64,000 bases of DNA, taken from assembly GCA_002304445.1 (NCBI GenBank), contig NEVA01000003.1, positions 62,001 to 126,000 of the forward strand, read 5' to 3'. How positions within the stretch are numbered: position 1 is the stretch's first letter; each line of letters starts with the position of its first letter. Positions 1-64,000 of this stretch are shown here, in pieces. Source of the stretch: Opitutia bacterium Tous-C4FEB. GTDB lineage: Bacteria > Verrucomicrobiota > Verrucomicrobiia > Opitutales > Opitutaceae. The notes beneath the pieces were generated by a model. It saw only the letters and a list, made by a program, of their open reading frames with translations, made no database searches and was not told the DNA's origin. A program made the position numbers and the translations under genes.

Positions 1-162
1 ATGAACCAAAACCTCAAGATACCCGGGCACACCGGCGATGCCAGCGGGCGCCGAACCGACCGCCGGAGCAGTCACGGCAGCAGGGGCGGGAGTAGCCGGC
101 TTGGCGGCGGAAATGAGTCCGCCGAGACCTCGGCCAAGACGTGATTTTGGAGCGGCTGCCAT
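1..162 (-). CDS. parB: ParB/Spo0J chromosome partitioning protein, N-terminal part only
   Basis: Runs off the left edge of the window; 54 codons are visible from an ATG at 162. The N-terminus contains RLGRGLGGLI, the hallmark start of chromosomal ParB proteins. A Pro/Ala-rich linker follows, then YLEVLV, which fits the beginning of the ParB CTPase/nuclease-like domain. ParB binds parS sites and, with ParA, segregates the origin region. The gene begins one base after the stop of the LysM protein gene, so the two are probably co-transcribed, and the end of that gene supplies a GGAAG ribosome-binding site. ParA, if linked, lies outside the window. The identification rests on the N-terminal motif only. 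Confidence 0.8.
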   Translation of the reverse strand, partial: MAAAPKSRLGRGLGGLISAAKPATPAPAAVTAPAVGSAPAGIAGVPGYLEVLVH

Positions 163-163
163 A

Positions 164-739
164 TTATTTACTTCCAGATACAGGAATGAAGAGCGTCTGG
201 CCAAGGTTGATTTTCGAAGGATCGGCCAACTTGTTCGCGTTGATAATATCCTGCTGCTTGGCGCCGGTTTTCTTGGCGATCACGGCCAACGTGTCGCCTT
301 TCTGCACGGTGTAGCTCACGCCTTCTTTCGGGAAATCATCAGAGAAATTGGTCGTCACCGCCGGCCGGGTCGCCTGGCTTTTTGCCAACGAATCCAGCGC
401 CGCATTTGTCTGTTTGCCGAGTTTCTCCATCTGGACCGCTACCTGCGCCAACGTCTCGCTCCTCGAGGCCGCGACGGATGATCGGATGACGCGATTCAGA
501 TCAGCGACGGCGTCATTCAAGTCGCTCACGGTTGCGTAGCTTTTGCTCACCGCGCCCTGACTCGACTTCAGCTCGCGGTTCTCCCGTTCCAATTGCTCGA
601 CCTTCAGCGCCAATTCACCGAGCCGCTGGGAAAGGCCACGCACGTCCTCGCGCAGATTCGCCAACTCCACTTGGGCGAAACTCTGCGACCCAAGACCGAG
701 CGCCACCAAGACCACAAAACACCGGCAACGTTTGAACAT
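164..739 (-). CDS. Exported LysM-domain protein with coiled-coil region
   Basis: A 191-residue protein starting at ATG 739; longer upstream frames are low-complexity and overlap fmt. The first ~22 residues form a signal peptide (MFKRCRCFVVLVALGLGSQS, then FAQ). A heptad-rich, Glu/Leu/Lys-rich coiled-coil segment spans about residues 25-110. The C-terminus is a single LysM domain of about 45 residues (SYTVQKGDTLAVIAKK ... INLGQTLFIP) that should bind peptidoglycan. It probably acts in the periplasm as a cell-wall-anchored scaffold. It lies between fmt and parB on the same strand. No catalytic domain is visible. Confidence 0.85.
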   Translation of the reverse strand: MFKRCRCFVVLVALGLGSQSFAQVELANLREDVRGLSQRLGELALKVEQLERENRELKSSQGAVSKSYATVSDLNDAVADLNRVIRSSVAASRSETLAQVAVQMEKLGKQTNAALDSLAKSQATRPAVTTNFSDDFPKEGVSYTVQKGDTLAVIAKKTGAKQQDIINANKLADPSKINLGQTLFIPVSGSK

Positions 740-798
740 GAACCGCAGGATGAAAAAGCCCCGGCCGGAAAACAAGCGGGTTGTGCGAAGAGAACGGA

Positions 799-1818
799 TC
801 AACGCCGAAAAGGGGCTGGTGCAACGAGCGGCGCAAGGGGTCTCGATTCGATCTGTACACCCGCAGAAATCGGGTAGCCTCGCAAAAATTCGCCCGCATC
901 CAACATCCGGCCACCAGCACGCTGCAGTCGGCGCAGCCGAAGAACACCCCGGCCCGTCGCCAGCAAGAGGCCGGCCGAATCGGATCCCATGACCGAACCC
1001 GGAATCCCTCCTGCCTCGCCTTGGCCCCCGACCACCTCGCCCGCAACATCGGCCAAGCCAATCTTTACCAGCTCGCCGTTTACCAAAATCGCACAGGTCG
1101 GCCATGGGAAAAGGCCGTTGATTCTTGCCGCGAGCACCGCCGCGGGCAATGCGAAGTCGAGGGCTCCATCGGCCTTTTCGAGGCGCCGGCAAAAGGTTGC
1201 CGCCGAGTGGTCCTGCTCAACAAAGACCAATTCACCGTTGGCCAGCCGCGGAAGGGCCCGCGCGACCAACGGCACGCAAGCCGCCGCTAATTTTCCCTCG
1301 ACGTCTCCCGCCGTTTCAAGCGCCCCAATCTTGACCAACTCGGCATCGGCGAGCGGCCCGGCGTCAAGTTCCCGCGCAATCCGCATCAGCGTGACGCCGG
1401 TCTCAACGTCACCGTTTGCAATCGCAGTCTGAATCGGCGACGCCCCGCGATACCTCGGCAGCAACGAGGTGTGCAGGTTCAGCGTTCCCAGACGTGGCGT
1501 CGCGATGAACGCCTCCCTAAGTATGTGCCCATATGCCATCACGAGCGACAGATCCGGCTTGAGCGCGGCGAGCTCGACCCGAGACGAGTCGTCGAGTTTC
1601 TCAGGCTGAAACACCGGCAAGGTGTGCGCCAAGGCCCACGTCTTGATCGCATTGGCGGTGATCTTTTGACCACGCCCGACCGGGCGGTCCGGCTGGGTGA
1701 ATACCGCCACAATCTCAGCCTGCAAGCGTCCCGCCTCCGAATCAAACCAGTCGAGCAAGCGCAACGCGATCGCATCTGAGCCGAAGAAAACGATTCGGAG
1801 CGGTGCGGGTGAACTCAT
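799..1818 (-). CDS. fmt: Methionyl-tRNA formyltransferase
   Basis: A 339-residue protein that formylates Met-tRNAi with 10-formyl-tetrahydrofolate in the cytoplasm, preparing initiator tRNA for IF-2. The N-terminal Rossmann-like start (LRIVFFGSDAIALRLLDWF) is followed by the formyltransferase signature NLHTSLLPRYRGASPIQTAI at about residues 114-133, which holds the catalytic Asn/His, and by the later ELDAGP Asp. The C-terminal OB-like domain is present. Slightly longer than the E. coli enzyme (315). It lies 35 bases downstream of der on the same strand. Confidence 0.97.
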   Translation of the reverse strand: MSSPAPLRIVFFGSDAIALRLLDWFDSEAGRLQAEIVAVFTQPDRPVGRGQKITANAIKTWALAHTLPVFQPEKLDDSSRVELAALKPDLSLVMAYGHILREAFIATPRLGTLNLHTSLLPRYRGASPIQTAIANGDVETGVTLMRIARELDAGPLADAELVKIGALETAGDVEGKLAAACVPLVARALPRLANGELVFVEQDHSAATFCRRLEKADGALDFALPAAVLAARINGLFPWPTCAILVNGELVKIGLADVAGEVVGGQGEAGGIPGSVMGSDSAGLLLATGRGVLRLRRLQRAGGRMLDAGEFLRGYPISAGVQIESRPLAPLVAPAPFRR

Positions 1819-1853
1819 CGCTAAAGTGAGACCCAGTCGGCGAAAGACGCGGC

Positions 1854-3353
1854 CTAGTCCTCGAGCGTTTCGAGCTCGACCCGTCCGGCGCGCTTCTCGA
1901 CCGGACCGCGCTTATGCTGCGCCTTGGTTGTCGGGAAGGAGCTGTTGCTGAAGGGCGCCGGCTCCCGTTTTTCTTTGCCGACGAGATCGAAATAGATCGG
2001 ACATCCCGCGAGATCGAATTGCTCGACCAATCCGGCCTCAAGATAACGCCGGTATTGCTCCGTGAGTTTTTCCTCGCGGTTACAAAACAGCTTGATGCGA
2101 AACGGGCGCGTGCCCGTCTGCGTCGCGTAGTAGACCCGAAAACGTTTTCCTCCCACGGAGGGCGGCGGAGTGCGCTCGGCGAGATACGCAAGGTGCTGGT
2201 TGAGCTTCGCGGTGGGTAATTTCTTATCGAGCGTGCGATTGAGCTTAACCGCCGCATTCAACATGCGGTCCACCTCATAGCCGCTCATGGCCGAGACAAA
2301 TATCAGAGGCGAACCCGGCGTGAAAAAGAGCCGATCAAACAGCGCCTTCTCATACTTTTCCCGATACTCGCGGGCATTTTTATACCCCGAGACTTTCAGA
2401 TTTCCGCCGGTAAACATCTCCTGCACGAGGTCCCACTTATTGACGACAATCACGATCGGCTTTTTCTCTTTGATCGCCTCTCCGGCGATCGCCTTATCCT
2501 GCTGAGTCACGCCCTCGAGCGCGTCGAGCACGAGGAAAACTACATCGGCACGCTGGATCGCATCGAGCGAACGCAGCCGGGAAAAATACTCGACTGGCGA
2601 GGCCAGCTTCGTCGCCGCCTTAATTCCCGCCGTATCGATGAGTTTGAACGGATACATCTCGCCATCGCGGCCCTTAAATTTAAACGGAAGCTCCACCGAA
2701 TCGCGCGTGGTGCCGGGAATCGGGCTGACCACAAGGCGGTCGCTTTGCAGCAGATTATTGCTCAACGAACTTTTACCCACATTCGGACGGCCAATAAAGC
2801 AAAAGCAGAGCGGGTCGGCCGAGGTTTTAACGTGACTCGGATCGAGTTCGGGCGGCGCGCCCAAGCGTTCGAGGATGATCGCCCGCAGATCATTTTCACC
2901 AGTTCCATGCTCGGCCGACACCCGCGACGGCTCACCGAGACCAAGCGCATAGGCGCCATCGAGCTGAACCTTCTCGTCATTAAAATCGGCTTTGTTCACG
3001 ACGAGCAGCACATTCTTTTTCGATTTACGCAGCATCTTCGCAATGCGGTCGTCGAGGCCGGTCACACCTTCGAGTCCATCGATGACAAACAAAATCAGGT
3101 CGGCAGAGGCGATGGCGAAATCCACCTGCTTCTCCGAGGCCTTGATTAAATCGACCGTCGATTCACCGCCCACCAGCCCCAACCCGCCCGTATCGAGCAA
3201 AGTAAACGCGCCCTCGCTGATCTCGGTCGAGATCACATCGCGTGTTACGCCCGGCTGGTCATGGACAATGGAAATGCGTTTCCGCGCCAAGCGGTTAAAG
3301 AGACGACTTTTGCCGACATTGGGTCGGCCGACGATAGCAACGGTGCGGGACAT
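1854..3353 (-). CDS. der: Ribosome biogenesis GTPase Der (EngA), double GTPase
   Basis: A 499-residue tandem GTPase acting in 50S subunit maturation. The first G domain starts at GRPNVGKSRLFN (about residues 8-19), with DTGGLG and NKAD motifs. The second starts at GRPNVGKSSLSN (about residue 188), with DTAGIK and NKWD motifs. A KH-like C-terminal domain follows (about 380-465). The last ~35 residues form a basic and polar tail (KRGPVEKRAGR then LETLED), somewhat longer than in E. coli. The gene sits between the aminotransferase and fmt in a co-directional run. Confidence 0.97.
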   Translation of the reverse strand: MSRTVAIVGRPNVGKSRLFNRLARKRISIVHDQPGVTRDVISTEISEGAFTLLDTGGLGLVGGESTVDLIKASEKQVDFAIASADLILFVIDGLEGVTGLDDRIAKMLRKSKKNVLLVVNKADFNDEKVQLDGAYALGLGEPSRVSAEHGTGENDLRAIILERLGAPPELDPSHVKTSADPLCFCFIGRPNVGKSSLSNNLLQSDRLVVSPIPGTTRDSVELPFKFKGRDGEMYPFKLIDTAGIKAATKLASPVEYFSRLRSLDAIQRADVVFLVLDALEGVTQQDKAIAGEAIKEKKPIVIVVNKWDLVQEMFTGGNLKVSGYKNAREYREKYEKALFDRLFFTPGSPLIFVSAMSGYEVDRMLNAAVKLNRTLDKKLPTAKLNQHLAYLAERTPPPSVGGKRFRVYYATQTGTRPFRIKLFCNREEKLTEQYRRYLEAGLVEQFDLAGCPIYFDLVGKEKREPAPFSNSSFPTTKAQHKRGPVEKRAGRVELETLED

Positions 3354-3435
3354 AGAGGGAGTGCACGACGGAAGGGCGGCGGGAGCAAAGGAAGAATTTT
3401 ATTCCCCACCCTGCCCCGCCGGCCGCCGAGGCGGA

Positions 3436-4617
3436 TTATGCTTTGGGCTGCTGCACAAACCGCTCGATGCGGTCGCAGGCGACAATGAGCTGTTCGTAGC
3501 TTGTGGCAAAGCACGCGCGCACGTGCCCGATGCCGTTATCGCCGAAAGCGCTGCCAGGGACGACCGCCACTTTCTGCTCGGTCAACAGGCCGGCGGAAAA
3601 TTCCTTCTCGTTGCGACCGGTGCCAGCGACGCTCGGGAACGCATAGAAACTGCCGCGCGGCGAATGACACTTGAGACCGATTTCGTTAAACCGGCGAACC
3701 ACAAGATCGCGGCGGCGATGATACTGCTCCCGCATTTTCAGGACATGGTCCCATCCACGGGTGAGCGCTTCCAGAGCCGCCTCTTGGGCGATGATCGACG
3801 CGCAAAGCATCGTGTATTGGTGCACCTTCATCATCGCATCGATGAGCACCGCCGGACCGCAGGCATAGCCGAGCCGCCAGCCGGTCATCGCAAACGCCTT
3901 TGAAAAGCCGTGCAGAAAAATCGTCCGCTCCGCCATTCCGGGCAGGCTCGCGATACTGGTATGAGTCCCCTCGAAGGTGAGCTCCGAATAGATCTCGTCG
4001 CTGAGCACGAGCAGATCTTTTTCCCGGCAAAACACTGCGATCGCTTCCAGTTGTACCCGGTCGCAGGTGCCACCCGTCGGATTGCAGGGTAGATTCAGCA
4101 TTAGAATCTTGCAACCCGGTTGCCACGCCGACCGGAGGGCCTCAGCGGTCAGCGCGAAATTATCCCGTGCATAGGTCGGCACGCCGACAGCCTGGCCGTG
4201 CACCAGCGCGATACTAGGATGATAGGAAACGTAGCACGGCTGATGAAACATCACCTTGTCCCCGGGATTGCAGAAGGCCCGCAATGCCAGATCCAACGCC
4301 TCACTCACGCCCACCGTGACAATGACTTGGTCATCCGGCCGGTAATCGACGCCGAAATGCTCGGTCACGTACGTCGAAATCGCCCGGCGCAACTCAATCA
4401 GTCCGAGGTTGGACGTGTAATAAGTCTTGCCGCGCTCGAGCGCAAAAATCGCCGCTTCGCGGATGTTCCAGGGCGTCACAAAATCGGGTTCACCCACCCC
4501 GAGCGAGATCACGTCTTGCCCCTTCATTTTGGCGACCAGTTCAAAGAAATCGCGGATACCGCTCTTGGGCAGCGCGGCCACATGGCCGGCGACCCAGCGT
4601 TTGGAGTCTGTGCTCAT
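3436..4617 (-). CDS. PLP-dependent class I/II aminotransferase
   Basis: A 393-residue fold-type I aminotransferase. The PLP Schiff-base lysine is in HGFSKAFAMTGWRLGYACG (near residue 238). The phosphate/pyridine-binding context LNLPCNPTGG and DEIYSELTFEG is intact, as is the C-terminal substrate Arg region (HVRACFAT). Substrate is unassigned; alanine, aspartate or aromatic aminotransferases are all plausible. A strong Shine-Dalgarno GGAGGA precedes the ATG. The Lrp-like gene ends 15 bases upstream, so regulator and aminotransferase form a two-gene unit, consistent with amino-acid-responsive control. Confidence 0.9.
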   Translation of the reverse strand: MSTDSKRWVAGHVAALPKSGIRDFFELVAKMKGQDVISLGVGEPDFVTPWNIREAAIFALERGKTYYTSNLGLIELRRAISTYVTEHFGVDYRPDDQVIVTVGVSEALDLALRAFCNPGDKVMFHQPCYVSYHPSIALVHGQAVGVPTYARDNFALTAEALRSAWQPGCKILMLNLPCNPTGGTCDRVQLEAIAVFCREKDLLVLSDEIYSELTFEGTHTSIASLPGMAERTIFLHGFSKAFAMTGWRLGYACGPAVLIDAMMKVHQYTMLCASIIAQEAALEALTRGWDHVLKMREQYHRRRDLVVRRFNEIGLKCHSPRGSFYAFPSVAGTGRNEKEFSAGLLTEQKVAVVPGSAFGDNGIGHVRACFATSYEQLIVACDRIERFVQQPKA

Positions 4618-4632
4618 GGAAAAATCCTCCGG

Positions 4633-5121
4633 TTAGGGGGTGATCGTGAGCCGCGTGGTGGACGCCTCGCCGGTATCGAGCAGGAAACCCTGATCTTTGT
4701 AACAGCGGAGCATAAAATGGGTCGAGGTCGAGATGACGCCCTCAATCGTGGAGAGCTTCTCCGACACGAACCCCGCGACCTTTTGGAGCGACGCGCCCTT
4801 TACAAAAACGAGCAGATCGTAACCGCCCGACATAAGGTAACAAGACTCCACCTCGTCGAAGCGCGCGAGGCGTTCGGCGAGCCGGTTAAAACCACCGCCG
4901 CGCTCCGGCGTGATCTTTACCTCGATCACCGCCCGCACGGTGGCGGCCGCTGCAGCCTCGTTGGAAAGATCGAGCACCGGACGCCAGCCGAGAAGGACTT
5001 TATCCTTCTTCAACTGCTCCAAGTGCTGTTCGACTTCGCTCACGGACAAGTTCGCGACCTGCGCGATTTGCGCCGTCGTGAGATTGCCGCCTTCGAGTAA
5101 CAGCTTAAGAACAGGGTTCAT
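4633..5121 (-). CDS. Lrp/AsnC-family transcriptional regulator
   Basis: A 162-residue protein from ATG 5121; the longer upstream frame overlaps ffh in antisense. The N-terminal winged HTH (about 5-50) reads [20 protein letters not shown]. The C-terminal RAM/AsnC ligand-binding domain (about 65-145) includes [17 protein letters not shown] and [16 protein letters not shown], a clear RAM signature. It should bind an amino acid and control transcription as an octamer or dimer. It is directly upstream of, and co-directional with, an aminotransferase, its likely target. It is divergent from ffh, with 127 bases between starts. Confidence 0.88.
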
Positions 5122-5248
5122 AGGGACGGCGTTTATCCGGCACCCCACCCGTTTTGACGAGGACGAAAATTGGCCCGCCTCCACCCTGCCACCGTTACTC
5201 GAAGCGGAGTTGCATCGCGTCCCAAACTTCACCCAATCTACAGTCTCC

Positions 5249-6592
<1,344 letters not shown>

Positions 6593-6639
6593 ATCCAACA
6601 ATCGTGACGGACTCCGTCGAAGCGTATACGCACAAAAAA

Positions 6640-6666
6640 GCCGGCCTTTTTCAGGCCGGCTCTTTA
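6640..6666. terminator. Bidirectional rho-independent terminator between ffh and the metallopeptidase gene
   Basis: Inverted repeat GCCGGCCT-TTTTC-AGGCCGGC, with an A-run on its left (T-run for the minus strand) and TCTTT on its right. It sits between two convergent genes and can end transcription from both. Confidence 0.85.
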
Positions 6667-6688
6667 ATGGGCAAAAATCCCCCGTAGA

Positions 6689-7417
6689 TTACTCGCGACG
6701 AGAATTGAGCAAGTAGAGCAGATACATCAGGGAGCTGACGAATGCTGCCACGTAAGTGAGCGCGGCCGCATTGAGCGTCGCGGTCACTCCAGGCATTTCG
6801 TCCCGATCAATGATCCCGAGGCCGACCAACTCGACCCGGGCGCGGCGGCTGGCATCAAACTCCACGGGCAGAGTAACGAACTGGAAAAATGCCAGTACCG
6901 CATAGCACAGAATTGCGATGTCCAACATCATGCCAGTGAGGCCGCTCGCGAGGAAGAAGCCGGCGATCATCACGATCGGCAAAGCCCGCGTCACAATATT
7001 GGTAGCCGGCACCAGCGCCATTCGCAGCTTGAGCATCGAGTAGCCGATCTTGTGTTGGATAGCATGGCCTGCCTCGTGCGCGGCGACCCCGAGGGCGGCG
7101 AGACTGGTACCACGGTAATTTTCCTCTGAGAGCACGAGCCGCTTGTTGATCGGATCGTAGTGATCGGTGAGGTGACCGTCGGTCGAGGCAATCTCGACGT
7201 CGGTGATTCCGGCGCGAGCCATAACCGCTTCGGCGGCCTCACGTCCGGTGATCCGACCACGCGAAGGAATCTGAGCGTTTTTATTGTAAACGCTCGACAC
7301 GCGCATCTGGGCGTAGAGCGAAAAAATCATCACCAAGCCGAGAAGGACCATGAATACCCACGACGGCAAAAAAGACGTCTGGTTGCCAATGAGGGCGAAA
7401 GTTAAGGAGGTTGTCAT
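6689..7417 (-). CDS. Membrane zinc metallopeptidase (YugP-type, Zn_peptidase_2 family)
   Basis: A 242-residue inner-membrane protein. The first hydrophobic segment is at about residues 18-36. The zinc-binding motif AAHEAGHAIQHK (HExxH-type) lies at about 112-123. Several hydrophobic segments follow (about 135-200), and one ends the protein (VAAFVSSLMYLLYLL). The size and the motif followed by membrane helices fit the YugP/Zn_peptidase_2 family, whose substrates are unknown. Its gene is convergent with ffh and shares the terminator. No good Shine-Dalgarno is seen, but a tight hairpin lies 22 bases upstream of the start. Confidence 0.88.
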   Translation of the reverse strand: MTTSLTFALIGNQTSFLPSWVFMVLLGLVMIFSLYAQMRVSSVYNKNAQIPSRGRITGREAAEAVMARAGITDVEIASTDGHLTDHYDPINKRLVLSEENYRGTSLAALGVAAHEAGHAIQHKIGYSMLKLRMALVPATNIVTRALPIVMIAGFFLASGLTGMMLDIAILCYAVLAFFQFVTLPVEFDASRRARVELVGLGIIDRDEMPGVTATLNAAALTYVAAFVSSLMYLLYLLNSRRE

Positions 7418-7438
7418 AGTGATTTGGAGGGATGCTCA

Positions 7439-7455
7439 CCCCGGAGGTTCCGGGG
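7439..7455. repeat. Perfect short hairpin upstream of the metallopeptidase gene
   Basis: CCCCGGA-GGT-TCCGGGG, a 7-bp stem with a 3-base loop, ends 22 bases before the ATG at 7417. It would lie in the 5' untranslated leader of that gene. There is no T-run, so it is not a typical terminator; a role in leader structure or mRNA stability is possible. Confidence 0.4.
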
Positions 7456-7474
7456 AAAGTCATCGGAGAACCCT

Positions 7475-7513
7475 AGCGAAAACGCGTGAAATGCCAGTGC
7501 AATTCACGCGTTT
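7475..7513 (-). terminator. Probable terminator of the Gfo/Idh/MocA gene
   Basis: An 11-bp perfect inverted repeat (AAACGCGTGAA at 7480-7490 and TTCACGCGTTT at 7503-7513, 12-base loop) starts 41 bases past the stop of the oxidoreductase gene. On the minus strand it ends in GTTTTCG, so the T-run is short. A regulatory palindrome is the alternative. Confidence 0.5.
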
Positions 7514-7553
7514 GGAAATGAAATCGCGGCATTCCACCGCGAGTGGCGCCGGA

Positions 7554-8702
7554 TTACGCCAAGTCCGGCACATCCAGCCACCGCCGCTCAGCCCAAGACT
7601 GGAGGCCGAGCTCGGCGAGTTGCACGCCTCGGGCGCCTTCCAGCAGGTTCCACGGGAAGGGATCACCCTTCACCACGTGCTTCAGGAAGAGCTCCCACTG
7701 CACTTTGAATGCGTTATCAAACACGTCGTTCGTCGGCTGGGTGACCCAGCCGTCCGTGTATTTGATCGGGCTGTCGGTATCGGGACTCCAGACGCAACGC
7801 GGCGTCATCGAGCCGTGCTGGATCACGCAGTTACGAAGGCCCGCGACGGCGCTGCCGTGAGTGCCATCGACCTGCAATGTGAGCAAATCATCGCGGCGCA
7901 CGCGGACGACCCACGAGGAGTTGAAGTGACAGATCACACCGTTTTTCAGCTCAAACGTCGCATATGCAGAATCGTCAGCGGTGCACTTGTAGGGCTTGCC
8001 CGCTTCGTCCCAACGCTGGGGGATGTGCGTGGCGCCGAGGCACGAGACCGATTTCACGTCGCCGAACAGATTCTGAATCACATACTGCCAATGGCACAGC
8101 ATATCGACGATGATACCGCCGTCGTCTTCTTTGCGGTAATTCCAGGACGGGCGCTGCAATTTCTCATTCTCGCCGGTGAAAACCCAATAGCCGAATTCGC
8201 CGCGCACCGAGAGAATCTTCCCGAAAAATCCGGTATCGATCAGATATTTTAGCTTCAGCAATCCCGGAAGCCAGAGCTTGTCCTGCACCACACCGTTTTT
8301 GAGTCCGGCCGCCGTGACTTCTTTGTAGAGCGCGAGCGCCTCCGCCGAAGTCGTCGCCGAGGGTTTCTCGCAGTAAATGTGTTTCTTCGCCGCGATGGCC
8401 TTGCGCACGCCGATGGGACGCTGCCCGGTCAGCGTTGCGTCGAAATAGACTTGGTTGCCGGCGTCGGCGAGCGCGGCGTCCAGATTCGTGCTATAGCGCT
8501 TCACGCCCGCGCGCGCTGCCAAAGCGGCCAACTTAGACTCGCTGCGACCAATCAAGATTGGGTCGGGCATGATGACCTCGCCATCAGCGAGCTTGATGCC
8601 GCCCTGCTCGATGATGGCCTTGATTGAGCGCAACAAGTGTTGATTGGTGCCCATGCGTCCGGTGACGCCGTTCATGATAATGCCGACCTTGTGTGTGATC
8701 AT
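7554..8702 (-). CDS. Gfo/Idh/MocA-family NAD(P)-dependent oxidoreductase
   Basis: A 382-residue protein from ATG 8702 (MITHKVGIIMNGVTGRMG). The N-terminal Rossmann fold carries an unusual GxxGRMG loop rather than GxGxxG, and the family motif EKPSAT is at about residue 112. The C-terminal half is the alpha/beta sheet domain typical of sugar or cyclitol dehydrogenases (GEFGYWVFTGENEKLQRPSW, then NYRKEDDGGII). The substrate is probably a sugar or polyol; it cannot be told which. It is divergently arranged with an AraC regulator, and the AraC-type repeats between them lie just upstream of its probable promoter. It likely belongs to a sugar-responsive unit. Confidence 0.88.
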   Translation of the reverse strand: MITHKVGIIMNGVTGRMGTNQHLLRSIKAIIEQGGIKLADGEVIMPDPILIGRSESKLAALAARAGVKRYSTNLDAALADAGNQVYFDATLTGQRPIGVRKAIAAKKHIYCEKPSATTSAEALALYKEVTAAGLKNGVVQDKLWLPGLLKLKYLIDTGFFGKILSVRGEFGYWVFTGENEKLQRPSWNYRKEDDGGIIVDMLCHWQYVIQNLFGDVKSVSCLGATHIPQRWDEAGKPYKCTADDSAYATFELKNGVICHFNSSWVVRVRRDDLLTLQVDGTHGSAVAGLRNCVIQHGSMTPRCVWSPDTDSPIKYTDGWVTQPTNDVFDNAFKVQWELFLKHVVKGDPFPWNLLEGARGVQLAELGLQSWAERRWLDVPDLA

Positions 8703-8740
8703 AATAATTGAGGATTCAAGACTGGAGCGTGAAATAACGT

Positions 8741-8769
8741 ACAATACCCTACGCCGATTCCGCCGCTTG
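8741..8769 (-). promoter_or_regulatory. Candidate activator-dependent promoter for the oxidoreductase gene
   Basis: On the minus strand, TATTGT (8746-8741) is a -10 candidate, with a poor -35 (CAAGCG, 8769-8764) at a 17-base spacing. The AraC-type repeat ends 3 bases upstream of the -35, the geometry of class II activation. Inferred from sequence only. Confidence 0.35.
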
Positions 8770-8772
8770 CGT

Positions 8773-8808
8773 TAGCACAAAAGCGACGGATTATAGCACC
8801 AAAACGAC
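8773..8808. promoter_or_regulatory. AraC-type operator: two 15-bp direct repeats 21 bp apart
   Basis: TAGCACAAAAGCGAC (8773-8787) and TAGCACCAAAACGAC (8794-8808) match at 13 of 15 positions and are offset by exactly 21 bp, two helical turns. This is the classical spacing of AraC-family half-sites. The pair lies between divergent oxidoreductase and araC-type genes, 4 bases before the regulator's ATG. It could therefore both activate the oxidoreductase and repress the regulator. Confidence 0.65.
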
Positions 8809-8812
8809 TTTC

Positions 8813-9574
8813 ATGCATGCTTGGAGCCCTTTGCTGATTCAGAAGATTGAAATCCACGCCTTGGGTTTCGTCCTGCGCAAACTTCAACTCAACCGCCACC
8901 GCGACGCCGAGGTTGCTCCCCACCGCCACGCCTACGCCCAACTCATCCTCTATCTTTCCGGCGAGGGCATCCAGTCCACCATCGGACGTCGTCGACCGGC
9001 CCGCGCCGGAGACTTGTTTATCATCCCCGCGGGAACTCCCCACGGATTTTCCGTTTCCGGCCCAAGCCGTCCCCTGTGCCTCGTTCTCGATTACGAGTTG
9101 GAAGATGCACGCCGGATAAGATCGGCGCACCGCACGCTGCTGCCCGCCGCACTCAACGAACTCCACACCTTACTCTCCCTTATTCCACGAAAAGGCCGGC
9201 TCACGCTTTCGGACTATTCCACAATTCTCGCCGTCGTCGCTCGCTTACTGGAACCGGCAGCCAACAAAACAACTCCACCTCCTTCGCTCCTCGAACAGCT
9301 AACCGAGCCGATCCGCGCATCCGTCGCGCTCGGCAAGGTCGCCCGCGATTTCGGCTACCACCCCGATCACCTCAGTCGTAAATTGAAGCACGAATCCGGG
9401 CTCAGCTTACGTGATCTTCGTGACCGCCTCCGGCTCGAGGCCGCCCAAAAATCCCTATGCTCCAGCCACTCCATTGCAGAGGCTGCGGTCCAGTCGGGCT
9501 TTGAGGACCCCAACTATTTTGCCCGCTGGTTCCGCCGTCGGACCGGTCAAAGTCCCAGTAAATGGAAATCTTGA
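8813..9574 (+). CDS. AraC-family transcriptional regulator with cupin sensor domain
   Basis: A 253-residue protein. The N-terminal cupin-like ligand-binding domain (about 10-95) shows HRHAYAQLILYLSGEG and AGDLFIIPAGTPHGF, the His-containing beta-barrel signature. The C-terminal double HTH (about 165-253) includes LGKVARDFGYHPDHLSRKLK and SIAEAAVQSGFEDPNYFARW, then FRRRTGQSPSKWK. It should sense a small molecule, probably a sugar, and control the divergent Gfo/Idh/MocA gene. The tandem repeat just upstream is its probable binding site. The ATG at 8813 is the first in-frame start and fits the domain boundary. Confidence 0.9.
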   Translation: MHAWSPLLIQKIEIHALGFVLRKLQLNRHRDAEVAPHRHAYAQLILYLSGEGIQSTIGRRRPARAGDLFIIPAGTPHGFSVSGPSRPLCLVLDYELEDARRIRSAHRTLLPAALNELHTLLSLIPRKGRLTLSDYSTILAVVARLLEPAANKTTPPPSLLEQLTEPIRASVALGKVARDFGYHPDHLSRKLKHESGLSLRDLRDRLRLEAAQKSLCSSHSIAEAAVQSGFEDPNYFARWFRRRTGQSPSKWKS

Positions 9575-9722
9575 GGCGAGCTGCGTCGAAATAACTCAAC
9601 CGTTTTTTCGCGGACCAGCAGAGCGACGGGAACGAGTATCAGCAGGAATCGAATCCCCACTTCTTTTATTCCAACGACGAGTTAACGGCCAACATTCGAG
9701 ACGCCACTCCAGGCACCATGAT

Positions 9723-10236
9723 TTACAACGTCACGACCCCGATTCCGAGCAATTGAAGATGAGCCGCGTCCGGGGCTGGCGGTGACTTTTCCCCGATGGG
9801 CATGCAGACCGCCGAACGCAGCCAGTTCGCAGCCGCGAGCAAGCGGTCCATCTTTGCCGCACTCACCGAAGCCCACGCGACGTATTGCCATCGCTCCGGT
9901 TCCGGGATCGATGCGGGAAAATCCCAAAGCCCTAGCAAGGCCGCGCCGGTTTCTACTTGGGTAAACTCGAGAATTGCCAGCTCGCTTTCGACCGCCTCTT
10001 CCGGAAATCCCGCGCGAGCGAAAGCGGAATATCGGCGATTCCGGCGCAATCAGCCACAACCGCGGCAACACCGCGCCCATCATCGCCGGTAAAACGAGCC
10101 CAACAGAAATAACTGCGCCCAGCGCCAGCTTCACCCAGAGCCCCGCGCCATAAAACCAAGTTCGCCAGCTCGTGGCCCAGAGACTCCCACCGGCGGCACC
10201 CGCCACAAACGCCATTAATCCCGCGCCCTCCGCCAC
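9723..10236 (-). pseudogene. Frameshifted small membrane protein gene
   Basis: Two overlapping minus-strand frames look like halves of one gene. The 5' part (GTG 10236 or ATG 10215) encodes two hydrophobic segments (LMAFVAGAAGGSLW; KLALGAVISVGLVLPAMMGA) and ends in RLWLIAPESP. After about 10040 that frame becomes Arg/Gly-rich shadow sequence. A second frame (9723-10049) then gives a plausible soluble tail with FPEEAVESELAILEFTQVET and GLWDFPASIPEPERWQYVAW. A one-base indel near 10000-10050, real or a sequencing error, would join them. Function unknown. It starts 17 bases after the hydrolase gene and is the last gene of the TetR-fabF run. Confidence 0.5.
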
Positions 10237-10253
10237 CGCGCTGCTGGCCCATC

Positions 10254-11096
10254 CTATAAAGCCGCCACGAACCTAACCGTTTCCGCCACCACTTCCGTCG
10301 TCGTCAGGATCCGCAAATGCCCGCGTCCCGGACACGGCACCAAACGCGCCCCACTCCACTGCGCCACGAACTCCTCCGAACCTGAATACTCGGTGTAGTC
10401 GTCTTGTGGATCATGAAAAACCAAGGCGGGGCATGGCGCCCGGCGCGCCACCACGCGCATATCCACATCCTCATCTTTCCAACCGACGCGTCGCTCCGCC
10501 GCCCCATAAAACAACGTCCGCACTTCAGGCGTCAGCTCAAGCCCCGCAGCCACCCTCTCCATGCGCCGACGGTGGCTCAGCGGGGGTGCAATCATCACCA
10601 ATCCTTTGGTCGTGAGTCCGATCATCGTCGCCATCGCCGCACTCGCCGCCCCCATCGAGTGGCCGATAAGCGCGTGCACCCCACCCCGCTGCACCGCGAT
10701 TTCCACGATGCACTCGGCCAAACGCGGCACCGATGCCTCGACTCCCGGCGACTCCCCGTGCGCGGGTCCGTCGAAGGCCACCACTTGAAAGCCCGCCGTC
10801 ACCAGAGGCGCCGCAAACGCGCCCAGTTGCGACCCCCGGCCCGCCCAGCCGTGCACCAGCCCCACCACGGGTGCAGTCTCACTTCCCCACGTCCAGGCCG
10901 CCAACGCGCCCGCCCGCGTCGTCAACATCCCGCGCCGGGCCGTCTCCATATACCCGGCCTCACGTGGCGGCATCCTCGACGGCGGCGGCGGGCGCAAAAA
11001 GACATCCACCGCCAGCTCCGCCAACTCATCCGCCGTTGCCACCTCCGGCCACACCAGCCCGGCCCGCTCGACGACAAACTTCAGCCGCTCATGCAT
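10254..11096 (-). CDS. Alpha/beta-hydrolase fold protein
   Basis: A 280-residue protein from ATG 11096 (MHERLKFVVERAG). The frame upstream overlaps fabF and is not protein-like. The hydrolase core shows the oxyanion strand LVHGWAGRGSQ, the DGPAHGES element and the nucleophile elbow ALIGHSMGAASAAMA (Ser in GHSMG). The acid comes from HDPQDDYTEY and the His from GRGHLRIL, so the triad is complete. It is likely an esterase, thioesterase or lipase-like enzyme. It lies 26 bases after fabF on the same strand, so a lipid-related role is a reasonable inference. Confidence 0.83.
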   Translation of the reverse strand: MHERLKFVVERAGLVWPEVATADELAELAVDVFLRPPPPSRMPPREAGYMETARRGMLTTRAGALAAWTWGSETAPVVGLVHGWAGRGSQLGAFAAPLVTAGFQVVAFDGPAHGESPGVEASVPRLAECIVEIAVQRGGVHALIGHSMGAASAAMATMIGLTTKGLVMIAPPLSHRRRMERVAAGLELTPEVRTLFYGAAERRVGWKDEDVDMRVVARRAPCPALVFHDPQDDYTEYSGSEEFVAQWSGARLVPCPGRGHLRILTTTEVVAETVRFVAAL

Positions 11097-11122
11097 CAAT
11101 CGACGGAAGCCAACCGTCCGCG

Positions 11123-12445
11123 TTAAACTCGACCGACGACGAGCGAAGCATTTGTCCCGCCGAACCCGAAGCTGTTCGCGAGGGCGTAGTCGACGCGCTT
11201 CGTCACTGCCACGTTGGGCGTGAAATTCAGCCCAAGCGCCGCACACGCGGGGTCGATGTTGTCCAAATTAATCGTGGGCGGAACCACGCCGTGATGCACG
11301 GCCAGCACCGCGGCGAGCGCGCCGAGCGCACCCGCACCGCCGAGCAGGTGCCCGGTCATGGATTTCACGCCGCTCACATGCAGCGTCGCCTTCGCGTCGG
11401 CAAACACGGCCGCGATCGCCGTCGCTTCCTCCCCGTCACCGCCCGGGGTCGAGGTCGCGTGCGCCGACACATAGCCGACCGACACGGGCTTCACGCCCGC
11501 ATCAGCCAGCGCCAGTTCCATCGCCCGCCGCGATCCCTCGGCCTCGGGCGCCAGCGACGAAAGATGATACGCATCGCCCGACGCCGCATAACCGCTCAGC
11601 TCGGCGTAGATCCGCGCTCCCCGCGCTTTTGCATGCTCATATTCTTCGAGCACCATCGCCACGGCACCTTCGCCGATCACGAACCCGTCGCGATCGGTGT
11701 CGTAGGGCCGCGACGCCTTTTCCGGCGCGTCGTTCCGGGTCGAGAGCGCCCGCATCTGCGCAAACGCGCCCACTGAAAGCGGACTGATCGCCGCCTCGGA
11801 ACCGCCCGCGATCATCACATCGGCCTCACCGCGCTGGATAACCCGCAACGATTCGCCGAGCGAATGCCCGCTCGTCGCGCACGCCGCCGTGTTGCTCATG
11901 TTGGGTCCCCGCGCATCGAGTAAAATCGCCAACTGTCCCGAGAGAATGTTTGGCGCAACTTGGATGATGAAGAACGGCGAAATCTTCCGAAACCCACCCG
12001 TCTTCCACGTCTCATGCATCGCCTCAATCTCAGGCAGCCCGCCCAAACCCACGCCCATGTTGATCGCCAACCGCTCGGGCCGAAGCGTCGCCCGGACCGC
12101 ATCGAGCCCCGAATCCACATACGCCTCAAGCCCCGCCCCGAGCCCGAGCTGGGTGAAGCGCCCGAGCTTCTTCACTTCTTTGGGCGTGAGGGGAGCCAAC
12201 ACCGGCTCTCCCGCCGCACCGCGGGGATGCACCGGCGTCGCAATCGGTTTGGTCGGGTCGTAGTTTTTGACCTCGCCCGCGATCTGCGCGGTGCAACCCG
12301 TCGCGTCGAACCGCGTCAGCTTCCCGATGCCGCTACGCCCGGCCGTCAGCGACGCCCAAGTCTCCGCCACCGAATTTCCGACGGGCGTCACCGCCCCCAA
12401 CCCCGTGATAACGACCCGCCGCCGATTACTCTGTGTTGTGTTCAT
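11123..12445 (-). CDS. fabF: Beta-ketoacyl-ACP synthase II
   Basis: A 440-residue thiolase-fold enzyme from ATG 12445 (MNTTQSNRRRVVITGLG). It condenses malonyl-ACP with acyl-ACP in fatty-acid elongation. The catalytic Cys is in NTAACATSGHSL (about residue 189). The two His are in YVSAHATSTPGGD and SMTGHLLGGAGALG. The C-terminal NSFGFGGTNASLV motif is present. It lies 23 bases downstream of a TetR gene, with an alpha/beta hydrolase after it and no acyl carrier protein nearby. This may therefore be a second, regulated KAS II rather than the core copy. Confidence 0.93.
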   Translation of the reverse strand: MNTTQSNRRRVVITGLGAVTPVGNSVAETWASLTAGRSGIGKLTRFDATGCTAQIAGEVKNYDPTKPIATPVHPRGAAGEPVLAPLTPKEVKKLGRFTQLGLGAGLEAYVDSGLDAVRATLRPERLAINMGVGLGGLPEIEAMHETWKTGGFRKISPFFIIQVAPNILSGQLAILLDARGPNMSNTAACATSGHSLGESLRVIQRGEADVMIAGGSEAAISPLSVGAFAQMRALSTRNDAPEKASRPYDTDRDGFVIGEGAVAMVLEEYEHAKARGARIYAELSGYAASGDAYHLSSLAPEAEGSRRAMELALADAGVKPVSVGYVSAHATSTPGGDGEEATAIAAVFADAKATLHVSGVKSMTGHLLGGAGALGALAAVLAVHHGVVPPTINLDNIDPACAALGLNFTPNVAVTKRVDYALANSFGFGGTNASLVVGRV

Positions 12446-12468
12446 AAATTGGAAATAGCTCCGGTCCC

Positions 12469-13050
12469 TTAGCAAAACTCCTCGCGCAACATCCGCCGCG
12501 CCGAGCTCAACAACGCATCACTCCGCTCCGGCGTATCCGCCGCCCGCGCGAACAGCAACGCCCCCACCAGCGAACTCATCAGATGGGTCACGCGGTCCCG
12601 GTTTTTCTCCTCATCCCGCGCCAGCCGCAGGGCCGCGCACAGTCGATCCAGATGCCGCGCAAATCCCCGCGCGTATCCCGCCCTGCCCGCACCGTCGAGC
12701 CTCGCCATATCCGCGCCCACCGCGACGACCAGACAACCGGACCCCCGATTGTCCCGGTGTCGGGCCGAAAGATAACTGTCGATGAGCAACCGCGCCCGTT
12801 GCCCGGCGGTCGGCAGCCCCGCGATCCGCTCCAAATTGCCCACCGCCGCGTCAAACGCGTCGGTGCACGCCTCGGCCACAAGCGCCGCTTTGTCCTCAAA
12901 ATGCGCATAAAATCCCCCGTGAGTCAGCCCCGCCCGACGCATCACTTCGTCCACGCCGGTGTTTTCCACTCCGCGTTCCCGAAACGCCGCGCTCGCCGCC
13001 GCCACGATTCGGCGCCGGGTGTCGAGTTTGTGCGTCGGAGGATAGCGCAT
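12469..13050 (-). CDS. TetR-family transcriptional repressor
   Basis: A 193-residue protein. The N-terminal TetR HTH (about 8-55) is textbook: TRRRIVAAASAAFRERGVEN, then VDEVMRRAGLTHGGFYAHF. The C-terminal domain is helical and Ala-rich, of the type that binds hydrophobic ligands. It is the first gene of a run with fabF and a hydrolase, so it probably controls a fatty-acid module. A 24-bp imperfect palindrome 13 bases upstream of the start suggests autorepression. Confidence 0.92.
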   Translation of the reverse strand: MRYPPTHKLDTRRRIVAAASAAFRERGVENTGVDEVMRRAGLTHGGFYAHFEDKAALVAEACTDAFDAAVGNLERIAGLPTAGQRARLLIDSYLSARHRDNRGSGCLVVAVGADMARLDGAGRAGYARGFARHLDRLCAALRLARDEEKNRDRVTHLMSSLVGALLFARAADTPERSDALLSSARRMLREEFC

Positions 13051-13063
13051 AGCACCAGAACCA

Positions 13064-13087
13064 TTGCCATGACGGTCGTCATATCAA
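13064..13087. promoter_or_regulatory. Probable TetR operator (palindrome)
   Basis: TTGccATGACG-gt-CGTCATatCAA has 11-base arms with 9 of 11 pairs complementary and a perfect inner 14-mer. It lies 13 bases upstream of the tetR start and between that gene and the HIT gene. Size and place match TetR-family operators. Confidence 0.6.
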
Positions 13088-13111
13088 CTCTGAAATCTCC
13101 CTGCCCGCGCT

Positions 13112-13140
13112 TTGACAACCATCCCGTCGCATCCTTTCTT
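13112..13140 (+). promoter_or_regulatory. Candidate sigma70-type promoter of the HIT gene
   Basis: TTGACA at 13112-13117, a 17-base spacer and a weak -10 TTTCTT at 13135-13140. Transcription would start at about 13147, only a few bases before the TTG start at 13150, implying a near-leaderless mRNA. Confidence 0.35.
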
Positions 13141-13149
13141 ACCCGTCCT

Positions 13150-13647
13150 TTGAACCCGCAGCAGCTTCACCCTTATTGGCGCATGGAATACATCGAAGCG
13201 CCGCGCTACCCGGCAGCCCTGAAGCGACCCTTCACCGAACTCCCCGCCCTCGGCGATGACCGCACCGCTCTGATTGTCCACCGGTCACCTTTTTCCTATC
13301 TGATCCTCAATCGCTTCCCCTACAACCCCGGGCATCTCCTTGCCGTGCCTTTTCGGGAAGTAAACGACCTGCTCGATCTCACGTCGCCCGAACGCGCCGA
13401 TCTTATGGAAGAGATCGTTTTCGGCCAAAAGCTTCTCCACGCCGTCCTAAAACCCGACGGCATCAACGTCGGTTTCAACCTCGGTTCCGCCGCCGGCGGC
13501 AGCATCGCCCATCTCCACGGTCACCTCGTGCCCCGCTGGTCGGGCGACAATAACTTCATGCCGGTTCTGGGCCAAACCCGCATCTTGCCCCAAGCCCTCG
13601 AAGCGATGTGGGACCGCCTCGCCGCGGTTGTCCCCACCTTGCTGTAA
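13150..13647 (+). CDS. HIT-family nucleotide hydrolase/transferase
   Basis: A 165-residue histidine-triad protein. The motif HLHGHLVPRW (His 121, 123, 125) is the catalytic HxHxH site that cleaves nucleotide phosphoramidates or dinucleoside polyphosphates, as in Ap4A phosphorylase-like proteins. I chose TTG 13150 because the product then contains HPYWRMEYI, matching the conserved WRMEYI start of this subfamily; ATG 13183 would remove half of it. LNRFPYNPGHLLAVP is the other conserved block. It stands between the tetR-fabF unit (divergent) and phoH. Confidence 0.9.
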   Translation: MNPQQLHPYWRMEYIEAPRYPAALKRPFTELPALGDDRTALIVHRSPFSYLILNRFPYNPGHLLAVPFREVNDLLDLTSPERADLMEEIVFGQKLLHAVLKPDGINVGFNLGSAAGGSIAHLHGHLVPRWSGDNNFMPVLGQTRILPQALEAMWDRLAAVVPTLL

Positions 13648-13738
13648 TCTTCCTCTTTCCGCTTAATCTTTCGTTTTCGTCCTCCGCCCCTGCCGTCCGA
13701 CCAGAAATCCGCCCGTCCCATTTCCCATCCCTCCGCGT

Positions 13739-14758
13739 TTGCACACCAAAACCCTCCATTTTCCCAGCGCCCGCCACTTGAGCGCGCTCTACGCCGGCTC
13801 CGACCAAAATCTCACGGCCGCCGAGGTCGCGCTCCACGTTCGACTCATCACGCGCGAAGACTGGCTGAAAATCGAACCCTCCGCGTCTGCCGCCACCGGC
13901 CCGCAACGCCCACCCGCCGAAGCCATCGCGCTCGCCGCGGATTTCTTTAACTTCCTCCACGCCGCCCGCAGCCAAGGTCTCGCCATCCGCACGCCGGACT
14001 TCCTCCGCATTCTGGAGACCTTTGTCCGCGGCGAGGGCGCCGACCTCAAAGCTCTTTACGCCGCGCCGCTCGTGATTGCCACCAACCGCAAGACGATCGT
14101 CCCAAAAACCCTCGGCCAAAAACTCTACCTCCAATCGATCCTCAAGAACCCGGTGGTCTTCGGCGTCGGTCCCGCTGGCACGGGCAAGACTTACCTCGCC
14201 ATGGCTGCCGCGGTTTCCGCACTGCTGAAGAACGAGGTTCAGCGCATCATTCTCACCCGCCCCGCCGTCGAGGCCGGCGAAGCCCTCGGCTTTCTCCCGG
14301 GTGATCTCGAGGAAAAGATCCTGCCCTACCTCCGACCGCTCTACGACGCGCTCGGCGACATGCTCGACCCCGCCGACGTCACCCGCCTCACCGAGAAGGG
14401 TGTGATCGAAATTGCCCCGCTGGCCTATATGCGCGGTCGCACGCTCTCCAACGCCTTTGTCGTGCTTGATGAGGCGCAGAACACCACGCCCGAGCAGATG
14501 ATGATGTTTCTCACGCGCCTGGGCGAAGAATCGCGAATGGTCGTCACCGGTGACATCACCCAAATCGATCTGCCCCGATCCAAACAAAGCGGCCTGCTCG
14601 AAGTCCGGCGCATTTTGCAAAACATTCCCGGCATCGAATTCCACACGTTCAGCGGCAGCGACGTCGTCCGGCATCCCTTGGTCCTGAAAATCATCGAAGC
14701 CTACGAAGCCTACCGCAATCCCATCGGTACCGATAACGGCCCGTCAGAGAAACGCTAG
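13739..14758 (+). CDS. phoH: PhoH-like P-loop ATPase (YbeZ type)
   Basis: A 339-residue protein with a TTG start. An N-terminal extension of ~120 residues precedes the PhoH ATPase domain. The Walker A is GVGPAGTGKTYLA (about residues 142-154) and the Walker B/DEAQ motif is FVVLDEAQNTTPEQ (about 240). TRPAVEAGEALGFLPGDLEE, VVTGDITQID and FSGSDVVRHPLV follow, all diagnostic of PhoH/YbeZ. YbeZ works with YbeY in ribosome quality control and 16S rRNA maturation. Here ybeY is two genes downstream, separated by the 7TM-HD gene, the common phoH-yqfF-ybeY order. Confidence 0.95.
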   Translation: MHTKTLHFPSARHLSALYAGSDQNLTAAEVALHVRLITREDWLKIEPSASAATGPQRPPAEAIALAADFFNFLHAARSQGLAIRTPDFLRILETFVRGEGADLKALYAAPLVIATNRKTIVPKTLGQKLYLQSILKNPVVFGVGPAGTGKTYLAMAAAVSALLKNEVQRIILTRPAVEAGEALGFLPGDLEEKILPYLRPLYDALGDMLDPADVTRLTEKGVIEIAPLAYMRGRTLSNAFVVLDEAQNTTPEQMMMFLTRLGEESRMVVTGDITQIDLPRSKQSGLLEVRRILQNIPGIEFHTFSGSDVVRHPLVLKIIEAYEAYRNPIGTDNGPSEKR

Positions 14759-14790
14759 GCCCCGCCTTTTTCCCGCCACCCTCTCGCCTC

Positions 14791-17175
14791 ATGTCCGTAA
14801 AAAACCAGTGGAAACTCCTCCTCGGCGGCCTCGGGGCGCGACGCCCCGCCACGTCGGCCGCGCGCTCCCCGGCGCGAGAATTCCTCGAGCGCAGTCGCCT
14901 CGTCTCCACGCTCATCTTCCTCGTTACTTTTACCGCCATCGTGCTCATCAGCTCGACCGGCATGACGTCGCTTCGCCAGCCGTTGCTCCCCGGCCAGACG
15001 GCCACGGCCCGCATCAACGCCGCCGCTTCGTTCACTTACGTCAGCCAAGAACGCACCGCGGCCGCCCGGGAGCAATTTCTTGACCGGGTCCCGCCGGTTT
15101 ACCGCCTTGAGTTTGACGCCTTCGAGCGCTTCGAGGCTGCCGCCCGCGACCTTCTCGCCCGTCTCGCCCTCTACGAAACGGCCCACCCTAAAGGCAGCCC
15201 GAGCCTAAGCTCTTATCGCAACGAACTCGCCGAAATCGCCGCCGCCTTCAACGCGATCGGTGCTTATCGCACCAGCCCCGAAGACCTCGCCGCCCTTCTC
15301 GCCGCCGGCGACGCCACGGCGAGGGCCGGCCTTTTTGAAACCGGGATCAGTGTGCTCCGCGAGCTTCACACCGAGGGCATTCACGACGCCGCCCTCGGCA
15401 ACCCCGGCAGCGGCGGCATCACCGTTTTCCAAGTTTCCACGCCCAACGGCTCAACCGCCCCGCGTCCCGTGCATTCGAGCGAAGACGCGTTTACCATCCT
15501 CCGCGTCAGTCTCGCCACCGAGGGCGTGCCCCGTCCCTCCGCGCAGGCCCTTTTCCGGTTTTTTCGCAACGGCATCACCACCAACGTCACCTTCGACCGC
15601 GCCGCCACCCAGCAACGCGAGACCGCCGCGGCCCGCGCCCTCGTGCCCATCTCGGTCAATGTGACCCGCGGCCAAACCCTCATCGAGCCGGGCGACCGCG
15701 TGACCCCGGAACAACACGAACTGCTCTCCGCTCACCGCCGCCACCTGCTGGAGCACGGCGACGCCGAACTCAACGAGGGCCTCGCCCTCTTCGGCCGCGT
15801 GCTCCTCGTGCTCGCGATGGTCCTTGCCTCCATCATTTACATCCGGCTCGAGGACGCAGAGACGCTCAGGAGCAACGTCCGCCTCGGGCTCCTCGCCCTC
15901 GTCGTCATTCTCAACCTCGGTCTCGTCCGTCTCGTCTACGCCCTCGGTGGGGCCGATTTCTTCGTGAACGATGGCTCGTGGGCCTCGACGCTGCCTTACG
16001 TCGCGCCCACCGCCTTCGCTCCGCTCATCGTCGCCATTCTCATCGACGCAGGCTCCGCCATCTTTATGGCGCTGCTCATTTCGATTTTCACCGGCGTAAT
16101 CTACGGCAACCGGCTCGATCTGCTCGTCCTCACTTTTCTCGCCTCCCTGGTCGCGATCTACTTCGCCCGCGACGCCCGGCGCCGCGGCCGCGTCGTGCGC
16201 TCCGCCGCCGCCGGCGGTCTTACGGTCGCGGTCTTCGCCGCCCTCATCGCCTTTGCCGACCAGACCCCGCTCGATACCCTCGCCCGCCAGATGTCGGCCG
16301 GCGTTCTCACCGGGCTCTTCACCGGCGTCGCCGTCGTTGGCCTGCTCCCGGTCCTCGAGTCTCTTTTCAAACGCACCACGGACATCACGCTTCTTGAGCT
16401 CACTGACTACAATCACCCTCTCTTGCGCCGCATGCAGCTCGAAGCACCGGGCACCTATCACCACTCACTCGTCGTCGCGCAACTCGCCGAAAACGCTTCC
16501 AACGCCATCGGCGCCAACCCGCTCCTCGCCCGCGTCTGCGCGCTCTTCCACGACATCGGTAAAACCGAACACCCGAATTTCTTCACGGAAAACCAACGCG
16601 ATCGCCAAAACCCCCACGACGACCTCGATCCGCTTGAATCCGCCCGGATAATCAAACGCCATGTCTCCGACGGCGTCGAACTCGCCGCCCGCCACCACCT
16701 CCCCCGCGCCGTGCTCGACGTCATCGCCCAACACCACGGCACCAACCTCGTCCGCTATTTTTACCAGCAAGCCGTCTCACTTTCGATTGCCCCGGGTTCC
16801 TCCACTTCGCCGGCGTCCGCCTCCGCCGCCCCAACCGGCGCCAATAGTTCGGCCTCGAAAATCCCCGACGACGCGCCCTTCCGCTACGATGGCCCGCGCC
16901 CTCAGTTTAAGGAGAGCGCCGTCATCGCCCTCGCCGACGGGGTCGAAGCCGCTTCTCGCTCCCTCCGCTCCGCCGACGCCGCGCAACTGGCCGCCCTGAT
17001 TGATAAAATTTTTCTCGATCGCATGGCGGAGAAGCAACTCGACGAAGCGCCGCTCACCTTCGAGGACCTCGCCCGCATCAAGAACAGCTTTCAGTTTACT
17101 TTACTCAACATGCTCCACGGCCGCGTCGCTTACCCCGCTCCCGAGTCCGCCAAGCCAGCCTCGGCCGGAGCTTGA
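14791..17175 (+). CDS. 7TM receptor with intracellular HD hydrolase (PgpH/YqfF type)
   Basis: A 794-residue inner-membrane protein. One N-terminal membrane anchor (about residues 40-58) is followed by a large extracytoplasmic 7TMR-HDED domain (about 60-330). A block of membrane helices covers about 335-530. The cytoplasmic HD domain has YHHSLVVAQLAENA, LFHDIGKTEHPNFF (HD near 589) and IAQHHGTNLV. In PgpH this domain hydrolyses cyclic-di-AMP; that activity is inferred by family here. A Ser/Ala/Pro-rich insert of about 30 residues (nt 16795-16880) lies in the HD domain before FRYDGPRPQFKESAVIALAD. It sits between phoH and ybeY. Confidence 0.92.
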   Translation: MSVKNQWKLLLGGLGARRPATSAARSPAREFLERSRLVSTLIFLVTFTAIVLISSTGMTSLRQPLLPGQTATARINAAASFTYVSQERTAAAREQFLDRVPPVYRLEFDAFERFEAAARDLLARLALYETAHPKGSPSLSSYRNELAEIAAAFNAIGAYRTSPEDLAALLAAGDATARAGLFETGISVLRELHTEGIHDAALGNPGSGGITVFQVSTPNGSTAPRPVHSSEDAFTILRVSLATEGVPRPSAQALFRFFRNGITTNVTFDRAATQQRETAAARALVPISVNVTRGQTLIEPGDRVTPEQHELLSAHRRHLLEHGDAELNEGLALFGRVLLVLAMVLASIIYIRLEDAETLRSNVRLGLLALVVILNLGLVRLVYALGGADFFVNDGSWASTLPYVAPTAFAPLIVAILIDAGSAIFMALLISIFTGVIYGNRLDLLVLTFLASLVAIYFARDARRRGRVVRSAAAGGLTVAVFAALIAFADQTPLDTLARQMSAGVLTGLFTGVAVVGLLPVLESLFKRTTDITLLELTDYNHPLLRRMQLEAPGTYHHSLVVAQLAENASNAIGANPLLARVCALFHDIGKTEHPNFFTENQRDRQNPHDDLDPLESARIIKRHVSDGVELAARHHLPRAVLDVIAQHHGTNLVRYFYQQAVSLSIAPGSSTSPASASAAPTGANSSASKIPDDAPFRYDGPRPQFKESAVIALADGVEAASRSLRSADAAQLAALIDKIFLDRMAEKQLDEAPLTFEDLARIKNSFQFTLLNMLHGRVAYPAPESAKPASAGA

Positions 17176-17234
17176 GGCCGCCCTCTCCGCCTCCTTTGAC
17201 TGGCACCCTTTCACGCGTAGTCGCGGCTCAAACC

Positions 17235-17732
17235 ATGCCCCACGCCACCGCCCGCGAGATCACCATCGCCAACCGCTACCCCCGCTTGCGCCTCGACCGC
17301 GCCGCCCTCATCCGCGCCATCCGCACCCTCGACACGGAATTCCCGAAATCAAGGAGCGCACCGCCGACATCAAAATTTCCATCCTGCCCGCCCGGCGAAC
17401 TTTCTCTCGTCTTCCTCACCGATCCCGCGCTCGCCGAGCTCCACGGCACATTTCTTGACGATCCGACCGTCACCGACGTCATCACCTTCGAAGGCGACCC
17501 CGCCCACGGCACCGCGGGCGAGATCTGCATTTCGGTTGATGCCGCGCTTCGCCAAACCGCTCCGCGGGCCAAAGCCGCCTTCGCCGCCGAACTTCTCCTT
17601 TACGTTGTCCACGGCTGGCTTCACCTCGCCGGTTACGACGATCTGCAACCCGCCAAAAAACGCCTTATGCGCCGCGCCGAAGCCCGCGCCCTCCGCCTGC
17701 TCGGCCCGCAGACAATTTTCACGCTGCGCTGA
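17235..17732 (+). CDS. ybeY: YbeY endoribonuclease (rRNA maturation factor)
   Basis: A 165-residue protein from ATG 17235 (MPHATAREITIANRYP); the frame is open upstream without a convincing start. The family signature is VHGWLHLAGYDD, with zinc-ligand His 126 and 130. The third position, usually His (GYDH), is Asp 136. SLVFLTDPALAELH, TDVITFEGD and GEICISVDAA are the other conserved blocks. YbeY trims 16S rRNA 3' ends and takes part in ribosome quality control. It lies 60 bases after the 7TM-HD gene and in the same unit as phoH. Confidence 0.92.
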   Translation: MPHATAREITIANRYPRLRLDRAALIRAIRTLDTEFPKSRSAPPTSKFPSCPPGELSLVFLTDPALAELHGTFLDDPTVTDVITFEGDPAHGTAGEICISVDAALRQTAPRAKAAFAAELLLYVVHGWLHLAGYDDLQPAKKRLMRRAEARALRLLGPQTIFTLR

Positions 17733-17800
17733 AATCCGTTTCCTTTTTCCACCGCGTTTTTCCGTGCATCGCCCGCTCCCGAACCGCTAATTCTACCAGC

Positions 17801-18475
17801 ATGTCCGTGACGTCATCTCTACCCAACACCGAGTCCCGCTTGGTCACCTTTCGCAACGCCTTCATTTCCGGCGCCCTCCTGCTCGCCCCGCTGATCGTCA
17901 CCGTCTGGGCCTTTGCCCAAATCATCGCGCTCGTCGGCGGCACGGTGCGTCCGCTCTTTTTTGACCGCCTGCCCGCCACGTTGCGCGACCTGCCGTTTCT
18001 CTGGGATGTCGTCAGTACCATCAGCGTCGTGCTCATCGTGACCGCCCTCGGCTATGTCTCGCGCTATGTCTTCGGAAAATTTTTCGTCAGCATTGGCGAG
18101 CGCTTCATGCTCAGCATCCCCGGCGTCAGCGCGGTGTACAATACGGTCAAACAGATCGTCGACACGTTCGGCACGCAGAATAAAAACCTCTTTAACCAAG
18201 TCGTGCTCGTCGAATTCCCCCGGCCCGGCATTTGGGCCATCGGCTTTCTGACCAACAAAACCCAAGGGGAAGCTCAGGCCAAAACCGCCGAGGAGGTCTG
18301 GACCGTATTCGTCCCCACGACCCCAAATCCCACCAGCGGCTTCCTGATGCTTTTTCCCACCCGCGACATCACTCCTCTCGAAATGAGCGTCGGCGAGGGC
18401 ATGAAGATGATCATTTCCGGCGGAGCCGTCGTCCCCCCTTGGCCGGCCGTCAAAGCCGCCGATCTCGCCAAGTAA
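17801..18475 (+). CDS. DUF502 family membrane protein
   Basis: A 224-residue protein with two membrane segments, at about residues 22-45 (SGALLLAPLIVTVWAFAQII) and 65-90 (VVSTISVVLIVTALGYVSRY). A conserved C-terminal domain follows, with SIPGVSAVYNTVKQIVDTF and VFVPTTPNPTSGFLMLFP, the DUF502 signature, then EGMKMIISGG. The function of the family is not established. It is co-directional with ybeY and recO-like genes and probably in the same unit. Confidence 0.88.
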   Translation: MSVTSSLPNTESRLVTFRNAFISGALLLAPLIVTVWAFAQIIALVGGTVRPLFFDRLPATLRDLPFLWDVVSTISVVLIVTALGYVSRYVFGKFFVSIGERFMLSIPGVSAVYNTVKQIVDTFGTQNKNLFNQVVLVEFPRPGIWAIGFLTNKTQGEAQAKTAEEVWTVFVPTTPNPTSGFLMLFPTRDITPLEMSVGEGMKMIISGGAVVPPWPAVKAADLAK

Positions 18476-18547
18476 CTCCCGCGCCCACGCGCCCTGATTC
18501 CGATTGTCCCAATCGGGTTTCGGGTCTCAGAAACCGAGAATTTCCCG

Positions 18548-19165
18548 ATGCCCGGCCGCCAGCTCCAGACCGAGGCCTTCGTCCTCCTCAAGCGCCCGCC
18601 CGCCGATTCGTTTCAGACGTTCAGTCTCTTCTCCGCCGAACACGGCACGCTTCTTGCCCTGCAACGGCTCCCCAAGAAGAACGCCGCCAACCACCTCGCG
18701 CTCGATTTGTTCGACGAGGTTGCTCTCTCGCTTGAGACGTCCAACCAAGGTTCCACCTGGTTCATGAAAGAGGTCCGGCTCCTCGCCCGCCCCACCGGCA
18801 TCGGCCGCAGTTATTCCACCCTCATGCTCGCGTCGTCGTTCACCGCCCTCATCGCGCGCAATCCCGTCCACGAGGACAGCCGCACCGCCGTCGCCGGCCT
18901 CCTACGCACCGCTCTCGCCGCTTTCGCGCACTCTCCCCGCGCCGATATCGTCTTCTTCAAGAGCCTCTATTGTTTCGCACGCGACGAGGGCTACCCCGTA
19001 AAGCAGCAGTGGTTTCCTTCTCTCGCGTCCGCCGAACAAGCGCTCGCGGTCGAACTCCTCAACCGTCCCCTCGCCGCCCAAACCGCCGCACCCGAATTCA
19101 CCGCCCGCCTCACCCGCCAGCTCGAAACTTATCTCCGCAACGACACGGAGATTCTCTTCGACTAA
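18548..19165 (+). CDS. recO: RecO-like DNA repair protein
   Basis: A 205-residue protein. The N-terminal part (residues 5-75) fits the RecO OB-fold: LQTEAFVLLKRPPADSFQTF, then SLFSAEHGTLLALQR. The C-terminal part is helical with FFKSLYCFARDEGYP, resembling the RecO helix containing LLxxLGY. It is shorter than E. coli RecO (242) and lacks the C-terminal Cys4 zinc site. RecO anneals SSB-coated DNA and loads RecA with RecR. It lies beside a helicase-nuclease gene and ybeY/phoH; recO close to ybeY is common in bacteria. The assignment is by weak similarity. Confidence 0.68.
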   Translation: MPGRQLQTEAFVLLKRPPADSFQTFSLFSAEHGTLLALQRLPKKNAANHLALDLFDEVALSLETSNQGSTWFMKEVRLLARPTGIGRSYSTLMLASSFTALIARNPVHEDSRTAVAGLLRTALAAFAHSPRADIVFFKSLYCFARDEGYPVKQQWFPSLASAEQALAVELLNRPLAAQTAAPEFTARLTRQLETYLRNDTEILFD

Positions 19166-19232
19166 AACGGCCGATCGCCACCCGTCGCCGGGTTAGCCAA
19201 CGCTGCGCCTGCGACCTGGCACTTCTCCTGTC

Positions 19233-19952
19233 TTGCCCTCCGCGCCTCTTCCAAATCCGCCCGGAATCTTCCGCCGCCTCGGCGCCGCCGGCCCGGCCGT
19301 GGCGGTGCTCTCCATTTTGCCGCCGCTCGGCAGCTTTCTGCTCCTTGCCACGCTCACCACGTTCGCCCCGTGGCTCCGCGAAAATTTCGCCCTCGGCGTC
19401 GTCATCTATTTCTTCGCCGCCATCGCCCTCGTCGGCCTTTCGTTTCTTCCCAGCTTCGCCGCCGCCATGTTCGCCGGTTGGACGTTTGGTTTCGGTCTCG
19501 GATTCGTGTTGTCCATGGCGGCCTTCACCGCCGCCTCGCTCGTCGCGTATGCGATGGGGCGGTGGATCGTGCGCGACCGCGTCGTCGCCCTCATCGCGGA
19601 GAACCCCGCCGCGCTGGCGGTGCACCGGGCCCTGCTGGGTGATTGGCGGCGGATTATTCTCGTGACCGCACTGCTGCGTGTGTCGCCGCTGCCCTCGTTT
19701 GCCGTCGTCAACTTCATCCTCGCCTCCGCTCGCACCCCGCTCGGCGGCTGCACCGTCGGCACCGTGATCGGTCTGATTCCGCGCACGGCCGCCGCCGCTT
19801 TTGCCGCCGCCGGGATCGAGAAACTGCACGCCGAAAACCTCACCGAAACTCCGCTCTGGGTCTCCATCGGTGGTTTGTTGGCCTTCGTCGTCGCCAGCCT
19901 AGCCATCGGGGTGCTCGCCCGGCGCGCGCTCACCCGGGTGGCCCGCCGTTGA
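19233..19952 (+). CDS. VTT-domain (TVP38/TMEM64/DedA-like) membrane protein
   Basis: A 239-residue inner-membrane protein with a TTG start at 19233. It has about five hydrophobic segments: two before residue 85, one at about 90-110, a re-entrant region at about 145-185 and a last helix at 210-230. The VTT block reads FLPSFAAAMFAGWTFGFGLG, with RVSPLPSFAVVNFILASART and GTVIGLIPRTAAAAF after it. These proteins are related to lipid-scrambling DedA/TMEM41 families. Its 3' end lies 71 bases before the helicase start. Confidence 0.85.
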   Translation: MPSAPLPNPPGIFRRLGAAGPAVAVLSILPPLGSFLLLATLTTFAPWLRENFALGVVIYFFAAIALVGLSFLPSFAAAMFAGWTFGFGLGFVLSMAAFTAASLVAYAMGRWIVRDRVVALIAENPAALAVHRALLGDWRRIILVTALLRVSPLPSFAVVNFILASARTPLGGCTVGTVIGLIPRTAAAAFAAAGIEKLHAENLTETPLWVSIGGLLAFVVASLAIGVLARRALTRVARR

Positions 19953-20023
19953 TTTCGCCGCGTTCGCCCGCGCCGCACTTTCCATTTTCCTTCCGCGCCA
20001 ACCGCGTGTTGCGTGAGAGGCCC

Positions 20024-22582
20024 ATGGATTTCTCCCTCGACGCCCGCACCGCCCGCCTGAGCGTCGGCGAGTTTTCCGATTTCACTCTGGGCCCCCGCGA
20101 AAGCTCCGGCGGTCCCCAAGGCATCTGGCGCGCGCAACTCGGCACTTACTGGCACCAACAGCTCCGCGCCCAAGCCACCACCGAGCACGGCTCCGCTGCC
20201 GAATTTGAAGTCTCGATCGAGGGGCGCGTTTTCCACCGCGGCTGGACCCTCACCTTCAACGGCCGCATCGACCAACTCCTCCGGCTCGCGCCCAAACCGC
20301 TCCCCGAAAAATCTCTCCCAGCAGGTGACGCTGCGCTGCGGCCGGTGCCGCCATCGCCCTCGGCCATTGTGCTCCGCGAGATCAAGACCGTCACGCGCCC
20401 GCTCCCCGCCGACGAATCCGAACTGCGTCGCGATTACCCCGGCTACTTCACTCAACTCGCCACCTACGTCGCCCTCGCGCGTCTCGGCGCCCTCGGGCCC
20501 GCCGTTTCGACGCTCAGCTCCCAACTCATCTTCGTCGAAACCGCCAGCGGCCTTGCCCAAACCCTCGCCCTCACTTCCGCCGACGAACATCTCTTTCGCG
20601 TCAAACTCGAGCGAGTCACCGAGTTTCTCGACCTCCGGCTCCGCGCCCGTGAACGCCTCCGTCACCTCGCCTACCGACCGGCCTTTGCCACCCCGCGCCC
20701 TGGTCAAGAGACCACGGCCATCGAACTGACCGCCGCCTTCGAACGCCAACCCGCCCTGCTCTTCGAAGCCCCCACCGGCTTCGGCAAAACCGGCGTCCTC
20801 CTCGAATTCGCCCTCGGTCAACTTCGCTCCGGCCACTTTGACCGCGCTCTCTATCTCACCAGCAAAGCGACCGGACAACTTCAAGTCGTCCGCACCCTCG
20901 CCGCGATGACGACCGACGTGTCCGCCTCTTCACCGTTCAACCCCCAGCTTTCAACTGCGACCACGTCCGTGGCGGCCTGGCACGTTCGCAACAAATCCGA
21001 ACACTGCATCAACCACACCTTTCACTGCCACCGCGACACGTGCGCCTACTTGGCCGACCTCGAAGCCCGCTGGGCGTCGTCCGGACTTTCCCGTTTTTAT
21101 CTCCTCGAAAATCAAGCCCGCGACCTCCCCACCCTCCGCGCCGCCGGCCAGTCCGCCCGGATCTGCCCTTACGAAATCACCCGCGCGGCGCTCGCCTTCA
21201 ACGACGTCTGGATCGGCGACTACAACTACGTCTTCGCTCCGTCGAACCGCACCCTTTTCTTCAACCAACCGGGCTTCGATCCCGCCCGCACGCTCCTCCT
21301 CATCGACGAGGCGCACAATCTGCCGACCCGCGTCGCCGACGCCCATTCGCACCACGTCAACGCCGCCGATGCCCGCGCGCTCCTCGCCGAACTGGATCAC
21401 CTGCACGCGCCCAAGCCCCTGCTCCGCGCATGGGAAAGCTGGGCGCTTTTGCTCTCCGCTCTGCCCGGCGCCGACTCGCTCGACCCCGCGCTCGAAGCCG
21501 ACGTCGCCGACGCCCTCGCCTCCATCGCGGCCGCTCTCGCCACCGAGCCGATCGATTCCGCCGCGCTCGGCCCGCACTTCGCCTCCCTGCTTTGGTCCAC
21601 GCCCCAACTCGTCGAGTGGCTCGCCGACCCGTTGCTCAAGAAACTCCTCTGGTCGCCCCGGCCCGCCGAGCTTTCGTTCACCTGCCTCGACGCCGCCGAC
21701 ACCCTCGGCCAAACCCTCCGTACGTTCGGCGGCATCGTGCTGGCGAGCGCCACCCTTTCCCCCACCGCCGAGTTCGCCACCGCCGTCGGTTTCCCTGCTT
21801 CCGGCCTTCAATCTTCAACCTCGAACTTTCAACTCCACGGTCTTGCGACCGTGGTCGCCCACACCCCATGGCGGGCCGACGCCTACGATCTCGCCTACGA
21901 CCTCCGCGTGGATACGTCTTTCCGCGAGCGCGCCCAACACCACGCAACCACCGCCGCCACCATTGCCGCCCTTCACGCCGCAGCCGTTCGCTCCTTCAAC
22001 GCTCAACCCCCCACGCCCGACTCTGCCTCCGCCGCCATCGCGGTTTTTTTTCCGTCCTACGCCTACGCCGAGATCATCGCCCGCGAGATCGACCGCGACC
22101 AGCCCGGCGTCCGCGTCGCCCTCCAACCTCGGCTGACCGACCTCGCCGCCCAGACCGCGTGGGTCGAGGAATCCCTCGTCCTCACCGACGCGCTCTTTCT
22201 CGTCCTTGGCTCCAGTTTTGCCGAGAGCATCGACCTGCTCGGCGGCCGCGTCACCCACGCCATGGTCGTCGGCCCCGCTCTTCCCGAAGTGAACGCCGTC
22301 CAACGCGCGCGTATCGCCGAACTGCGCGACCTCGGGCGTGAGGCCGCCTTCCGCCGTGTTTACCAAATTCCCGGCATGGCCAAGGTGAACCAAGCCCTCG
22401 GCCGCCTCGTGCGCGCCCCCGGCCAACGCGCCCGCGTCCTCCTCCACTGCCGCCGCTTCGCCGAACTCAGCTACGCCCAACTCCTCGCCCGCGACTACCA
22501 GTTCGGCCAAAACATCGCCACCGATTCCGAACTAACCGCCTGGCTCGACCAAACTTGTCTGACCCCGCAGAAACATCTTTGA
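20024..22582 (+). CDS. PD-(D/E)XK nuclease domain fused to DinG/XPD-like Fe-S helicase
   Basis: An 852-residue protein from ATG 20024. Residues ~30-215 resemble a RecB/Cas4-type nuclease: GRID (Asp83), then LREIKT (Glu119-x-Lys121), then YFTQLATYVALAR. The superfamily 2 helicase follows, with Walker A EAPTGFGKTG (about 248-257) and DEAH box LIDEAHNLP (428-431). Cys 328, 335, 340 and 381 lie between them, as expected of an XPD-type 4Fe-4S cluster. ASATLSPTAEF, LGSSFAESIDLLGG and QALGRLVRAPGQRARV (motif VI) complete the core. It should unwind and cut DNA in repair or recombination, fitting its recO neighbour. Short Asn/Gln/Ser-rich insertions (FNPQLST, SSTSNFQL, SFNAQPP) interrupt it. Confidence 0.85.
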   Translation: MDFSLDARTARLSVGEFSDFTLGPRESSGGPQGIWRAQLGTYWHQQLRAQATTEHGSAAEFEVSIEGRVFHRGWTLTFNGRIDQLLRLAPKPLPEKSLPAGDAALRPVPPSPSAIVLREIKTVTRPLPADESELRRDYPGYFTQLATYVALARLGALGPAVSTLSSQLIFVETASGLAQTLALTSADEHLFRVKLERVTEFLDLRLRARERLRHLAYRPAFATPRPGQETTAIELTAAFERQPALLFEAPTGFGKTGVLLEFALGQLRSGHFDRALYLTSKATGQLQVVRTLAAMTTDVSASSPFNPQLSTATTSVAAWHVRNKSEHCINHTFHCHRDTCAYLADLEARWASSGLSRFYLLENQARDLPTLRAAGQSARICPYEITRAALAFNDVWIGDYNYVFAPSNRTLFFNQPGFDPARTLLLIDEAHNLPTRVADAHSHHVNAADARALLAELDHLHAPKPLLRAWESWALLLSALPGADSLDPALEADVADALASIAAALATEPIDSAALGPHFASLLWSTPQLVEWLADPLLKKLLWSPRPAELSFTCLDAADTLGQTLRTFGGIVLASATLSPTAEFATAVGFPASGLQSSTSNFQLHGLATVVAHTPWRADAYDLAYDLRVDTSFRERAQHHATTAATIAALHAAAVRSFNAQPPTPDSASAAIAVFFPSYAYAEIIAREIDRDQPGVRVALQPRLTDLAAQTAWVEESLVLTDALFLVLGSSFAESIDLLGGRVTHAMVVGPALPEVNAVQRARIAELRDLGREAAFRRVYQIPGMAKVNQALGRLVRAPGQRARVLLHCRRFAELSYAQLLARDYQFGQNIATDSELTAWLDQTCLTPQKHL
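20934..20957 (+). repeat. TTCAAC-type short repeat inside the helicase gene
   Basis: Sequence with two TTCAAC units (GTTCAACCCCCAGCTTTCAACT) encoding FNPQLST, between helicase blocks. It is one of several copies of a TTCAAC-containing motif in the window (others near 21807, 21990, 47410 and 51872). The local base content is lower in GC than its surroundings. Confidence 0.4.
21807..21854 (+). repeat. REP-like element inside the helicase gene
   Basis: A run of TTCAA/TTCAAC units (21807-21833) is followed by a perfect 8-bp hairpin, CCACGGTC-TTGC-GACCGTGG (21835-21854). The reading frame is kept and encodes SSTSNFQL and adjoining residues, probably in a surface loop. The composition looks like a dispersed repeat inserted in frame. 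Confidence 0.5.
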
Positions 22583-22669
22583 TCACCTTCGCGTTCTTTA
22601 CCGCCGGTGTAACCTGCTCCCTGAGAATCCGTCATTTTCCGACCTCACTTTAGCATCCCCACAGCTCCC

Positions 22670-25519
22670 ATGACTCACTTTCATCGCTTCGCCTTGGTTC
22701 TCTGCTGCATCTTCCCCCTTCTCCTCGGGACCGCACACGCCCAAGCCGGCGGCAACGCCGTCAATATCCCGGGCATCGGCCGTGTCGTCATCAACCCCGA
22801 TGGCACCATCACCCTCCCTGGCGGCCAGACGATCGCCGTGAATCCAAACGGGACGATCACCCTTCCCGGCGGCCAAGTCATCAACCTGCCCACCATTCCC
22901 GGAGCAGGCGGCGGCGGTGGTGGCGGTGGTGGCATCATCAACCCAAACACGGACCCTCGCATCATCGCCGGCACCGCCATCGTCATCGGCGACGAAGCTT
23001 CGGCCGCCGTTGTGGTCCCCAACGCCGGCGGCGGCGGTGGACTCATCAACAATACCGCGACTTACCTTTGGACGATCACAGGTGGCCGCTTGGTCTCGTC
23101 CGATCTCACTCGAGCCAACATCGACTACACCGCCGACCAAGCCGGCACCGTCCGCCTGACCTGCGTCGTCACCGTGGCCGGTGCCCAACCGTTTACCGCC
23201 ACCGCCGATGTCACTGTCGTCGACCCGGCCACCGCCGGCGTGATCACAACCACCCCGACCCTCGCCGCCGCCACCACCGCTACGGGCACGGCTTCGGTCC
23301 CCGCCGCCCAGAACGCCGATCGCACCATCCGCTGGACCGTCACCGGATCGGGCGCCCGCATCACTGCCGGCGCCACCACCAACCAAATCACCTTCATCCC
23401 GGGCGATCCCGGTATCAAAGAGCTCACCTGCGCCGTTACCTTAACCGCCGCTCGCATCACCGTCACATTACGCTCGTTCATCGTCGTTCAAGGCTCCGGG
23501 CCCGCCGTCACCCTCACCGTCAACGGTGGCTTCGGGGGTGGCACTTACCCGGGCGGCTCTCGGGTTGACGTCTTCGCCGCCGTGCCCGCCGCCGGCCAAG
23601 TGTTTGACCGCTGGACCGGCGACACCTCCGTGCTCGGCACCGGCCCGATCGCCCCGCTCAACTCCCGGATTCAAATCACCCTGCCCTCGACGCCTGTGAC
23701 GCTCACCGCGACCTACAAGGCGGCGCCGGCTTGGGTCCCGCTCACCGTCACCTCGTTCAATCCCCAGCAATTCACCCCCCAAGGCGCAACCGCTCCCACC
23801 ACGGTGACCGCCAATCTCACCTACTACATTCCGCCCGCCGCGGCCGGTGTGGTGTTCTTCCTTCATGCCACCGGCGACTCCGCCGCCACTTGGTTCAACT
23901 CGCCCGAGTCGGCCCTGCTCATGCGCGATCTCGTCGCCGCCGGCTACGGCGTCGCCGCTCTCAGCAGCGTCAACCGCACCGCAGGTAATTGGAATGCCCA
24001 AACCGTCCTCGCCAACAATCCCGACGCGCTCAACCACGTCGCCGCCCTCAACAAGTTTGCCGCCGACGGCCTGCTGCCAGCCTCACGTCCCGTCTTTATG
24101 ATCGGCTTCGCCGCCGGTGCCGGAGCCGCCGCGCGTTTCGCCGATCTGCTCATCGCCGCCACCCCGGCCCGCCCCGTGCGCGGCACCGTGATGTATTGCA
24201 ACGCCGGCAACGAAACTTCGTCCGTCGTCGGGCGCGTGCCCGCGCTCTTTGTCCTCGCCGACAACGACAGCACCCTCGGGGTCAACGGGGCGACCACCGC
24301 CCGCACCAACAGCCAACTCCTCGCCGGTCGCGGCATCGCCTCCAGCGTGTTCAACAACGTCGCGTCCCCGGTCCACCCCGGACGTTTCCGCGCTCTCGGT
24401 GTGACCAACCCCGCTTTCACCAACACCGATGCGACCACCGTCTGGAACGCCGTGAAGGCCGCCGGCCTCATCGACGCCAACAATTACGTGAAGGCCATCC
24501 CCACCGAGACCGCGCTGGCCGCCGCGATTCCCTTCGCTTTCCAAGCCCGCCGCGCCGACATCGCCGCCCAGCTTGAGACCGCCTATGCCGAGCAAGCGTT
24601 CACCAGCGACGCCAATGCCCGCGTGGTCTCGTTCATCGGCGCCCGTGGAGCGGAGACCCCCGCGGCACCTGCCGGTCGCATGATGAGTCTTTCGACCCGC
24701 ATCAAGCTCGCCGCCGCCGGCGACACCCTCACGTTTGGTTTCAGCCTGATCGGCTCGCAAAAAGCCACCTTGCTCGTGCGCGGCATCGGCCCCGGTCTCG
24801 CTGCCTTTGGAGTCCCCGGCACCATCGCCGCACCGCGCCTCGAGATCCGACCCGCCGGCGACGCGAAGACCTTGCTTGCCGTGAACGAGGGTTGGGACCA
24901 AGCCCCGAGCAACGGCCCCGTGATCGCCGCCGCCGCCGCCGCCAACGGCGCTTTCCCGATCGCCGCCGACAGCGCCGACGCCGCCGTCCTCATCGAGCTC
25001 AACCCCGGCAACTACACCGCAACGTTCAAGGGCATCAACGGCACGACCGGCGAAATCCTCGCCGAGGCCTACGATATCTCCAAAAACGGCACCCGACTCG
25101 CCAACCTCGCCACGCTCGCCAATCTCGCCAACCCCGGCGACATCGTCACGGCCGGCATCAGCGTGAGTGGCAATCCCCGCACGTTGATCGTGCGCGGCGT
25201 CGGCCCCGGCCTCGCCGACTTTCTGCCCGGTTCGTTACCCGATCCCAGCATCAACATCCTGACCGCGACCGCTACCCCTCAAAGCGTCGCCGCCAACAAC
25301 AATTGGAGCACCGGCGGCAGCCAAACGACGCTTGCCGCTGCGTTCCCGATGGTCGGGGCCTTCCCGCTCAAAACCGGCAGCGCCGACGCCGTCCTCGTCC
25401 ACGCCTTCACTCCCGGCGGCTACAACATCCAGACGACCGCCGCCGCCGTCCCCGCCAACATGGCCAATCCCCCCGCCCCCACCGGCACGCTCCTGATCGA
25501 AGTCTACGAGGCGCCGTGA
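22670..25519 (+). CDS. Large secreted multidomain protein with degenerate alpha/beta-hydrolase region
   Basis: A 949-residue exported protein with signal peptide MTHFHRFALVLCCIFPLLLG, then TAHA. Residues ~38-72 hold two near-identical units, INPDGTITLPGGQTI and VNPNGTITLPGGQVI, then a poly-Gly stretch. Two Ig-like modules follow (about 95-280), then an InlB-type B-repeat module (GGGTYPGGSRVDVFAAV with FDRWTGD). A hydrolase-like domain spans about 370-600, but the nucleophile elbow is GFAAG (residues 479-483), with Ala instead of Ser. The C-terminus has two beta modules with LLVRGIGPGLAAFGV and LIVRGVGPGLADFLP, frequent in Opitutaceae exoproteins. Probably outer-surface or secreted; substrate unknown. 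It stands alone, convergent with the M16 protease gene. Confidence 0.8.
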   Translation: MTHFHRFALVLCCIFPLLLGTAHAQAGGNAVNIPGIGRVVINPDGTITLPGGQTIAVNPNGTITLPGGQVINLPTIPGAGGGGGGGGGIINPNTDPRIIAGTAIVIGDEASAAVVVPNAGGGGGLINNTATYLWTITGGRLVSSDLTRANIDYTADQAGTVRLTCVVTVAGAQPFTATADVTVVDPATAGVITTTPTLAAATTATGTASVPAAQNADRTIRWTVTGSGARITAGATTNQITFIPGDPGIKELTCAVTLTAARITVTLRSFIVVQGSGPAVTLTVNGGFGGGTYPGGSRVDVFAAVPAAGQVFDRWTGDTSVLGTGPIAPLNSRIQITLPSTPVTLTATYKAAPAWVPLTVTSFNPQQFTPQGATAPTTVTANLTYYIPPAAAGVVFFLHATGDSAATWFNSPESALLMRDLVAAGYGVAALSSVNRTAGNWNAQTVLANNPDALNHVAALNKFAADGLLPASRPVFMIGFAAGAGAAARFADLLIAATPARPVRGTVMYCNAGNETSSVVGRVPALFVLADNDSTLGVNGATTARTNSQLLAGRGIASSVFNNVASPVHPGRFRALGVTNPAFTNTDATTVWNAVKAAGLIDANNYVKAIPTETALAAAIPFAFQARRADIAAQLETAYAEQAFTSDANARVVSFIGARGAETPAAPAGRMMSLSTRIKLAAAGDTLTFGFSLIGSQKATLLVRGIGPGLAAFGVPGTIAAPRLEIRPAGDAKTLLAVNEGWDQAPSNGPVIAAAAAANGAFPIAADSADAAVLIELNPGNYTATFKGINGTTGEILAEAYDISKNGTRLANLATLANLANPGDIVTAGISVSGNPRTLIVRGVGPGLADFLPGSLPDPSINILTATATPQSVAANNNWSTGGSQTTLAAAFPMVGAFPLKTGSADAVLVHAFTPGGYNIQTTAAAVPANMANPPAPTGTLLIEVYEAP

Positions 25520-25545
25520 GGCCAGAGTGTGCGGGATCGCGCCCG

Positions 25546-28113
25546 CTACGGCCGCACCACGACCTGAGTGCGGAGTTTTTTCTGAAAATATTTCCCGGCA
25601 AACGTCGCAAGATCGGCCACCGTTACGGCGTCGATCTTGGCGTCGTAGTCCTTCCAGGCGTTGATCGGCTGACCTTGCAGGGCGTTCAAGCTGGCTTGGA
25701 GCGCCCGCGACGCGTTGGTCTGCATCGAGGCCCGTTGACCCGCTTTTAGCCGCGCCTGACACCGGCGCAGCTCCACCTCCTCAACGCCGCCCGCTTGCAC
25801 GCGCGCGATCTCCGCGTCGATCTCGGCCAAGACTTCGCCTTCCTTCCCCGGCTGCGTGCCGGCGAAGAAATAAAACATTCCCGTATCGAGCCCCAGCACC
25901 CGGCCGGAGCGAACAAAATACGCGAGGCCTTTTTCCTCCCGCACCCGCTCGAACAACCGCGAAGCCATGCCGCTGAACAACTCGTCCGCGACCTCGCCGA
26001 CATGGTAGTCCGGCGCATGAACCCGCGTGCCTGGAAACGCCTGCAACACCACCGCCTGCTCGCGCGGTTGTTTCTCCACGAAATCGCCCGCTTCGGCGGG
26101 CAACGCCATCGGCCGCTCTCCGGGTTGCGCCGTGGGCACCCGGCCCTTGGGAATTTTGCTCAAAAATGCCTTCAACTTAGGCATCAGCTTTTTTGGATCA
26201 AAATCGCCCGCGACCGCGAGGACCACGTTGGACCCGACAAACAGGCGCCGGTACAGTGCCCGCAGCGCCGCAGGCGTGAGCGCCTTTACTCCCGCCTCAT
26301 CGCCGCTCGCATCGAACGCCAGCGGGTGTGCACCGAAAAATTTCCGACGGGTGAGTTTCCGCGCGAGTGTCACCACGTCGTCCGCGTCATCGGCCAGACC
26401 GGCGAGTTGCGCGTCCTGTTCGAGCTTGAACGTGCCCGGCTTGAACGCGGGGGCGAGCACCGCGTCGGAGATCACCGCCAGCGCCCGATCAAAATCCGGC
26501 GGCAAAACCTCCGCCGCCAGTCCGAGGCTGTTGTTGCCCGAGAGCGGATGGAACGACCCGCCCACTTCTTCGATGAACTGCGCGACTTGGGCCGCGCTGC
26601 GTTTGCCCGCATCCTTGGTGAGCATCGTGGCCAGCAATGACGACGAGCCGCGTTGTCCCGATTCCTCGAACAGCGGGCCGCCCGTCACGGCAAGGCGCAG
26701 GTGCAAATTCGGCAGACGACGATCCGGCTGCAGCAGCAAACGCGCCCCATTGGGCAAAGTAATTTCAGAAAAATCCGGACGCGATGATTGGCTGGCGACG
26801 GCGGCGGCGGCAGTCGCCGTCGTTTCGAGGGGATTGAGTGAAATAGAATTCAACCGCTCGGGCCGCAGGTAAGCCCGCAGCACCCGCTTCAAATCGGCCG
26901 GCGTGACCGCTCTAAGGCGCTCAAAGTAAGCGCGACTGTAGTCGAGATCGCCCACGACGACCTCCGCCGCCCCGAGGCGCGACGCTTGGCCACTCATCGT
27001 TTTGCGCGTGTTGATCTCGCCGACGACGACTTGTCGCATCGCCTTTTTCAGTTGGGCCGCGGTGAACCCCTTGGTCGCGCAACGCTCAAGCGTGCGCATG
27101 ATCGCGGCAACCGCGGCGACCCGCTTCGCGGCGTCCGCCGAGAAGCCGATGCAAAAGAGCCCGCTGCTGCCCGGGTTCCAACTCGAAGAATCGATGCTGT
27201 GCACCACGCCCGCCTTCTCCCGAACCTCCTGCCAGAGCACGGAGCTGTCGCCGCCGCCCAGCACGGTGGCGAGCAGATCCAGCATCGGCGCATCGGCGTG
27301 GGTCAGGCCTGGAATCGGCCAGGCGAGCGCGCCGCGGGAGAGTTCGACTTTTTCAAAGCGATGCAGTTCACGCGGGGCCAATTGCACCGGCTCGGCCGGC
27401 ACCAGCACCGGGGCCAACCGCACGCGGGGGGCCGCGCCGAAGTGTTGCTCCACCAAAACCCGGGTCGCAGCCAGATCCACGTCGCCCACGATCACCACCA
27501 CGAGATTGTTGGGCACGTAGCGCTCACGGTAATAACCCATGAGATCCTCGCGGGTGACCGCAGAAAACACATCGCGATGCCCGATGATCGGCTGGCGGTA
27601 GGGATGCTCACGAAACGCTGTCCCAAACAGCGCATCCCAAAGCCGGTTCTCGGGTTCATCCTTCGTCATCGCGATTTCCCGCAGAATCACGTCTTTCTCT
27701 TTCGCCGTCTCGTCGGCCGGCAACGTGGAGTTTAGCACGGCGTCGGCCAAAAGGTCGACCGCCATGCCGGTGTGCTCGCTGGGCAAATCGATATAGTAGA
27801 CCGTGCGGTCGAACGTTGTGTAGGCGTTGATGTACCCGCCATGCGCCTGCACGGTTGCCGAGATCTCCCGACCCGCGCGGCGGGACGTGCCTTTGAACAA
27901 CATGTGTTCGAGGTAATGGGAGAGACCGGCACCAAGGTGCGCACCTTCATGCTGGCTGCCGGTTTTTACCCAAACTTGCACCGAGGCCAGCGCCGCCGAT
28001 CGGTCCGGCTTGATGATCAGAGTCAGCCCGTTAGGCAGCACCGTGCGCTCGACTGGTTCATTCCAAAACGGAGCGAGCAATTTCAGATCAGACGACGATG
28101 AGACAGAAACCAT
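25546..28113 (-). CDS. M16-family zinc protease with two M16 domains (pitrilysin-like)
   Basis: An 855-residue protein. The N-terminal active M16 half has the inverted zinc motif HYLEH (LSHYLEHMLFKGT, about residues 64-76), with the third-ligand Glu region in KEKDVILREIAMTKDEPEN. The second M16 half (about 450-855) lacks HxxEH and is the usual inactive partner that closes the chamber; it ends FLxKYFQKKLRT-like (FAGKYFQKKLRTQVVVRP). It has no signal peptide, so a cytoplasmic role is likely unless the start lies upstream. It ends 27 bases from the convergent secreted protein gene. The upstream gene is the Minf_1886-type protein on the same strand. Confidence 0.93.
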   Translation of the reverse strand: MVSVSSSSDLKLLAPFWNEPVERTVLPNGLTLIIKPDRSAALASVQVWVKTGSQHEGAHLGAGLSHYLEHMLFKGTSRRAGREISATVQAHGGYINAYTTFDRTVYYIDLPSEHTGMAVDLLADAVLNSTLPADETAKEKDVILREIAMTKDEPENRLWDALFGTAFREHPYRQPIIGHRDVFSAVTREDLMGYYRERYVPNNLVVVIVGDVDLAATRVLVEQHFGAAPRVRLAPVLVPAEPVQLAPRELHRFEKVELSRGALAWPIPGLTHADAPMLDLLATVLGGGDSSVLWQEVREKAGVVHSIDSSSWNPGSSGLFCIGFSADAAKRVAAVAAIMRTLERCATKGFTAAQLKKAMRQVVVGEINTRKTMSGQASRLGAAEVVVGDLDYSRAYFERLRAVTPADLKRVLRAYLRPERLNSISLNPLETTATAAAAVASQSSRPDFSEITLPNGARLLLQPDRRLPNLHLRLAVTGGPLFEESGQRGSSSLLATMLTKDAGKRSAAQVAQFIEEVGGSFHPLSGNNSLGLAAEVLPPDFDRALAVISDAVLAPAFKPGTFKLEQDAQLAGLADDADDVVTLARKLTRRKFFGAHPLAFDASGDEAGVKALTPAALRALYRRLFVGSNVVLAVAGDFDPKKLMPKLKAFLSKIPKGRVPTAQPGERPMALPAEAGDFVEKQPREQAVVLQAFPGTRVHAPDYHVGEVADELFSGMASRLFERVREEKGLAYFVRSGRVLGLDTGMFYFFAGTQPGKEGEVLAEIDAEIARVQAGGVEEVELRRCQARLKAGQRASMQTNASRALQASLNALQGQPINAWKDYDAKIDAVTVADLATFAGKYFQKKLRTQVVVRP

Positions 28114-28137
28114 AAAGGATGGATGGATTTGGGAACG

Positions 28138-28192
28138 AAAAAAATGCGCGCATCGGGCTCTAACCCGCCGGCGCCGCTCTAGCGGAAGCCCG
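28138..28192 (-). terminator. Possible terminator downstream of the Minf_1886-type gene
   Basis: On the minus strand an interrupted stem CGGGCT...AGCCCG (28192-28154) and the palindrome ATGCGCGCAT precede seven T (28144-28138). It lies just upstream of the M16 gene, so it would separate the two transcripts. Confidence 0.4.
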
Positions 28193-28198
28193 CCGGTC

Positions 28199-28615
28199 TC
28201 ACCCGGAAGCGGGTGTCCGCCGCTTCGCCGGCTGGAAAGGTTTCACAAATGCGTCCTCAAAAGAATAAATGTCAGAAAAATCTTCTGGCCGATCCTTTTC
28301 CGTTTTTGCGAACACATCATACTCGATGAGGTTGAAAACGATGTCGCCGAAGTCACGGCAGCGCTTCAAGCCCCACGCATTGAGCACGGTCTTCGCCAGC
28401 GGGCCGTATTGGTCCAGTGCAAACCCACGAATACCATGCAGCAATTCGGGGCCGGAAACATGCCGCGATCGCTCGGTCTTGGATGCTTCCTTTTTGCGAA
28501 GTTCCTTGACGGTGTGGTCGAGCCCTTGGCGCACAAAATCGTAGGCTTTTTTATCAAAGCGCGGGTCTTCTTTGCAGATTAGGGCAACAATTTCGGCGAA
28601 CTCCAAGTCTTGCAT
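28199..28615 (-). CDS. Minf_1886 family protein (Planctomycetes/Verrucomicrobia conserved)
   Basis: A 138-residue soluble protein. Recognised by DPRFDKKAYDFVRQGLDHTV, then GPELLHGIRGFALDQYGPLA and WGLKRCRDFGDIVFNLIEYD, the conserved core of the uncharacterised Minf_1886-type family restricted largely to PVC bacteria. It has no membrane segment and no catalytic motif I recognise. The C-terminus (KPFQPAKRRTPASG) is basic. It is followed by a possible terminator and is divergent from the Fur-family gene. Function unknown. Confidence 0.78.
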   Translation of the reverse strand: MQDLEFAEIVALICKEDPRFDKKAYDFVRQGLDHTVKELRKKEASKTERSRHVSGPELLHGIRGFALDQYGPLAKTVLNAWGLKRCRDFGDIVFNLIEYDVFAKTEKDRPEDFSDIYSFEDAFVKPFQPAKRRTPASG

Positions 28616-28726
28616 GTAAGATCCCTAATGAGACACACGCCCGGCTCGGGTGCAATCCTTGGGTCAAAATTCAAGCAAAAGGACGCCTTCTCGACTACCT
28701 CATTTGCGCTCAGTAAAATTGCTTTA

Positions 28727-28742
28727 TGCGTTACAAAACGCA
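28727..28742. promoter_or_regulatory. Inverted repeat upstream of the Fur-family gene, candidate operator
   Basis: TGCGTT-ACAA-AACGCA, with perfect 6-base arms and a 4-base centre, 42 bases upstream of the ATG at 28785. A related GCGTTTT occurs again at about 28767. Placement suits an autoregulatory site, but the sequence is not a classical Fur box. Confidence 0.4.
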
Positions 28743-28784
28743 CTCGCCACAAACTCCTGTTGTTACGCGTTTTCAGGGAGCTTC

Positions 28785-29303
28785 ATGATCGCTTCCACCC
28801 AGACCAACGCACCGATTTCCGGTCACGGAGACGAGCCGGTGGTTATCGTCACCGCCCGCCTCAAAGCTGCAGGCCTACGGATCACGCGGCCGCGCCTGAC
28901 AATTCTGGCCGCCATGGTAAAGCTGGGGCAGCCCGCGAGCATTGAGGTAATCCACGAGGATCTTGGTCGCCGGGGTTGCGACTTGGTGACGGTTTATCGC
29001 TGCATGGCGGTTTTTGAAGAGATTGGGATCGTGCGTCGTTCCTACCTTCACAACGGAACCGCTCTGTTCTCGCTCAACGTCGATGATCGTCCCCGCTACC
29101 ACGTGGTGAGCAAAACCACCAAGACGGTCGAAGAGCTCGACATAGAGACGACCCGCGAGTTGCACGCCGCGCTGTTGGCCATCGAGACCCTGTTGCTTGC
29201 AAGGGGCTACACCGATGTCGGCCATGTTGCCGAATTTTTTGGAACGGCCCCGGCTCATCCACGTCAGACCAACGCCGTGTTGCCTGAATCTGCAGTTCGT
29301 TGA
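28785..29303 (+). CDS. Fur-family transcriptional regulator lacking canonical metal ligands
   Basis: A 172-residue protein from ATG 28785, preceded by GGGAG. The winged HTH matches Fur: LKAAGLRITRPRLTILAAMV, then LGRRGCDLVTVYRCMAVFEE. The dimerisation domain follows. Where Fur/Zur/PerR carry HHDH and CxxC, this protein reads DDRPRYHVVSKTTKTVEELD (residues 100-119), with a single His and no Cys pair. No C-terminal CxxC is present either. The signal sensed is therefore unclear. It is divergent from the Minf_1886-type gene and convergent with the ABC transporter gene. Confidence 0.82.
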   Translation: MIASTQTNAPISGHGDEPVVIVTARLKAAGLRITRPRLTILAAMVKLGQPASIEVIHEDLGRRGCDLVTVYRCMAVFEEIGIVRRSYLHNGTALFSLNVDDRPRYHVVSKTTKTVEELDIETTRELHAALLAIETLLLARGYTDVGHVAEFFGTAPAHPRQTNAVLPESAVR

Positions 29304-29322
29304 CCCGCTCCTGCGGCGCGCC

Positions 29323-32300
29323 TCAGCGCGAAGCCTCCAGGCGAATACGGGGGTCGAGCCAGAGCAGAAGCAGGTCGCTGACCAGTGTGCCAACGACGCC
29401 CATCAGGCTGAGCACAACCAGCATCGATCCCGCGAGGTAAACGTCTTCAACCAGCAAAGCGTCCAACATCGTCGGACCGACCATTGGGAGACTAAGCACA
29501 AGTGCCACGATCGCACCGCCGGAGACCAACTGGGGAAACATCGCCCCCAACCCTGAAACAAAAGGGTTGAGCGCCATCCGGACCGGATATTTCAGCAACA
29601 GTCTCACCGGCCTCACCCCCTTGGCCCGGGCCGTCGTCACATAAGGTTTTTGCAATTCGTCCAAGAGATTTGCCCGCATCACGCGGGTCATCCCGGCCAC
29701 ACCCCCAAAGCCCAAAACCACCACCGGCAACCACAGATGCTTTAAAAGATCCGTGACCTTTGCCCAACTCCAACCGGGCATCGATGCAAACTCCGTCGAG
29801 AAAAGCCCAGTGATATTCAGCCCCAACCAATGTTTGGCGGCGAACATGAGCACCAACGAAAGCAGGAACGCGGGCACGGACATCCCCAAGAATCCAAGCA
29901 AGGTGAGCGTATAATCACCCATCGAGTATTGCCGGACCGCCGAGTAGATACCCAAAGGCAAAGCCACCAGCCACGTCATGATCAACGTCGCAAACGAGAC
30001 AATCAACGTGAGCAGAATCCGGTCACCGATGACCTCGTTGACCGGCTTCTCATGCTCCATCGACAAGCCAAGATTGCCTTGCAGTAGCCCGGCGTCAGCC
30101 GCCTCAAACGACGTAAACCACGTGAGTCCGATCCAACGCGCGTAGCGCTGCACCAGGGGCTGTTCGAGACCGAAATTATTCCGCAAATCAGACGCCAGCT
30201 GCTCGTTGCTGGGCGTGCCCTGCAGCTCGAGTTGGGCGATCCGCGTCGCCACGTAATCTCCAGGCGGGAGTTGCACCAAAACGAATACGATCATCGAGAC
30301 CACAACCATCGTGGGGAACATGAGCAGAAGCCTCCGACCGATAAACGGGTGCCGCACCGCCACCAGGATCAGCGCCAATCCCAGCGCGAGCAGAAACAGT
30401 GTCCGTAAAGTCAACGCAAGGCCTTCGCCCGCGCCTGTGCCGCCTTCGGCCTCCGCCTCGCTCTGGGCGAGAGCGCTGGGCGACGGTGTGACCGCCTCCA
30501 ACTCCCGCTTGATTTGAGCGGTCACAGCGGGTCCGTCGGCCGGACGAGCCCAAAAGTAGGTCTCAATCCCGGCATTGCCCGGCGACTGCATACCGGCGCC
30601 AAACAGCGCGAGTCTCGGGACATTTCGAAAGCCATTCTTCACCACCACCAATTGCGGCGGCGGGGTCGAGATGCTGATCGTCCAGATATTATCCGCCGCG
30701 ATCTCCAAAGCTTCATTGAACCGTGCCCTTCGCTCCGCCTCGGTCGGCAACGCCGAAGCCTCTTCCAAAATTCGCATCGACCTGAGCAAGGGATGATCCG
30801 GCGGAGGCGCCATCGCGGCCGGGCGTTCGAGCACCGCAGGAGCTCCATTCAAGCCTCCGCTCTGATACCAAATTCCAAAACGCGGCGCAAAAAATGACTC
30901 GCCGTAAGTCGGCACAAAATTACGGGGCTCAACCAGCGGAAAAAACTCACTCTCGCCGGCCCAAACCGTGAAATCGTGCTCAAATGCGAGTTTCTCCTGG
31001 TCGAACAACTTCCTCGCCCGGGACCGGATGGTCAGGCGCACCCCGACCGCCGCCCAGTCATCCACAATGAATTGGGCCGGACCCAAAATCGTGTAATCGG
31101 TGAGATTCAGCGCAAACGTCATCCGCGTGCCATCGGCAAACGTCCGATAACCCTCACTGTCCCGGCGCGTCAGCCCCAAGCCATCGAGCAAGCGGTTGGC
31201 CTCAGCAGGATCATAAACTGTAAATGCGCCAAAAAGCCGCGGATTGTGATAGGGCGAATCGGGCCCCGGATCGATTTGGGCCGGTCTGGTCTGACCATTA
31301 AATTCGGCGTCGATAATGTCGCGCCGGTTGATCGCCAACGAAAGCGCTTGGCGAAAGGCGCGCTGGTTGAGCAAGTCATTCTTCAATCGGGTCTCGGGCC
31401 GCTCGGGATCGACGCGCCGGTTGAGATTAGGAAAGACTGTGAACAACGACTGCGTCGCGTGCTTCCAGTGATAGACTTCGTAGCCGTTGCGCGCCGCCCC
31501 GCCCAGCAGCAGGGTGTGATCCTCGTATCGGATCTGACGGTCCTGCATCGACGGCTCACCATTGGAAGAAGAGACCGCGATCAGATTGTTCGTCTTTATA
31601 TCCATCACCAGTCGGTCGAGGTAAGGCAGTTGATTGCCCTGCGGATCGACCGCGCCGTAGTAGGGATTGCGCACAAACGTCTGCGGGGTCGTGGGCGCAA
31701 ACGTCCGGTAAACCCAAGGCCAAAGCCGCGGATGCTCGGGATTGGTCCACATCTTGAGCCGCTTGTAGAGCGCGACCGGGCTTGAGAGCTTGAACGCCGC
31801 CATGGTGCGCTGAATGAGTTCCTGGTCACCCCACTTCGGGTGGTACCGCCGCAAGTAGTGCGCCGGCACGATGTAGTCGGTGTAGTCCTCGTAGTTCATC
31901 CCGATTGAAGCGAGTCGCTCGGGAAACAGGGGATTGGGCTCCTCAAAAGTAATTCGCACCCGCAGTTCGTCGATGACTTCAATCCGGCCCAAGCTCGGCC
32001 CGGCCCGAAAGAAACGTGGCTGAGCCTGGAAGAAGACGACCTCATCCTCATACCAATAACGCAGGTCCTCGCTCGTAAGCGGATGCCCGTCCGACCAGCG
32101 CATACCGCGACGCAAGGTGAAGATAAAAACCTTCTGGTCGTCGGATACCTCCCACCCCTTGGCAATGTGCGGCACGAGCGGGTAACCCTCCGGCGACCAG
32201 CGAACCAAATTTGCATAGGACAGCCGCCAAGTAATCGTCGTGAAATCTTGGATCGAGTTGGCGAGGCGATACCAAGTGCCGCCATAGTTCCCGGTGCCCT

Positions 32301-32649
32301 CGACTCCGCGGATGACAACCGGCTCCGATCCCACCCGCAACGCGACCGGCGGCAATTTCCCCTCCCGCACCAGTTCAGCCAATACGGGGGCCTCACCTTT
32401 TGGCCACCAAGCCGCTTGTGCGCCCTCGGAGTAGTCTACGGTTTGAGTCAGCACGAGCGTCTTGGCCGGATCCAGAATCTCGGCCCGACGGCGGGCGGCC
32501 TCGACCACGGCGAGCTCTTCGGCCGGGGGCGGGGCCGGCGGAGTCGCGACATCCGGTCGTAGCGCAAGCGCGGCAAGATACAGCAGTGCCGTGATCGCCA
32601 GCGCGGCGAGGACAAAGCCACCAACAGGTGCGAACAAGCTCTTCTTCAC
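29323..32649 (-). CDS. Fusion of family 5 extracellular solute-binding protein and OppB-type ABC permease
   Basis: A 1108-residue protein from GTG 32649 (KKSLFAPVGG then a membrane segment); frames further upstream look non-coding. After a 25-residue N-terminal transmembrane anchor, residues ~60-780 form a peptide/nickel-type binding protein (YGGTWYRLANSIQDF; LRRGMRWSDGHPLTSEDLRY; QALSLAINRRDIIDAEFNGQ). A linker with its own helix (about 805-830) joins it to an OppB-like permease of about 290 residues. The permease has MFPTMVVVSMIVFVLVQLPP, GNLGLSMEHEKPVNEVIGDR and the EAA loop ARAKGVRPVRLLLKYPVRMA. It should import oligopeptides or oligosaccharides. No OppC or ATPase gene is nearby. Confidence 0.88.
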   Translation of the reverse strand: MKKSLFAPVGGFVLAALAITALLYLAALALRPDVATPPAPPPAEELAVVEAARRRAEILDPAKTLVLTQTVDYSEGAQAAWWPKGEAPVLAELVREGKLPPVALRVGSEPVVIRGVEGTGNYGGTWYRLANSIQDFTTITWRLSYANLVRWSPEGYPLVPHIAKGWEVSDDQKVFIFTLRRGMRWSDGHPLTSEDLRYWYEDEVVFFQAQPRFFRAGPSLGRIEVIDELRVRITFEEPNPLFPERLASIGMNYEDYTDYIVPAHYLRRYHPKWGDQELIQRTMAAFKLSSPVALYKRLKMWTNPEHPRLWPWVYRTFAPTTPQTFVRNPYYGAVDPQGNQLPYLDRLVMDIKTNNLIAVSSSNGEPSMQDRQIRYEDHTLLLGGAARNGYEVYHWKHATQSLFTVFPNLNRRVDPERPETRLKNDLLNQRAFRQALSLAINRRDIIDAEFNGQTRPAQIDPGPDSPYHNPRLFGAFTVYDPAEANRLLDGLGLTRRDSEGYRTFADGTRMTFALNLTDYTILGPAQFIVDDWAAVGVRLTIRSRARKLFDQEKLAFEHDFTVWAGESEFFPLVEPRNFVPTYGESFFAPRFGIWYQSGGLNGAPAVLERPAAMAPPPDHPLLRSMRILEEASALPTEAERRARFNEALEIAADNIWTISISTPPPQLVVVKNGFRNVPRLALFGAGMQSPGNAGIETYFWARPADGPAVTAQIKRELEAVTPSPSALAQSEAEAEGGTGAGEGLALTLRTLFLLALGLALILVAVRHPFIGRRLLLMFPTMVVVSMIVFVLVQLPPGDYVATRIAQLELQGTPSNEQLASDLRNNFGLEQPLVQRYARWIGLTWFTSFEAADAGLLQGNLGLSMEHEKPVNEVIGDRILLTLIVSFATLIMTWLVALPLGIYSAVRQYSMGDYTLTLLGFLGMSVPAFLLSLVLMFAAKHWLGLNITGLFSTEFASMPGWSWAKVTDLLKHLWLPVVVLGFGGVAGMTRVMRANLLDELQKPYVTTARAKGVRPVRLLLKYPVRMALNPFVSGLGAMFPQLVSGGAIVALVLSLPMVGPTMLDALLVEDVYLAGSMLVVLSLMGVVGTLVSDLLLLWLDPRIRLEASR

Positions 32650-32770
32650 GGGGGAAACGAATGCCAGAAAAAGTTCACCTCTTGCGAAGGCAACGCTCTT
32701 CCCCGGCCCGCCGATGCGCCGTGTGTTGCGCACTTGCCAAGGTCGTCCGCCCCATACTGTGCTTGCGCCT

Positions 32771-33676
32771 ATGTCCCCTTCGATTTCGCGCCGAAACGCT
32801 CTCCGCTCATTCGCCGGCGCCGCCGCGCTCGCTGCCCTCGCCCGCCCAACTTCCTCCGCCGTCGCGCAAACCCCTGCGGCCCCAACCATGCCCGCTTCGC
32901 CCAATCCCATTCGTCACTCGGTCTGCAAATGGTGCTTTGGCAAAATCCCGCTCGAGGAATTCGCCAAGGCCGTGAAGGAATTTGGCATCGAATCGGTCGA
33001 ACTTCTCGACCCCAAGGATTGGCCGACCGTCCAAAAACTCGGACTCACCTGCGCACTCGCCACCGGCACGACGACCATTCCCGTCGGCTTCAACCGGATC
33101 GAGAATCACGCCAAGTACGTGGCGTCCATGACCGAGCGCATCAATGCGGTCGCCGATGCCGGCCTGCCCAGCGTGATCGTTTTTTCCGGCAACCGCACCG
33201 ACAAGGCCGGATTCACGGTCAGCGACGAACAGGGCATCGAGAATTGCGCCATCGGCCTCAAGCAGATCATGGGCGTCGCTGAAAAACGTGGCGTTAACGT
33301 CATCATGGAACTCCTGAACTCCAAGGTGAACCACAAGGACTACATGTGCGACCGCACCCCGTGGGGCGTGGAACTGGTGAAGCGCGTCGGCTCCGAACGC
33401 TTCAAGCTCCTCTACGATATCTACCACATGCAAATCATGGAGGGCGACGTGATCCGCACGATTCAGGAGAACCATAAATACATCGGTCACTACCACACGG
33501 CGGGAAATCCCGGCCGGGCCGAGTTCGAGCCCGGCGATCAGCAAGAGCTTTACTATCCGCCGATCATGCGCGCCATCGCCGCGACCGGTTTCAAGGGCTT
33601 CGTCGCGCAGGAGTTTATCCCGAAGCGCGATCCCCTCACCTCATTGCGTGCGGCGGTTAAGCTCTGCACGGTCTGA
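32771..33676 (+). CDS. Tat-exported TIM-barrel sugar isomerase/epimerase-like protein (hydroxypyruvate isomerase-like)
   Basis: A 301-residue protein from ATG 32771. The N-terminus has a Tat-type signal (SRRNALRSFAGAAALAALA). The rest is an AP-endonuclease-2-fold TIM barrel, with SVCKWCFGKIPLEEFAKAVK, VIMELLNSKVNHKDYMCD, LLYDIYHMQIMEGD and GHYHTAGNPGRAE, typical of hydroxypyruvate isomerase-like enzymes (metal-binding Glu/Asp/His). The substrate is likely a sugar or hydroxy acid in the periplasm. It is divergent from the transporter fusion and convergent with gatB. Confidence 0.87.
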   Translation: MSPSISRRNALRSFAGAAALAALARPTSSAVAQTPAAPTMPASPNPIRHSVCKWCFGKIPLEEFAKAVKEFGIESVELLDPKDWPTVQKLGLTCALATGTTTIPVGFNRIENHAKYVASMTERINAVADAGLPSVIVFSGNRTDKAGFTVSDEQGIENCAIGLKQIMGVAEKRGVNVIMELLNSKVNHKDYMCDRTPWGVELVKRVGSERFKLLYDIYHMQIMEGDVIRTIQENHKYIGHYHTAGNPGRAEFEPGDQQELYYPPIMRAIAATGFKGFVAQEFIPKRDPLTSLRAAVKLCTV

Positions 33677-33703
33677 GCGGGGATTCGGGGTTTCCGAAAT
33701 TGC

Positions 33704-35161
33704 TCAAGCGCCGGCCAAGAGCCGGCGCAGGGTCTCGTCCACGAGCTTGGGGTTGGCCTTACCCTTGCCCGCTTTCATAACCGGGCCTTTGAAGGCGTTG
33801 ATCGCACTGTCTTTGCCCGCTTTGAACTCGGCCAACGCTTTCGGATTTGCCGCGATGGAGTCGCGGCACCAAGCCTCCAGTTCTCCCGCATCGCTCGGCG
33901 CCGCCGCCAAGCCGAGCCGCGCCACCACGGCAGCCGGCGCCTCGCCCGTCACGAACATCGCGGCAAAGACCTCTTTGGCTGCGGCATTGAGCAAAGTGCC
34001 GGCCTCGATGAGGCCGACCAGTTCCGCGAGACTGGCCGGCGTGATCTTCGCGGCCGCGAGCGGAAGTTTGGCCGCACTCAGTTCACGGAGGAGATCATTG
34101 GCGATCCAGTTGCCGACCGCCTGCGCACGCCCCGGACCGGCGAGCTTGGCCGACGCCTCGAAAAAGTCGCTCAACTCGCGCTCAGGGATCAGCACCGACG
34201 TGATCGTGTACGGCACCTGGTAATCGCGGAGAAACCGGCGCTGTTTGTCGAACGGCAGCTCGGGACATTCGGCGCGAAGTTTTTCCTTCCACGCAGCGTC
34301 CACTTGGACGGGCATGAGATCCGGATCCGGGAAATAACGGTAATCGTGCGCCATTTCTTTTGAGCGCAGCGATTGCGACGTGCCGGTCTGTCCGTCGTAG
34401 TCGCGGGTCTCTTGGATGAGTTTCCCGCCCGCTGCGACGACCGCCAACTGGCGTTTGATCTCGTGGGCGATGCCGTCGCGGACGTAGGAAATCGAATTGA
34501 GATTCTTTAACTCGACCTTGGTCCCGAGCTTGGTCTCGCCGACCGGTCGGATGGAAATATTGGCGTCACACCGGAGCTGACCCTTTTCCATGTCACAGTC
34601 GGAAATTCCGCCGTAAATCATCGTGTGGCGGATCGACGTGAGATAGGCGTAGGCCTCTTCTGCCGTATGCATCGCGGGCTCCGAAACGATCTCCATCAGC
34701 GGCGTGCCGGCGCGGTTGTAGTCCACGAGCGAATCCGCGACGTGGTGGTTGAGTTTGCCCACGTCTTCCTCGAGGTGAATCCGGGTGAGCGGAATTTTTC
34801 TATGCTCGCCCATGATATTGCGGGCAGCGCCGGGCAATTCGATCTCGACCGAACCGCCGATGCAGATCGGTTGGTCGTATTGGGAGATCTGATAATTTTT
34901 AGGCGAATCCGGATAGAAGTATTGTTTACGGTCCCACTTGCAGACCGGCGCGATCTCGCAGCCGAGCAGGAGGCCCGCCTTGATGATCGCATCGAGTGCC
35001 GCCTTGTTCATCACCGGCAAGGTGCCGGGCAATGCCAGCACGACAGGATCGGTAAGGGTGTTCGGCTCGTGCCCATAACCCGCGACGACGCGGGTAAAAA
35101 CCTTTGAGTGGGTCTTGATCTGCACGTGGACCTCAAGGCCGATGACAGCTTCGTAGTTCAT
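33704..35161 (-). CDS. gatB: Aspartyl/glutamyl-tRNA(Asn/Gln) amidotransferase subunit B
   Basis: A 485-residue subunit, from ATG 35161 ([20 protein letters not shown]). It carries the kinase/transamidase active site and binds the tRNA. Conserved features include CKWDRKQYFYPDSPKNYQIS, then DYNRAGTPLMEIVSEP and DANISIRP, and the C-terminal YqeY-like tail domain (about 330-485). The start overlaps the gatA stop by one base (TGATG), giving tight coupling. It ends the pheS-pheT-gatC-gatA-gatB run. Confidence 0.97.
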   Translation of the reverse strand: MNYEAVIGLEVHVQIKTHSKVFTRVVAGYGHEPNTLTDPVVLALPGTLPVMNKAALDAIIKAGLLLGCEIAPVCKWDRKQYFYPDSPKNYQISQYDQPICIGGSVEIELPGAARNIMGEHRKIPLTRIHLEEDVGKLNHHVADSLVDYNRAGTPLMEIVSEPAMHTAEEAYAYLTSIRHTMIYGGISDCDMEKGQLRCDANISIRPVGETKLGTKVELKNLNSISYVRDGIAHEIKRQLAVVAAGGKLIQETRDYDGQTGTSQSLRSKEMAHDYRYFPDPDLMPVQVDAAWKEKLRAECPELPFDKQRRFLRDYQVPYTITSVLIPERELSDFFEASAKLAGPGRAQAVGNWIANDLLRELSAAKLPLAAAKITPASLAELVGLIEAGTLLNAAAKEVFAAMFVTGEAPAAVVARLGLAAAPSDAGELEAWCRDSIAANPKALAEFKAGKDSAINAFKGPVMKAGKGKANPKLVDETLRRLLAGA

Positions 35162-36627
35162 CAGAGGGAGGGAAACTTCGTGTGCCAGTCGTGGGCCTGC
35201 TCGTAGGCGTGGGCGGTCGCGAGAAGGTCGGCCTCGCGGAAGGGCTGACCGATGAGTTGAAGCCCGATGGGCAACCCGCCCGCGGTGAATCCACATGGCA
35301 GGCTGAGAGCCGGCAGGCCCGCAAGATTCACTCCGATGGTGTAAATATCACAGAGATACATGGCGAGCGGATCGGCGGATTTTTCACCCAGCTTAAAGGC
35401 CGGAATGGGCGACGTCGGCGTAATGAGCGCGTCGACTTCCCGGTAGGCATTGAGAAAGTCCTGCCGGATCAAGGTGCGCACTTTCTGCGCGCGCAGGTAG
35501 TAGGCATCGTAGTAGCCGGAACTGAGCACATAGGTACCAAGGATGATCCGGCGCTTCACCTCGTCGCCGAAGCCTTCGGCGCGGGATTTCTGATAAACGT
35601 CGAGCACATCCTTCGCGTCTTTTGATCGGTGCCCGTAGCGGATGCCGTCGTAACGCGCCAGGTTCGACGACGCCTCGGCCGTGGCGATCACGTAGTAGGC
35701 GTCGAGGCAGTAGCGGGTGTGCGGCAGCGAAACTTCGCGGATCTCGCAGCCTAAGGCTCTGTAGTAGGCGATGGCTTTTTCCACGGCGGCTCCGACCTCG
35801 GGATCGAGCCCCGCCCCGAAATACTCTTTTGGGATACCGAGTTTCCACGGCCCGCGGCGGAGCTTTAGTTCGGCCCGGTAGTCGGGAATCTCGGTCTTGA
35901 ACGAGGTCGAGTCGCGCGGGTCGTGTCCGGCGATCGCGCCAAGCACGATCGCCGCGTCTTCCACCGTGCGGGCAAAGGGGCCGATCTGGTCGAGCGACGA
36001 GGCATAGGCAATCAGACCAAAGCGCGAGATCAGGCCATACGTGGGCTTAAGCCCGACAAGGCTACAGAGCGCGGCCGGCTGCCGAATGGACCCGCCCGTA
36101 TCCGAACCGAGCGTCGCAATCGCAGAGCCCGAAGCCAGCGCCGCGGCGCTGCCGCCCGAGGAGCCACCGGGCGTGCGCGTGAGATCCCAAGGATTGTGCG
36201 CGGGACCGAAAGCAGAATTTTCCGTGGAGGAACCCATGGCGAACTCATCGCAGTTCAAGCGCCCATGGAGAACAGCGCCCGCGCTCTGGAGGCTCTCGGT
36301 CACCGTGGCGTTGTAGGGCGAAACAAAATTCGCGAGCATTTTGCTGGATGCGGTGAGCGGCTGACCGCTGACCGCAATCACGTCCTTTAGGCCGATCGGA
36401 ATCCCGTCGAGCGCCCCGCAGGATTGCCCACCCGCACGGCGCGAGTCCGAGGCAGCCGCCTGCGCGAGAGCGTCCGGCTCGTCGAACGAGTTGAAGGCAT
36501 GAACTCGGGCCTCGACCGCCTTTGTGCGGGCGATCACGGCCTGGGTGAGTTCGACCGAGGAAATCCGGCGGGCCGCTAGGTGCGCGGAAAGTTCGGCGAT
36601 GGACTGAAAGTGCAGCGGAACAGACAT
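35161..36627 (-). CDS. gatA: Aspartyl/glutamyl-tRNA amidotransferase subunit A (amidase)
   Basis: A 488-residue amidase-signature enzyme that releases ammonia from glutamine for transfer to misacylated tRNA. The Ser-cisSer-Lys triad is visible: Lys in [11 protein letters not shown] (about residue 78), cis-Ser in [15 protein letters not shown] and nucleophilic Ser in [14 protein letters not shown] (about 150-175). Its start lies 5 bases after the gatC stop. Confidence 0.97.
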
Positions 36628-36632
36628 GGTTG

Positions 36633-36923
36633 TTACTCCATCACCTTGGGGACCACGATCATGTTTTCGCGTTGTGCGGGCGCGTTGCGAAGTGCGTCGG
36701 CGACCGCGAGGCCGGGCCGTGCGACATCGGCGGCCCAGATGTTGTGCAGCGGGAAAGCGTGCGCCGTGGGCTCGATGCCGGTGACGTCGATCTTTGAGAG
36801 TTGCTCAATATGACCGAGGACGCTGCCGAGTTGGGCGGAAAACCGCACTTTTTCCTCGGCCGTCAGCGCAAGCCGGGAAAGCTCGGCAACCCGGTCGATA
36901 TTGAGATCAGAGGGAGCGGCCAT
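36633..36923 (-). CDS. gatC: Aspartyl/glutamyl-tRNA amidotransferase subunit C
   Basis: A 96-residue stabilising subunit of GatCAB. The conserved sequence is [20 protein letters not shown], then [20 protein letters not shown], with the C-terminal [19 protein letters not shown] typical of GatC. Between pheT and gatA, with only 2 bases between pheT stop and gatC start region and 5 before gatA. Confidence 0.95.
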
Positions 36924-36925
36924 GG

Positions 36926-39397
36926 CTATTTTCGGATGAGATAGCCCGAGGTGGCGACCACGTCGTCCTGAATCTTCGTGAAGACCGCGTTTACCTCGTC
37001 GTCGGTCAGAGTCCGGTCGGGCGCCCGAAACACGAGAGAGAACGCAAGGCTCTTGGTGCCTTCGGGCAACCCCTTGCCTTGGTAAACGTCAAAAACGGTC
37101 ACGCCCTCAAGGACGAAGGCATTGCCGACCGCAGCCCGCGCCGACTTGGCGAGGGCTTTTTGGACTTCGCCGGCCGAGGCGGCGGTGGGCACGACGAGCG
37201 CGAGGTCGCGCAGCGCAGCAGGTTGCAGACTGAAATCGGCGTAGCGTCTGCGTGCAGCGGTGGCGGCAGCCAATTTCTCCGGGAGAATGGCGAAGATTCC
37301 CGCGTAGACTTTGCCCTCGACCCCAAACGCTTTTACCATCGCGAGGCTCAGCAGCCCAAACCGGGCCGTCCAGCCGTGCTGCATCTCGCCTGCGGCGGCG
37401 GATTGGCCTTCCTGCCAGCCAAAATAAGGTCCGGTGATCGGCGCGAGCGGTTGCCGGGCAAGATCCACACCGGCCATCGCGGCCAGCGCGACGACATGGT
37501 GTTTTGCATGGTAGAAATCGGTGCCGGCACGCGGCTGCCAGTGACGCGCGGAATCTTCGGCGATGATGAACCCGACGGCGGCGCACTCGAGATTCTGCCC
37601 GTTGCGCTCGACAAAGACGCGACCGGTTTCGGCGAGACGCGAGACCGCCACGCCCCGGGCTTGATTCAATTTCAGCGAGGCGAGCAGGCCCGTGATGAGC
37701 GTAGAGCGGAGGTGCGACTGGTCTTCGACGAAAGGATTGGCGAGCGCCAGCTCGGCTGCTGCCGTCTCGGAAACCCAGGTCTTGAGCTCGGCACCGGGCC
37801 GGAGCGTGTAGTTGACGCACTCGTGAAAGTCGTGGCCGACCAAGTAATCGGTGGCACGACGGTTGAAGAGAACCACGGGATCGTCGTCACCCACCAACCC
37901 GGGCGATGAGACGACGGCAGCCGGAATTTTTTCCGTACCGAAAAGCCGCAACACCTCTTCGACCAAGTCGATCGGACGATCAAGATCGTCGCGCCAACTC
38001 GGGATCGTAATGGTCCAGGCCGGCCCCCGGGCAGGCTGCACCGTCTCCTCTTCGCGGGTGATCGTGAACTCAAGCGCCTCAAAAGCGGCGCGCATCTCGG
38101 AAGCTGGAATATCGAAACCCAGCTTCTCGGTGATGTAGTCATGCGTCACCACGATCTCACGCTGCCAAGGAATGTCGCTGCCCGCTTTGACGACCGGGCC
38201 GACGACTTGGCCGCCGGCGGTTTCAATGATGAGATCAATCGCGCGCCAAGCGGCTTCTTGGGCCGAGTGCGGATCGACTCCGCGCTCGTAACGGTAAGCG
38301 GAATCGGAAGTGAGCCCGAGGCGTTTCGAGGTCGCACGGATCGATTGGCGTTTGAAAATCGCCGTTTCGAGCACGAGATCGACGGTGTCGGGCGCGACGC
38401 CTGAATTCTCACCGCCCATGATTCCGGCGATGACCACGGGTTTCGAACCGTCGGCGATCACCAGCATCGTGCTGTTTAGCGCGCGTTCTTTCCCATCCAA
38501 CGTCGTGAGTGTTTCACCATCGGCCGCGCGGCGGACGATGATCTGCGCACCGGCGAGTTTGCGCGCATCGAACGCATGCAAGGGCTGACCCGACTCGAGC
38601 ATCACGTAGTTGCCGACATCGACGACATTGTTAATCGGACGCAGCCCGACGGCGGAGAGGCGTTGCTGCAGCCACGCGGGGCTCGGGCCGATCTTCACGC
38701 CCGAAATGACGTGGGCCAAGTAGAGGGGACAGTCTTCGGGCACATCGACGCGGACCGAGGCCAGCAGATCGGCACGCGTGGCCGCGTTATCAGCAAGTAC
38801 TCCCCGAAAATTCTCCTGTGGATAAACCAGGTCCTTTTTGAACCAAGCGGAGAGTTCCCGGGCGATGCCGAGGTGCGAAAGGCAATCGGGCCGGTTGGGC
38901 GTGATCTCGATATCGAAAACCGTGTCACCGGGCGGGAGAACCGAGTTGATCGGCGCGCCAAGCAGCGGACGGTCCGCAAGGATAAGCAGGCCCGCGGCGT
39001 CCTCAGAGATGCCAAGTTCCTTGGCGGAACACATCATTCCGTCGGAGGATTCACCGCGGATTTTCGATTGTTTGATGACGAAATCCCCGGGAAGCACAGC
39101 CCCGGGCAAAGCGACGGGGACGCGGTCACCGACGACGTAGTTCTGGGCACCACACACGATCGTCTTCACGCCAAGAGCATCTCCGAGAGAGACCGTGCAG
39201 ACCGAGAGCTTGTCGGCGTTGGGGTGCTTGTTGCGCGTCAAAACTTCACCGACGAGGACATTTGTGAGCTGCGGCGCGCCCGTCCGGATGACGTTCTCAA
39301 CCTCGAAACCGAGAAACGTGATCGCGCGACAGATTTCGTCTTCGGAAATACCGCCGAGATCGACGTAGGATTGGAGCCAATTGCGGGAAATTTTCAT
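36926..39397 (-). CDS. pheT: Phenylalanyl-tRNA synthetase beta subunit
   Basis: An 823-residue subunit. The N-terminal tRNA-binding (EMAP-like) domain at about 40-150 contains GEVLTRNKHPNADKLSVCTV. The B3/B4 editing region and the B5 domain follow, with VITPNRPDCLSHLGIARELS read here as EITPNRPDCLSHLGIARELS. The C-terminal ferredoxin-like anticodon-binding (FDX-ACB) domain is at about 735-823 (RDLALVVPTAASAGEVQKAL; DVYQGKGLPEGTKSLAFSLV). It forms the alpha2-beta2 enzyme with PheS, whose gene ends just upstream. Confidence 0.97.
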   Translation of the reverse strand: MKISRNWLQSYVDLGGISEDEICRAITFLGFEVENVIRTGAPQLTNVLVGEVLTRNKHPNADKLSVCTVSLGDALGVKTIVCGAQNYVVGDRVPVALPGAVLPGDFVIKQSKIRGESSDGMMCSAKELGISEDAAGLLILADRPLLGAPINSVLPPGDTVFDIEITPNRPDCLSHLGIARELSAWFKKDLVYPQENFRGVLADNAATRADLLASVRVDVPEDCPLYLAHVISGVKIGPSPAWLQQRLSAVGLRPINNVVDVGNYVMLESGQPLHAFDARKLAGAQIIVRRAADGETLTTLDGKERALNSTMLVIADGSKPVVIAGIMGGENSGVAPDTVDLVLETAIFKRQSIRATSKRLGLTSDSAYRYERGVDPHSAQEAAWRAIDLIIETAGGQVVGPVVKAGSDIPWQREIVVTHDYITEKLGFDIPASEMRAAFEALEFTITREEETVQPARGPAWTITIPSWRDDLDRPIDLVEEVLRLFGTEKIPAAVVSSPGLVGDDDPVVLFNRRATDYLVGHDFHECVNYTLRPGAELKTWVSETAAAELALANPFVEDQSHLRSTLITGLLASLKLNQARGVAVSRLAETGRVFVERNGQNLECAAVGFIIAEDSARHWQPRAGTDFYHAKHHVVALAAMAGVDLARQPLAPITGPYFGWQEGQSAAAGEMQHGWTARFGLLSLAMVKAFGVEGKVYAGIFAILPEKLAAATAARRRYADFSLQPAALRDLALVVPTAASAGEVQKALAKSARAAVGNAFVLEGVTVFDVYQGKGLPEGTKSLAFSLVFRAPDRTLTDDEVNAVFTKIQDDVVATSGYLIRK

Positions 39398-39407
39398 CGG
39401 AGGGAAA

Positions 39408-40451
39408 TCAGGCGAACTGCTTCAGAAAGCGGAGGTCATTTTGGTAGAAATAACGAATGTCATCGATGCCGTAGAGAAGCATCGCGAGGCGTTCGAGCCC
39501 CATGCCGAACGCATAGCCGGTCCACACCTCCGGGTCGTAACCAACCCCTGCGAAAACGGTGGGATCAACCATGCCGCAGCCGCCGATTTCGATCCATTCT
39601 TTTTTCACCTTTGGCAGGTGTTTTGCACTGAGATCGACTTCGAAACTGGGCTCGGTGTAACCGAAATAGTGCGGGCGGAACCGAGTCTTGGTGTCTTTCC
39701 CAAGGAGGGATTCGAAAATGTAATCAAGGAGAGCCTTCAGATCTCGGACCGTGACGTTCTTATCAACGTAAAGACATTCCAGCTGATGGAAATTGGCCGA
39801 GTGGGTCGCGTCGGTCGTATCGCGCCGGTAAACGCGACCCGGAGAAACAATCCTGACCGGCGGCTCGCCCTTGAGCATCGTGCGGATCTGCACCGAAGAG
39901 GTATGGGTGCGGAGAAGATATTTCTCGCCGGGGGTCTTCTTGGTGACGTTGGCGAAGCGCGCCGACTCGGGCAGATAGAAGGTATCCTGCGCATCGCGGG
40001 CCGGGTGGTCCGCGGGCGTGTTGAGCGCATCGAAGCAGTAGTACTCAGTCTCCACCTCGGGACCGTCCGCGACGGTGAAGCCAACTTTGCGGAGGATGCG
40101 GCACATCTCTTCACGCACGAGCGTCAGCGGATGATACGTGCCGGGGCCGGCATCAGGGGCAGGCAGGGTCGCGTCCACCGCCGGGCCCAGCTGCGCGGCA
40201 AGCTCGCCCGCTTCCAAACGAGCGAGAGCGGCATCAAGGTGGGTCTGCAGCTGGGCTTTTGTTTCGTTGATCAACTTGCCCATGGCGGGCCGCGCTTCCT
40301 TGGGCACGGCCCCCATTTGCTTCATCAACGCGGTCAGTTCGCCGTTGGGTCCCACATAGCGGGCTTTGGCGGCCTCAAAGTCGGGTCGGGCTGCGACCGC
40401 CGGAAGCTCGGCGATGGCCTTGGCGAGAAGAGCGGAGAGTTGGTCTTGCAT
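39408..40451 (-). CDS. pheS: Phenylalanyl-tRNA synthetase alpha subunit
   Basis: A 347-residue class II synthetase catalytic subunit. The N-terminal coiled-coil (about 1-90, with YVGPNGELTALMKQMGAVPK) is followed by motif 2 (RIVSPGRVYRRDTTDATHSA, then NFHQLECLYVDK) and motif 3 (GYAFGMGLERLAMLLYGIDD). It is separated from rplT by ~175 bases that include a terminator, so it may have its own promoter. Confidence 0.97.
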   Translation of the reverse strand: MQDQLSALLAKAIAELPAVAARPDFEAAKARYVGPNGELTALMKQMGAVPKEARPAMGKLINETKAQLQTHLDAALARLEAGELAAQLGPAVDATLPAPDAGPGTYHPLTLVREEMCRILRKVGFTVADGPEVETEYYCFDALNTPADHPARDAQDTFYLPESARFANVTKKTPGEKYLLRTHTSSVQIRTMLKGEPPVRIVSPGRVYRRDTTDATHSANFHQLECLYVDKNVTVRDLKALLDYIFESLLGKDTKTRFRPHYFGYTEPSFEVDLSAKHLPKVKKEWIEIGGCGMVDPTVFAGVGYDPEVWTGYAFGMGLERLAMLLYGIDDIRYFYQNDLRFLKQFA

Positions 40452-40541
40452 GGGAGAAAGATAAAAGGATCAGCCGAGGATTTTTTCCACGGCGAGAGCT
40501 ACGGGTGAGTCGGGCGAGAAAGCGACGGGGTTCGAAGACAC

Positions 40542-40579
40542 AAAAAAAGAGGACGCGCTTCCGGAGAAGCCCGTCCTCT
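40542..40579 (-). terminator. Terminator after rpmI-rplT (or attenuator before pheS)
   Basis: On the minus strand the stem AGAGGACG (40579-40572) pairs with CGTCCTCT (40555-40548), with a 16-base GC-rich internal stretch, and is followed by seven T at 40548-40542. It lies between rplT and pheS and could end the ribosomal-protein transcript or attenuate into pheST. Confidence 0.8.
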
Positions 40580-40626
40580 GAAATTGGCTCCAGAGAGCGA
40601 GCCTGGCCGGCTCGCGTTGGATTTGG

Positions 40627-41010
40627 TTAGGCCTTCTTCGCTGCGGCGGCCTTGGCCTTCAACGCGTCCTGAGCTTGCTGCACCAGGCCGTTAAAAGCGA
40701 TCTCGTCGCGGATCGCGAGGTCACTGAGGACCTTGCGGTCGAGGGTGATGTTCGCGGCGTGGAGACCCTCGATGAAGCGGCTGTAGGTCATCCCGGCAGC
40801 GCGGCAGGCGGCGTTGAGACGCACGATCCAGAGGCCACGGCGGTCGGCCTTCTTCTTCTTACGGTCGATATACGCGTATTGCCACGCGTGTTGAACGGCT
40901 TCTTTCGCATAGCGGAAGAGCTTGGATTTGTTGCCGAAATAGCCACGGGCGTATTTCAGGACTTTCTTATGCCGCTTACGGGAAGCGGGGGAGTTTGTTG
41001 CACGAGCCAT
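40627..41010 (-). CDS. rplT: 50S ribosomal protein L20
   Basis: A 127-residue L20 with the classical basic N-terminus RKRHKKVLKYARGYFGNKSK, then DRKKKKADRRGLWIVRLNAA and GLHAANITLDRKVLSDLAI. A Lys/Ala-rich tail closes it. L20 binds 23S rRNA early in assembly. It lies ~90 bases after rpmI on the same strand; infC, the usual third partner, is 20 kb away. Confidence 0.98.
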   Translation of the reverse strand: MARATNSPASRKRHKKVLKYARGYFGNKSKLFRYAKEAVQHAWQYAYIDRKKKKADRRGLWIVRLNAACRAAGMTYSRFIEGLHAANITLDRKVLSDLAIRDEIAFNGLVQQAQDALKAKAAAAKKA

Positions 41011-41099
41011 GTTGTGTTTTCCTTTTGGTTAGTCGCTGGCGGGTCGGCTTAAGATTTCACCCGCCGAGCGAAGTTTTTATTATGCTGCTGAAGATCGGC

Positions 41100-41294
41100 T
41101 TAGAGGCCGAACGGGAGACAGCGTTTGAGCGGCTTAGCATGGCCTTCGGCCACCAGTTTGTCGCGGGACGCACGGCGCTTTTGCTTCGTGCTCTTCGCGG
41201 CCAACAGATGTCGGAAACCAGGCGTGCGGCGAACGAGCTTACCGGTTGAGGTGAGCTTGAAGCGCTTGGCCACGGACTTTTTGGTCTTTTGCAT
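41100..41294 (-). CDS. rpmI: 50S ribosomal protein L35
   Basis: A 64-residue L35 from ATG 41294 (MQKTKKSVAKRFKLTSTGKL). HLLAAKSTKQKRRASRDKL is the family core and the C-terminus is KPLKRCLPFGL. It precedes rplT in a conserved rpmI-rplT pair. It is divergent from cutA, with 138 bases between starts. Confidence 0.97.
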   Translation of the reverse strand: MQKTKKSVAKRFKLTSTGKLVRRTPGFRHLLAAKSTKQKRRASRDKLVAEGHAKPLKRCLPFGL

Positions 41295-41432
41295 GGGGAG
41301 AAGTGAAGAAAACAGAGCACGCCCTCGCGCCTGTAAAGGGCAAAGTTCACGCTGATCCGCGGCCCGAGGAAAGCACTGCGTGGGCGGTAACGACGTTGCG
41401 AATCGCACCGCAATCGTCTTTTTTCCGCGACG

Positions 41433-41756
41433 ATGCTCATGATCGCTTGGACAACAGTGGGAACCTCGGACGACGCAGAACGAATCGCGACAGATTCAAC
41501 CCTGTTGAACGAGACCGTCTGTATTCAAATTGAAGGGCCGATCCGGTCGTATTACCGATGGCAGGGCAAGCCGGAGCAGGCAGAGGAGTATCGTCTGACC
41601 TTCAAATGTCTACCCACACATCTTGATGCGGTTTCTGACCGGGTGCACGCGCTGCATCCCTACTCAATTCCTCAATGGGTCGTCGTCACCGCGACTTCAG
41701 TTTCAGAAAAATACTTGTCATGGGCGCGAACGAACGTTGGTGTCCCCACCCTTTAA
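41433..41756 (+). CDS. cutA: Divalent cation tolerance protein CutA1
   Basis: A 107-residue protein with the CutA1 core GPIRSYYRWQGKPEQAEEYR, then KCLPTHLDAVSDRVHALHPY and YLSWARTNVG at the C-terminus. It forms a ferredoxin-like trimer. Links to copper tolerance come from E. coli; the molecular role is not settled. Upstream of it is the divergent rpmI gene; 28 bases downstream begins the small basic protein gene. Confidence 0.9.
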   Translation: MLMIAWTTVGTSDDAERIATDSTLLNETVCIQIEGPIRSYYRWQGKPEQAEEYRLTFKCLPTHLDAVSDRVHALHPYSIPQWVVVTATSVSEKYLSWARTNVGVPTL

Positions 41757-41784
41757 CTCGTCTCTAACCTCCACTCTAAGCACC

Positions 41785-41940
41785 ATGTCACAGCACAAAA
41801 GTCTCCAAGGCACCTCCGGCCTCGTCGTCAAACGCAACGTCCTCAAGCGCTTCGAGCGGGTCGAGATCTTAAAGAAACGCGGCCAATGGAAGGCCGGCGA
41901 TCGCGTGTCGGGTCTGCGTAAGACCAAGCCAGAAGCCTGA
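41785..41940 (+). CDS. Small basic protein of Chlamydiae/Verrucomicrobia type
   Basis: A 51-residue, strongly basic protein (MSQHKSLQGTSGLVVKRNVL, then KRFERVEILKKRGQWKAGDR, ending VSGLRKTKPEA). It matches the family called small basic protein that I know from Chlamydiae and Verrucomicrobia, where it is suspected to be ribosome-associated. Its location beside rpmI-rplT fits. It is followed directly by a strong terminator and has no clear Shine-Dalgarno. Confidence 0.8.
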   Translation: MSQHKSLQGTSGLVVKRNVLKRFERVEILKKRGQWKAGDRVSGLRKTKPEA

Positions 41941-41960
41941 GTAACTGGGCTCCTTTTTTT

Positions 41961-41996
41961 GGCAGGCAGTGTTTCACTGCCTGCCTTTTTTGTTTT
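41961..41996 (+). terminator. Strong rho-independent terminator after the small basic protein gene
   Basis: GGCAGGCAGT-GTTTC-ACTGCCTGCC, a 10-bp perfect stem, is followed by TTTTTTG and a second T-run. Length and T-run are typical. Confidence 0.9.
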
Positions 41997-42018
41997 TTGG
42001 CGTGCCGGTGAATCGATT

Positions 42019-42527
42019 TCAGACTCTCAGCAAAACGATGCCGAGAGTGACGGTGCGGTTGCCCAAGTTTGAAGGATACGAGTTGGTCCAGTGAGGGGCC
42101 CCAACCATGACCAAGTAGAAATCGGTGGAGCCAACGCTGGCACTGGAGTCACCCTCACCGAGAAAACCGCGATATACAGTGTCCGCGAAAGCCGAACTGA
42201 GCCGAGTATGTTTAGCCTAACAACCGGCGGAAAAAGCGGCGTACGATTGGTCCCAAACCCGAGAAAGATCCGTTGGACGCTGTATTGGTCTAGGAATACA
42301 TTAAGTTTCGAGCGCTGGGGAGTATCGATCAAGTCAGGCCTCAAGGAGCGAGTAGACCGCCTGAGGTCCGGGCCGAGTAACCACGACGTCTTCAGCAGCG
42401 TTTCGCCAAAGTTCTGTGCGCGATAGGGCGAATGCTTTCGGATCAAGCAGGGCTTCACGAAGCCGTCCTGCTCATCAATCTGAACACGAGGCGGGAGAGC
42501 CTTCATGTATGGGCCTGAGCTCTTCAA
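42019..42527 (-). pseudogene. Possible decayed gene in a low-confidence 640-base gap
   Basis: The 640 bases between the terminator at 41996 and hrpB hold no recognised gene. On the minus strand, one frame (42527-42027) begins with plausible protein (MKALPPRVQIDEQDGFVKPC; ~50 residues) and later turns Pro/Ser/Arg-rich. Another frame (42216-42019) ends with VGSTDFYLVMVGAPHWTN and then GNRTVTLGIVLLRV, which looks like a genuine C-terminus. A frameshift in the 42200 region could join them. The base composition is less GC-rich than its neighbours. No family recognised. Confidence 0.35.
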
Positions 42528-42580
42528 TCACTTTGCGACAGTCCCTGCCTATCTGATTTTTATCGAGATAAAGTCCCGGC

Positions 42581-45124
42581 TCACCGCCACTCATGCCGCG
42601 GATAGCGCCGCCAGAGTTCGGCCTTCACTTTTGGATACATTTCGCGCCAGAAACTTGTGAGATCATCGGTCACCTGAATCGCGCGGTGATTGGGCGCCAG
42701 CACTTCAAACTTCACGGGCACGCGGCCGTGGCCGATCGCAAACTTCCCTTCGACGCCAAAGAGTTCCTGGATGCGCGCGCTCATGATGGGCGGGCCCTCT
42801 TTGTGGTAGGTAAGCTTGGCTTTTCGACCGTTCCCCATCGTGATTTTTTCCGGCAGATAATCGTCGATCACCGCCAGTTGCTCCGCTGTCAGCCAGTCGC
42901 GCAGCACGGGCATCACGGCTTTTTCTTTCACGGCGCGCGCACTCGTTTCGCCAAAGCAGATTTGTTCGATCAGCGTGCCGCGATCAGCGTCGGTGAGCAC
43001 ATTGACCTCCAGCTCAGGAAACCACTCCGCAAGCCGGTTCACGCGCACGATCCACTGCTCCACGCTCTCGTCCCAAGCCTCGATCATGATCCGGCCGGCG
43101 AGCACTTCCTTGGTAAGCAATGCGGCGGCCTCGTTCATCGGCACGTCGTCGCTGTTGCCCTTGGCCTCGAGCACGAGATCGCGGAAACGTTTCTCCTTCC
43201 GCGCGACCACGCGTTTCGCCTGCTCGTCGTAGAGCACGCCGCGCGCCTCGTAGTAATCGTCGGCAAACAGCTCCTTCAGCCACGGTTCCTCGATCGCGGT
43301 CGCGAGCGTGAGCAGTGTGTTCACCTCGCCGTCACCGCGGCCGATCTCGCTGATCTCCGCCGCGACGAGCAGCCGCGCCTGCTGGATGCCGCTCTCTCGC
43401 GCCAGCACGCCGCGGCGGCCATGCACGAGTTCAACCCGCAGCGTGCCGGCGTCGAGCCGCTTGCCGAGCTGGTCCGAAAAGCCCGCGAGCACACACTTGC
43501 GCACCGCGACGTCGTCCATGCGCGTCTCGCCAACGTCGAGGCCTTCCTTGCGCGCGATCTCCAAAAACTGCTCGAACAAAGGCCCCACGGCCCGCGCGCC
43601 CTGCGCGTGAATGCCGAGCCGTCGACACGCCTCGACGCTGTAGCCGGCCTTCTCGGCGTAGCTCCACGCGCGCATGAGCAAAAAGAAATCGCTCTCGTGC
43701 TCCTCGCCGAGCACGTCCTCGCGCGCCTGCTCCACATCCTTCGTCGAGCCGCGCAGCAGGAAATTTCGGCCCTGCGTGAGCGCCGCCATGAGCGCCACCG
43801 GTCGCACGCAACCCCGCTCCTGCGCCGCGAGCAACATGCGCGCGTAACGCGGATGCACCGGGAACCGCAGCATCTTCCGTCCAAGTTCGGTGATCGACCG
43901 CGTCTTGCCCGCGAGCGCGCCCAAATCCGCGAGCAGCAACTCCGCGCGCTCCAGCGCCTTCGCATCGGGTTTTTCCAACCACGGAAAACCAAACACATCG
44001 TCGATGCCGCTGGATTTAAGCGTCAGCACGACCTCGGAGAGATCGAGCCGTTTTACTTCGGGCAATTCTTGCAACGCCCGCGTGCCGTGCTCGCGCTCGG
44101 TCCACAGCCGCACGCACACGCCCGGCGCCGTGCGACCGGCGCGGCCCGCGCGCTGGTCGGCGCTCGCCGCGGAGATTTTCTCGATGAGCAGCGTGTTGAT
44201 GCCGCGGTTCGCATCGAAGCGCGCCTGCCGCGCGAGCCCGCAATCGATCACCGCCGTCACGCCGTCGATGGTGAGCGAGGTTTCCGCGACATTGGTCGAG
44301 ACGATGATCTTGCGCGCCTGTGTACGCGCCACCGCGCGGTCCTGCTGCTCCGGCGGCAATTCCCCGTGAAGCGGAAAGCTTACAAACTCCCTTAGCCCGC
44401 GTCCGCCCTGAATCGCCTGCAACGTGCGGTTGATCTCATACGCTCCCGGCATGAACACGAGCATATCGCCCCCCGTGAGCCCCGCCACTCGCTCGCACTC
44501 GCGCGCCGCCACGTCCCACACCGGCTCCTGATCGAAGTTCGTTGAGCGTTGCAGATACTCGATCGCGACCGGAAAACTCCGCCCCTGCGACACGAGCACA
44601 TCGCACGGTGCGAGATACTCCCGGAGCAACCCCGCATCGAGCGTCGCCGACATCACGATGATCTTCAGATCGGGCCGCGTCGTCTGCTGGATCTGGATCG
44701 CCCGGGCCAGGGAGATGTCGCCGTAAAGATGCCGCTCGTGAAACTCGTCGAACACGAGCGCGTTGATCCCGCGCAGCTTCGCATCGAACGACATCTGCCG
44801 GAGCAAAATGCCTTCGGTCACGAAACGCACCTTGGTCTTTGCCGACACCTTCGATTCCAGCCGGATCTGATAACCGACGAGGTCGCCCAACGCCGTGCCG
44901 ACTTCCTCCGCGACGCGCTTCGCGAGCATGCGGGCCGCGAGCCGGCGGGGTTGCAGCACGACGGCCTCCCCGCCGTCGAGAAACCCATGGTTCAGCAGCA
45001 TCTGCGGAATCTGCGTCGATTTACCCGATCCCGTCGGCGCCTGCACGATCAACCGCCCGCCCGTGCGTAACGCGCCGACGACGGCGGATTCGAGTTCGTA
45101 GATGGGGAGGACAGACGGACGCAT
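42581..45124 (-). CDS. hrpB: ATP-dependent helicase HrpB (DExH-box)
   Basis: A 847-residue protein from ATG 45124 (MRPSVLPIYELESAVVGALR). SF2 DEAH/RHA motifs: Walker A APTGSGKSTQIP, FDEFHERHLYGD (DEFH), MSATLDA, STNVAETSLTIDGV and QRAGRAGRTAPGVCVRLW. The HrpB-specific C-terminal domain ends in TSFWREMYPKVKAELWRRYP, then RHEW. The E. coli protein is a putative RNA helicase with no proven essential role. Single gene, with the downstream 640-base gap and a divergent esterase. Confidence 0.95.
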   Translation of the reverse strand: MRPSVLPIYELESAVVGALRTGGRLIVQAPTGSGKSTQIPQMLLNHGFLDGGEAVVLQPRRLAARMLAKRVAEEVGTALGDLVGYQIRLESKVSAKTKVRFVTEGILLRQMSFDAKLRGINALVFDEFHERHLYGDISLARAIQIQQTTRPDLKIIVMSATLDAGLLREYLAPCDVLVSQGRSFPVAIEYLQRSTNFDQEPVWDVAARECERVAGLTGGDMLVFMPGAYEINRTLQAIQGGRGLREFVSFPLHGELPPEQQDRAVARTQARKIIVSTNVAETSLTIDGVTAVIDCGLARQARFDANRGINTLLIEKISAASADQRAGRAGRTAPGVCVRLWTEREHGTRALQELPEVKRLDLSEVVLTLKSSGIDDVFGFPWLEKPDAKALERAELLLADLGALAGKTRSITELGRKMLRFPVHPRYARMLLAAQERGCVRPVALMAALTQGRNFLLRGSTKDVEQAREDVLGEEHESDFFLLMRAWSYAEKAGYSVEACRRLGIHAQGARAVGPLFEQFLEIARKEGLDVGETRMDDVAVRKCVLAGFSDQLGKRLDAGTLRVELVHGRRGVLARESGIQQARLLVAAEISEIGRGDGEVNTLLTLATAIEEPWLKELFADDYYEARGVLYDEQAKRVVARKEKRFRDLVLEAKGNSDDVPMNEAAALLTKEVLAGRIMIEAWDESVEQWIVRVNRLAEWFPELEVNVLTDADRGTLIEQICFGETSARAVKEKAVMPVLRDWLTAEQLAVIDDYLPEKITMGNGRKAKLTYHKEGPPIMSARIQELFGVEGKFAIGHGRVPVKFEVLAPNHRAIQVTDDLTSFWREMYPKVKAELWRRYPRHEWR

Positions 45125-45320
45125 GGCAGCGAGAAAAACAGAGCAGCGTTTCCCGTGGGGAGCGCGTGGCAAGTCCGCAGGTGAATAACCCGGTTAGGTT
45201 TTAGGAGCCTCAGTTTTTTATGGTTTCAATCCCTCCGCTCCCGCCCTCGAATCACCCTACCGGCAATCCTGCACCTTGCCTCTCTGCCCCACCCACCCCT
45301 CTTTTAAACGCTTACCTCCC

Positions 45321-46250
45321 ATGACCAAAATTCGCCTGCTCACTGCCTGCTTCGCCCTCACCGTGGCCGGGGTCTTGTCCGCCACCGCCCAAACCGATTC
45401 CATGCCCAAAGCCGCCGCCCCCGTTCCCTACCCACTCATCCTCGGCCCGATCCGTCTCTGGAGCGGCGACGCGCCCGGAGCCCTTGGCCAACGCCCACAA
45501 GACATACCCACCCTCACGCCGTTTCCCGCCGACGCCGCCAAAGACACCGGCGCCACCATGCTCATCCTTCCGGGCGGCGGCTATGGCAGCCTGGCCGAAC
45601 ACGAGGGCACCGGCTACGCCGAGTGGTTCGCCGCCAACGGCATCACCGCTTACGTCTTGAAATACCGACTCGGCTCCAACGGCTACCGCCACCCGACCAT
45701 GCTCAACGACGCCGCCCGCGCCCTGCGCCTCGTCCGCACGTTTGCGAAACGTGATGGCCGCGATCCTGCCCGCATCGGCGTCATCGGCTCCTCGGCCGGC
45801 GGCCACCTCGCCGCCACCCTCGCAACGAAATCAGACGCCGGCGCACCGACCGCCGCCGACCCCGTGGACCGCGAAAGCTCCCGCGCCGATGTCGCGATCC
45901 TCTGTTACCCGGTCATCTCCTTCGGTGAGTTCGCGCACGCCGGTTCCAGAAAAAATTTGCTCGGGGAAAAACCCGAACCCGCTCTCGTCGATTTCCTGTC
46001 CGCCGAGTTGCAAGTCACGGCGCAGACCACGCCTTCATTCATCTGGCACACCGTCGAAGACAAAGCCGTGCCGGTTGAAAACGCCCACCTCTTTGCCTCC
46101 GCCCTTCGTCGCGCCGGGGTTCCCTACTCGCTGCACATTTACGAAAAAGGCGCGCACGGTCTCGGCCTAGGACGCCCGGGTAAACCCGCGCCGCCGTGGG
46201 CCGATCAGTGCCTCTACTGGCTGCGCGAACGGAAGTTTTTGCTCAACTGA
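45321..46250 (+). CDS. Secreted alpha/beta-hydrolase, acetyl-xylan-esterase-like
   Basis: A 309-residue exported enzyme from ATG 45321, with signal peptide LLTACFALTVAGVLSATAQ. The hydrolase core shows the oxyanion motif LPGGGYGSLAEHEG and the nucleophile elbow VIGSSAGGHLAATLA (Ser158). The Asp is in VEDKAVPVENA and the His in YEKGAHGLGLG. The motif set is that of endo-xylanase/BD-FAE-type esterases that deacetylate plant polysaccharide. Hemicellulose use is common in Opitutaceae, but the substrate here is not proven. Single gene. Confidence 0.85.
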   Translation: MTKIRLLTACFALTVAGVLSATAQTDSMPKAAAPVPYPLILGPIRLWSGDAPGALGQRPQDIPTLTPFPADAAKDTGATMLILPGGGYGSLAEHEGTGYAEWFAANGITAYVLKYRLGSNGYRHPTMLNDAARALRLVRTFAKRDGRDPARIGVIGSSAGGHLAATLATKSDAGAPTAADPVDRESSRADVAILCYPVISFGEFAHAGSRKNLLGEKPEPALVDFLSAELQVTAQTTPSFIWHTVEDKAVPVENAHLFASALRRAGVPYSLHIYEKGAHGLGLGRPGKPAPPWADQCLYWLRERKFLLN

Positions 46251-46394
46251 CCCGGCCGCGCCGAGCCCGCCTGCTCGCGCCACGGCAATTAAACTACCGC
46301 CGTCGCCCGGCCCCATTTCAACCGACTCGCCTGCGTATATATTTAACCCCTGTCGGAACCCCCGTTCGTATCACCGTTCTTATTTTTTACCGCC

Positions 46395-47009
46395 ATGAAA
46401 CGTCTCGTTCGCAGCTCCTTCGTGCTCGCCGTCTTCGCGCTCCTGCCGGCCACCGCGCCGGCGCAAACTCCGCCGGCGGCCGCGCCCGGCGCCCCGAGCG
46501 AGCCCGCTCCCACCCCGCGCAAACGCGAACGCGCCATCTCCAGTGACGTTGCCGCGTCCCTCGCCGCCGCGATGCCGAAATATAATCCGCCCAAGCCCGC
46601 CCCGCCGCCCACGCCCGTCGAGCAGCAGCCCGACCTGCGCGAGATCGACAAACCCAAGAACACCATCATCCGCCTGCCCGACTACGTTGTGCGCGACGCC
46701 AAGCCGCCCGTTTTCCGCGAGCGCGATATCAACACCCAGCAAGGCTTGGCCAACATCGCCATGCGCCGCTACAGCACCGAGGCCAGCCGTGCACTCAATC
46801 GCTTCACGATCCCCATTTTCGGCCAGACCCAAGAGGCGCGTGCCCTCGCGATGTATGCAGAAGACGAACGCCTGAAGAACATCACCGAGCTCAATGACGC
46901 CGCCGACATGATCAGCGCCCGCGACAAAGCCCAGGGCGCCTACATCAAACGCGACATCCAAAACACCACGATGCGCGCCGGCGACTACGGCTGGCAAAAA
47001 AGAAAGTAA
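46395..47009 (+). CDS. Exported hypothetical protein, Pro-rich
   Basis: A 204-residue protein with signal peptide MKRLVRSSFVLAVFALLPAT, then APAQ. A Pro/Ala-rich segment (about 24-75) precedes the ordered part with NTIIRLPDYVVRDAKPPVFR, then ERDINTQQGLANIAMRRYS and a basic C-terminus. No enzyme motif is visible. It resembles Opitutaceae-restricted exported proteins of unknown role. Neighbours are an esterase and, on the other strand, a small conserved protein. Confidence 0.7.
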   Translation: MKRLVRSSFVLAVFALLPATAPAQTPPAAAPGAPSEPAPTPRKRERAISSDVAASLAAAMPKYNPPKPAPPPTPVEQQPDLREIDKPKNTIIRLPDYVVRDAKPPVFRERDINTQQGLANIAMRRYSTEASRALNRFTIPIFGQTQEARALAMYAEDERLKNITELNDAADMISARDKAQGAYIKRDIQNTTMRAGDYGWQKRK

Positions 47010-47073
47010 CCCGTAGCGCAGTCTCCGACCCGCCCTCCACGTTGCGCCCGCGCCTCGCGTCCGCGTCAGACGC

Positions 47074-47379
47074 CTAAGCTCGGTCACTCAGCGCCCGCGC
47101 GATCTCTTCCCACTCTGCAGCCAGAGTCACCCCTCTGGACGGCATCCTGCGCCCCGCGAGCGAATACCAATAGCCCGCGTTGCCCTCGTCGCCTTCCTTC
47201 CGATGGAGATAGGCGTGAACCCACGCCCCGGCCTTGCTCTTGTCCGCTTGCGCCGCGTCATGCGCCGCGTCCCAATCGCCGCGGGCATCGTGCCATAGCG
47301 CAGCCCTCGCGCCGCTCACACCCGTCGGCGGCACGTTCCCGGCGCCCGCGACCGCCTCACTAAATTTCGCAAAAGTCAT
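47074..47379 (-). CDS. Conserved hypothetical protein, ~100 residues
   Basis: A 101-residue soluble protein from ATG 47379 (MTFAKFSEAVAGAG). Conserved-looking core: LWHDARGDWDAAHDAAQADK, then GAWVHAYLHRKEGDEGNAGY and WYSLAGRR. Several aromatic, His and Asp residues recur in homologous proteins I remember as widespread and uncharacterised. Lies alone, on the minus strand between two plus-strand genes and 101 bases from birA. Confidence 0.78.
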   Translation of the reverse strand: MTFAKFSEAVAGAGNVPPTGVSGARAALWHDARGDWDAAHDAAQADKSKAGAWVHAYLHRKEGDEGNAGYWYSLAGRRMPSRGVTLAAEWEEIARALSDRA

Positions 47380-47480
47380 GGGAGCCACCTTGCGCCCCGG
47401 CCTCCTGCTTTTCAACCTTCCTCCTTTCAGCTCTCATCGCTCAACGCCCGGCGCTCAACTCCCTTCCCCTTTTCGAACCC

Positions 47481-48476
47481 ATGTCATCACCGGAACCCAC
47501 CGTCATCCGCGCCCTGCTCGCGCGTCAGACCGGTTGGGTTTCAGGTGGCGATCTGGCGAAGAAGCTAGGCGTCACTCGAGTCGCCGTTTGGCAATACATC
47601 GAAAAACTCCGCGCTGCCGGTTTCGGCATCGAGACCCGTCGTTCCAGCGGCTACCGGTTGGTTTCCCCACCGCCCGACGCCCATGCCGGCTTGATCGAGG
47701 CCCAGCTCAAGATTCGACCCCGAGGCTTCTCCCTCACCGTTCTCGATGAAACCGACAGCACCAACGACGAAGCCGCCCGCCAACTCGCCGCCGGCCGCGT
47801 CGCGCCTTTCGCCATCATCGCCCGGCGCCAGACCAAAGCCCGCGGCCGCCTTGGCCGCCCATGGCACGCCCCGGCCAACGGCAATCTCTACATCTCCTTC
47901 GCCTTTCGCCCCCAACTCGCGCCCGCGCGCATGACGCCCTTCACCCTTTGGATGGGGCTCAATCTCTGCGAACTCATCGCCAACGCCACCGCCCTCAAGC
48001 CCGGTCTCAAGTGGCCCAACGATCTCATTTTCGAGGGGCGTAAAGCCGGCGGTATCCTCACCGAGGCCCGCGTTGACGCCGATCAGATCCGCGACCTCGT
48101 CTTCGGGCTCGGCCTCAACCTCAACAGCCCGGCCTCCGCTTGGCCCGCCGACCTCGGCCAGCGCGCGGTTTCCCTCGCCGAACTCACCGGCGCCTCGCTC
48201 GATTTCAACCGCCTCACCACCGCCGTGATCGGCCGCGTTCTTCTCGCTTACCAGCGTTTCGTCGACGGTGACTACGCCGAAAACTTCGCAACTCTTTGGC
48301 ACCGGTATGATGTTCTTCGCGGTCGCACCGTCACACTCCTCGAAGGCACCCGTCGCCACCCCGGCACCGTCCTAGGCGTCGACGACGAAGGGGCGCTCCT
48401 TCTCAAAACCGGCCGCGGCCGGACCCACCGCTTCCCCGCCGGCGAGGTCACGCTGGAGAAAAACCCCGCCGCCTAG
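47481..48476 (+). CDS. birA: Biotin-[acetyl-CoA carboxylase] ligase with N-terminal HTH (BirA)
   Basis: A 331-residue bifunctional protein. The N-terminal winged HTH (about 10-60) shows GWVSGGDLAKKLGVTRVAVW, then QYIEKLRAAGFGIET. The ligase domain has DETDSTNDEAARQLAAGR, the biotin-AMP site QTKARGRLGRPWHAPANGNL and LKWPNDLIFEGRKAGGIL. A C-terminal SH3-like domain closes it. It attaches biotin to AccB, and the HTH allows it to repress biotin genes in E. coli-type systems; its target sites here are unknown. It is followed 15 bases later by the ABC ATPase gene. Confidence 0.94.
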   Translation: MSSPEPTVIRALLARQTGWVSGGDLAKKLGVTRVAVWQYIEKLRAAGFGIETRRSSGYRLVSPPPDAHAGLIEAQLKIRPRGFSLTVLDETDSTNDEAARQLAAGRVAPFAIIARRQTKARGRLGRPWHAPANGNLYISFAFRPQLAPARMTPFTLWMGLNLCELIANATALKPGLKWPNDLIFEGRKAGGILTEARVDADQIRDLVFGLGLNLNSPASAWPADLGQRAVSLAELTGASLDFNRLTTAVIGRVLLAYQRFVDGDYAENFATLWHRYDVLRGRTVTLLEGTRRHPGTVLGVDDEGALLLKTGRGRTHRFPAGEVTLEKNPAA

Positions 48477-48491
48477 GCGCCCACTTCCGCC

Positions 48492-49505
48492 ATGCCCGAC
48501 CCGCTCCCACCTGCCATCGAAGTCGATCACCTCGTGAAATCCTACGCGGGCATGACGGCGGTCGCCGACCTCAGCTTCACCGTGGCCCGCGGAGAGATCA
48601 TCGGCTTCCTCGGCCCGAATGGCGCCGGCAAGTCCACCACCATGCGCATCCTCACCGGCTACCTGCCGGCAAACTCCGGTACGGTCCGGATCTGCGGTCA
48701 CTCCGTCGCCACCGAGCCGGATGCGGTCAAACGCCTGATCGGCTACATGCCGGAAAACAATCCGCTCCCCGAGGATATGCGGGTGAGCGAGTACCTTTAT
48801 TTTCGCGGCCGACTGAAAGAAATCCCCCGCCGCAAGCTCGGCCCGCGCATCGACGAGGTGCTCGAACTCTGCGACCTCAAACGCGTCCGCCACAAAATCA
48901 TCGGTCAGCTTTCCAAAGGCTACCGCCAACGCGTCGGCATTGCCGAGGCCATCCTCGCGGAGCCACCCGTGATTATCATGGACGAGCCCACGATTGGCCT
49001 GGATCCGCATCAGATTCTGATCGTCCGGGATCTCATCGCCGGCCTGCGCGGGCGCATGACCGTCATCATCTCTTCGCATATCCTGCCCGAAATCGAAATG
49101 ACCTGCGACCGGGTCCTCATCATCAACCGCGGCCGCGTCGTGGCCCAAGGCACGCCGGCCGCCCTGCGTCGGGAAGTTCTCGGCCGCACCGCCTACGGCC
49201 TCACCGTGGCCGGCAACATCGCCGGGCTACCCGCCCTGCTGCAGGCCGTCGAACCGTCGTTCAAAATCACGACCGCCGGCGAACCGGATGCCACTGGCTT
49301 TGTCCAACTTGCTTTGGCCACCGAGCGAGACGACGAGTTTGGCGAGCCTCTCCTTCAAGCTTTGATCGCCCAAAACTATCGCGTTCGCGCCCTTAGTCGC
49401 GCCCACCCGACGCTCGAAGACGTCTTCCTCGCCGCCACCCGGCGCACGTGGGACGCCACCCAACCCAATCTTCCCAAGCCGCCACCCTCCGGCCCGATCC
49501 CATGA
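48492..49505 (+). CDS. ABC transporter ATP-binding protein, GldA-like
   Basis: A 337-residue ATPase with Walker A GFLGPNGAGKSTTMRILTGY (about 35-54), signature LSKGYRQRVGIAEAIL and Walker B VIIMDEPTIGLDP, then the H-loop ISSHILPEIEMT. The C-terminal ~100 residues form an accessory domain and the protein ends with a Pro-rich tail. It forms, with the overlapping permease and the GldG-like protein, an ABC-type exporter of the kind required for gliding in Bacteroidetes and for other envelope jobs elsewhere. Its ATGA stop/start overlap with the permease couples the two genes. Confidence 0.88.
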   Translation: MPDPLPPAIEVDHLVKSYAGMTAVADLSFTVARGEIIGFLGPNGAGKSTTMRILTGYLPANSGTVRICGHSVATEPDAVKRLIGYMPENNPLPEDMRVSEYLYFRGRLKEIPRRKLGPRIDEVLELCDLKRVRHKIIGQLSKGYRQRVGIAEAILAEPPVIIMDEPTIGLDPHQILIVRDLIAGLRGRMTVIISSHILPEIEMTCDRVLIINRGRVVAQGTPAALRREVLGRTAYGLTVAGNIAGLPALLQAVEPSFKITTAGEPDATGFVQLALATERDDEFGEPLLQALIAQNYRVRALSRAHPTLEDVFLAATRRTWDATQPNLPKPPPSGPIP

Positions 49506-50263
49506 AACACTTTCTCACGCTCCTCAGCCACGAACTGCGGATGTTACTGGTAAGCCCGAGCACCTACATCGCCGCGACCGCCTTCCTGTTTTTCATGGGC
49601 TTTATCTTCACGGGCATTTTGGAGAGTTACACCAAGGCACCGCAGGAGGCATCTCCCGCTATCGTCTTTTTCTCCACGTTTTTTCTGCCGGTCTTTTTTA
49701 TGGTGCCGCTTCTCACGATGCGCTGCCTCGCCGAGGAGCGCCGCCTCGGCACCATCGAGACCTTGCTCACGACTCCCGTCACAACCACCGAGGTCGTGCT
49801 CGGCAAATATAGCGCCGCCTACATTTTGTATGTGACCCTCTGGGGCGCCACCGCCGGATTTTTCTATATCCTAAAAAGTTTCTCCAATGATCCCCGGCTG
49901 CTGGACTCCGGCCCCTTGATCGGCGGCTACGTCTTTATCGCCGTATCGGGACTGCTCTTTGTGGCGATCGGGGTCTTCGCCAGCTCGCTGTCCCGCAACC
50001 AGGCCGTTGCCGGCATTCTCGCGTTTGTGATGCTCGCCGCACTCATCATCGGCGGCCGCTGGTTGGGCGAAGCCGCATTTCTCAGCCGCGATGTCCTCGC
50101 TCCCGCCAAAGCCGCCGTCGACTACGCCCAAGTATTCTCCCATTACGACGATTTCACGCGGGGCGTGATCGATACCCGGCACCTGCTCTTTTACTTCAGC
50201 GGCACGGCGCTCGCGCTCATCTTTAGCATCTTCTCGGTCGAAGCGAAACTGATCCACAGCTGA
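49502..50263 (+). CDS. ABC-2 type permease, GldF-like
   Basis: A 253-residue protein with six hydrophobic helices at about 20-45, 60-82, 105-135, 140-165, 175-200 and 225-245. CLAEERRLGTIETLLTTPVT between helices 2 and 3 is the conserved ABC-2 loop; LSRNQAVAGILAFVMLAAL follows. Start ATG 49502 overlaps the ATPase stop. It likely pairs with that ATPase and the GldG-like protein next door. Confidence 0.88.
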   Translation: MKHFLTLLSHELRMLLVSPSTYIAATAFLFFMGFIFTGILESYTKAPQEASPAIVFFSTFFLPVFFMVPLLTMRCLAEERRLGTIETLLTTPVTTTEVVLGKYSAAYILYVTLWGATAGFFYILKSFSNDPRLLDSGPLIGGYVFIAVSGLLFVAIGVFASSLSRNQAVAGILAFVMLAALIIGGRWLGEAAFLSRDVLAPAKAAVDYAQVFSHYDDFTRGVIDTRHLLFYFSGTALALIFSIFSVEAKLIHS

Positions 50264-50309
50264 GCCCAACCTCCACGTCGCCCAAACCTCTGTTCCGAAC
50301 CCTCCGGCC

Positions 50310-51809
50310 TTGCCCTCTTTCCTCAACAGTTTCCGCGCCACCCGCTGGCTCCGCACGCTCAACTTGATTCTCCAGGCGGGGCTCGTGCTCACCCTCGTGG
50401 GCGGCCTGAACTATCTCGCCGACAACCATCCGGTCCGGCTCGATCTCACCCGCTACCGGAGCTTCTCACTCTCCCCGGAGACGCTCTCCTACATCAAAGA
50501 TCTCCCCCGGCCCGTACGGATTGTCGTCACCCTCAATGCCGAAGCCACCAACCCCGAAGTTCGCGGTCTGCTTCAGGAATATCGTCTCGCCACCGAGTCC
50601 AACCGGGACGGCGCCATCAAGGTCGATTACATTGATGTTTACCAAAACCGCCGCGAAGCCGAACCGCTCGGCCTCGATCAGCCCGACCTGATTCTCCTGC
50701 TCGCCGGCGATCGGCGCAGCGTCCTGACCATCGACGAACTTTACCGCACCACCCGCGGCAAAGACGGCAAACCCGAGCGCAACGCCTTCCTCGGCGAACA
50801 GGTCCTCACCGCCGCGCTGCTCGATGTTTCCAGCCCCGAGCGGAAAAAAATCTACTTTCTCGGCGGTCACGGGGAACTCCGCCCCGAGGACGCCGACCCC
50901 AATCGCGGGCTCTCGCTTGTGCGCGATCAGCTTCGTCTGAGAAATTTTGATGTCGAATCAATCGACCTCACGGTCGCACGCGCCATTCCGGAAAAAGCCT
51001 CGTTGCTCGTGGCAGTCGCGCCTCAAGGCCGCTTCGAACCGAAAGAGCAGGAACTCCTCCGCCAATACCTTTCGACCAATGCCGGCCGGCTCATTCTCTT
51101 TCTCGCCCCCGGCCTCAGTGCCTCCGCCCTCGGCCTCGACGAGGTGCTCCTCGACTGGGGCATTTTGGTCGACGACGACGTCGTCGTTGATGTCGGCAAC
51201 GGGAACATGACCGAGGACGGCGACCTTATCATCGGAGCCTTTCAACCGCACCCGATCACGAAAACGCTCCTCGATTTCGGCCTCACCCTGCGGCTCGGCG
51301 CCACCCGCACCGTGCGCCCCGACCCCGGCCGCGCTCTCGGCGGCACCCTCACAACCCTCACCCTCGCCGCCACCTCGCCCACCGCCTGGGGCGAACGCAG
51401 CTACCGCGATCGGGTGCCTGTCCGCTACGATCCCGGCGTCGATATCCGCCCGCTCCCCGGCATGGAGCCCAAGGACCGCCTCGGGGTGGTCACCGCCGCT
51501 GAGCGCGTTGCCGTGCGGGCCGGCCTCGATTTCAGCGTCCGCGGCGGCCGTCTCGTCGTCTTCGGCAGCGGCGATGTCATCGCCAACTCCCGCATCGCCA
51601 ACGCCGGCAACCTCGCCGCCTTCCTCAACGCGGTGAACTGGACCGACGTCGGCGACACCCAACCCAACATCCCGGCCCGACCCATCGAGCGCTTCCAACT
51701 CTCGCTCAGCGCCAATGACCTCGCCCAACTCCGCTACGCCCTCCTCTTCGGCCTGCCGGGTATCGCCGCCTTCCTCGGCCTCGTCGTCTACTGGACGCGT
51801 CGCCATTGA
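50310..51809 (+). CDS. GldG-like auxiliary ABC transport protein
   Basis: A 499-residue protein with TTG start at 50310. The first hydrophobic helix is at about 18-38 (LILQAGLVLTLVGGLNYLAD). A large extracytoplasmic domain of the ABC-2 auxiliary type follows (about 40-470): LTRYRSFSLSPETLSYIKDL, then KIYFLGGHGELRPEDADPN, both typical of GldG. A last membrane helix is near 475-495. The cluster of ATPase, permease, GldG and DUF4340 is common in Verrucomicrobia; the transported item is unknown. Confidence 0.84.
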   Translation: MPSFLNSFRATRWLRTLNLILQAGLVLTLVGGLNYLADNHPVRLDLTRYRSFSLSPETLSYIKDLPRPVRIVVTLNAEATNPEVRGLLQEYRLATESNRDGAIKVDYIDVYQNRREAEPLGLDQPDLILLLAGDRRSVLTIDELYRTTRGKDGKPERNAFLGEQVLTAALLDVSSPERKKIYFLGGHGELRPEDADPNRGLSLVRDQLRLRNFDVESIDLTVARAIPEKASLLVAVAPQGRFEPKEQELLRQYLSTNAGRLILFLAPGLSASALGLDEVLLDWGILVDDDVVVDVGNGNMTEDGDLIIGAFQPHPITKTLLDFGLTLRLGATRTVRPDPGRALGGTLTTLTLAATSPTAWGERSYRDRVPVRYDPGVDIRPLPGMEPKDRLGVVTAAERVAVRAGLDFSVRGGRLVVFGSGDVIANSRIANAGNLAAFLNAVNWTDVGDTQPNIPARPIERFQLSLSANDLAQLRYALLFGLPGIAAFLGLVVYWTRRH

Positions 51810-51898
51810 ACTCCTTCACCGCGTAGGGCGTCGCTGACCGACGCCGTCATACCGGGCCGTATCGTTCTCAAACTTCAACTTCCGACCTAAACCTTATA

Positions 51899-53914
51899 AT
51901 GCGCACCAAAGTCACGCTCGTCCTGCTGTTCCTGAATGTCGCGCTGTTCTTCTTCATCTTTAAGTTCGAGCGCGACTGGCGCACCGAGCGCGCCTCCCTC
52001 GAAGCCCGCCGCAGGGTTCTGGGCTCGGAGACGGCCGACATCAGAACCCTCACCCTCAGTAATTCCACCGGCATCGTTTACGCGCTCAAACGCACGGCCG
52101 ACACTTGGCAGATCACGGAACCCCTCACCTGGCCGGCCAACCCCACGGTGGTGGCACGGATCGTCTCCGACCTTCAGTTTCTGGATCACGAAAGCAGTTT
52201 CGCCGTCGCCGATCTGAAGGCCAATGGTCAATCCCTTGCCGACTACGGGCTCGACCGGCCCAAGCTGACGCTCGAATTCAGCAACGGCGCCTCACCCGAA
52301 GGCAACGTCCCCGAACTCAAGACGACGGTGCGCCTCGGCGACACCACCAAGATCGGCAACCGTCTCTACCTGCTTTCACCCGACGAGAAACGCATCCACG
52401 TCGTCTCCCGCACCCTGCTCGATTCTCTCGCGCTCCCCATTGACCAGATCAGGGCTGACACCCTGCTCACGATCCCTGTCTTCGAAGCGCGTTCCCTGCG
52501 CATCCAGAGCACCACGCGAGTCGCCCTCCGCCGCGACGGCGCCCAGCGCTGGACCTTCGACACCCCCATCGTCGCCCGCGCCAGCACCGACGAGACCGAA
52601 CGCACGCTCTCCGCCCTCGGGGCCCTCCGCGCCAAAGCGTTCGTGACCGACGGCCTGCCGGCCGCGTTGCCGTCAGCCGCGCCCGTCTTCCGCATCACCA
52701 TCGAGGGCAACAATCGGCGTGAGACGTTGCTGCTTGGCGCACCTGTCCCCGCTCCGCCGTCCGACCCCCGCCCAATCGCTCCGGCCCTTCCCCCGACGGC
52801 ACCGCCGCTCATCGCCGCCCCGACGACGCAGGATTTTTACGCCCAAATCGAAGGTCGCCCCGCCGTGTTCACCGTCGCGATTCCCACCGGCGAGAAATCA
52901 CTCAAGGAAACGCTCGACCGCGCCCAAGAAGCCCTGCGCGAGAAACGCGTGCTCGATTTCGACCCCCGCGCCGTCACCGCCATCACCCTACGGGCTCCCA
53001 ACACCCCGGGCGACCCCACCCTCACCTTGCAACGGCTCGAAGCCCCGGCCAACTCCGCCGAAGCCGCCACCTGGCAAATCATCCGCCGCGAGCCCGGCGC
53101 CACCGCCCCCCAAACCATCCCTGCCGAGGGTCCGCTGGTTCAACGCCTGCTCGAGCAACTCCACCTGCTTTCCACCCAAGTCTTCGCCAGCGACGCGCCC
53201 ACCGCTGCCGATCTCGAGCGCTGGGGCTTCGCCCGTCCGGAGCGCGAGATCACCCTCGCCTTGACCAAGTTGACCGCCCCGACGCCAAACACGCCGCTTT
53301 CGGCCTCCGGCTCCCAACTCACTTTAAAACTCGGCGTGGCCAATCCACCCGATCTCTACGCTTACGCGAATGTGACCGGCTCCGCCTTTGTCTATGCGGT
53401 GAGCCCCGACCTGCTGCGCCTCGGCTCCACCGTAAACCCCAACGCTTGGCGCGAACGCCTCATCCGGGAGCTTCCCGCAGGCGCCCGGATCACCGCCCTC
53501 AAGCTGACCGACCTCACGACGCAAAAGAGTCTGCTCGATCTCACTCTCGACGAGGCCGGCAACCCGCCGCCCGATACCCCCGAGGCCAAGAACATCCTTG
53601 TCGCCATCGCCGGCCTCCGAGCTTTGCGCGCCAAAGCTTTTCCCCAAGATGGCTTCACCGACCGCGTTCCGCTCCTCGGAGAGGAACGCCCGTGGCGCTA
53701 TCGCCTCGATGCGTCCCTCGCGCTACCCGGGGCCAATGCCAGCGCCCCGGCGCCGATCACCACGCTCTTTCTCAGCGAACGCTTCGGCGGCACCCTGCAG
53801 GTCGCCGGCTCCACGGAGTTCAACGTCGTCTTCGAACTCGAACAGGCGATGGTCGACGCCCTTTGGCCCCTGACTTTCCGCACCGACCCCGGTCCGGCCC
53901 TGCCCAAGAACTAA
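51899..53914 (+). CDS. DUF4340-containing membrane-anchored protein
   Basis: A 671-residue protein with a single N-terminal membrane helix (TLVLLFLNVALFFFIFKFER). Tandem beta-rich units follow. Those near 40-175 (ADTWQITEPLTWPANPTVVA, then LADYGLDRPKLTLEF) and 410-540 (AADLERWGFARPEREITLAL, then LAYANVTGSAFVYAVS-like AYANVTGSAFVYAV) are recognisable DUF4340 features. Pro-rich linkers separate them. It follows the GldG-like gene and is the usual fourth member of this cluster. Molecular role unknown. Confidence 0.82.
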   Translation: MRTKVTLVLLFLNVALFFFIFKFERDWRTERASLEARRRVLGSETADIRTLTLSNSTGIVYALKRTADTWQITEPLTWPANPTVVARIVSDLQFLDHESSFAVADLKANGQSLADYGLDRPKLTLEFSNGASPEGNVPELKTTVRLGDTTKIGNRLYLLSPDEKRIHVVSRTLLDSLALPIDQIRADTLLTIPVFEARSLRIQSTTRVALRRDGAQRWTFDTPIVARASTDETERTLSALGALRAKAFVTDGLPAALPSAAPVFRITIEGNNRRETLLLGAPVPAPPSDPRPIAPALPPTAPPLIAAPTTQDFYAQIEGRPAVFTVAIPTGEKSLKETLDRAQEALREKRVLDFDPRAVTAITLRAPNTPGDPTLTLQRLEAPANSAEAATWQIIRREPGATAPQTIPAEGPLVQRLLEQLHLLSTQVFASDAPTAADLERWGFARPEREITLALTKLTAPTPNTPLSASGSQLTLKLGVANPPDLYAYANVTGSAFVYAVSPDLLRLGSTVNPNAWRERLIRELPAGARITALKLTDLTTQKSLLDLTLDEAGNPPPDTPEAKNILVAIAGLRALRAKAFPQDGFTDRVPLLGEERPWRYRLDASLALPGANASAPAPITTLFLSERFGGTLQVAGSTEFNVVFELEQAMVDALWPLTFRTDPGPALPKN

Positions 53915-53959
53915 ATCCCGGCCCGGCCCGCGCTCCCGCGCTGCCCGCACTTTTTTAAA

Positions 53960-56743
53960 ATGCGTTTCATCAAGCCATGCCTACAAGCGACCCGCTATTG
54001 CGCGTCGTGCGTGGTCACGCTCGCTTGCTGGACGCTTTGGTTGGTTCTCGCGCTGGCGCTCGCAATTCAAATTCACATCGCCACCAGCAACGAAATGAAA
54101 GTGCCGGCGCCCGTTTTGCGCGCCCTCGAGGAACGGCTGGCCCTATCCGGCGTCAAGACCACCTTTGGCCGCGCCACATTTGATCCCTCAGGCCGAATCC
54201 TGCTGGAGAACGTCGCCGGCACCCTGAACTCGTTTCCCGAACCGGTTGCTTTCGCCCGGTCGGTCTACGTGCGTTGCGATCCGTGGTCCCTGATTTTTCT
54301 GCGCCGTTTCGATGAACTCGAAGTGCGTGTCACCGGTGTGCGCCTGCTCGCTCCTGCGATCCTATCACCTTCCGGCCGCGCCGAGGAACTCATCCGCAAT
54401 CTCGACGCCACGATCATACCTTCGAATGAATTCATCACGCTTTCCCAGCTGAACTTCGAACTCGCCAACCTGCGCGTGTCCGCCAGCGGCACCTTGCCCG
54501 TCCCTCAACCCAGAGATCCCGCCGTCAAGCCGCTCCCGATTCCGGATTTCTTCAACAAAAACTACACTGCAATCGCCCGCGGCCTGCTCGCGTTTACTCC
54601 GCAGCTTTCCCGCTTTGAACAGCCGACTCTCACCGTCACGATCTCCACCGGAGACGCCGGCGTGCCCGTCGGCGACTTCGTGTTCGACACCCGCGGAGCC
54701 GTTGCAACCGCGCCCGCCCTCCAGCTCGGGCCCATCCGGCTCACCACCCGGCTGCCACTCCGCGTTGACCGGCCACTCACCCCGCTCCTGCGGGTGACGG
54801 CTGAATCCCTCACCGTTCCCTCGATCGCTTTGGTTGCCCGGAATCTCCGCGCCGATCTGCGCGCCACCATCGAAGTGAACCCGACAAAGTTCACCCCACG
54901 CTCCGTCGAACTGCTCGCCGATCACGTCGCCGTTTCCGGCATCGCACTTCCCTCTCCCGTGCTGCGCCTCACGCCTCAACCGCTGCCTCGCCTCTTCGCC
55001 GGGATCAACACCTGCGTCGCCGGCCTCCCGTTTGCCGCGCGCGCGGAAATCGATCTCAAGGCAAAATCGGCCGTCGCCGACTTCGACGCTCTCTTCGGCG
55101 ACAGCCACCTAGATTTGCTCAGCGCCCGGATCGGCCAAAACGTTCGCCGATGGATTGATTTTCCCAAACCCGTCACCATCACCGCGGCCCACCTGGTGAT
55201 CGGTCCGGACTGGAAATGGGAAAACCTCAAGACCCGCCTCACCGTCCCGATCATCAACGCCTATCGCGTTCCGCTCACCGACGGCCGTGTCGCCCTCGAA
55301 CTCACACCCGACCGTTGGTTCGCCCCGGAGGCCTTCGCCCGTATCGGCGAAAACTATGCCCGCGGTTCTTATGAGCATCTTCCAGCCACCCACCATTACC
55401 GCTTCCTGCTCGAAGGTCGGCTCCGTCCCATCGACATCTCTGGCTGGTTCACGGCGTGGTGGCCCGATTTTTTCAAGACGTTCCTTTTCCCCGACGCCCC
55501 TCCTCCGGCGAGTGTCGAGGTTGCCGGACGTTGGGGTCGCAACACCGGCGGCGAGTCCCGCGTCATTGTCTCCGCCCAGACGCCCTCAGCCGACATTCGC
55601 ACGGCGAAGTTCGATTACGCCCGGGCCCGACTCTTCATCCGACCCCACTACCTCGAGGCGCTTGAGCTCTACGGCTTGCAAGGACCGGGCACGCTCAGGG
55701 GCACCTTTGCCCGGCGGCTCAATCCCACCAACCAAGAGTGGCAAAGCTTCGATTTCAACTTCACCACGACGGCAATCGATCTCGTGCTGGCGGAAAAAAT
55801 CTTCGGCGCGGCCGCCACCGACATCACGTCACCGTTCATGTTTACCACCCCGCCCAATCTCCGCCTGAGCGGCCGGCTCGACAGCGCGACCTCGCCAAGC
55901 GGCGCGCATCAATCCATCGATCTCGCCGGGGAGACGGCCACCGAGTTTCGCTTCAAGGGTTTCCCGGTCGACCGCCTCACCTTCGCCGGCACGTTGCGCG
56001 ACGATGTGCTCACCCTCGACCGCCTCGATCTGTCGTTTGCGGGCGGAACCGCCAACGGCAGAGCCAAGGTCTGGGGCACCGGCAGCGAACGGCGCGTCGG
56101 TTTCGACTACGCGCTCAAAGACGCCAGCCTCGGCCGGGCGATCGCCGTCATGGAGAATTTCTTCGCCGCCAAACAAGGCGCTCCGCCTCCCGCCCCGAAC
56201 CGCTTTCTCAACGATAAATCGGCCATCACGCTCGCGGTCGCCGCTTCGGCCGAGGGCGCCTACGACGATCCCTACAGCTACCGTGGCGACGGGAGTGCGA
56301 CGCTCACCGGCGCCTCACTCGGGGAGGTAAAGTTACTCGGACTGCTTTCGGAGCTCTTCAGTTTTACCTCGCTCCGCTTCACCGCCGCCCGGGCCAATTT
56401 CAAACTCAACGGCCCTGCGTTGTATTTCTCCGAGATCGGGGTGACGGGCGCAAATTCTGCCATCACGGGAACCGGCACCTACGCGCTCGATCGACGCACC
56501 CTCGATTTCAACGCCAAGATATACCCGTTTCAGGAGAGCGAAGCCTTACTAAAGTCATTCGTCGGCGCCATGCTGACTCCTTTCTCAAATGCTTTCGAAG
56601 TAAAACTTACGGGGCAGCTCGAGAAGCCCGAGTGGCGTTTTGCGATGGGACCCGCGAGTTTTCTGCGCAGCCTTACCCCCACAGCCCCAAAACCCGGCAG
56701 CCCACCGCTGCAGCCTCCGCCTTCACCGCCGCTAGCCAAGTAA
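53960..56743 (+). CDS. AsmA-like envelope protein
   Basis: A 927-residue protein with an N-terminal membrane helix (CWTLWLVLALALAIQIH). A long beta-rich translocated part follows, ending with an AsmA-type C-terminal domain (about 740-900): SLGRAIAVMENFF, GDGSATLTGASLGEVKLLGL and SAITGTGTYALDRRTLDFNA. A Pro-rich tail ends it. AsmA/TamB-like proteins form bridges for lipid transport between membranes in Gram-negatives; a similar role is inferred. It lies 45 bases after the DUF4340 gene and is probably co-transcribed. Confidence 0.8.
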   Translation: MRFIKPCLQATRYCASCVVTLACWTLWLVLALALAIQIHIATSNEMKVPAPVLRALEERLALSGVKTTFGRATFDPSGRILLENVAGTLNSFPEPVAFARSVYVRCDPWSLIFLRRFDELEVRVTGVRLLAPAILSPSGRAEELIRNLDATIIPSNEFITLSQLNFELANLRVSASGTLPVPQPRDPAVKPLPIPDFFNKNYTAIARGLLAFTPQLSRFEQPTLTVTISTGDAGVPVGDFVFDTRGAVATAPALQLGPIRLTTRLPLRVDRPLTPLLRVTAESLTVPSIALVARNLRADLRATIEVNPTKFTPRSVELLADHVAVSGIALPSPVLRLTPQPLPRLFAGINTCVAGLPFAARAEIDLKAKSAVADFDALFGDSHLDLLSARIGQNVRRWIDFPKPVTITAAHLVIGPDWKWENLKTRLTVPIINAYRVPLTDGRVALELTPDRWFAPEAFARIGENYARGSYEHLPATHHYRFLLEGRLRPIDISGWFTAWWPDFFKTFLFPDAPPPASVEVAGRWGRNTGGESRVIVSAQTPSADIRTAKFDYARARLFIRPHYLEALELYGLQGPGTLRGTFARRLNPTNQEWQSFDFNFTTTAIDLVLAEKIFGAAATDITSPFMFTTPPNLRLSGRLDSATSPSGAHQSIDLAGETATEFRFKGFPVDRLTFAGTLRDDVLTLDRLDLSFAGGTANGRAKVWGTGSERRVGFDYALKDASLGRAIAVMENFFAAKQGAPPPAPNRFLNDKSAITLAVAASAEGAYDDPYSYRGDGSATLTGASLGEVKLLGLLSELFSFTSLRFTAARANFKLNGPALYFSEIGVTGANSAITGTGTYALDRRTLDFNAKIYPFQESEALLKSFVGAMLTPFSNAFEVKLTGQLEKPEWRFAMGPASFLRSLTPTAPKPGSPPLQPPPSPPLAK

Positions 56744-56793
56744 TCGCCCGGCGCACCCCGGCGCACCTGCACCCGCACAAAAAAATTGCGCCT

Positions 56794-57105
56794 TTGGATG
56801 CTGCATTTTATGATAAGCTGAGCGACGAAACTCCGAAGCTCAAGCGCCTCGCGAGCTACTACGTCCGCGAACAAATCTTTCTCACGACCCAGCCCACCGA
56901 AGAAACCGACCGCCCCGAGCAGTTCCTCCAAGTTCTCGAGATGATCAACGCTCCGAAAAACTTCCTCTTCTCCAGCGACTACCCGCACTGGGATTTCGAC
57001 CATCCCCTCATGGCCTTTCCGCCTCTGCCCCGCGAAACCAAGCAACGCATCTTCCACGACAACGCCGCCGCTCTATACCGCCTCGGTTCCCCGACGGCCG
57101 CTTGA
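56794..57105 (+). pseudogene. Amidohydrolase (Amidohydro_2 type) C-terminal remnant
   Basis: The stretch encodes only the C-terminal ~100 residues of a metal-dependent amidohydrolase: LASYYVREQIFLTTQPTEET, then FSSDYPHWDFDHPL and NAAALYRL. No N-terminal metal-site domain (HxH, Lys and first His motifs) is present; the AsmA-like gene ends 50 bases earlier. TTG 56794 could start a 103-residue product, but it would lack most of the catalytic centre. A gene truncated by deletion is the simplest reading. Confidence 0.65.
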
Positions 57106-57117
57106 TTTCCTATCTGC

Positions 57118-58950
57118 GTGCTCACTCTTCCGCAGCTCCTCAAGTCCACGTTCGGCTACGCCACCTTCCGCCCGCTCCAGCGCGAAATCATCGAAGCTAA
57201 TCTGGTCGGCGAAGATGTCTTTGCCCTCCTGCCCACGGGCGGCGGCAAGTCGCTCTGTTTCCAACTCCCCGCGCTCGCCCGCGACGGCCTCACGGTCGTT
57301 GTTTCCCCGCTCATCGCCCTTATGAAGGACCAGGTCGATGCGCTTCAAGCCAGCGGCGTTGCCGCGACGTTTCTCAACTCCACACTCGGCGCCGAGGAAT
57401 CCCGCTCCCGTCTTCGCGGGCTGCATCGCGGCGACTACAAGCTGCTCTACGTCGCCCCCGAGCGGCTGATGCTCGCCGGTTGGATTGAAAATCTGAAGAC
57501 TTGGAACGTCTCCTGTATCGCCATCGACGAGGCCCACTGCGTCTCCGAATGGGGCCACGACTTCCGCCCCGAGTATCGCCAACTCGCCAAACTCCGTACC
57601 GCCTTGCCCGACGTGCCGATGATGGCCCTCACCGCCACCGCCACCGGCCGCGTGCGCGAAGACATCGTCACCCACCTCAAACTCCGCGACCCGCAAACCT
57701 TCGTCGCCAGCTTTAACCGGCCCAATCTCACCTACCGGGTTGTGCCCAAAGACGAACCGGCCAAGCAAATCATCACCTTCGTCCGCAAACGCGAACACGA
57801 GAGCGGCATCATTTACTGCGCCAGTCGCGCCACCGCCGAGCGTGTCGCCGAGAGCTTGGCCGGCCGCGGCTTCCTCGCCCGCCCTTATCACGCCGGTCTC
57901 GACGCCGCCGAGCGCGCACGCAATCAGGAGATGTTCCTGCGCGACGATACCCGCATCATCTGCGCCACCATCGCCTTCGGCATGGGTATCAACAAACCCA
58001 ACGTCCGCTGGGTCATTCATCACGATCTCCCGAAAAACATCGAAGGCTACTACCAAGAAACCGGCCGCGCCGGTCGCGATGGTCTCCCCGGCGATTGCCT
58101 CCTGCTCTTTAGTCCGGGCGATATCGCGAAGCAGACCCACTTCCTCGACGAAATCACCAACGAGCAGGAGCGCTCGATTGCTCGCGCCCAACTCCGACAA
58201 ATCGTCCATTACGCCGAAAGTTCCGGCTGCCGCCGCGCCGAGCTTCTCCAGTATTTCGGCGAAACGTTTCCGCTCAACAACTGCGGCGCCTGCGACAACT
58301 GCGCCGAACCGCGCGAGAGCTTCGACGGCACCATCGTCGCACAGAAATTTCTCTCGTGCGTCTTTCGCATCCAGCAAGCGAGTCGCTTCGGCGCGGGCCT
58401 GAACCACGTCATCGAGGTTCTCACCGGCGCGAAAACGGACAAGATTACCCGCTGGGGTCACGATCAACTCTCGACCTACGGCATCGGCGGCGAGCTTTCT
58501 CGCCCCCAGTGGGCCAGTATCGGCCGCGAGCTCATGCGTCTCGGCTATGTGGGGCTCGGCACCGGCGAATACGCCACCCTCGAGCTCACCGCCGAGGGCA
58601 TGGCCGTCCTCCGCGCCCGCACTCCCATCACCCTGACCAAGCCAGCCGCCGACGCGCCAAAATCCCGCCGCGTCGCCCCACGCCGCGAGGGCGACATCGA
58701 CTGCGACGAAATCCTCTTCGAGAAACTCCGCACCTTGCGCAAGCTCTTGGCCGACGAACGCAAGGTTCCCGCCTACATTATTTTTGGCGACAACACCCTC
58801 CGGGCCCTCGCGCGCGAATATCCCCAGTCTCTCTCTGACCTCGAAGGCATCCCCGGCATCGGCGAAAAGAAGCGCGCCGAATTTGGCGAGGTCATCACCG
58901 CCACCATCTCCGCCTACCTCAAGCACAACTCCCGCCAGAGCTTCGACTGA
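57118..58950 (+). CDS. recQ: ATP-dependent DNA helicase RecQ
   Basis: A 610-residue helicase with GTG start. Features in order: the Q/Walker A region FRPLQREIIEANLVGEDVFA, LLPTGGGKSLCF, then DEAHCVSEWGHDFRPEY. Motifs IV-VI include IIYCASRATAERVAE, IAFGMGINKPNVRWVIH and YYQETGRAGRDG. The RQC zinc cysteines are in CRRAELLQYFGE and CGACDNC. The winged-helix RQC domain follows, with a C-terminal HRDC domain (about 535-610, LSDLEGIPGIGEKKRAEFG). It unwinds replication and recombination intermediates. The stop lies 12 bases from the convergent amidase gene. Confidence 0.97.
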   Translation: MLTLPQLLKSTFGYATFRPLQREIIEANLVGEDVFALLPTGGGKSLCFQLPALARDGLTVVVSPLIALMKDQVDALQASGVAATFLNSTLGAEESRSRLRGLHRGDYKLLYVAPERLMLAGWIENLKTWNVSCIAIDEAHCVSEWGHDFRPEYRQLAKLRTALPDVPMMALTATATGRVREDIVTHLKLRDPQTFVASFNRPNLTYRVVPKDEPAKQIITFVRKREHESGIIYCASRATAERVAESLAGRGFLARPYHAGLDAAERARNQEMFLRDDTRIICATIAFGMGINKPNVRWVIHHDLPKNIEGYYQETGRAGRDGLPGDCLLLFSPGDIAKQTHFLDEITNEQERSIARAQLRQIVHYAESSGCRRAELLQYFGETFPLNNCGACDNCAEPRESFDGTIVAQKFLSCVFRIQQASRFGAGLNHVIEVLTGAKTDKITRWGHDQLSTYGIGGELSRPQWASIGRELMRLGYVGLGTGEYATLELTAEGMAVLRARTPITLTKPAADAPKSRRVAPRREGDIDCDEILFEKLRTLRKLLADERKVPAYIIFGDNTLRALAREYPQSLSDLEGIPGIGEKKRAEFGEVITATISAYLKHNSRQSFD

Positions 58951-58962
58951 GCTCCAGGACCG

Positions 58963-60135
58963 TTAAGGAGTCGCCGCTTTGCCCGTGACGCGCAGCTTTT
59001 CGAGCGTGGAGCGGTAGTCCGAGAGCCCATCGGCAATCGCCTCGGCCAGCCGCTGACGATACGCCGGCGTCGCGATCTGCTTCGCCTCGGACATGTTCGA
59101 CATAAAGCCGCCCTCGATCAAAACGGCCGGACACGAAACCAGACGAAGCACGGCGAATCGCTCATGTTTGAAACCGCGATCCTCCAGCTTCAACCGCGTG
59201 AGCATCGCGTTCTGGATCGAATGCGCCAGCAGTGAATTCCAGGCGTCATTCCCATTGCCCGGACTCAGTTGGGCGTCGTCGAGGCGGCGCATCGCACGCG
59301 AGATCGGCGGCTGATACTGCGGCGTAAAACGGAACACCTCCAGCCCGCGCACCTTCTCCACTTGCTCCTCCACGGCGTTGAAGTGGACGCTGACAAAAAC
59401 ATCGGCTTCGACCTCATCCGCTATTTCCGCCCTCCGACGCAGATCGTCCGCCTTGCTCGGTTTTAACTGCCGATCGTCATCCCGTGTCAGGACAACTTTC
59501 CAACCGCGGGCCTCGAGAATTTTTTTCAACCGCTGCGAGGTATCGAGCGTAAAGGTCTTTTCGAAAAGATTGAGCCGCTCGTTGATCATCCCCTTGTCCG
59601 GACCACCGTGCCCGGGATCGATCACGATCACCTGCGGTCGCCGCTTCACTCTTCCGATCAACGCCGGCCGCACCAACGGCACCAAACATCGCTCGAGATC
59701 AATCTTCGTGACAAATAGTTCACCGCCGCGGGGCAGCAGCGCTTGGCCCAAAAAAACCCGCTGGCCGTTAAGATCGACTTCGATCCGGTCAGCCGCGACC
59801 TCCAACCTCGTTGCTTTGTCCGTCAAGATTGCTTCACGGCCACGGACCTTCCAATCCAACTTCAATCCCAGCCGACGCGCCGCCGTCGTGATATTGACCC
59901 ATTCCGGATCGGGAAATCGGGTGGTCGTTGCTTGCTTGCGCCCGGCCGGGGCTGGCACCGCCGGAGCTGCAACCGATTTATTGGCCGGCGATGTCGGCGG
60001 CGGCACCTCGACGCGGGGCGAACTGCCTGGACGGGTCGGCGCGGAACGCCCTCTGGGTTCTTGGGCCGCCAAGTAGTGCCCGCCCAAAAGCAAGCCGACC
60101 ACAAGGGCAACTTGCCGGACGTGCCGGAATTTCAT
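58963..60135 (-). CDS. N-acetylmuramoyl-L-alanine amidase (Amidase_3 type)
   Basis: A 390-residue exported enzyme from ATG 60135 (MKFRHVRQVALVVGLLLGGH). The TTG at 60150 overlapping the infC stop is an alternative start. An N-terminal Pro-rich and copper-amine-oxidase-like region (about 80-165) precedes the amidase. Zinc-ligand motifs are VIDPGHGGPDKG (His), LFEKTFTLD (Glu), FVSVHFNA (His) and VLIEGGFMSN (catalytic Glu). It cleaves the septal or lateral peptidoglycan stem peptide from MurNAc. Expressed downstream of infC. Confidence 0.92.
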   Translation of the reverse strand: MKFRHVRQVALVVGLLLGGHYLAAQEPRGRSAPTRPGSSPRVEVPPPTSPANKSVAAPAVPAPAGRKQATTTRFPDPEWVNITTAARRLGLKLDWKVRGREAILTDKATRLEVAADRIEVDLNGQRVFLGQALLPRGGELFVTKIDLERCLVPLVRPALIGRVKRRPQVIVIDPGHGGPDKGMINERLNLFEKTFTLDTSQRLKKILEARGWKVVLTRDDDRQLKPSKADDLRRRAEIADEVEADVFVSVHFNAVEEQVEKVRGLEVFRFTPQYQPPISRAMRRLDDAQLSPGNGNDAWNSLLAHSIQNAMLTRLKLEDRGFKHERFAVLRLVSCPAVLIEGGFMSNMSEAKQIATPAYRQRLAEAIADGLSDYRSTLEKLRVTGKAATP

Positions 60136-60146
60136 TTCCCAATCCG

Positions 60147-60854
60147 TCAAGACCCGCTCGCCGGTTTTCCCGCCACCGAGTCCGAAGAATCATCATCGTC
60201 GTCGTCACCCGACTGGTCCGGACCGTCGTCGACGGCCGGCGAATCCGCCGAGGGCTTATACTTCGGCTTACGCTTGTTCGGCGCGAGCGGCGTCAGCATG
60301 ACGTGAATGTTTCGACCGATCAACTTCGGCGGCGCATCCGGCACGCCCATGCCGACCAGCTCGGCGACACTCCGGGTCATCACGGCGAAACCGATCTCGG
60401 TGTGCGCCATTTCGCGACCACGGAACTTGAGCCGCAACTTCACCTTGTTGCCATGACCCAAAAACTCCTCGGCGTGACGCACTTTGGTGAAAAAATCTCC
60501 GTCTGCGATACGTGCGCTGAATTCAATCTCCTTGATCTTGCTCGCCGTCGATTTGACGTGGGAAGTCTTCTTCTGCTCTTCGTAAACATATTTGCCGAAG
60601 TCCATGATGCGGCACACCGGCGGCGTGGCGTTGGGCGCGACCTCGACCAGATCAAGGCCCACTTCGAGCGCAAGGGAAATGGCCTTCTGGGTGTCGAGGA
60701 TGCCTAGCTGACGTCCCTCGGGTGAGATGCAGCGGACTGCCGGGACTTTGATGCGATGATTACGGCGAATAGCCGCGAACGGGTCGACATTGCGACGCTG
60801 ATAAGATCCGGAGCGGTTGCCACCGGCGCCGGCAGAAGGGAACGAAGTAGCCAT
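60147..60854 (-). CDS. infC: Translation initiation factor IF-3
   Basis: A 235-residue IF-3. The N-terminal domain has RRNHRIKVPAVRCISPEGRQ and ISLALEVGLDLVEVAPNATP, then PVCRIMDFGKYVYEEQKK. The C-terminal domain has IKEIEFSARIADGDFFTKVR, then KLRLKFRGREMAHTEIGF. A C-terminal extension of ~40 residues (VDDGPDQSGDDDDDDSSDS and more) makes it longer than E. coli IF-3 (180). ATG at 60854 is used, with TTG one codon earlier; the AUU start known from E. coli infC is not seen. It is detached from rpmI-rplT. Confidence 0.97.
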   Translation of the reverse strand: MATSFPSAGAGGNRSGSYQRRNVDPFAAIRRNHRIKVPAVRCISPEGRQLGILDTQKAISLALEVGLDLVEVAPNATPPVCRIMDFGKYVYEEQKKTSHVKSTASKIKEIEFSARIADGDFFTKVRHAEEFLGHGNKVKLRLKFRGREMAHTEIGFAVMTRSVAELVGMGVPDAPPKLIGRNIHVMLTPLAPNKRKPKYKPSADSPAVDDGPDQSGDDDDDDSSDSVAGKPASGS

Positions 60855-60948
60855 CAATTAGTTTTGGTAAGAAGGATAAGGTCCCTTGTATGTCTCTGCT
60901 CGTCTCGCCGGGGGCAACACCAATTTGGAAACCAGCCGGCGACTCGGC

Positions 60949-61356
60949 TCATACGCTGAAACTTTCGCCGCACGAGCAACTCGCCTTGGCATTCGGGTTA
61001 GAAAATTTAAACCCTCCCGCGACCATTGCCGCCGAGTAGTCCAAGTGCGTGCCCTTCAAATAGAGCGCGGTCTTGGGATCGACCACGACCTGCGTGTCGG
61101 CCGTCCTGACCAAAATGTCCCCCCGCTTCGGCGCCGGCACAAATTTCATTTTATAGCTCAGACCGTTGCAACCGCCGCCCGTGATCGCGATCCGCAGGAA
61201 CGCTCCTTGGGCTTCACGCGCAATCAACGCCGCCACCTTGCCGCCTGCCGCCGGGGTGAGCTTCACCAAGTTCTCATTCCCTTCGCGCACGCCTTCCGGC
61301 AACGCCACCGGCACAATGATTTCGGGTGATACAGGAGAGGACACAGCCCCAACCAT
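60949..61356 (-). CDS. A-type iron-sulfur cluster carrier (IscA/ErpA/HesB family)
   Basis: A 135-residue protein from ATG 61356; the frame upstream is not conserved-looking. The three cysteines are in GGGCNG (Cys63) and SCSCGESF (Cys127, Cys129), spaced as in A-type carriers. It delivers Fe-S clusters to apoproteins such as IspG or the Fe-S proteins of respiration. The N-terminal ~27 residues are an extra segment (MVGAVSSPVSPEIIVPVALP). It lies between lpxA and infC on the same strand. Confidence 0.92.
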   Translation of the reverse strand: MVGAVSSPVSPEIIVPVALPEGVREGNENLVKLTPAAGGKVAALIAREAQGAFLRIAITGGGCNGLSYKMKFVPAPKRGDILVRTADTQVVVDPKTALYLKGTHLDYSAAMVAGGFKFSNPNAKASCSCGESFSV

Positions 61357-61393
61357 TGCGTTCTGCGCCCATTTATCAAGCGCCGCCCTTTGG

Positions 61394-62152
61394 TCAGGCT
61401 TCGGTATCGTCGGTCGCCGCGCGTCGCGCCCGGGCAAAGCTCCGCTTTCCACCGCTGAAGAAGGCCAGAAATTTTTGCGCCTCCGCACTCCCAAATCGCC
61501 CGCTTACCGCCAAGCCCGCCGCCACTTCGCGAATGTTACCCGCAGTGAAATAAACTTCTTGGAAAGCCCCTTTGAGCTCCGCAATCGCCGCACGACTGAA
61601 TCCACGGCGCTTCAGTCCGACTACGTTGAACCCGATGACCTCGTCCCGCTCGGCGACCAAAGTAAAATGCGGCACGTCGCGCGTGACCGCCGCGTTGCCC
61701 GCCACCATCACGCCTTCACCGATCCGACAATATTGATGCAAACCCGCCCCGCCGCCTACAAACGTGTGCGCGCCGATCTCGACGTGTCCGGCCAACATCG
61801 CGTTGTTCGCGAGCACGACGTGATCCGCCACCGCGCAATCATGAGCCACGTGGGCGTTCGCCATAAGAAAGCAGCCTGCGCCCACTGTCGTCGCCGCACC
61901 TGCATGGATCGAGCGGTTGATCGTCACATGTTCTCGAATCACCGTGCCGGGCCCGATCCGCACGCCCGTGGACAGCGTCGCGTCGAATTTCAGATACTGC
62001 GGATCCCCACCCACGACGGCGAAAGGGTGAATCACCACACCGTCACCCAGCACGCTGTGCCGCGTCACGATCGCGTAGGCCATGATCGTACAACCCGCTC
62101 CAATCTGCGCGCCCTCCTCGACGATCGCGGTCGGGTGAATCGTGGAGGTCAT
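61394..62152 (-). CDS. lpxA: UDP-N-acetylglucosamine acyltransferase LpxA
   Basis: A 252-residue left-handed beta-helix enzyme that starts lipid A synthesis. The hexapeptide repeats (IHPTAIVEEGAQIGAGCTIM, then VIREHVTINRSI and CFLMANAHVAHDCAVADHVV) run to about residue 185. The LpxA-specific helical C-terminus begins VIGFNVVGLKRRGFSRAAI. The His of the NAHVAHD motif is catalytic in E. coli. Not beside lpxD, fabZ or lpxB, as it is in proteobacteria. ATG overlaps the stop of the upstream 215-residue protein gene (ATGA). Confidence 0.93.
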   Translation of the reverse strand: MTSTIHPTAIVEEGAQIGAGCTIMAYAIVTRHSVLGDGVVIHPFAVVGGDPQYLKFDATLSTGVRIGPGTVIREHVTINRSIHAGAATTVGAGCFLMANAHVAHDCAVADHVVLANNAMLAGHVEIGAHTFVGGGAGLHQYCRIGEGVMVAGNAAVTRDVPHFTLVAERDEVIGFNVVGLKRRGFSRAAIAELKGAFQEVYFTAGNIREVAAGLAVSGRFGSAEAQKFLAFFSGGKRSFARARRAATDDTEA

Positions 62153-62796
62153 TTCAAAATCTCCGCGCGTAGTTTGCGGGCCGTCGGCTCTCGTCCGACC
62201 GGCAATTCTAACTGCGTATCCTTGATCAGGTCGTAGTTCTTCAAAATGCGCATAACTTGGAGCGTGTCGCTTTTGCTGTAGTTCTGGTTGCTTTCGATTT
62301 TGTCGATCAAGTCGGTCAGCATCGCCCGGAACGAGATGATCGCATCTACCCCGCGCTCCTTCAGCAGAGCGACACTCTGCGAGCGAAACGGCTCCGCGGT
62401 GGGCAGAGCGGGCAGCACCAGAATTTTGGTCACGCGTGCGCCCGCCTCATTTCCTGGCGCATCTGCCTCGAAAAAGCGCGGCAATTGCTTGAGCACATTC
62501 TGCTCTAGAAACCCAAAAATTTCCGGAGAGCTCTTCAGGATATTGGGCGTGAAGACGTTCGTATGCCATGGCTTTACCGAAACCACCGCCCGTTGGATGA
62601 AGGGCAGTTCGCTCGCAAAAAGAAAAAAATCCGGCTCTCGTCCGCCCCGCAGCCATGCCGGATTCGAGACCAGGAGATCAATTTCCTCTTCCCCAGTTTT
62701 CTTTCGCGCGGTCACCGAATACTTGCGCGCCTGTCGCACAAAAAATCCGTTCTGCTCGAAATACTCGCGGACGATTCCTTCATCGATGGCGGACAT
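62149..62796 (-). CDS. Conserved hypothetical protein, possible restriction-endonuclease-like fold
   Basis: A 215-residue soluble protein. The N-terminal ~110 residues (GIVREYFEQNGFFVRQARKY; EEEIDLLVSN; RAVVSVKPWH) have the spacing of acidic and Lys residues seen in PD-(D/E)XK-like proteins, but no exact catalytic match. The C-terminal ~100 residues are helical (LLKERGVDAIISFRAMLTDL, then IDKIESNQNYSKSDTLQVMR). Its stop overlaps the lpxA start, so translation is coupled. I do not recognise a family; function unknown. Confidence 0.72.
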   Translation of the reverse strand: MSAIDEGIVREYFEQNGFFVRQARKYSVTARKKTGEEEIDLLVSNPAWLRGGREPDFFLFASELPFIQRAVVSVKPWHTNVFTPNILKSSPEIFGFLEQNVLKQLPRFFEADAPGNEAGARVTKILVLPALPTAEPFRSQSVALLKERGVDAIISFRAMLTDLIDKIESNQNYSKSDTLQVMRILKNYDLIKDTQLELPVGREPTARKLRAEILK

Positions 62797-62851
62797 GGGG
62801 GCGTTTTTGACTACGGCCGTTGTTTCACGAATTCCCCTGAGCCGCGAGCTT

Positions 62852-63940
62852 TCACCCGGCCGCTCCCACCTCGCGAAAGCTTTGCGCCACCAACGCCGGG
62901 TCTATTCCACTCTGCGTCGCCGCCTCTCCTAGCCGTTTCAACACCACAAAACGGAGGCCACCTGCCCGCACTTTCTTGTCCCGCGCCATCGCGTCGACCA
63001 AGTCGGCCAGCGGCAGCGGTTCGCTCAGCCGCGTTGGCAGACCATGCGCCGCAACCACCGTTTCAACGCGAGCTGCGTCACCCGCGCCGATCATTCCGAG
63101 TTTTGCCGAAAGTCGCGCCGCCGCACAGAGGCCGACCGCCACGGCCTCGCCGTGCAAATAGCCGCCATAACCCGTCACTTGTTCGATGGCATGACCGAAG
63201 GTGTGGCCCAAGTTCAACAGCGCCCGACCGCCTTCTTGCGCCAATTCACGCTCATCGGCTTCCACGATCCGTGCCTTCAATTCGCAGCAGCGCCGCACGA
63301 CCCCCGCCAAGTCCGGCGAATCCACCGTCAAGGGCGAGCGCTCAAGCCGGGCAAACAACTCCGCGTCGCCCAACAGCCCAGTCTTGATCACTTCCGCCAT
63401 TCCCGCCGCGAACTCCCGCACCGGCAACGTCGCCAACATCTCCGTCGCGACAAACACCACCTTGGGTTGGTGAAACGCCCCGACCAAATTTTTTCCCGCC
63501 GCCAGATTGAGCCCGGTTTTTCCGCCCACCGAACTATCCACCATCGATAACAAGGTCGTCGGCACCTGCACGAAATCGATCCCGCGCAGATACACCGCCG
63601 CCGCAAATCCAGCGAGGTCGCCGATCACCCCGCCGCCGACTGCGACCAACACCGCGCGACGGTCGATCTTGTTGGCCGCCAGAAAATCCAGCACCCGCCC
63701 CAACTCGCTCAACGACTTGGTTCCTTCGCCCGGTTCCAGCTCCAGCGTCGGCGCCCCACCAAACATGGTCCTCAGCGCCCCAGACTGACGGGCAGCCACG
63801 TTGCGGTCGGACACGATCACGATCTTTCGCCCGGCACCAGCCCACTTGGCCAATTGGACCTTCACCTCCGACTCCAAGTTCGCCCCAAACCAGATCGGGT
63901 AACTCCTTTCGCCAAGATTCACTGTGAACTTCTCAACCAT
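62852..63940 (-). CDS. aroB: 3-dehydroquinate synthase
   Basis: A 362-residue NAD- and metal-dependent enzyme that converts DAHP to 3-dehydroquinate in the shikimate pathway. The NAD motif is VAVGGGVIGDLAGFAAAVYL, and the active-site blocks are PTTLLSMVDSSVGGKTGLNL, LNLGHTFGHAIE and LHGEAVAVGL. Metal ligands (Glu, two His) are retained. The 56-base gap to the downstream gene suggests the same transcript. A sigma70-type promoter lies just upstream. Confidence 0.97.
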   Translation of the reverse strand: MVEKFTVNLGERSYPIWFGANLESEVKVQLAKWAGAGRKIVIVSDRNVAARQSGALRTMFGGAPTLELEPGEGTKSLSELGRVLDFLAANKIDRRAVLVAVGGGVIGDLAGFAAAVYLRGIDFVQVPTTLLSMVDSSVGGKTGLNLAAGKNLVGAFHQPKVVFVATEMLATLPVREFAAGMAEVIKTGLLGDAELFARLERSPLTVDSPDLAGVVRRCCELKARIVEADERELAQEGGRALLNLGHTFGHAIEQVTGYGGYLHGEAVAVGLCAAARLSAKLGMIGAGDAARVETVVAAHGLPTRLSEPLPLADLVDAMARDKKVRAGGLRFVVLKRLGEAATQSGIDPALVAQSFREVGAAG

Positions 63941-63948
63941 TTAGGATG

Positions 63949-63977
63949 ATTAGTTGAACCCTCTCATCTGAGGTCAA
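63949..63977 (-). promoter_or_regulatory. Candidate sigma70-type promoter of aroB
   Basis: On the minus strand TTGACC (63977-63972), a 17-base spacer and ACTAAT (63954-63949), eight bases before the ATG at 63940. The leader would be only a few bases long. Confidence 0.45.
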
Positions 63978-64000
63978 ACGTCCAGTAACATCGATATTGA

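Follow-up and report, generated by a model that had tools for sequence, protein, structure and literature searches.

The gene at 29323-32649 of the stretch of DNA analysed here (64,000 nucleotides from Opitutia bacterium Tous-C4FEB, hereafter the window) encodes a single chain made of an N-terminal helix, a cluster-C binding protein, a linker with an extra helix and a complete OppB. It is likely that this protein acts in an Opp/Dpp-type (type I) importer, in which the binding domain, anchored by the N-terminal helix (TM-a), would be tethered to OppB through the linker and the extra helix (TM-b) and would work with OppC, OppD and OppF encoded at an unlinked site, the substrate most likely being oligosaccharides. 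In textbooks, Opp/Dpp importers exemplify a free binding protein that serves a pore separate from it. With a conserved fused version, the ratio would be set at one binding protein for each heterodimeric pore. Such a version would also show how a single added helix overcame a problem of topology, namely that OppB begins inside whereas the binding protein is outside, and it would offer a natural setting in which to study the effects of tethering on importers of this type.

Architecture of the fused gene

The frame 29323-32910 on the reverse strand is not interrupted anywhere. The start backed by homologues is the GTG at 32649, as opposed to the first start codon of the frame at 32910, and with this GTG the coordinates of the initial annotation are exact to the base. 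On the 1195-aa frame, Pfam recognised SBP_bac_5 (154.3 bits, cut-off 32.4), BPD_transp_1_N (29.5 bits, cut-off 23.8) and BPD_transp_1 (91.0 bits, cut-off 26.4), in that order. The open frame and these matches bear out the earlier description of one polypeptide that combines a family-5 binding protein with a complete OppB, and the predicted helix TM-b before OppB agrees with the anchor through which the two had been said to be joined. When compared with the NCBIfam models Opp1B-Opp4B, NikB, GsiC, YejB, DppB and OppB, the fused gene stayed under every cut-off, the best permease model being oligopeptide Opp4B (197.2, cut-off 450).

29323..32649 (-): fused gene, binding protein (A) and OppB permease (B), 1108 aa (1108 codons), GTG start, stop codon included; open reading frame, Pfam and homologue alignment
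32563..32634 (-): N-terminal helix TM-a, residues 6-29; hydropathy at residues 12-30, AlphaFold2 helix at 6-29
30544..32454 (-): periplasmic cluster-C / family-5 binding domain, residues 66-702; Pfam, PDB sequence and fold matches
30424..30543 (-): variable linker, residues 703-742; low model confidence at 730-743, raised dN/dS
30352..30432 (-): extra helix TM-b, residues 740-766; hydropathy at 747-765, AlphaFold2 helix at 740-766
29335..30348 (-): OppB-type permease domain, residues 768-1105; Pfam, PDB matches and structural comparison
29590..29631 (-): EAA/coupling loop ARAKGVRPVRLLLK, residues 1007-1020; read in the sequence

Hydropathy analysis placed the OppB helices after TM-a and TM-b. 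An AlphaFold2 model of the AB monomer, with 35 fused sequences as input, reached a mean pLDDT of 79.9 and a pTM of 0.77; the binding domain was confident (blocks mostly 80-97), the OppB domain was helical at moderate confidence (blocks 42-81), and the stretch at 730-743 was poorly defined. In alignment A1, where 27 other fusions align end to end with the window at 45-66% identity (L038 and L043 left out), residues A1009, K1010, G1011 and P1014 of the EAA loop are invariant, as is the PPG after OppB helix 1.

The TM-a segment contains no Cys and therefore no lipobox. It would serve as an uncleaved signal anchor that keeps the N-terminus in the cytoplasm, with the large binding domain in the periplasm and the flexible linker leading into TM-b. 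OppB-type permeases have a cytoplasmic N-terminus, consistent with the RR ahead of helix 1, and an N-terminal fusion of a periplasmic partner thus requires an added membrane crossing. TM-b, predicted to run from periplasm to cytoplasm, would make this crossing, so that the modelled chain would begin inside, pass outside and come back inside, where OppB would start with its usual topology.

An internal restart yielding free OppB was rejected, as the interval from TM-b to OppB helix 1 holds a start codon accompanied by a Shine-Dalgarno-like 4-mer in only 3 of 35 rows. In the window and L094 the candidate falls at residue 777, within OppB helix 1, and such a restart is therefore not a conserved feature.

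Conservation and origin of the fusion

A search with the 1108-aa query revealed the near-full-length fusion in one frame in 23 of 177 genomes of the order, source genome included (22 of 176 others); in one of the 23 (G063) it is cut by a contig end. The initial annotation had proposed looking for the same fusion in Opitutaceae, and we indeed found it in 15 of 61 genomes of the family and beyond the family as well. Another MAG carries a 97% identical gene (L094), and two one-contig assemblies (G035 and G004) both carry the fusion. A profile search of the phylum at E <= 1e-100 gave matches in 30 of 387 genomes, some of them single domains. Among the 78 loci kept from the matches listed, 36 are fused in one frame and 42 consist of separate genes; 35 of the 36 show one intact frame, and L101, broken within the binding domain and split over two frames, was counted as fused (L101 and L103 were left out of a second alignment, A2). 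The record titles of the fused loci name Verrucomicrobia/Opitutales, Planctomycetota/Phycisphaerae, Lentisphaerae/Victivallis, Kiritimatiellota, Spirochaetes, Gemmatimonadetes, Raymondbacteria and Abditibacterium. Since 34 of the 36 titles denote a MAG, binning errors may lie behind some of the phylum labels. One protein query and six short patterns found no relative of the fusion on viral contigs.

Whole-gene dN/dS was 0.07-0.12 against three relatives, with 0.06-0.10 for the OppB domain. Against L107 it was 0.05-0.06 in the two domains and 0.36 in the linker, TM-b being saturated; against L079 the values were 0.10-0.11 in the two domains, 0.46 in the linker and 0.48 in TM-b. A stop codon near 30400-30530, the region of the linker, had been named in the initial annotation as the sign of an assembly error; this is contradicted by the linker, which is open in L094, L107 and other fused relatives. 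A and B do adjoin in unfused relatives, which would fit an erroneous merger of two genes, but the aligned linker region and helix recur in many assemblies, including the one-contig G035 and G004. A fusion kept across so many assemblies is therefore no assembly artefact, and we regard the probability of such an error as negligible.

In a tree of the OppB domain (81 rows, a quick method with SH-aLRT support only), the window groups with the 36 fused loci in a single clade (support 99), in which L109 is the sole row labelled separate. The frame of L109 breaks in the linker and in OppB, a C-run being among the broken sites, and its OppD is also broken; we therefore read it as a frameshifted fusion or a sequence error and rejected it as an unfused member of the clade. 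With L109 kept as separate in the count, two label changes suffice for the fused and separate states on the tree. The fusion thus appears to have arisen once, as judged from this tree.

Unfused loci have the gene order A-B-C in 42 of 42, with D/F after C in 32, among the matches listed. At ten unfused junctions read by eye, the binding protein ends shortly past its last conserved motif and the candidate start codons of OppB lie just ahead of its RR motif; no linker or extra helix was seen in these ten (the damaged L109 would be an eleventh). In the fused proteins, 55-84 residues (median 63) separate the end of the binding domain from OppB, and, of the rows that A1 and A2 together provide (63, of which 58 are distinct), 62 have the extra helix by prediction; only L083 stays below the threshold. 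None of 15 loci examined with other long OppB-holding frames is an A-B fusion; six are OppB-OppC fusions.

Partner genes, substrate and mechanism

The genome holds 14 BPD_transp_1 and 6 oligo_HPY matches, of which only the permease of the fusion itself lies in the window. The initial annotation was thus right that no OppC or ATPase is linked in the window. That the fusion stands alone is not supported, since its contig also carries a C-D-F operon and the presence of this OppC goes with that of the fusion; the orphan OppC-ATPase genes that it had suggested looking for elsewhere are found in this operon, which rules out an orphan protein without partners.

C23:23430-26289: OppC-OppD-OppF operon, same contig, 65 kb from the fusion
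C23:25156-26289 (-) = L059:7157-8290: OppC (OppC_N and BPD_transp_1, 47.7 and 87.7 bits)
C23:49788-51793: second OppD-OppF pair, open, no permease nearby

The identity of this OppC to the OppC proteins that follow fused genes at other loci is 58-71%, L085 fragments aside (overall 53-73%). Its gene adjoins OppD (277 aa) and OppF (299 aa), and all three frames are open. Both ATPases match ABC_tran, and oligo_HPY is partial in both (34.2 in OppF and 23.6 in OppD, cut-off 27.1).

We then counted co-occurrence in the 61 family genomes, with OppC as the one partner gene counted (fusion E <= 1e-100, OppC E <= 1e-60). The fusion is present in 15 and this OppC in 16, all 15 fusion carriers being among the 16. 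OppC is absent from 45 of the 46 fusion-less genomes, the exception being G545 with an OppC only 42% identical (15/15 versus 1/46, Fisher's exact p = 2e-13, relatedness not corrected). A genome of the same genus (G491) has neither.

Among the matches listed, C follows the fusion in 25 of 36 fused loci, with D/F next in 15. For the other 11, C was not found in the stretch at hand, and that of L088 ends soon after the fusion. Six genomes (G532, G535, G550, G537, G013 and G562) have one fusion copy without C in the fetched flanks (<1 kb on one side in G537) and C on another contig; D and F come after C in five of the six and were not found within the 11 kb fetched in G562. G535 carries a further AB copy (L188) that has C, D and F nearby. 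Closer relatives split AB from C as the source genome does, and other fused loci keep C adjoining. The AB neighbourhood of the window's clade recurs in several members; it comprises a TIM-barrel gene and a Fur-like gene, both Pfam matches, and what we take from the sequence to be an M16-type gene and gatB.

Sequence searches of the PDB returned four distinct matches to the binding domain at E < 1e-15, namely 5ipw, two of SPH1118 (pectin) and MelB (alpha-galactosides). Fold searches, run mainly with the binding domain and OppB, ranked SPH1118 at Z 41.1-41.4 and MelB at about 32; galacturonate-bound SPH1118 superimposed at Z 41.1 with an rmsd of 1.9 over 591 residues, and its sequence matched at E 2.6e-65. 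We paired the pocket residues of SPH1118, taken from excerpts of PMC9314435, with those of the window by hand from the alignment. R466 and R496 pair with R546 and R576 in the window, which are conserved in 18 and 22 of the 28 rows of A1 and in 25 and 26 of the 35 rows of A2. Two other ligand residues differ as aligned, with W141 (next to R142) opposite R57 and Y519 opposite R438. The alignment does not extend to Trp594.

Candidate flanking proteins came from 25 fused loci; one more locus yielded none, and ten were skipped, including the window's clade, whose neighbours are of the gatB type. Of 167 candidates, 92 were scanned together and 20 of these also singly (L113 was dropped as a near-copy of L108). 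The set gave four sulfatase and three GFO_IDH_MocA matches and two each for alpha-L-fucosidase, apiosidase-like and heparinase II/III-like proteins, a tally that covers 25 of 142 families, so that singletons and peptidases fall outside it, and that has no background rate for glycan enzymes. The stop of an alpha-L-fucosidase gene overlaps the start of the fusion in L112, and the heparinase II/III-like proteins lie at L083 and L108. Single scans recognised GH42 and GH95-like proteins at L091, a melibiase match barely over the cut-off at L090, and flanking proteins without a sugar link, such as a TonB receptor, a molybdopterin enzyme, TPR proteins and 4Fe-4S proteins. No glycan enzymes adjoin AB in the window itself, and the sugar hints of the source genome are confined to the TIM-barrel gene by AB and to a pair by C-D-F, one Gfo/Idh/MocA and one sugar-transporter-like. 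The substrate is probably oligosaccharides released from polysaccharides rather than peptides, to judge from these relatives and neighbours.

In the importer that we propose, the AB protein would assemble with OppC and with the ATPases OppD and OppF from the operon 65 kb off, and each heterodimeric B-C pore would have a single binding protein of its own, whose local concentration would be high near the periplasmic OppB loop that receives it. As the initial annotation had supposed, it is plausible that such tethering raises local substrate delivery; in GlnPQ, a 19-residue linker joins binding domain and membrane domain in an arrangement that aids fast delivery (PMC8025302, in excerpt). E. coli DppBCDF is activated by DppA and ATP together, and a periplasmic scoop motif of DppB touches DppA (excerpts of PMC12136057). 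The invariant PPG of the fused OppB sits near the region of this scoop motif.

A sensor or scavenging protein without a transport role, or a non-functional fused relic, would fit a window that lacks a transport partner, but it is hard to reconcile with the co-occurrence of OppC, with C adjoining the fusion at most fused loci among the matches listed and with the low dN/dS of the OppB domain, and we consider it very improbable. Because AB is unlinked from C-D-F here, another complex is possible, in which AB is served by different or several ATPase sets, such as the second OppD-OppF pair with its open frames and no permease near. The OppD of the operon, short at 277 aa, lacks the C-terminal Cys tail that most relatives' OppD keep in a survey of frames with a matched signature motif, some counted twice; the truncated tail is also found in L178. 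In M. tuberculosis, the cluster of OppD is critical for stabilising the OppABCD complex (PMC12136057, in excerpt), and loss of the tail could impair the ATPases of the operon. However, the D and F frames next to OppC are uninterrupted and adjoin, and D and F lie with C in five of the six other split genomes, which makes this arrangement rather unlikely.

A tethered importer with an oligopeptide substrate, as family names and the "peptide-type" of the initial annotation would have it, is also unlikely, although it has somewhat more in its favour. The best sequence match (E 1.7e-81) and the top fold match (Z 42.8) is 5ipw, labelled oligopeptide-binding, and Opp4B was the best permease model, albeit below its cut-off. 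Against this, what points to a peptide ligand for 5ipw here is its label, the close relatives with tested ligands (SPH1118 and MelB) bind sugars, and glycan enzymes flank several fused loci. The family-5 assignment of the initial annotation stands; its "peptide-type" wording is doubtful; "peptide transporter" labels in these bacteria may mask oligosaccharide uptake.

Returning to the oligosaccharide importer, we tentatively propose a wider history, for which the odds are slightly less than even: a cluster-C importer lineage was fused on a single occasion, when it acquired a linker together with a new helix running in the opposite direction, and it reached Verrucomicrobiota, Planctomycetota, Lentisphaerota and others. 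Its members would import fragments of polysaccharides, each pore having a single tethered binding protein. In Opitutaceae, AB would later have parted from the C-D-F operon, and more distant relatives of the same order fused OppB with OppC instead. If so, several stages of transporter welding (A-B versus OppB-OppC fusions) would be open to comparison.

Relation to known importers

The PDB sequence matches place the permease part with Opp/Dpp and the binding part with cluster C. E. coli DppABCDF (8z1v) likewise has a cluster-C binding protein, two permeases and two ATPases, and its DppB is homologous to the fused OppB over its length (E 2.9e-29). Unlike the fusion, Dpp consists of five distinct subunits (PMC12136057, in excerpt), and the match to DppB is without the linker and the extra helix. 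The OppB domain also resembles that of M. tuberculosis OppABCD (8j5q; Z 23.4 over 306 residues to 8j5q_B, Rv1283c E 1.7e-27), whose permease, in contrast, is a chain of its own with 325 residues. SPH1118 of Sphingomonas sp. A1 (7veq-7vew) is like the window's binding domain by sequence and fold, but it is its own protein with the signal sequence removed (PMC9314435, in excerpt) and differs in the two pocket residues noted above.

The fused gene shares SBP_bac_5, an OppB-type permease and a probable OppC partner, here from an unlinked gene, with the Opp/Dpp/Nik-type importers, and departs from their separate binding protein and permease in having both in one reading frame. We count it as a variant of this class because separate subunits are customary, not strictly defining. 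No description of a cluster-C/OppB fusion was found in the openly licensed literature searched. What is new in the fusion is the arrangement of its domains; the importer class is a known one, and the system as such is not of a new kind.

The permeases and binding proteins of GlnPQ, OpuA and ArtRQP belong to families other than cluster C and OppB. The fused gene shares with these importers a binding domain covalently tied to a type I membrane subunit, as described in excerpts on GlnPQ (PMC8025302) and OpuA (PMC11065425) and, from structure prediction, on B. subtilis ArtRQP (PMC11466899). Unlike GlnPQ, a homodimer with tandem binding domains, the fusion would provide one binding domain per B-C heterodimer and place an extra helix before the permease.

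ATPase and binding-protein genes in the same genome

The OppD gene that adjoins the partner OppC gene (L059:6327-7157) encodes a protein without the Cys-rich C-terminal tail, which is present in most scorable OppD proteins of relatives; the OppD at locus L178 likewise lacks it. A second OppD-OppF pair, located at L060:5789-7794 (C23:49788-51793 of the same assembly), is open, with no permease nearby. The assembly also holds six strong SBP_bac_5 genes (C7:105527, C3:99990, C5:48188, C5:49880, C1:270934 and C1:53980), two of which are adjacent, and no BPD_transp_1 match was found within 30 kb of any of the six on the same contig.

Copies and neighbors of the fused gene

Two fetched loci, L066 and L097, apparently represent one and the same contig, which carries a tandem pair of genes fusing the binding protein to OppB and on which OppC was not found. 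At a further locus, L067, the unit of fused gene and OppC occurs twice in tandem. These arrays are local duplications of the fusion. An unfused operon of the same wider family, encoding binding protein, OppB, OppC, OppD and OppF separately (L198, on G042:C167), was observed in a genome that also holds two fused copies.

At L112, an alpha-L-fucosidase gene (4214-6010) lies on the same strand as the fused gene, and its TGA stop shares one base with the fused-gene ATG. It is likely that the two form an operon, which offers a hint to the substrate.

OppB-OppC fusions

In a more distant related system of order relatives (L190, L191, L192, L193, L195 and L197), OppB and OppC lie within a single open frame of 753-995 codons, and the binding protein occupies its own frame adjoining the fused pair. 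The OppB-OppC fusion is thus a second fusion type within the same gene set, distinct from that of the binding protein with OppB.
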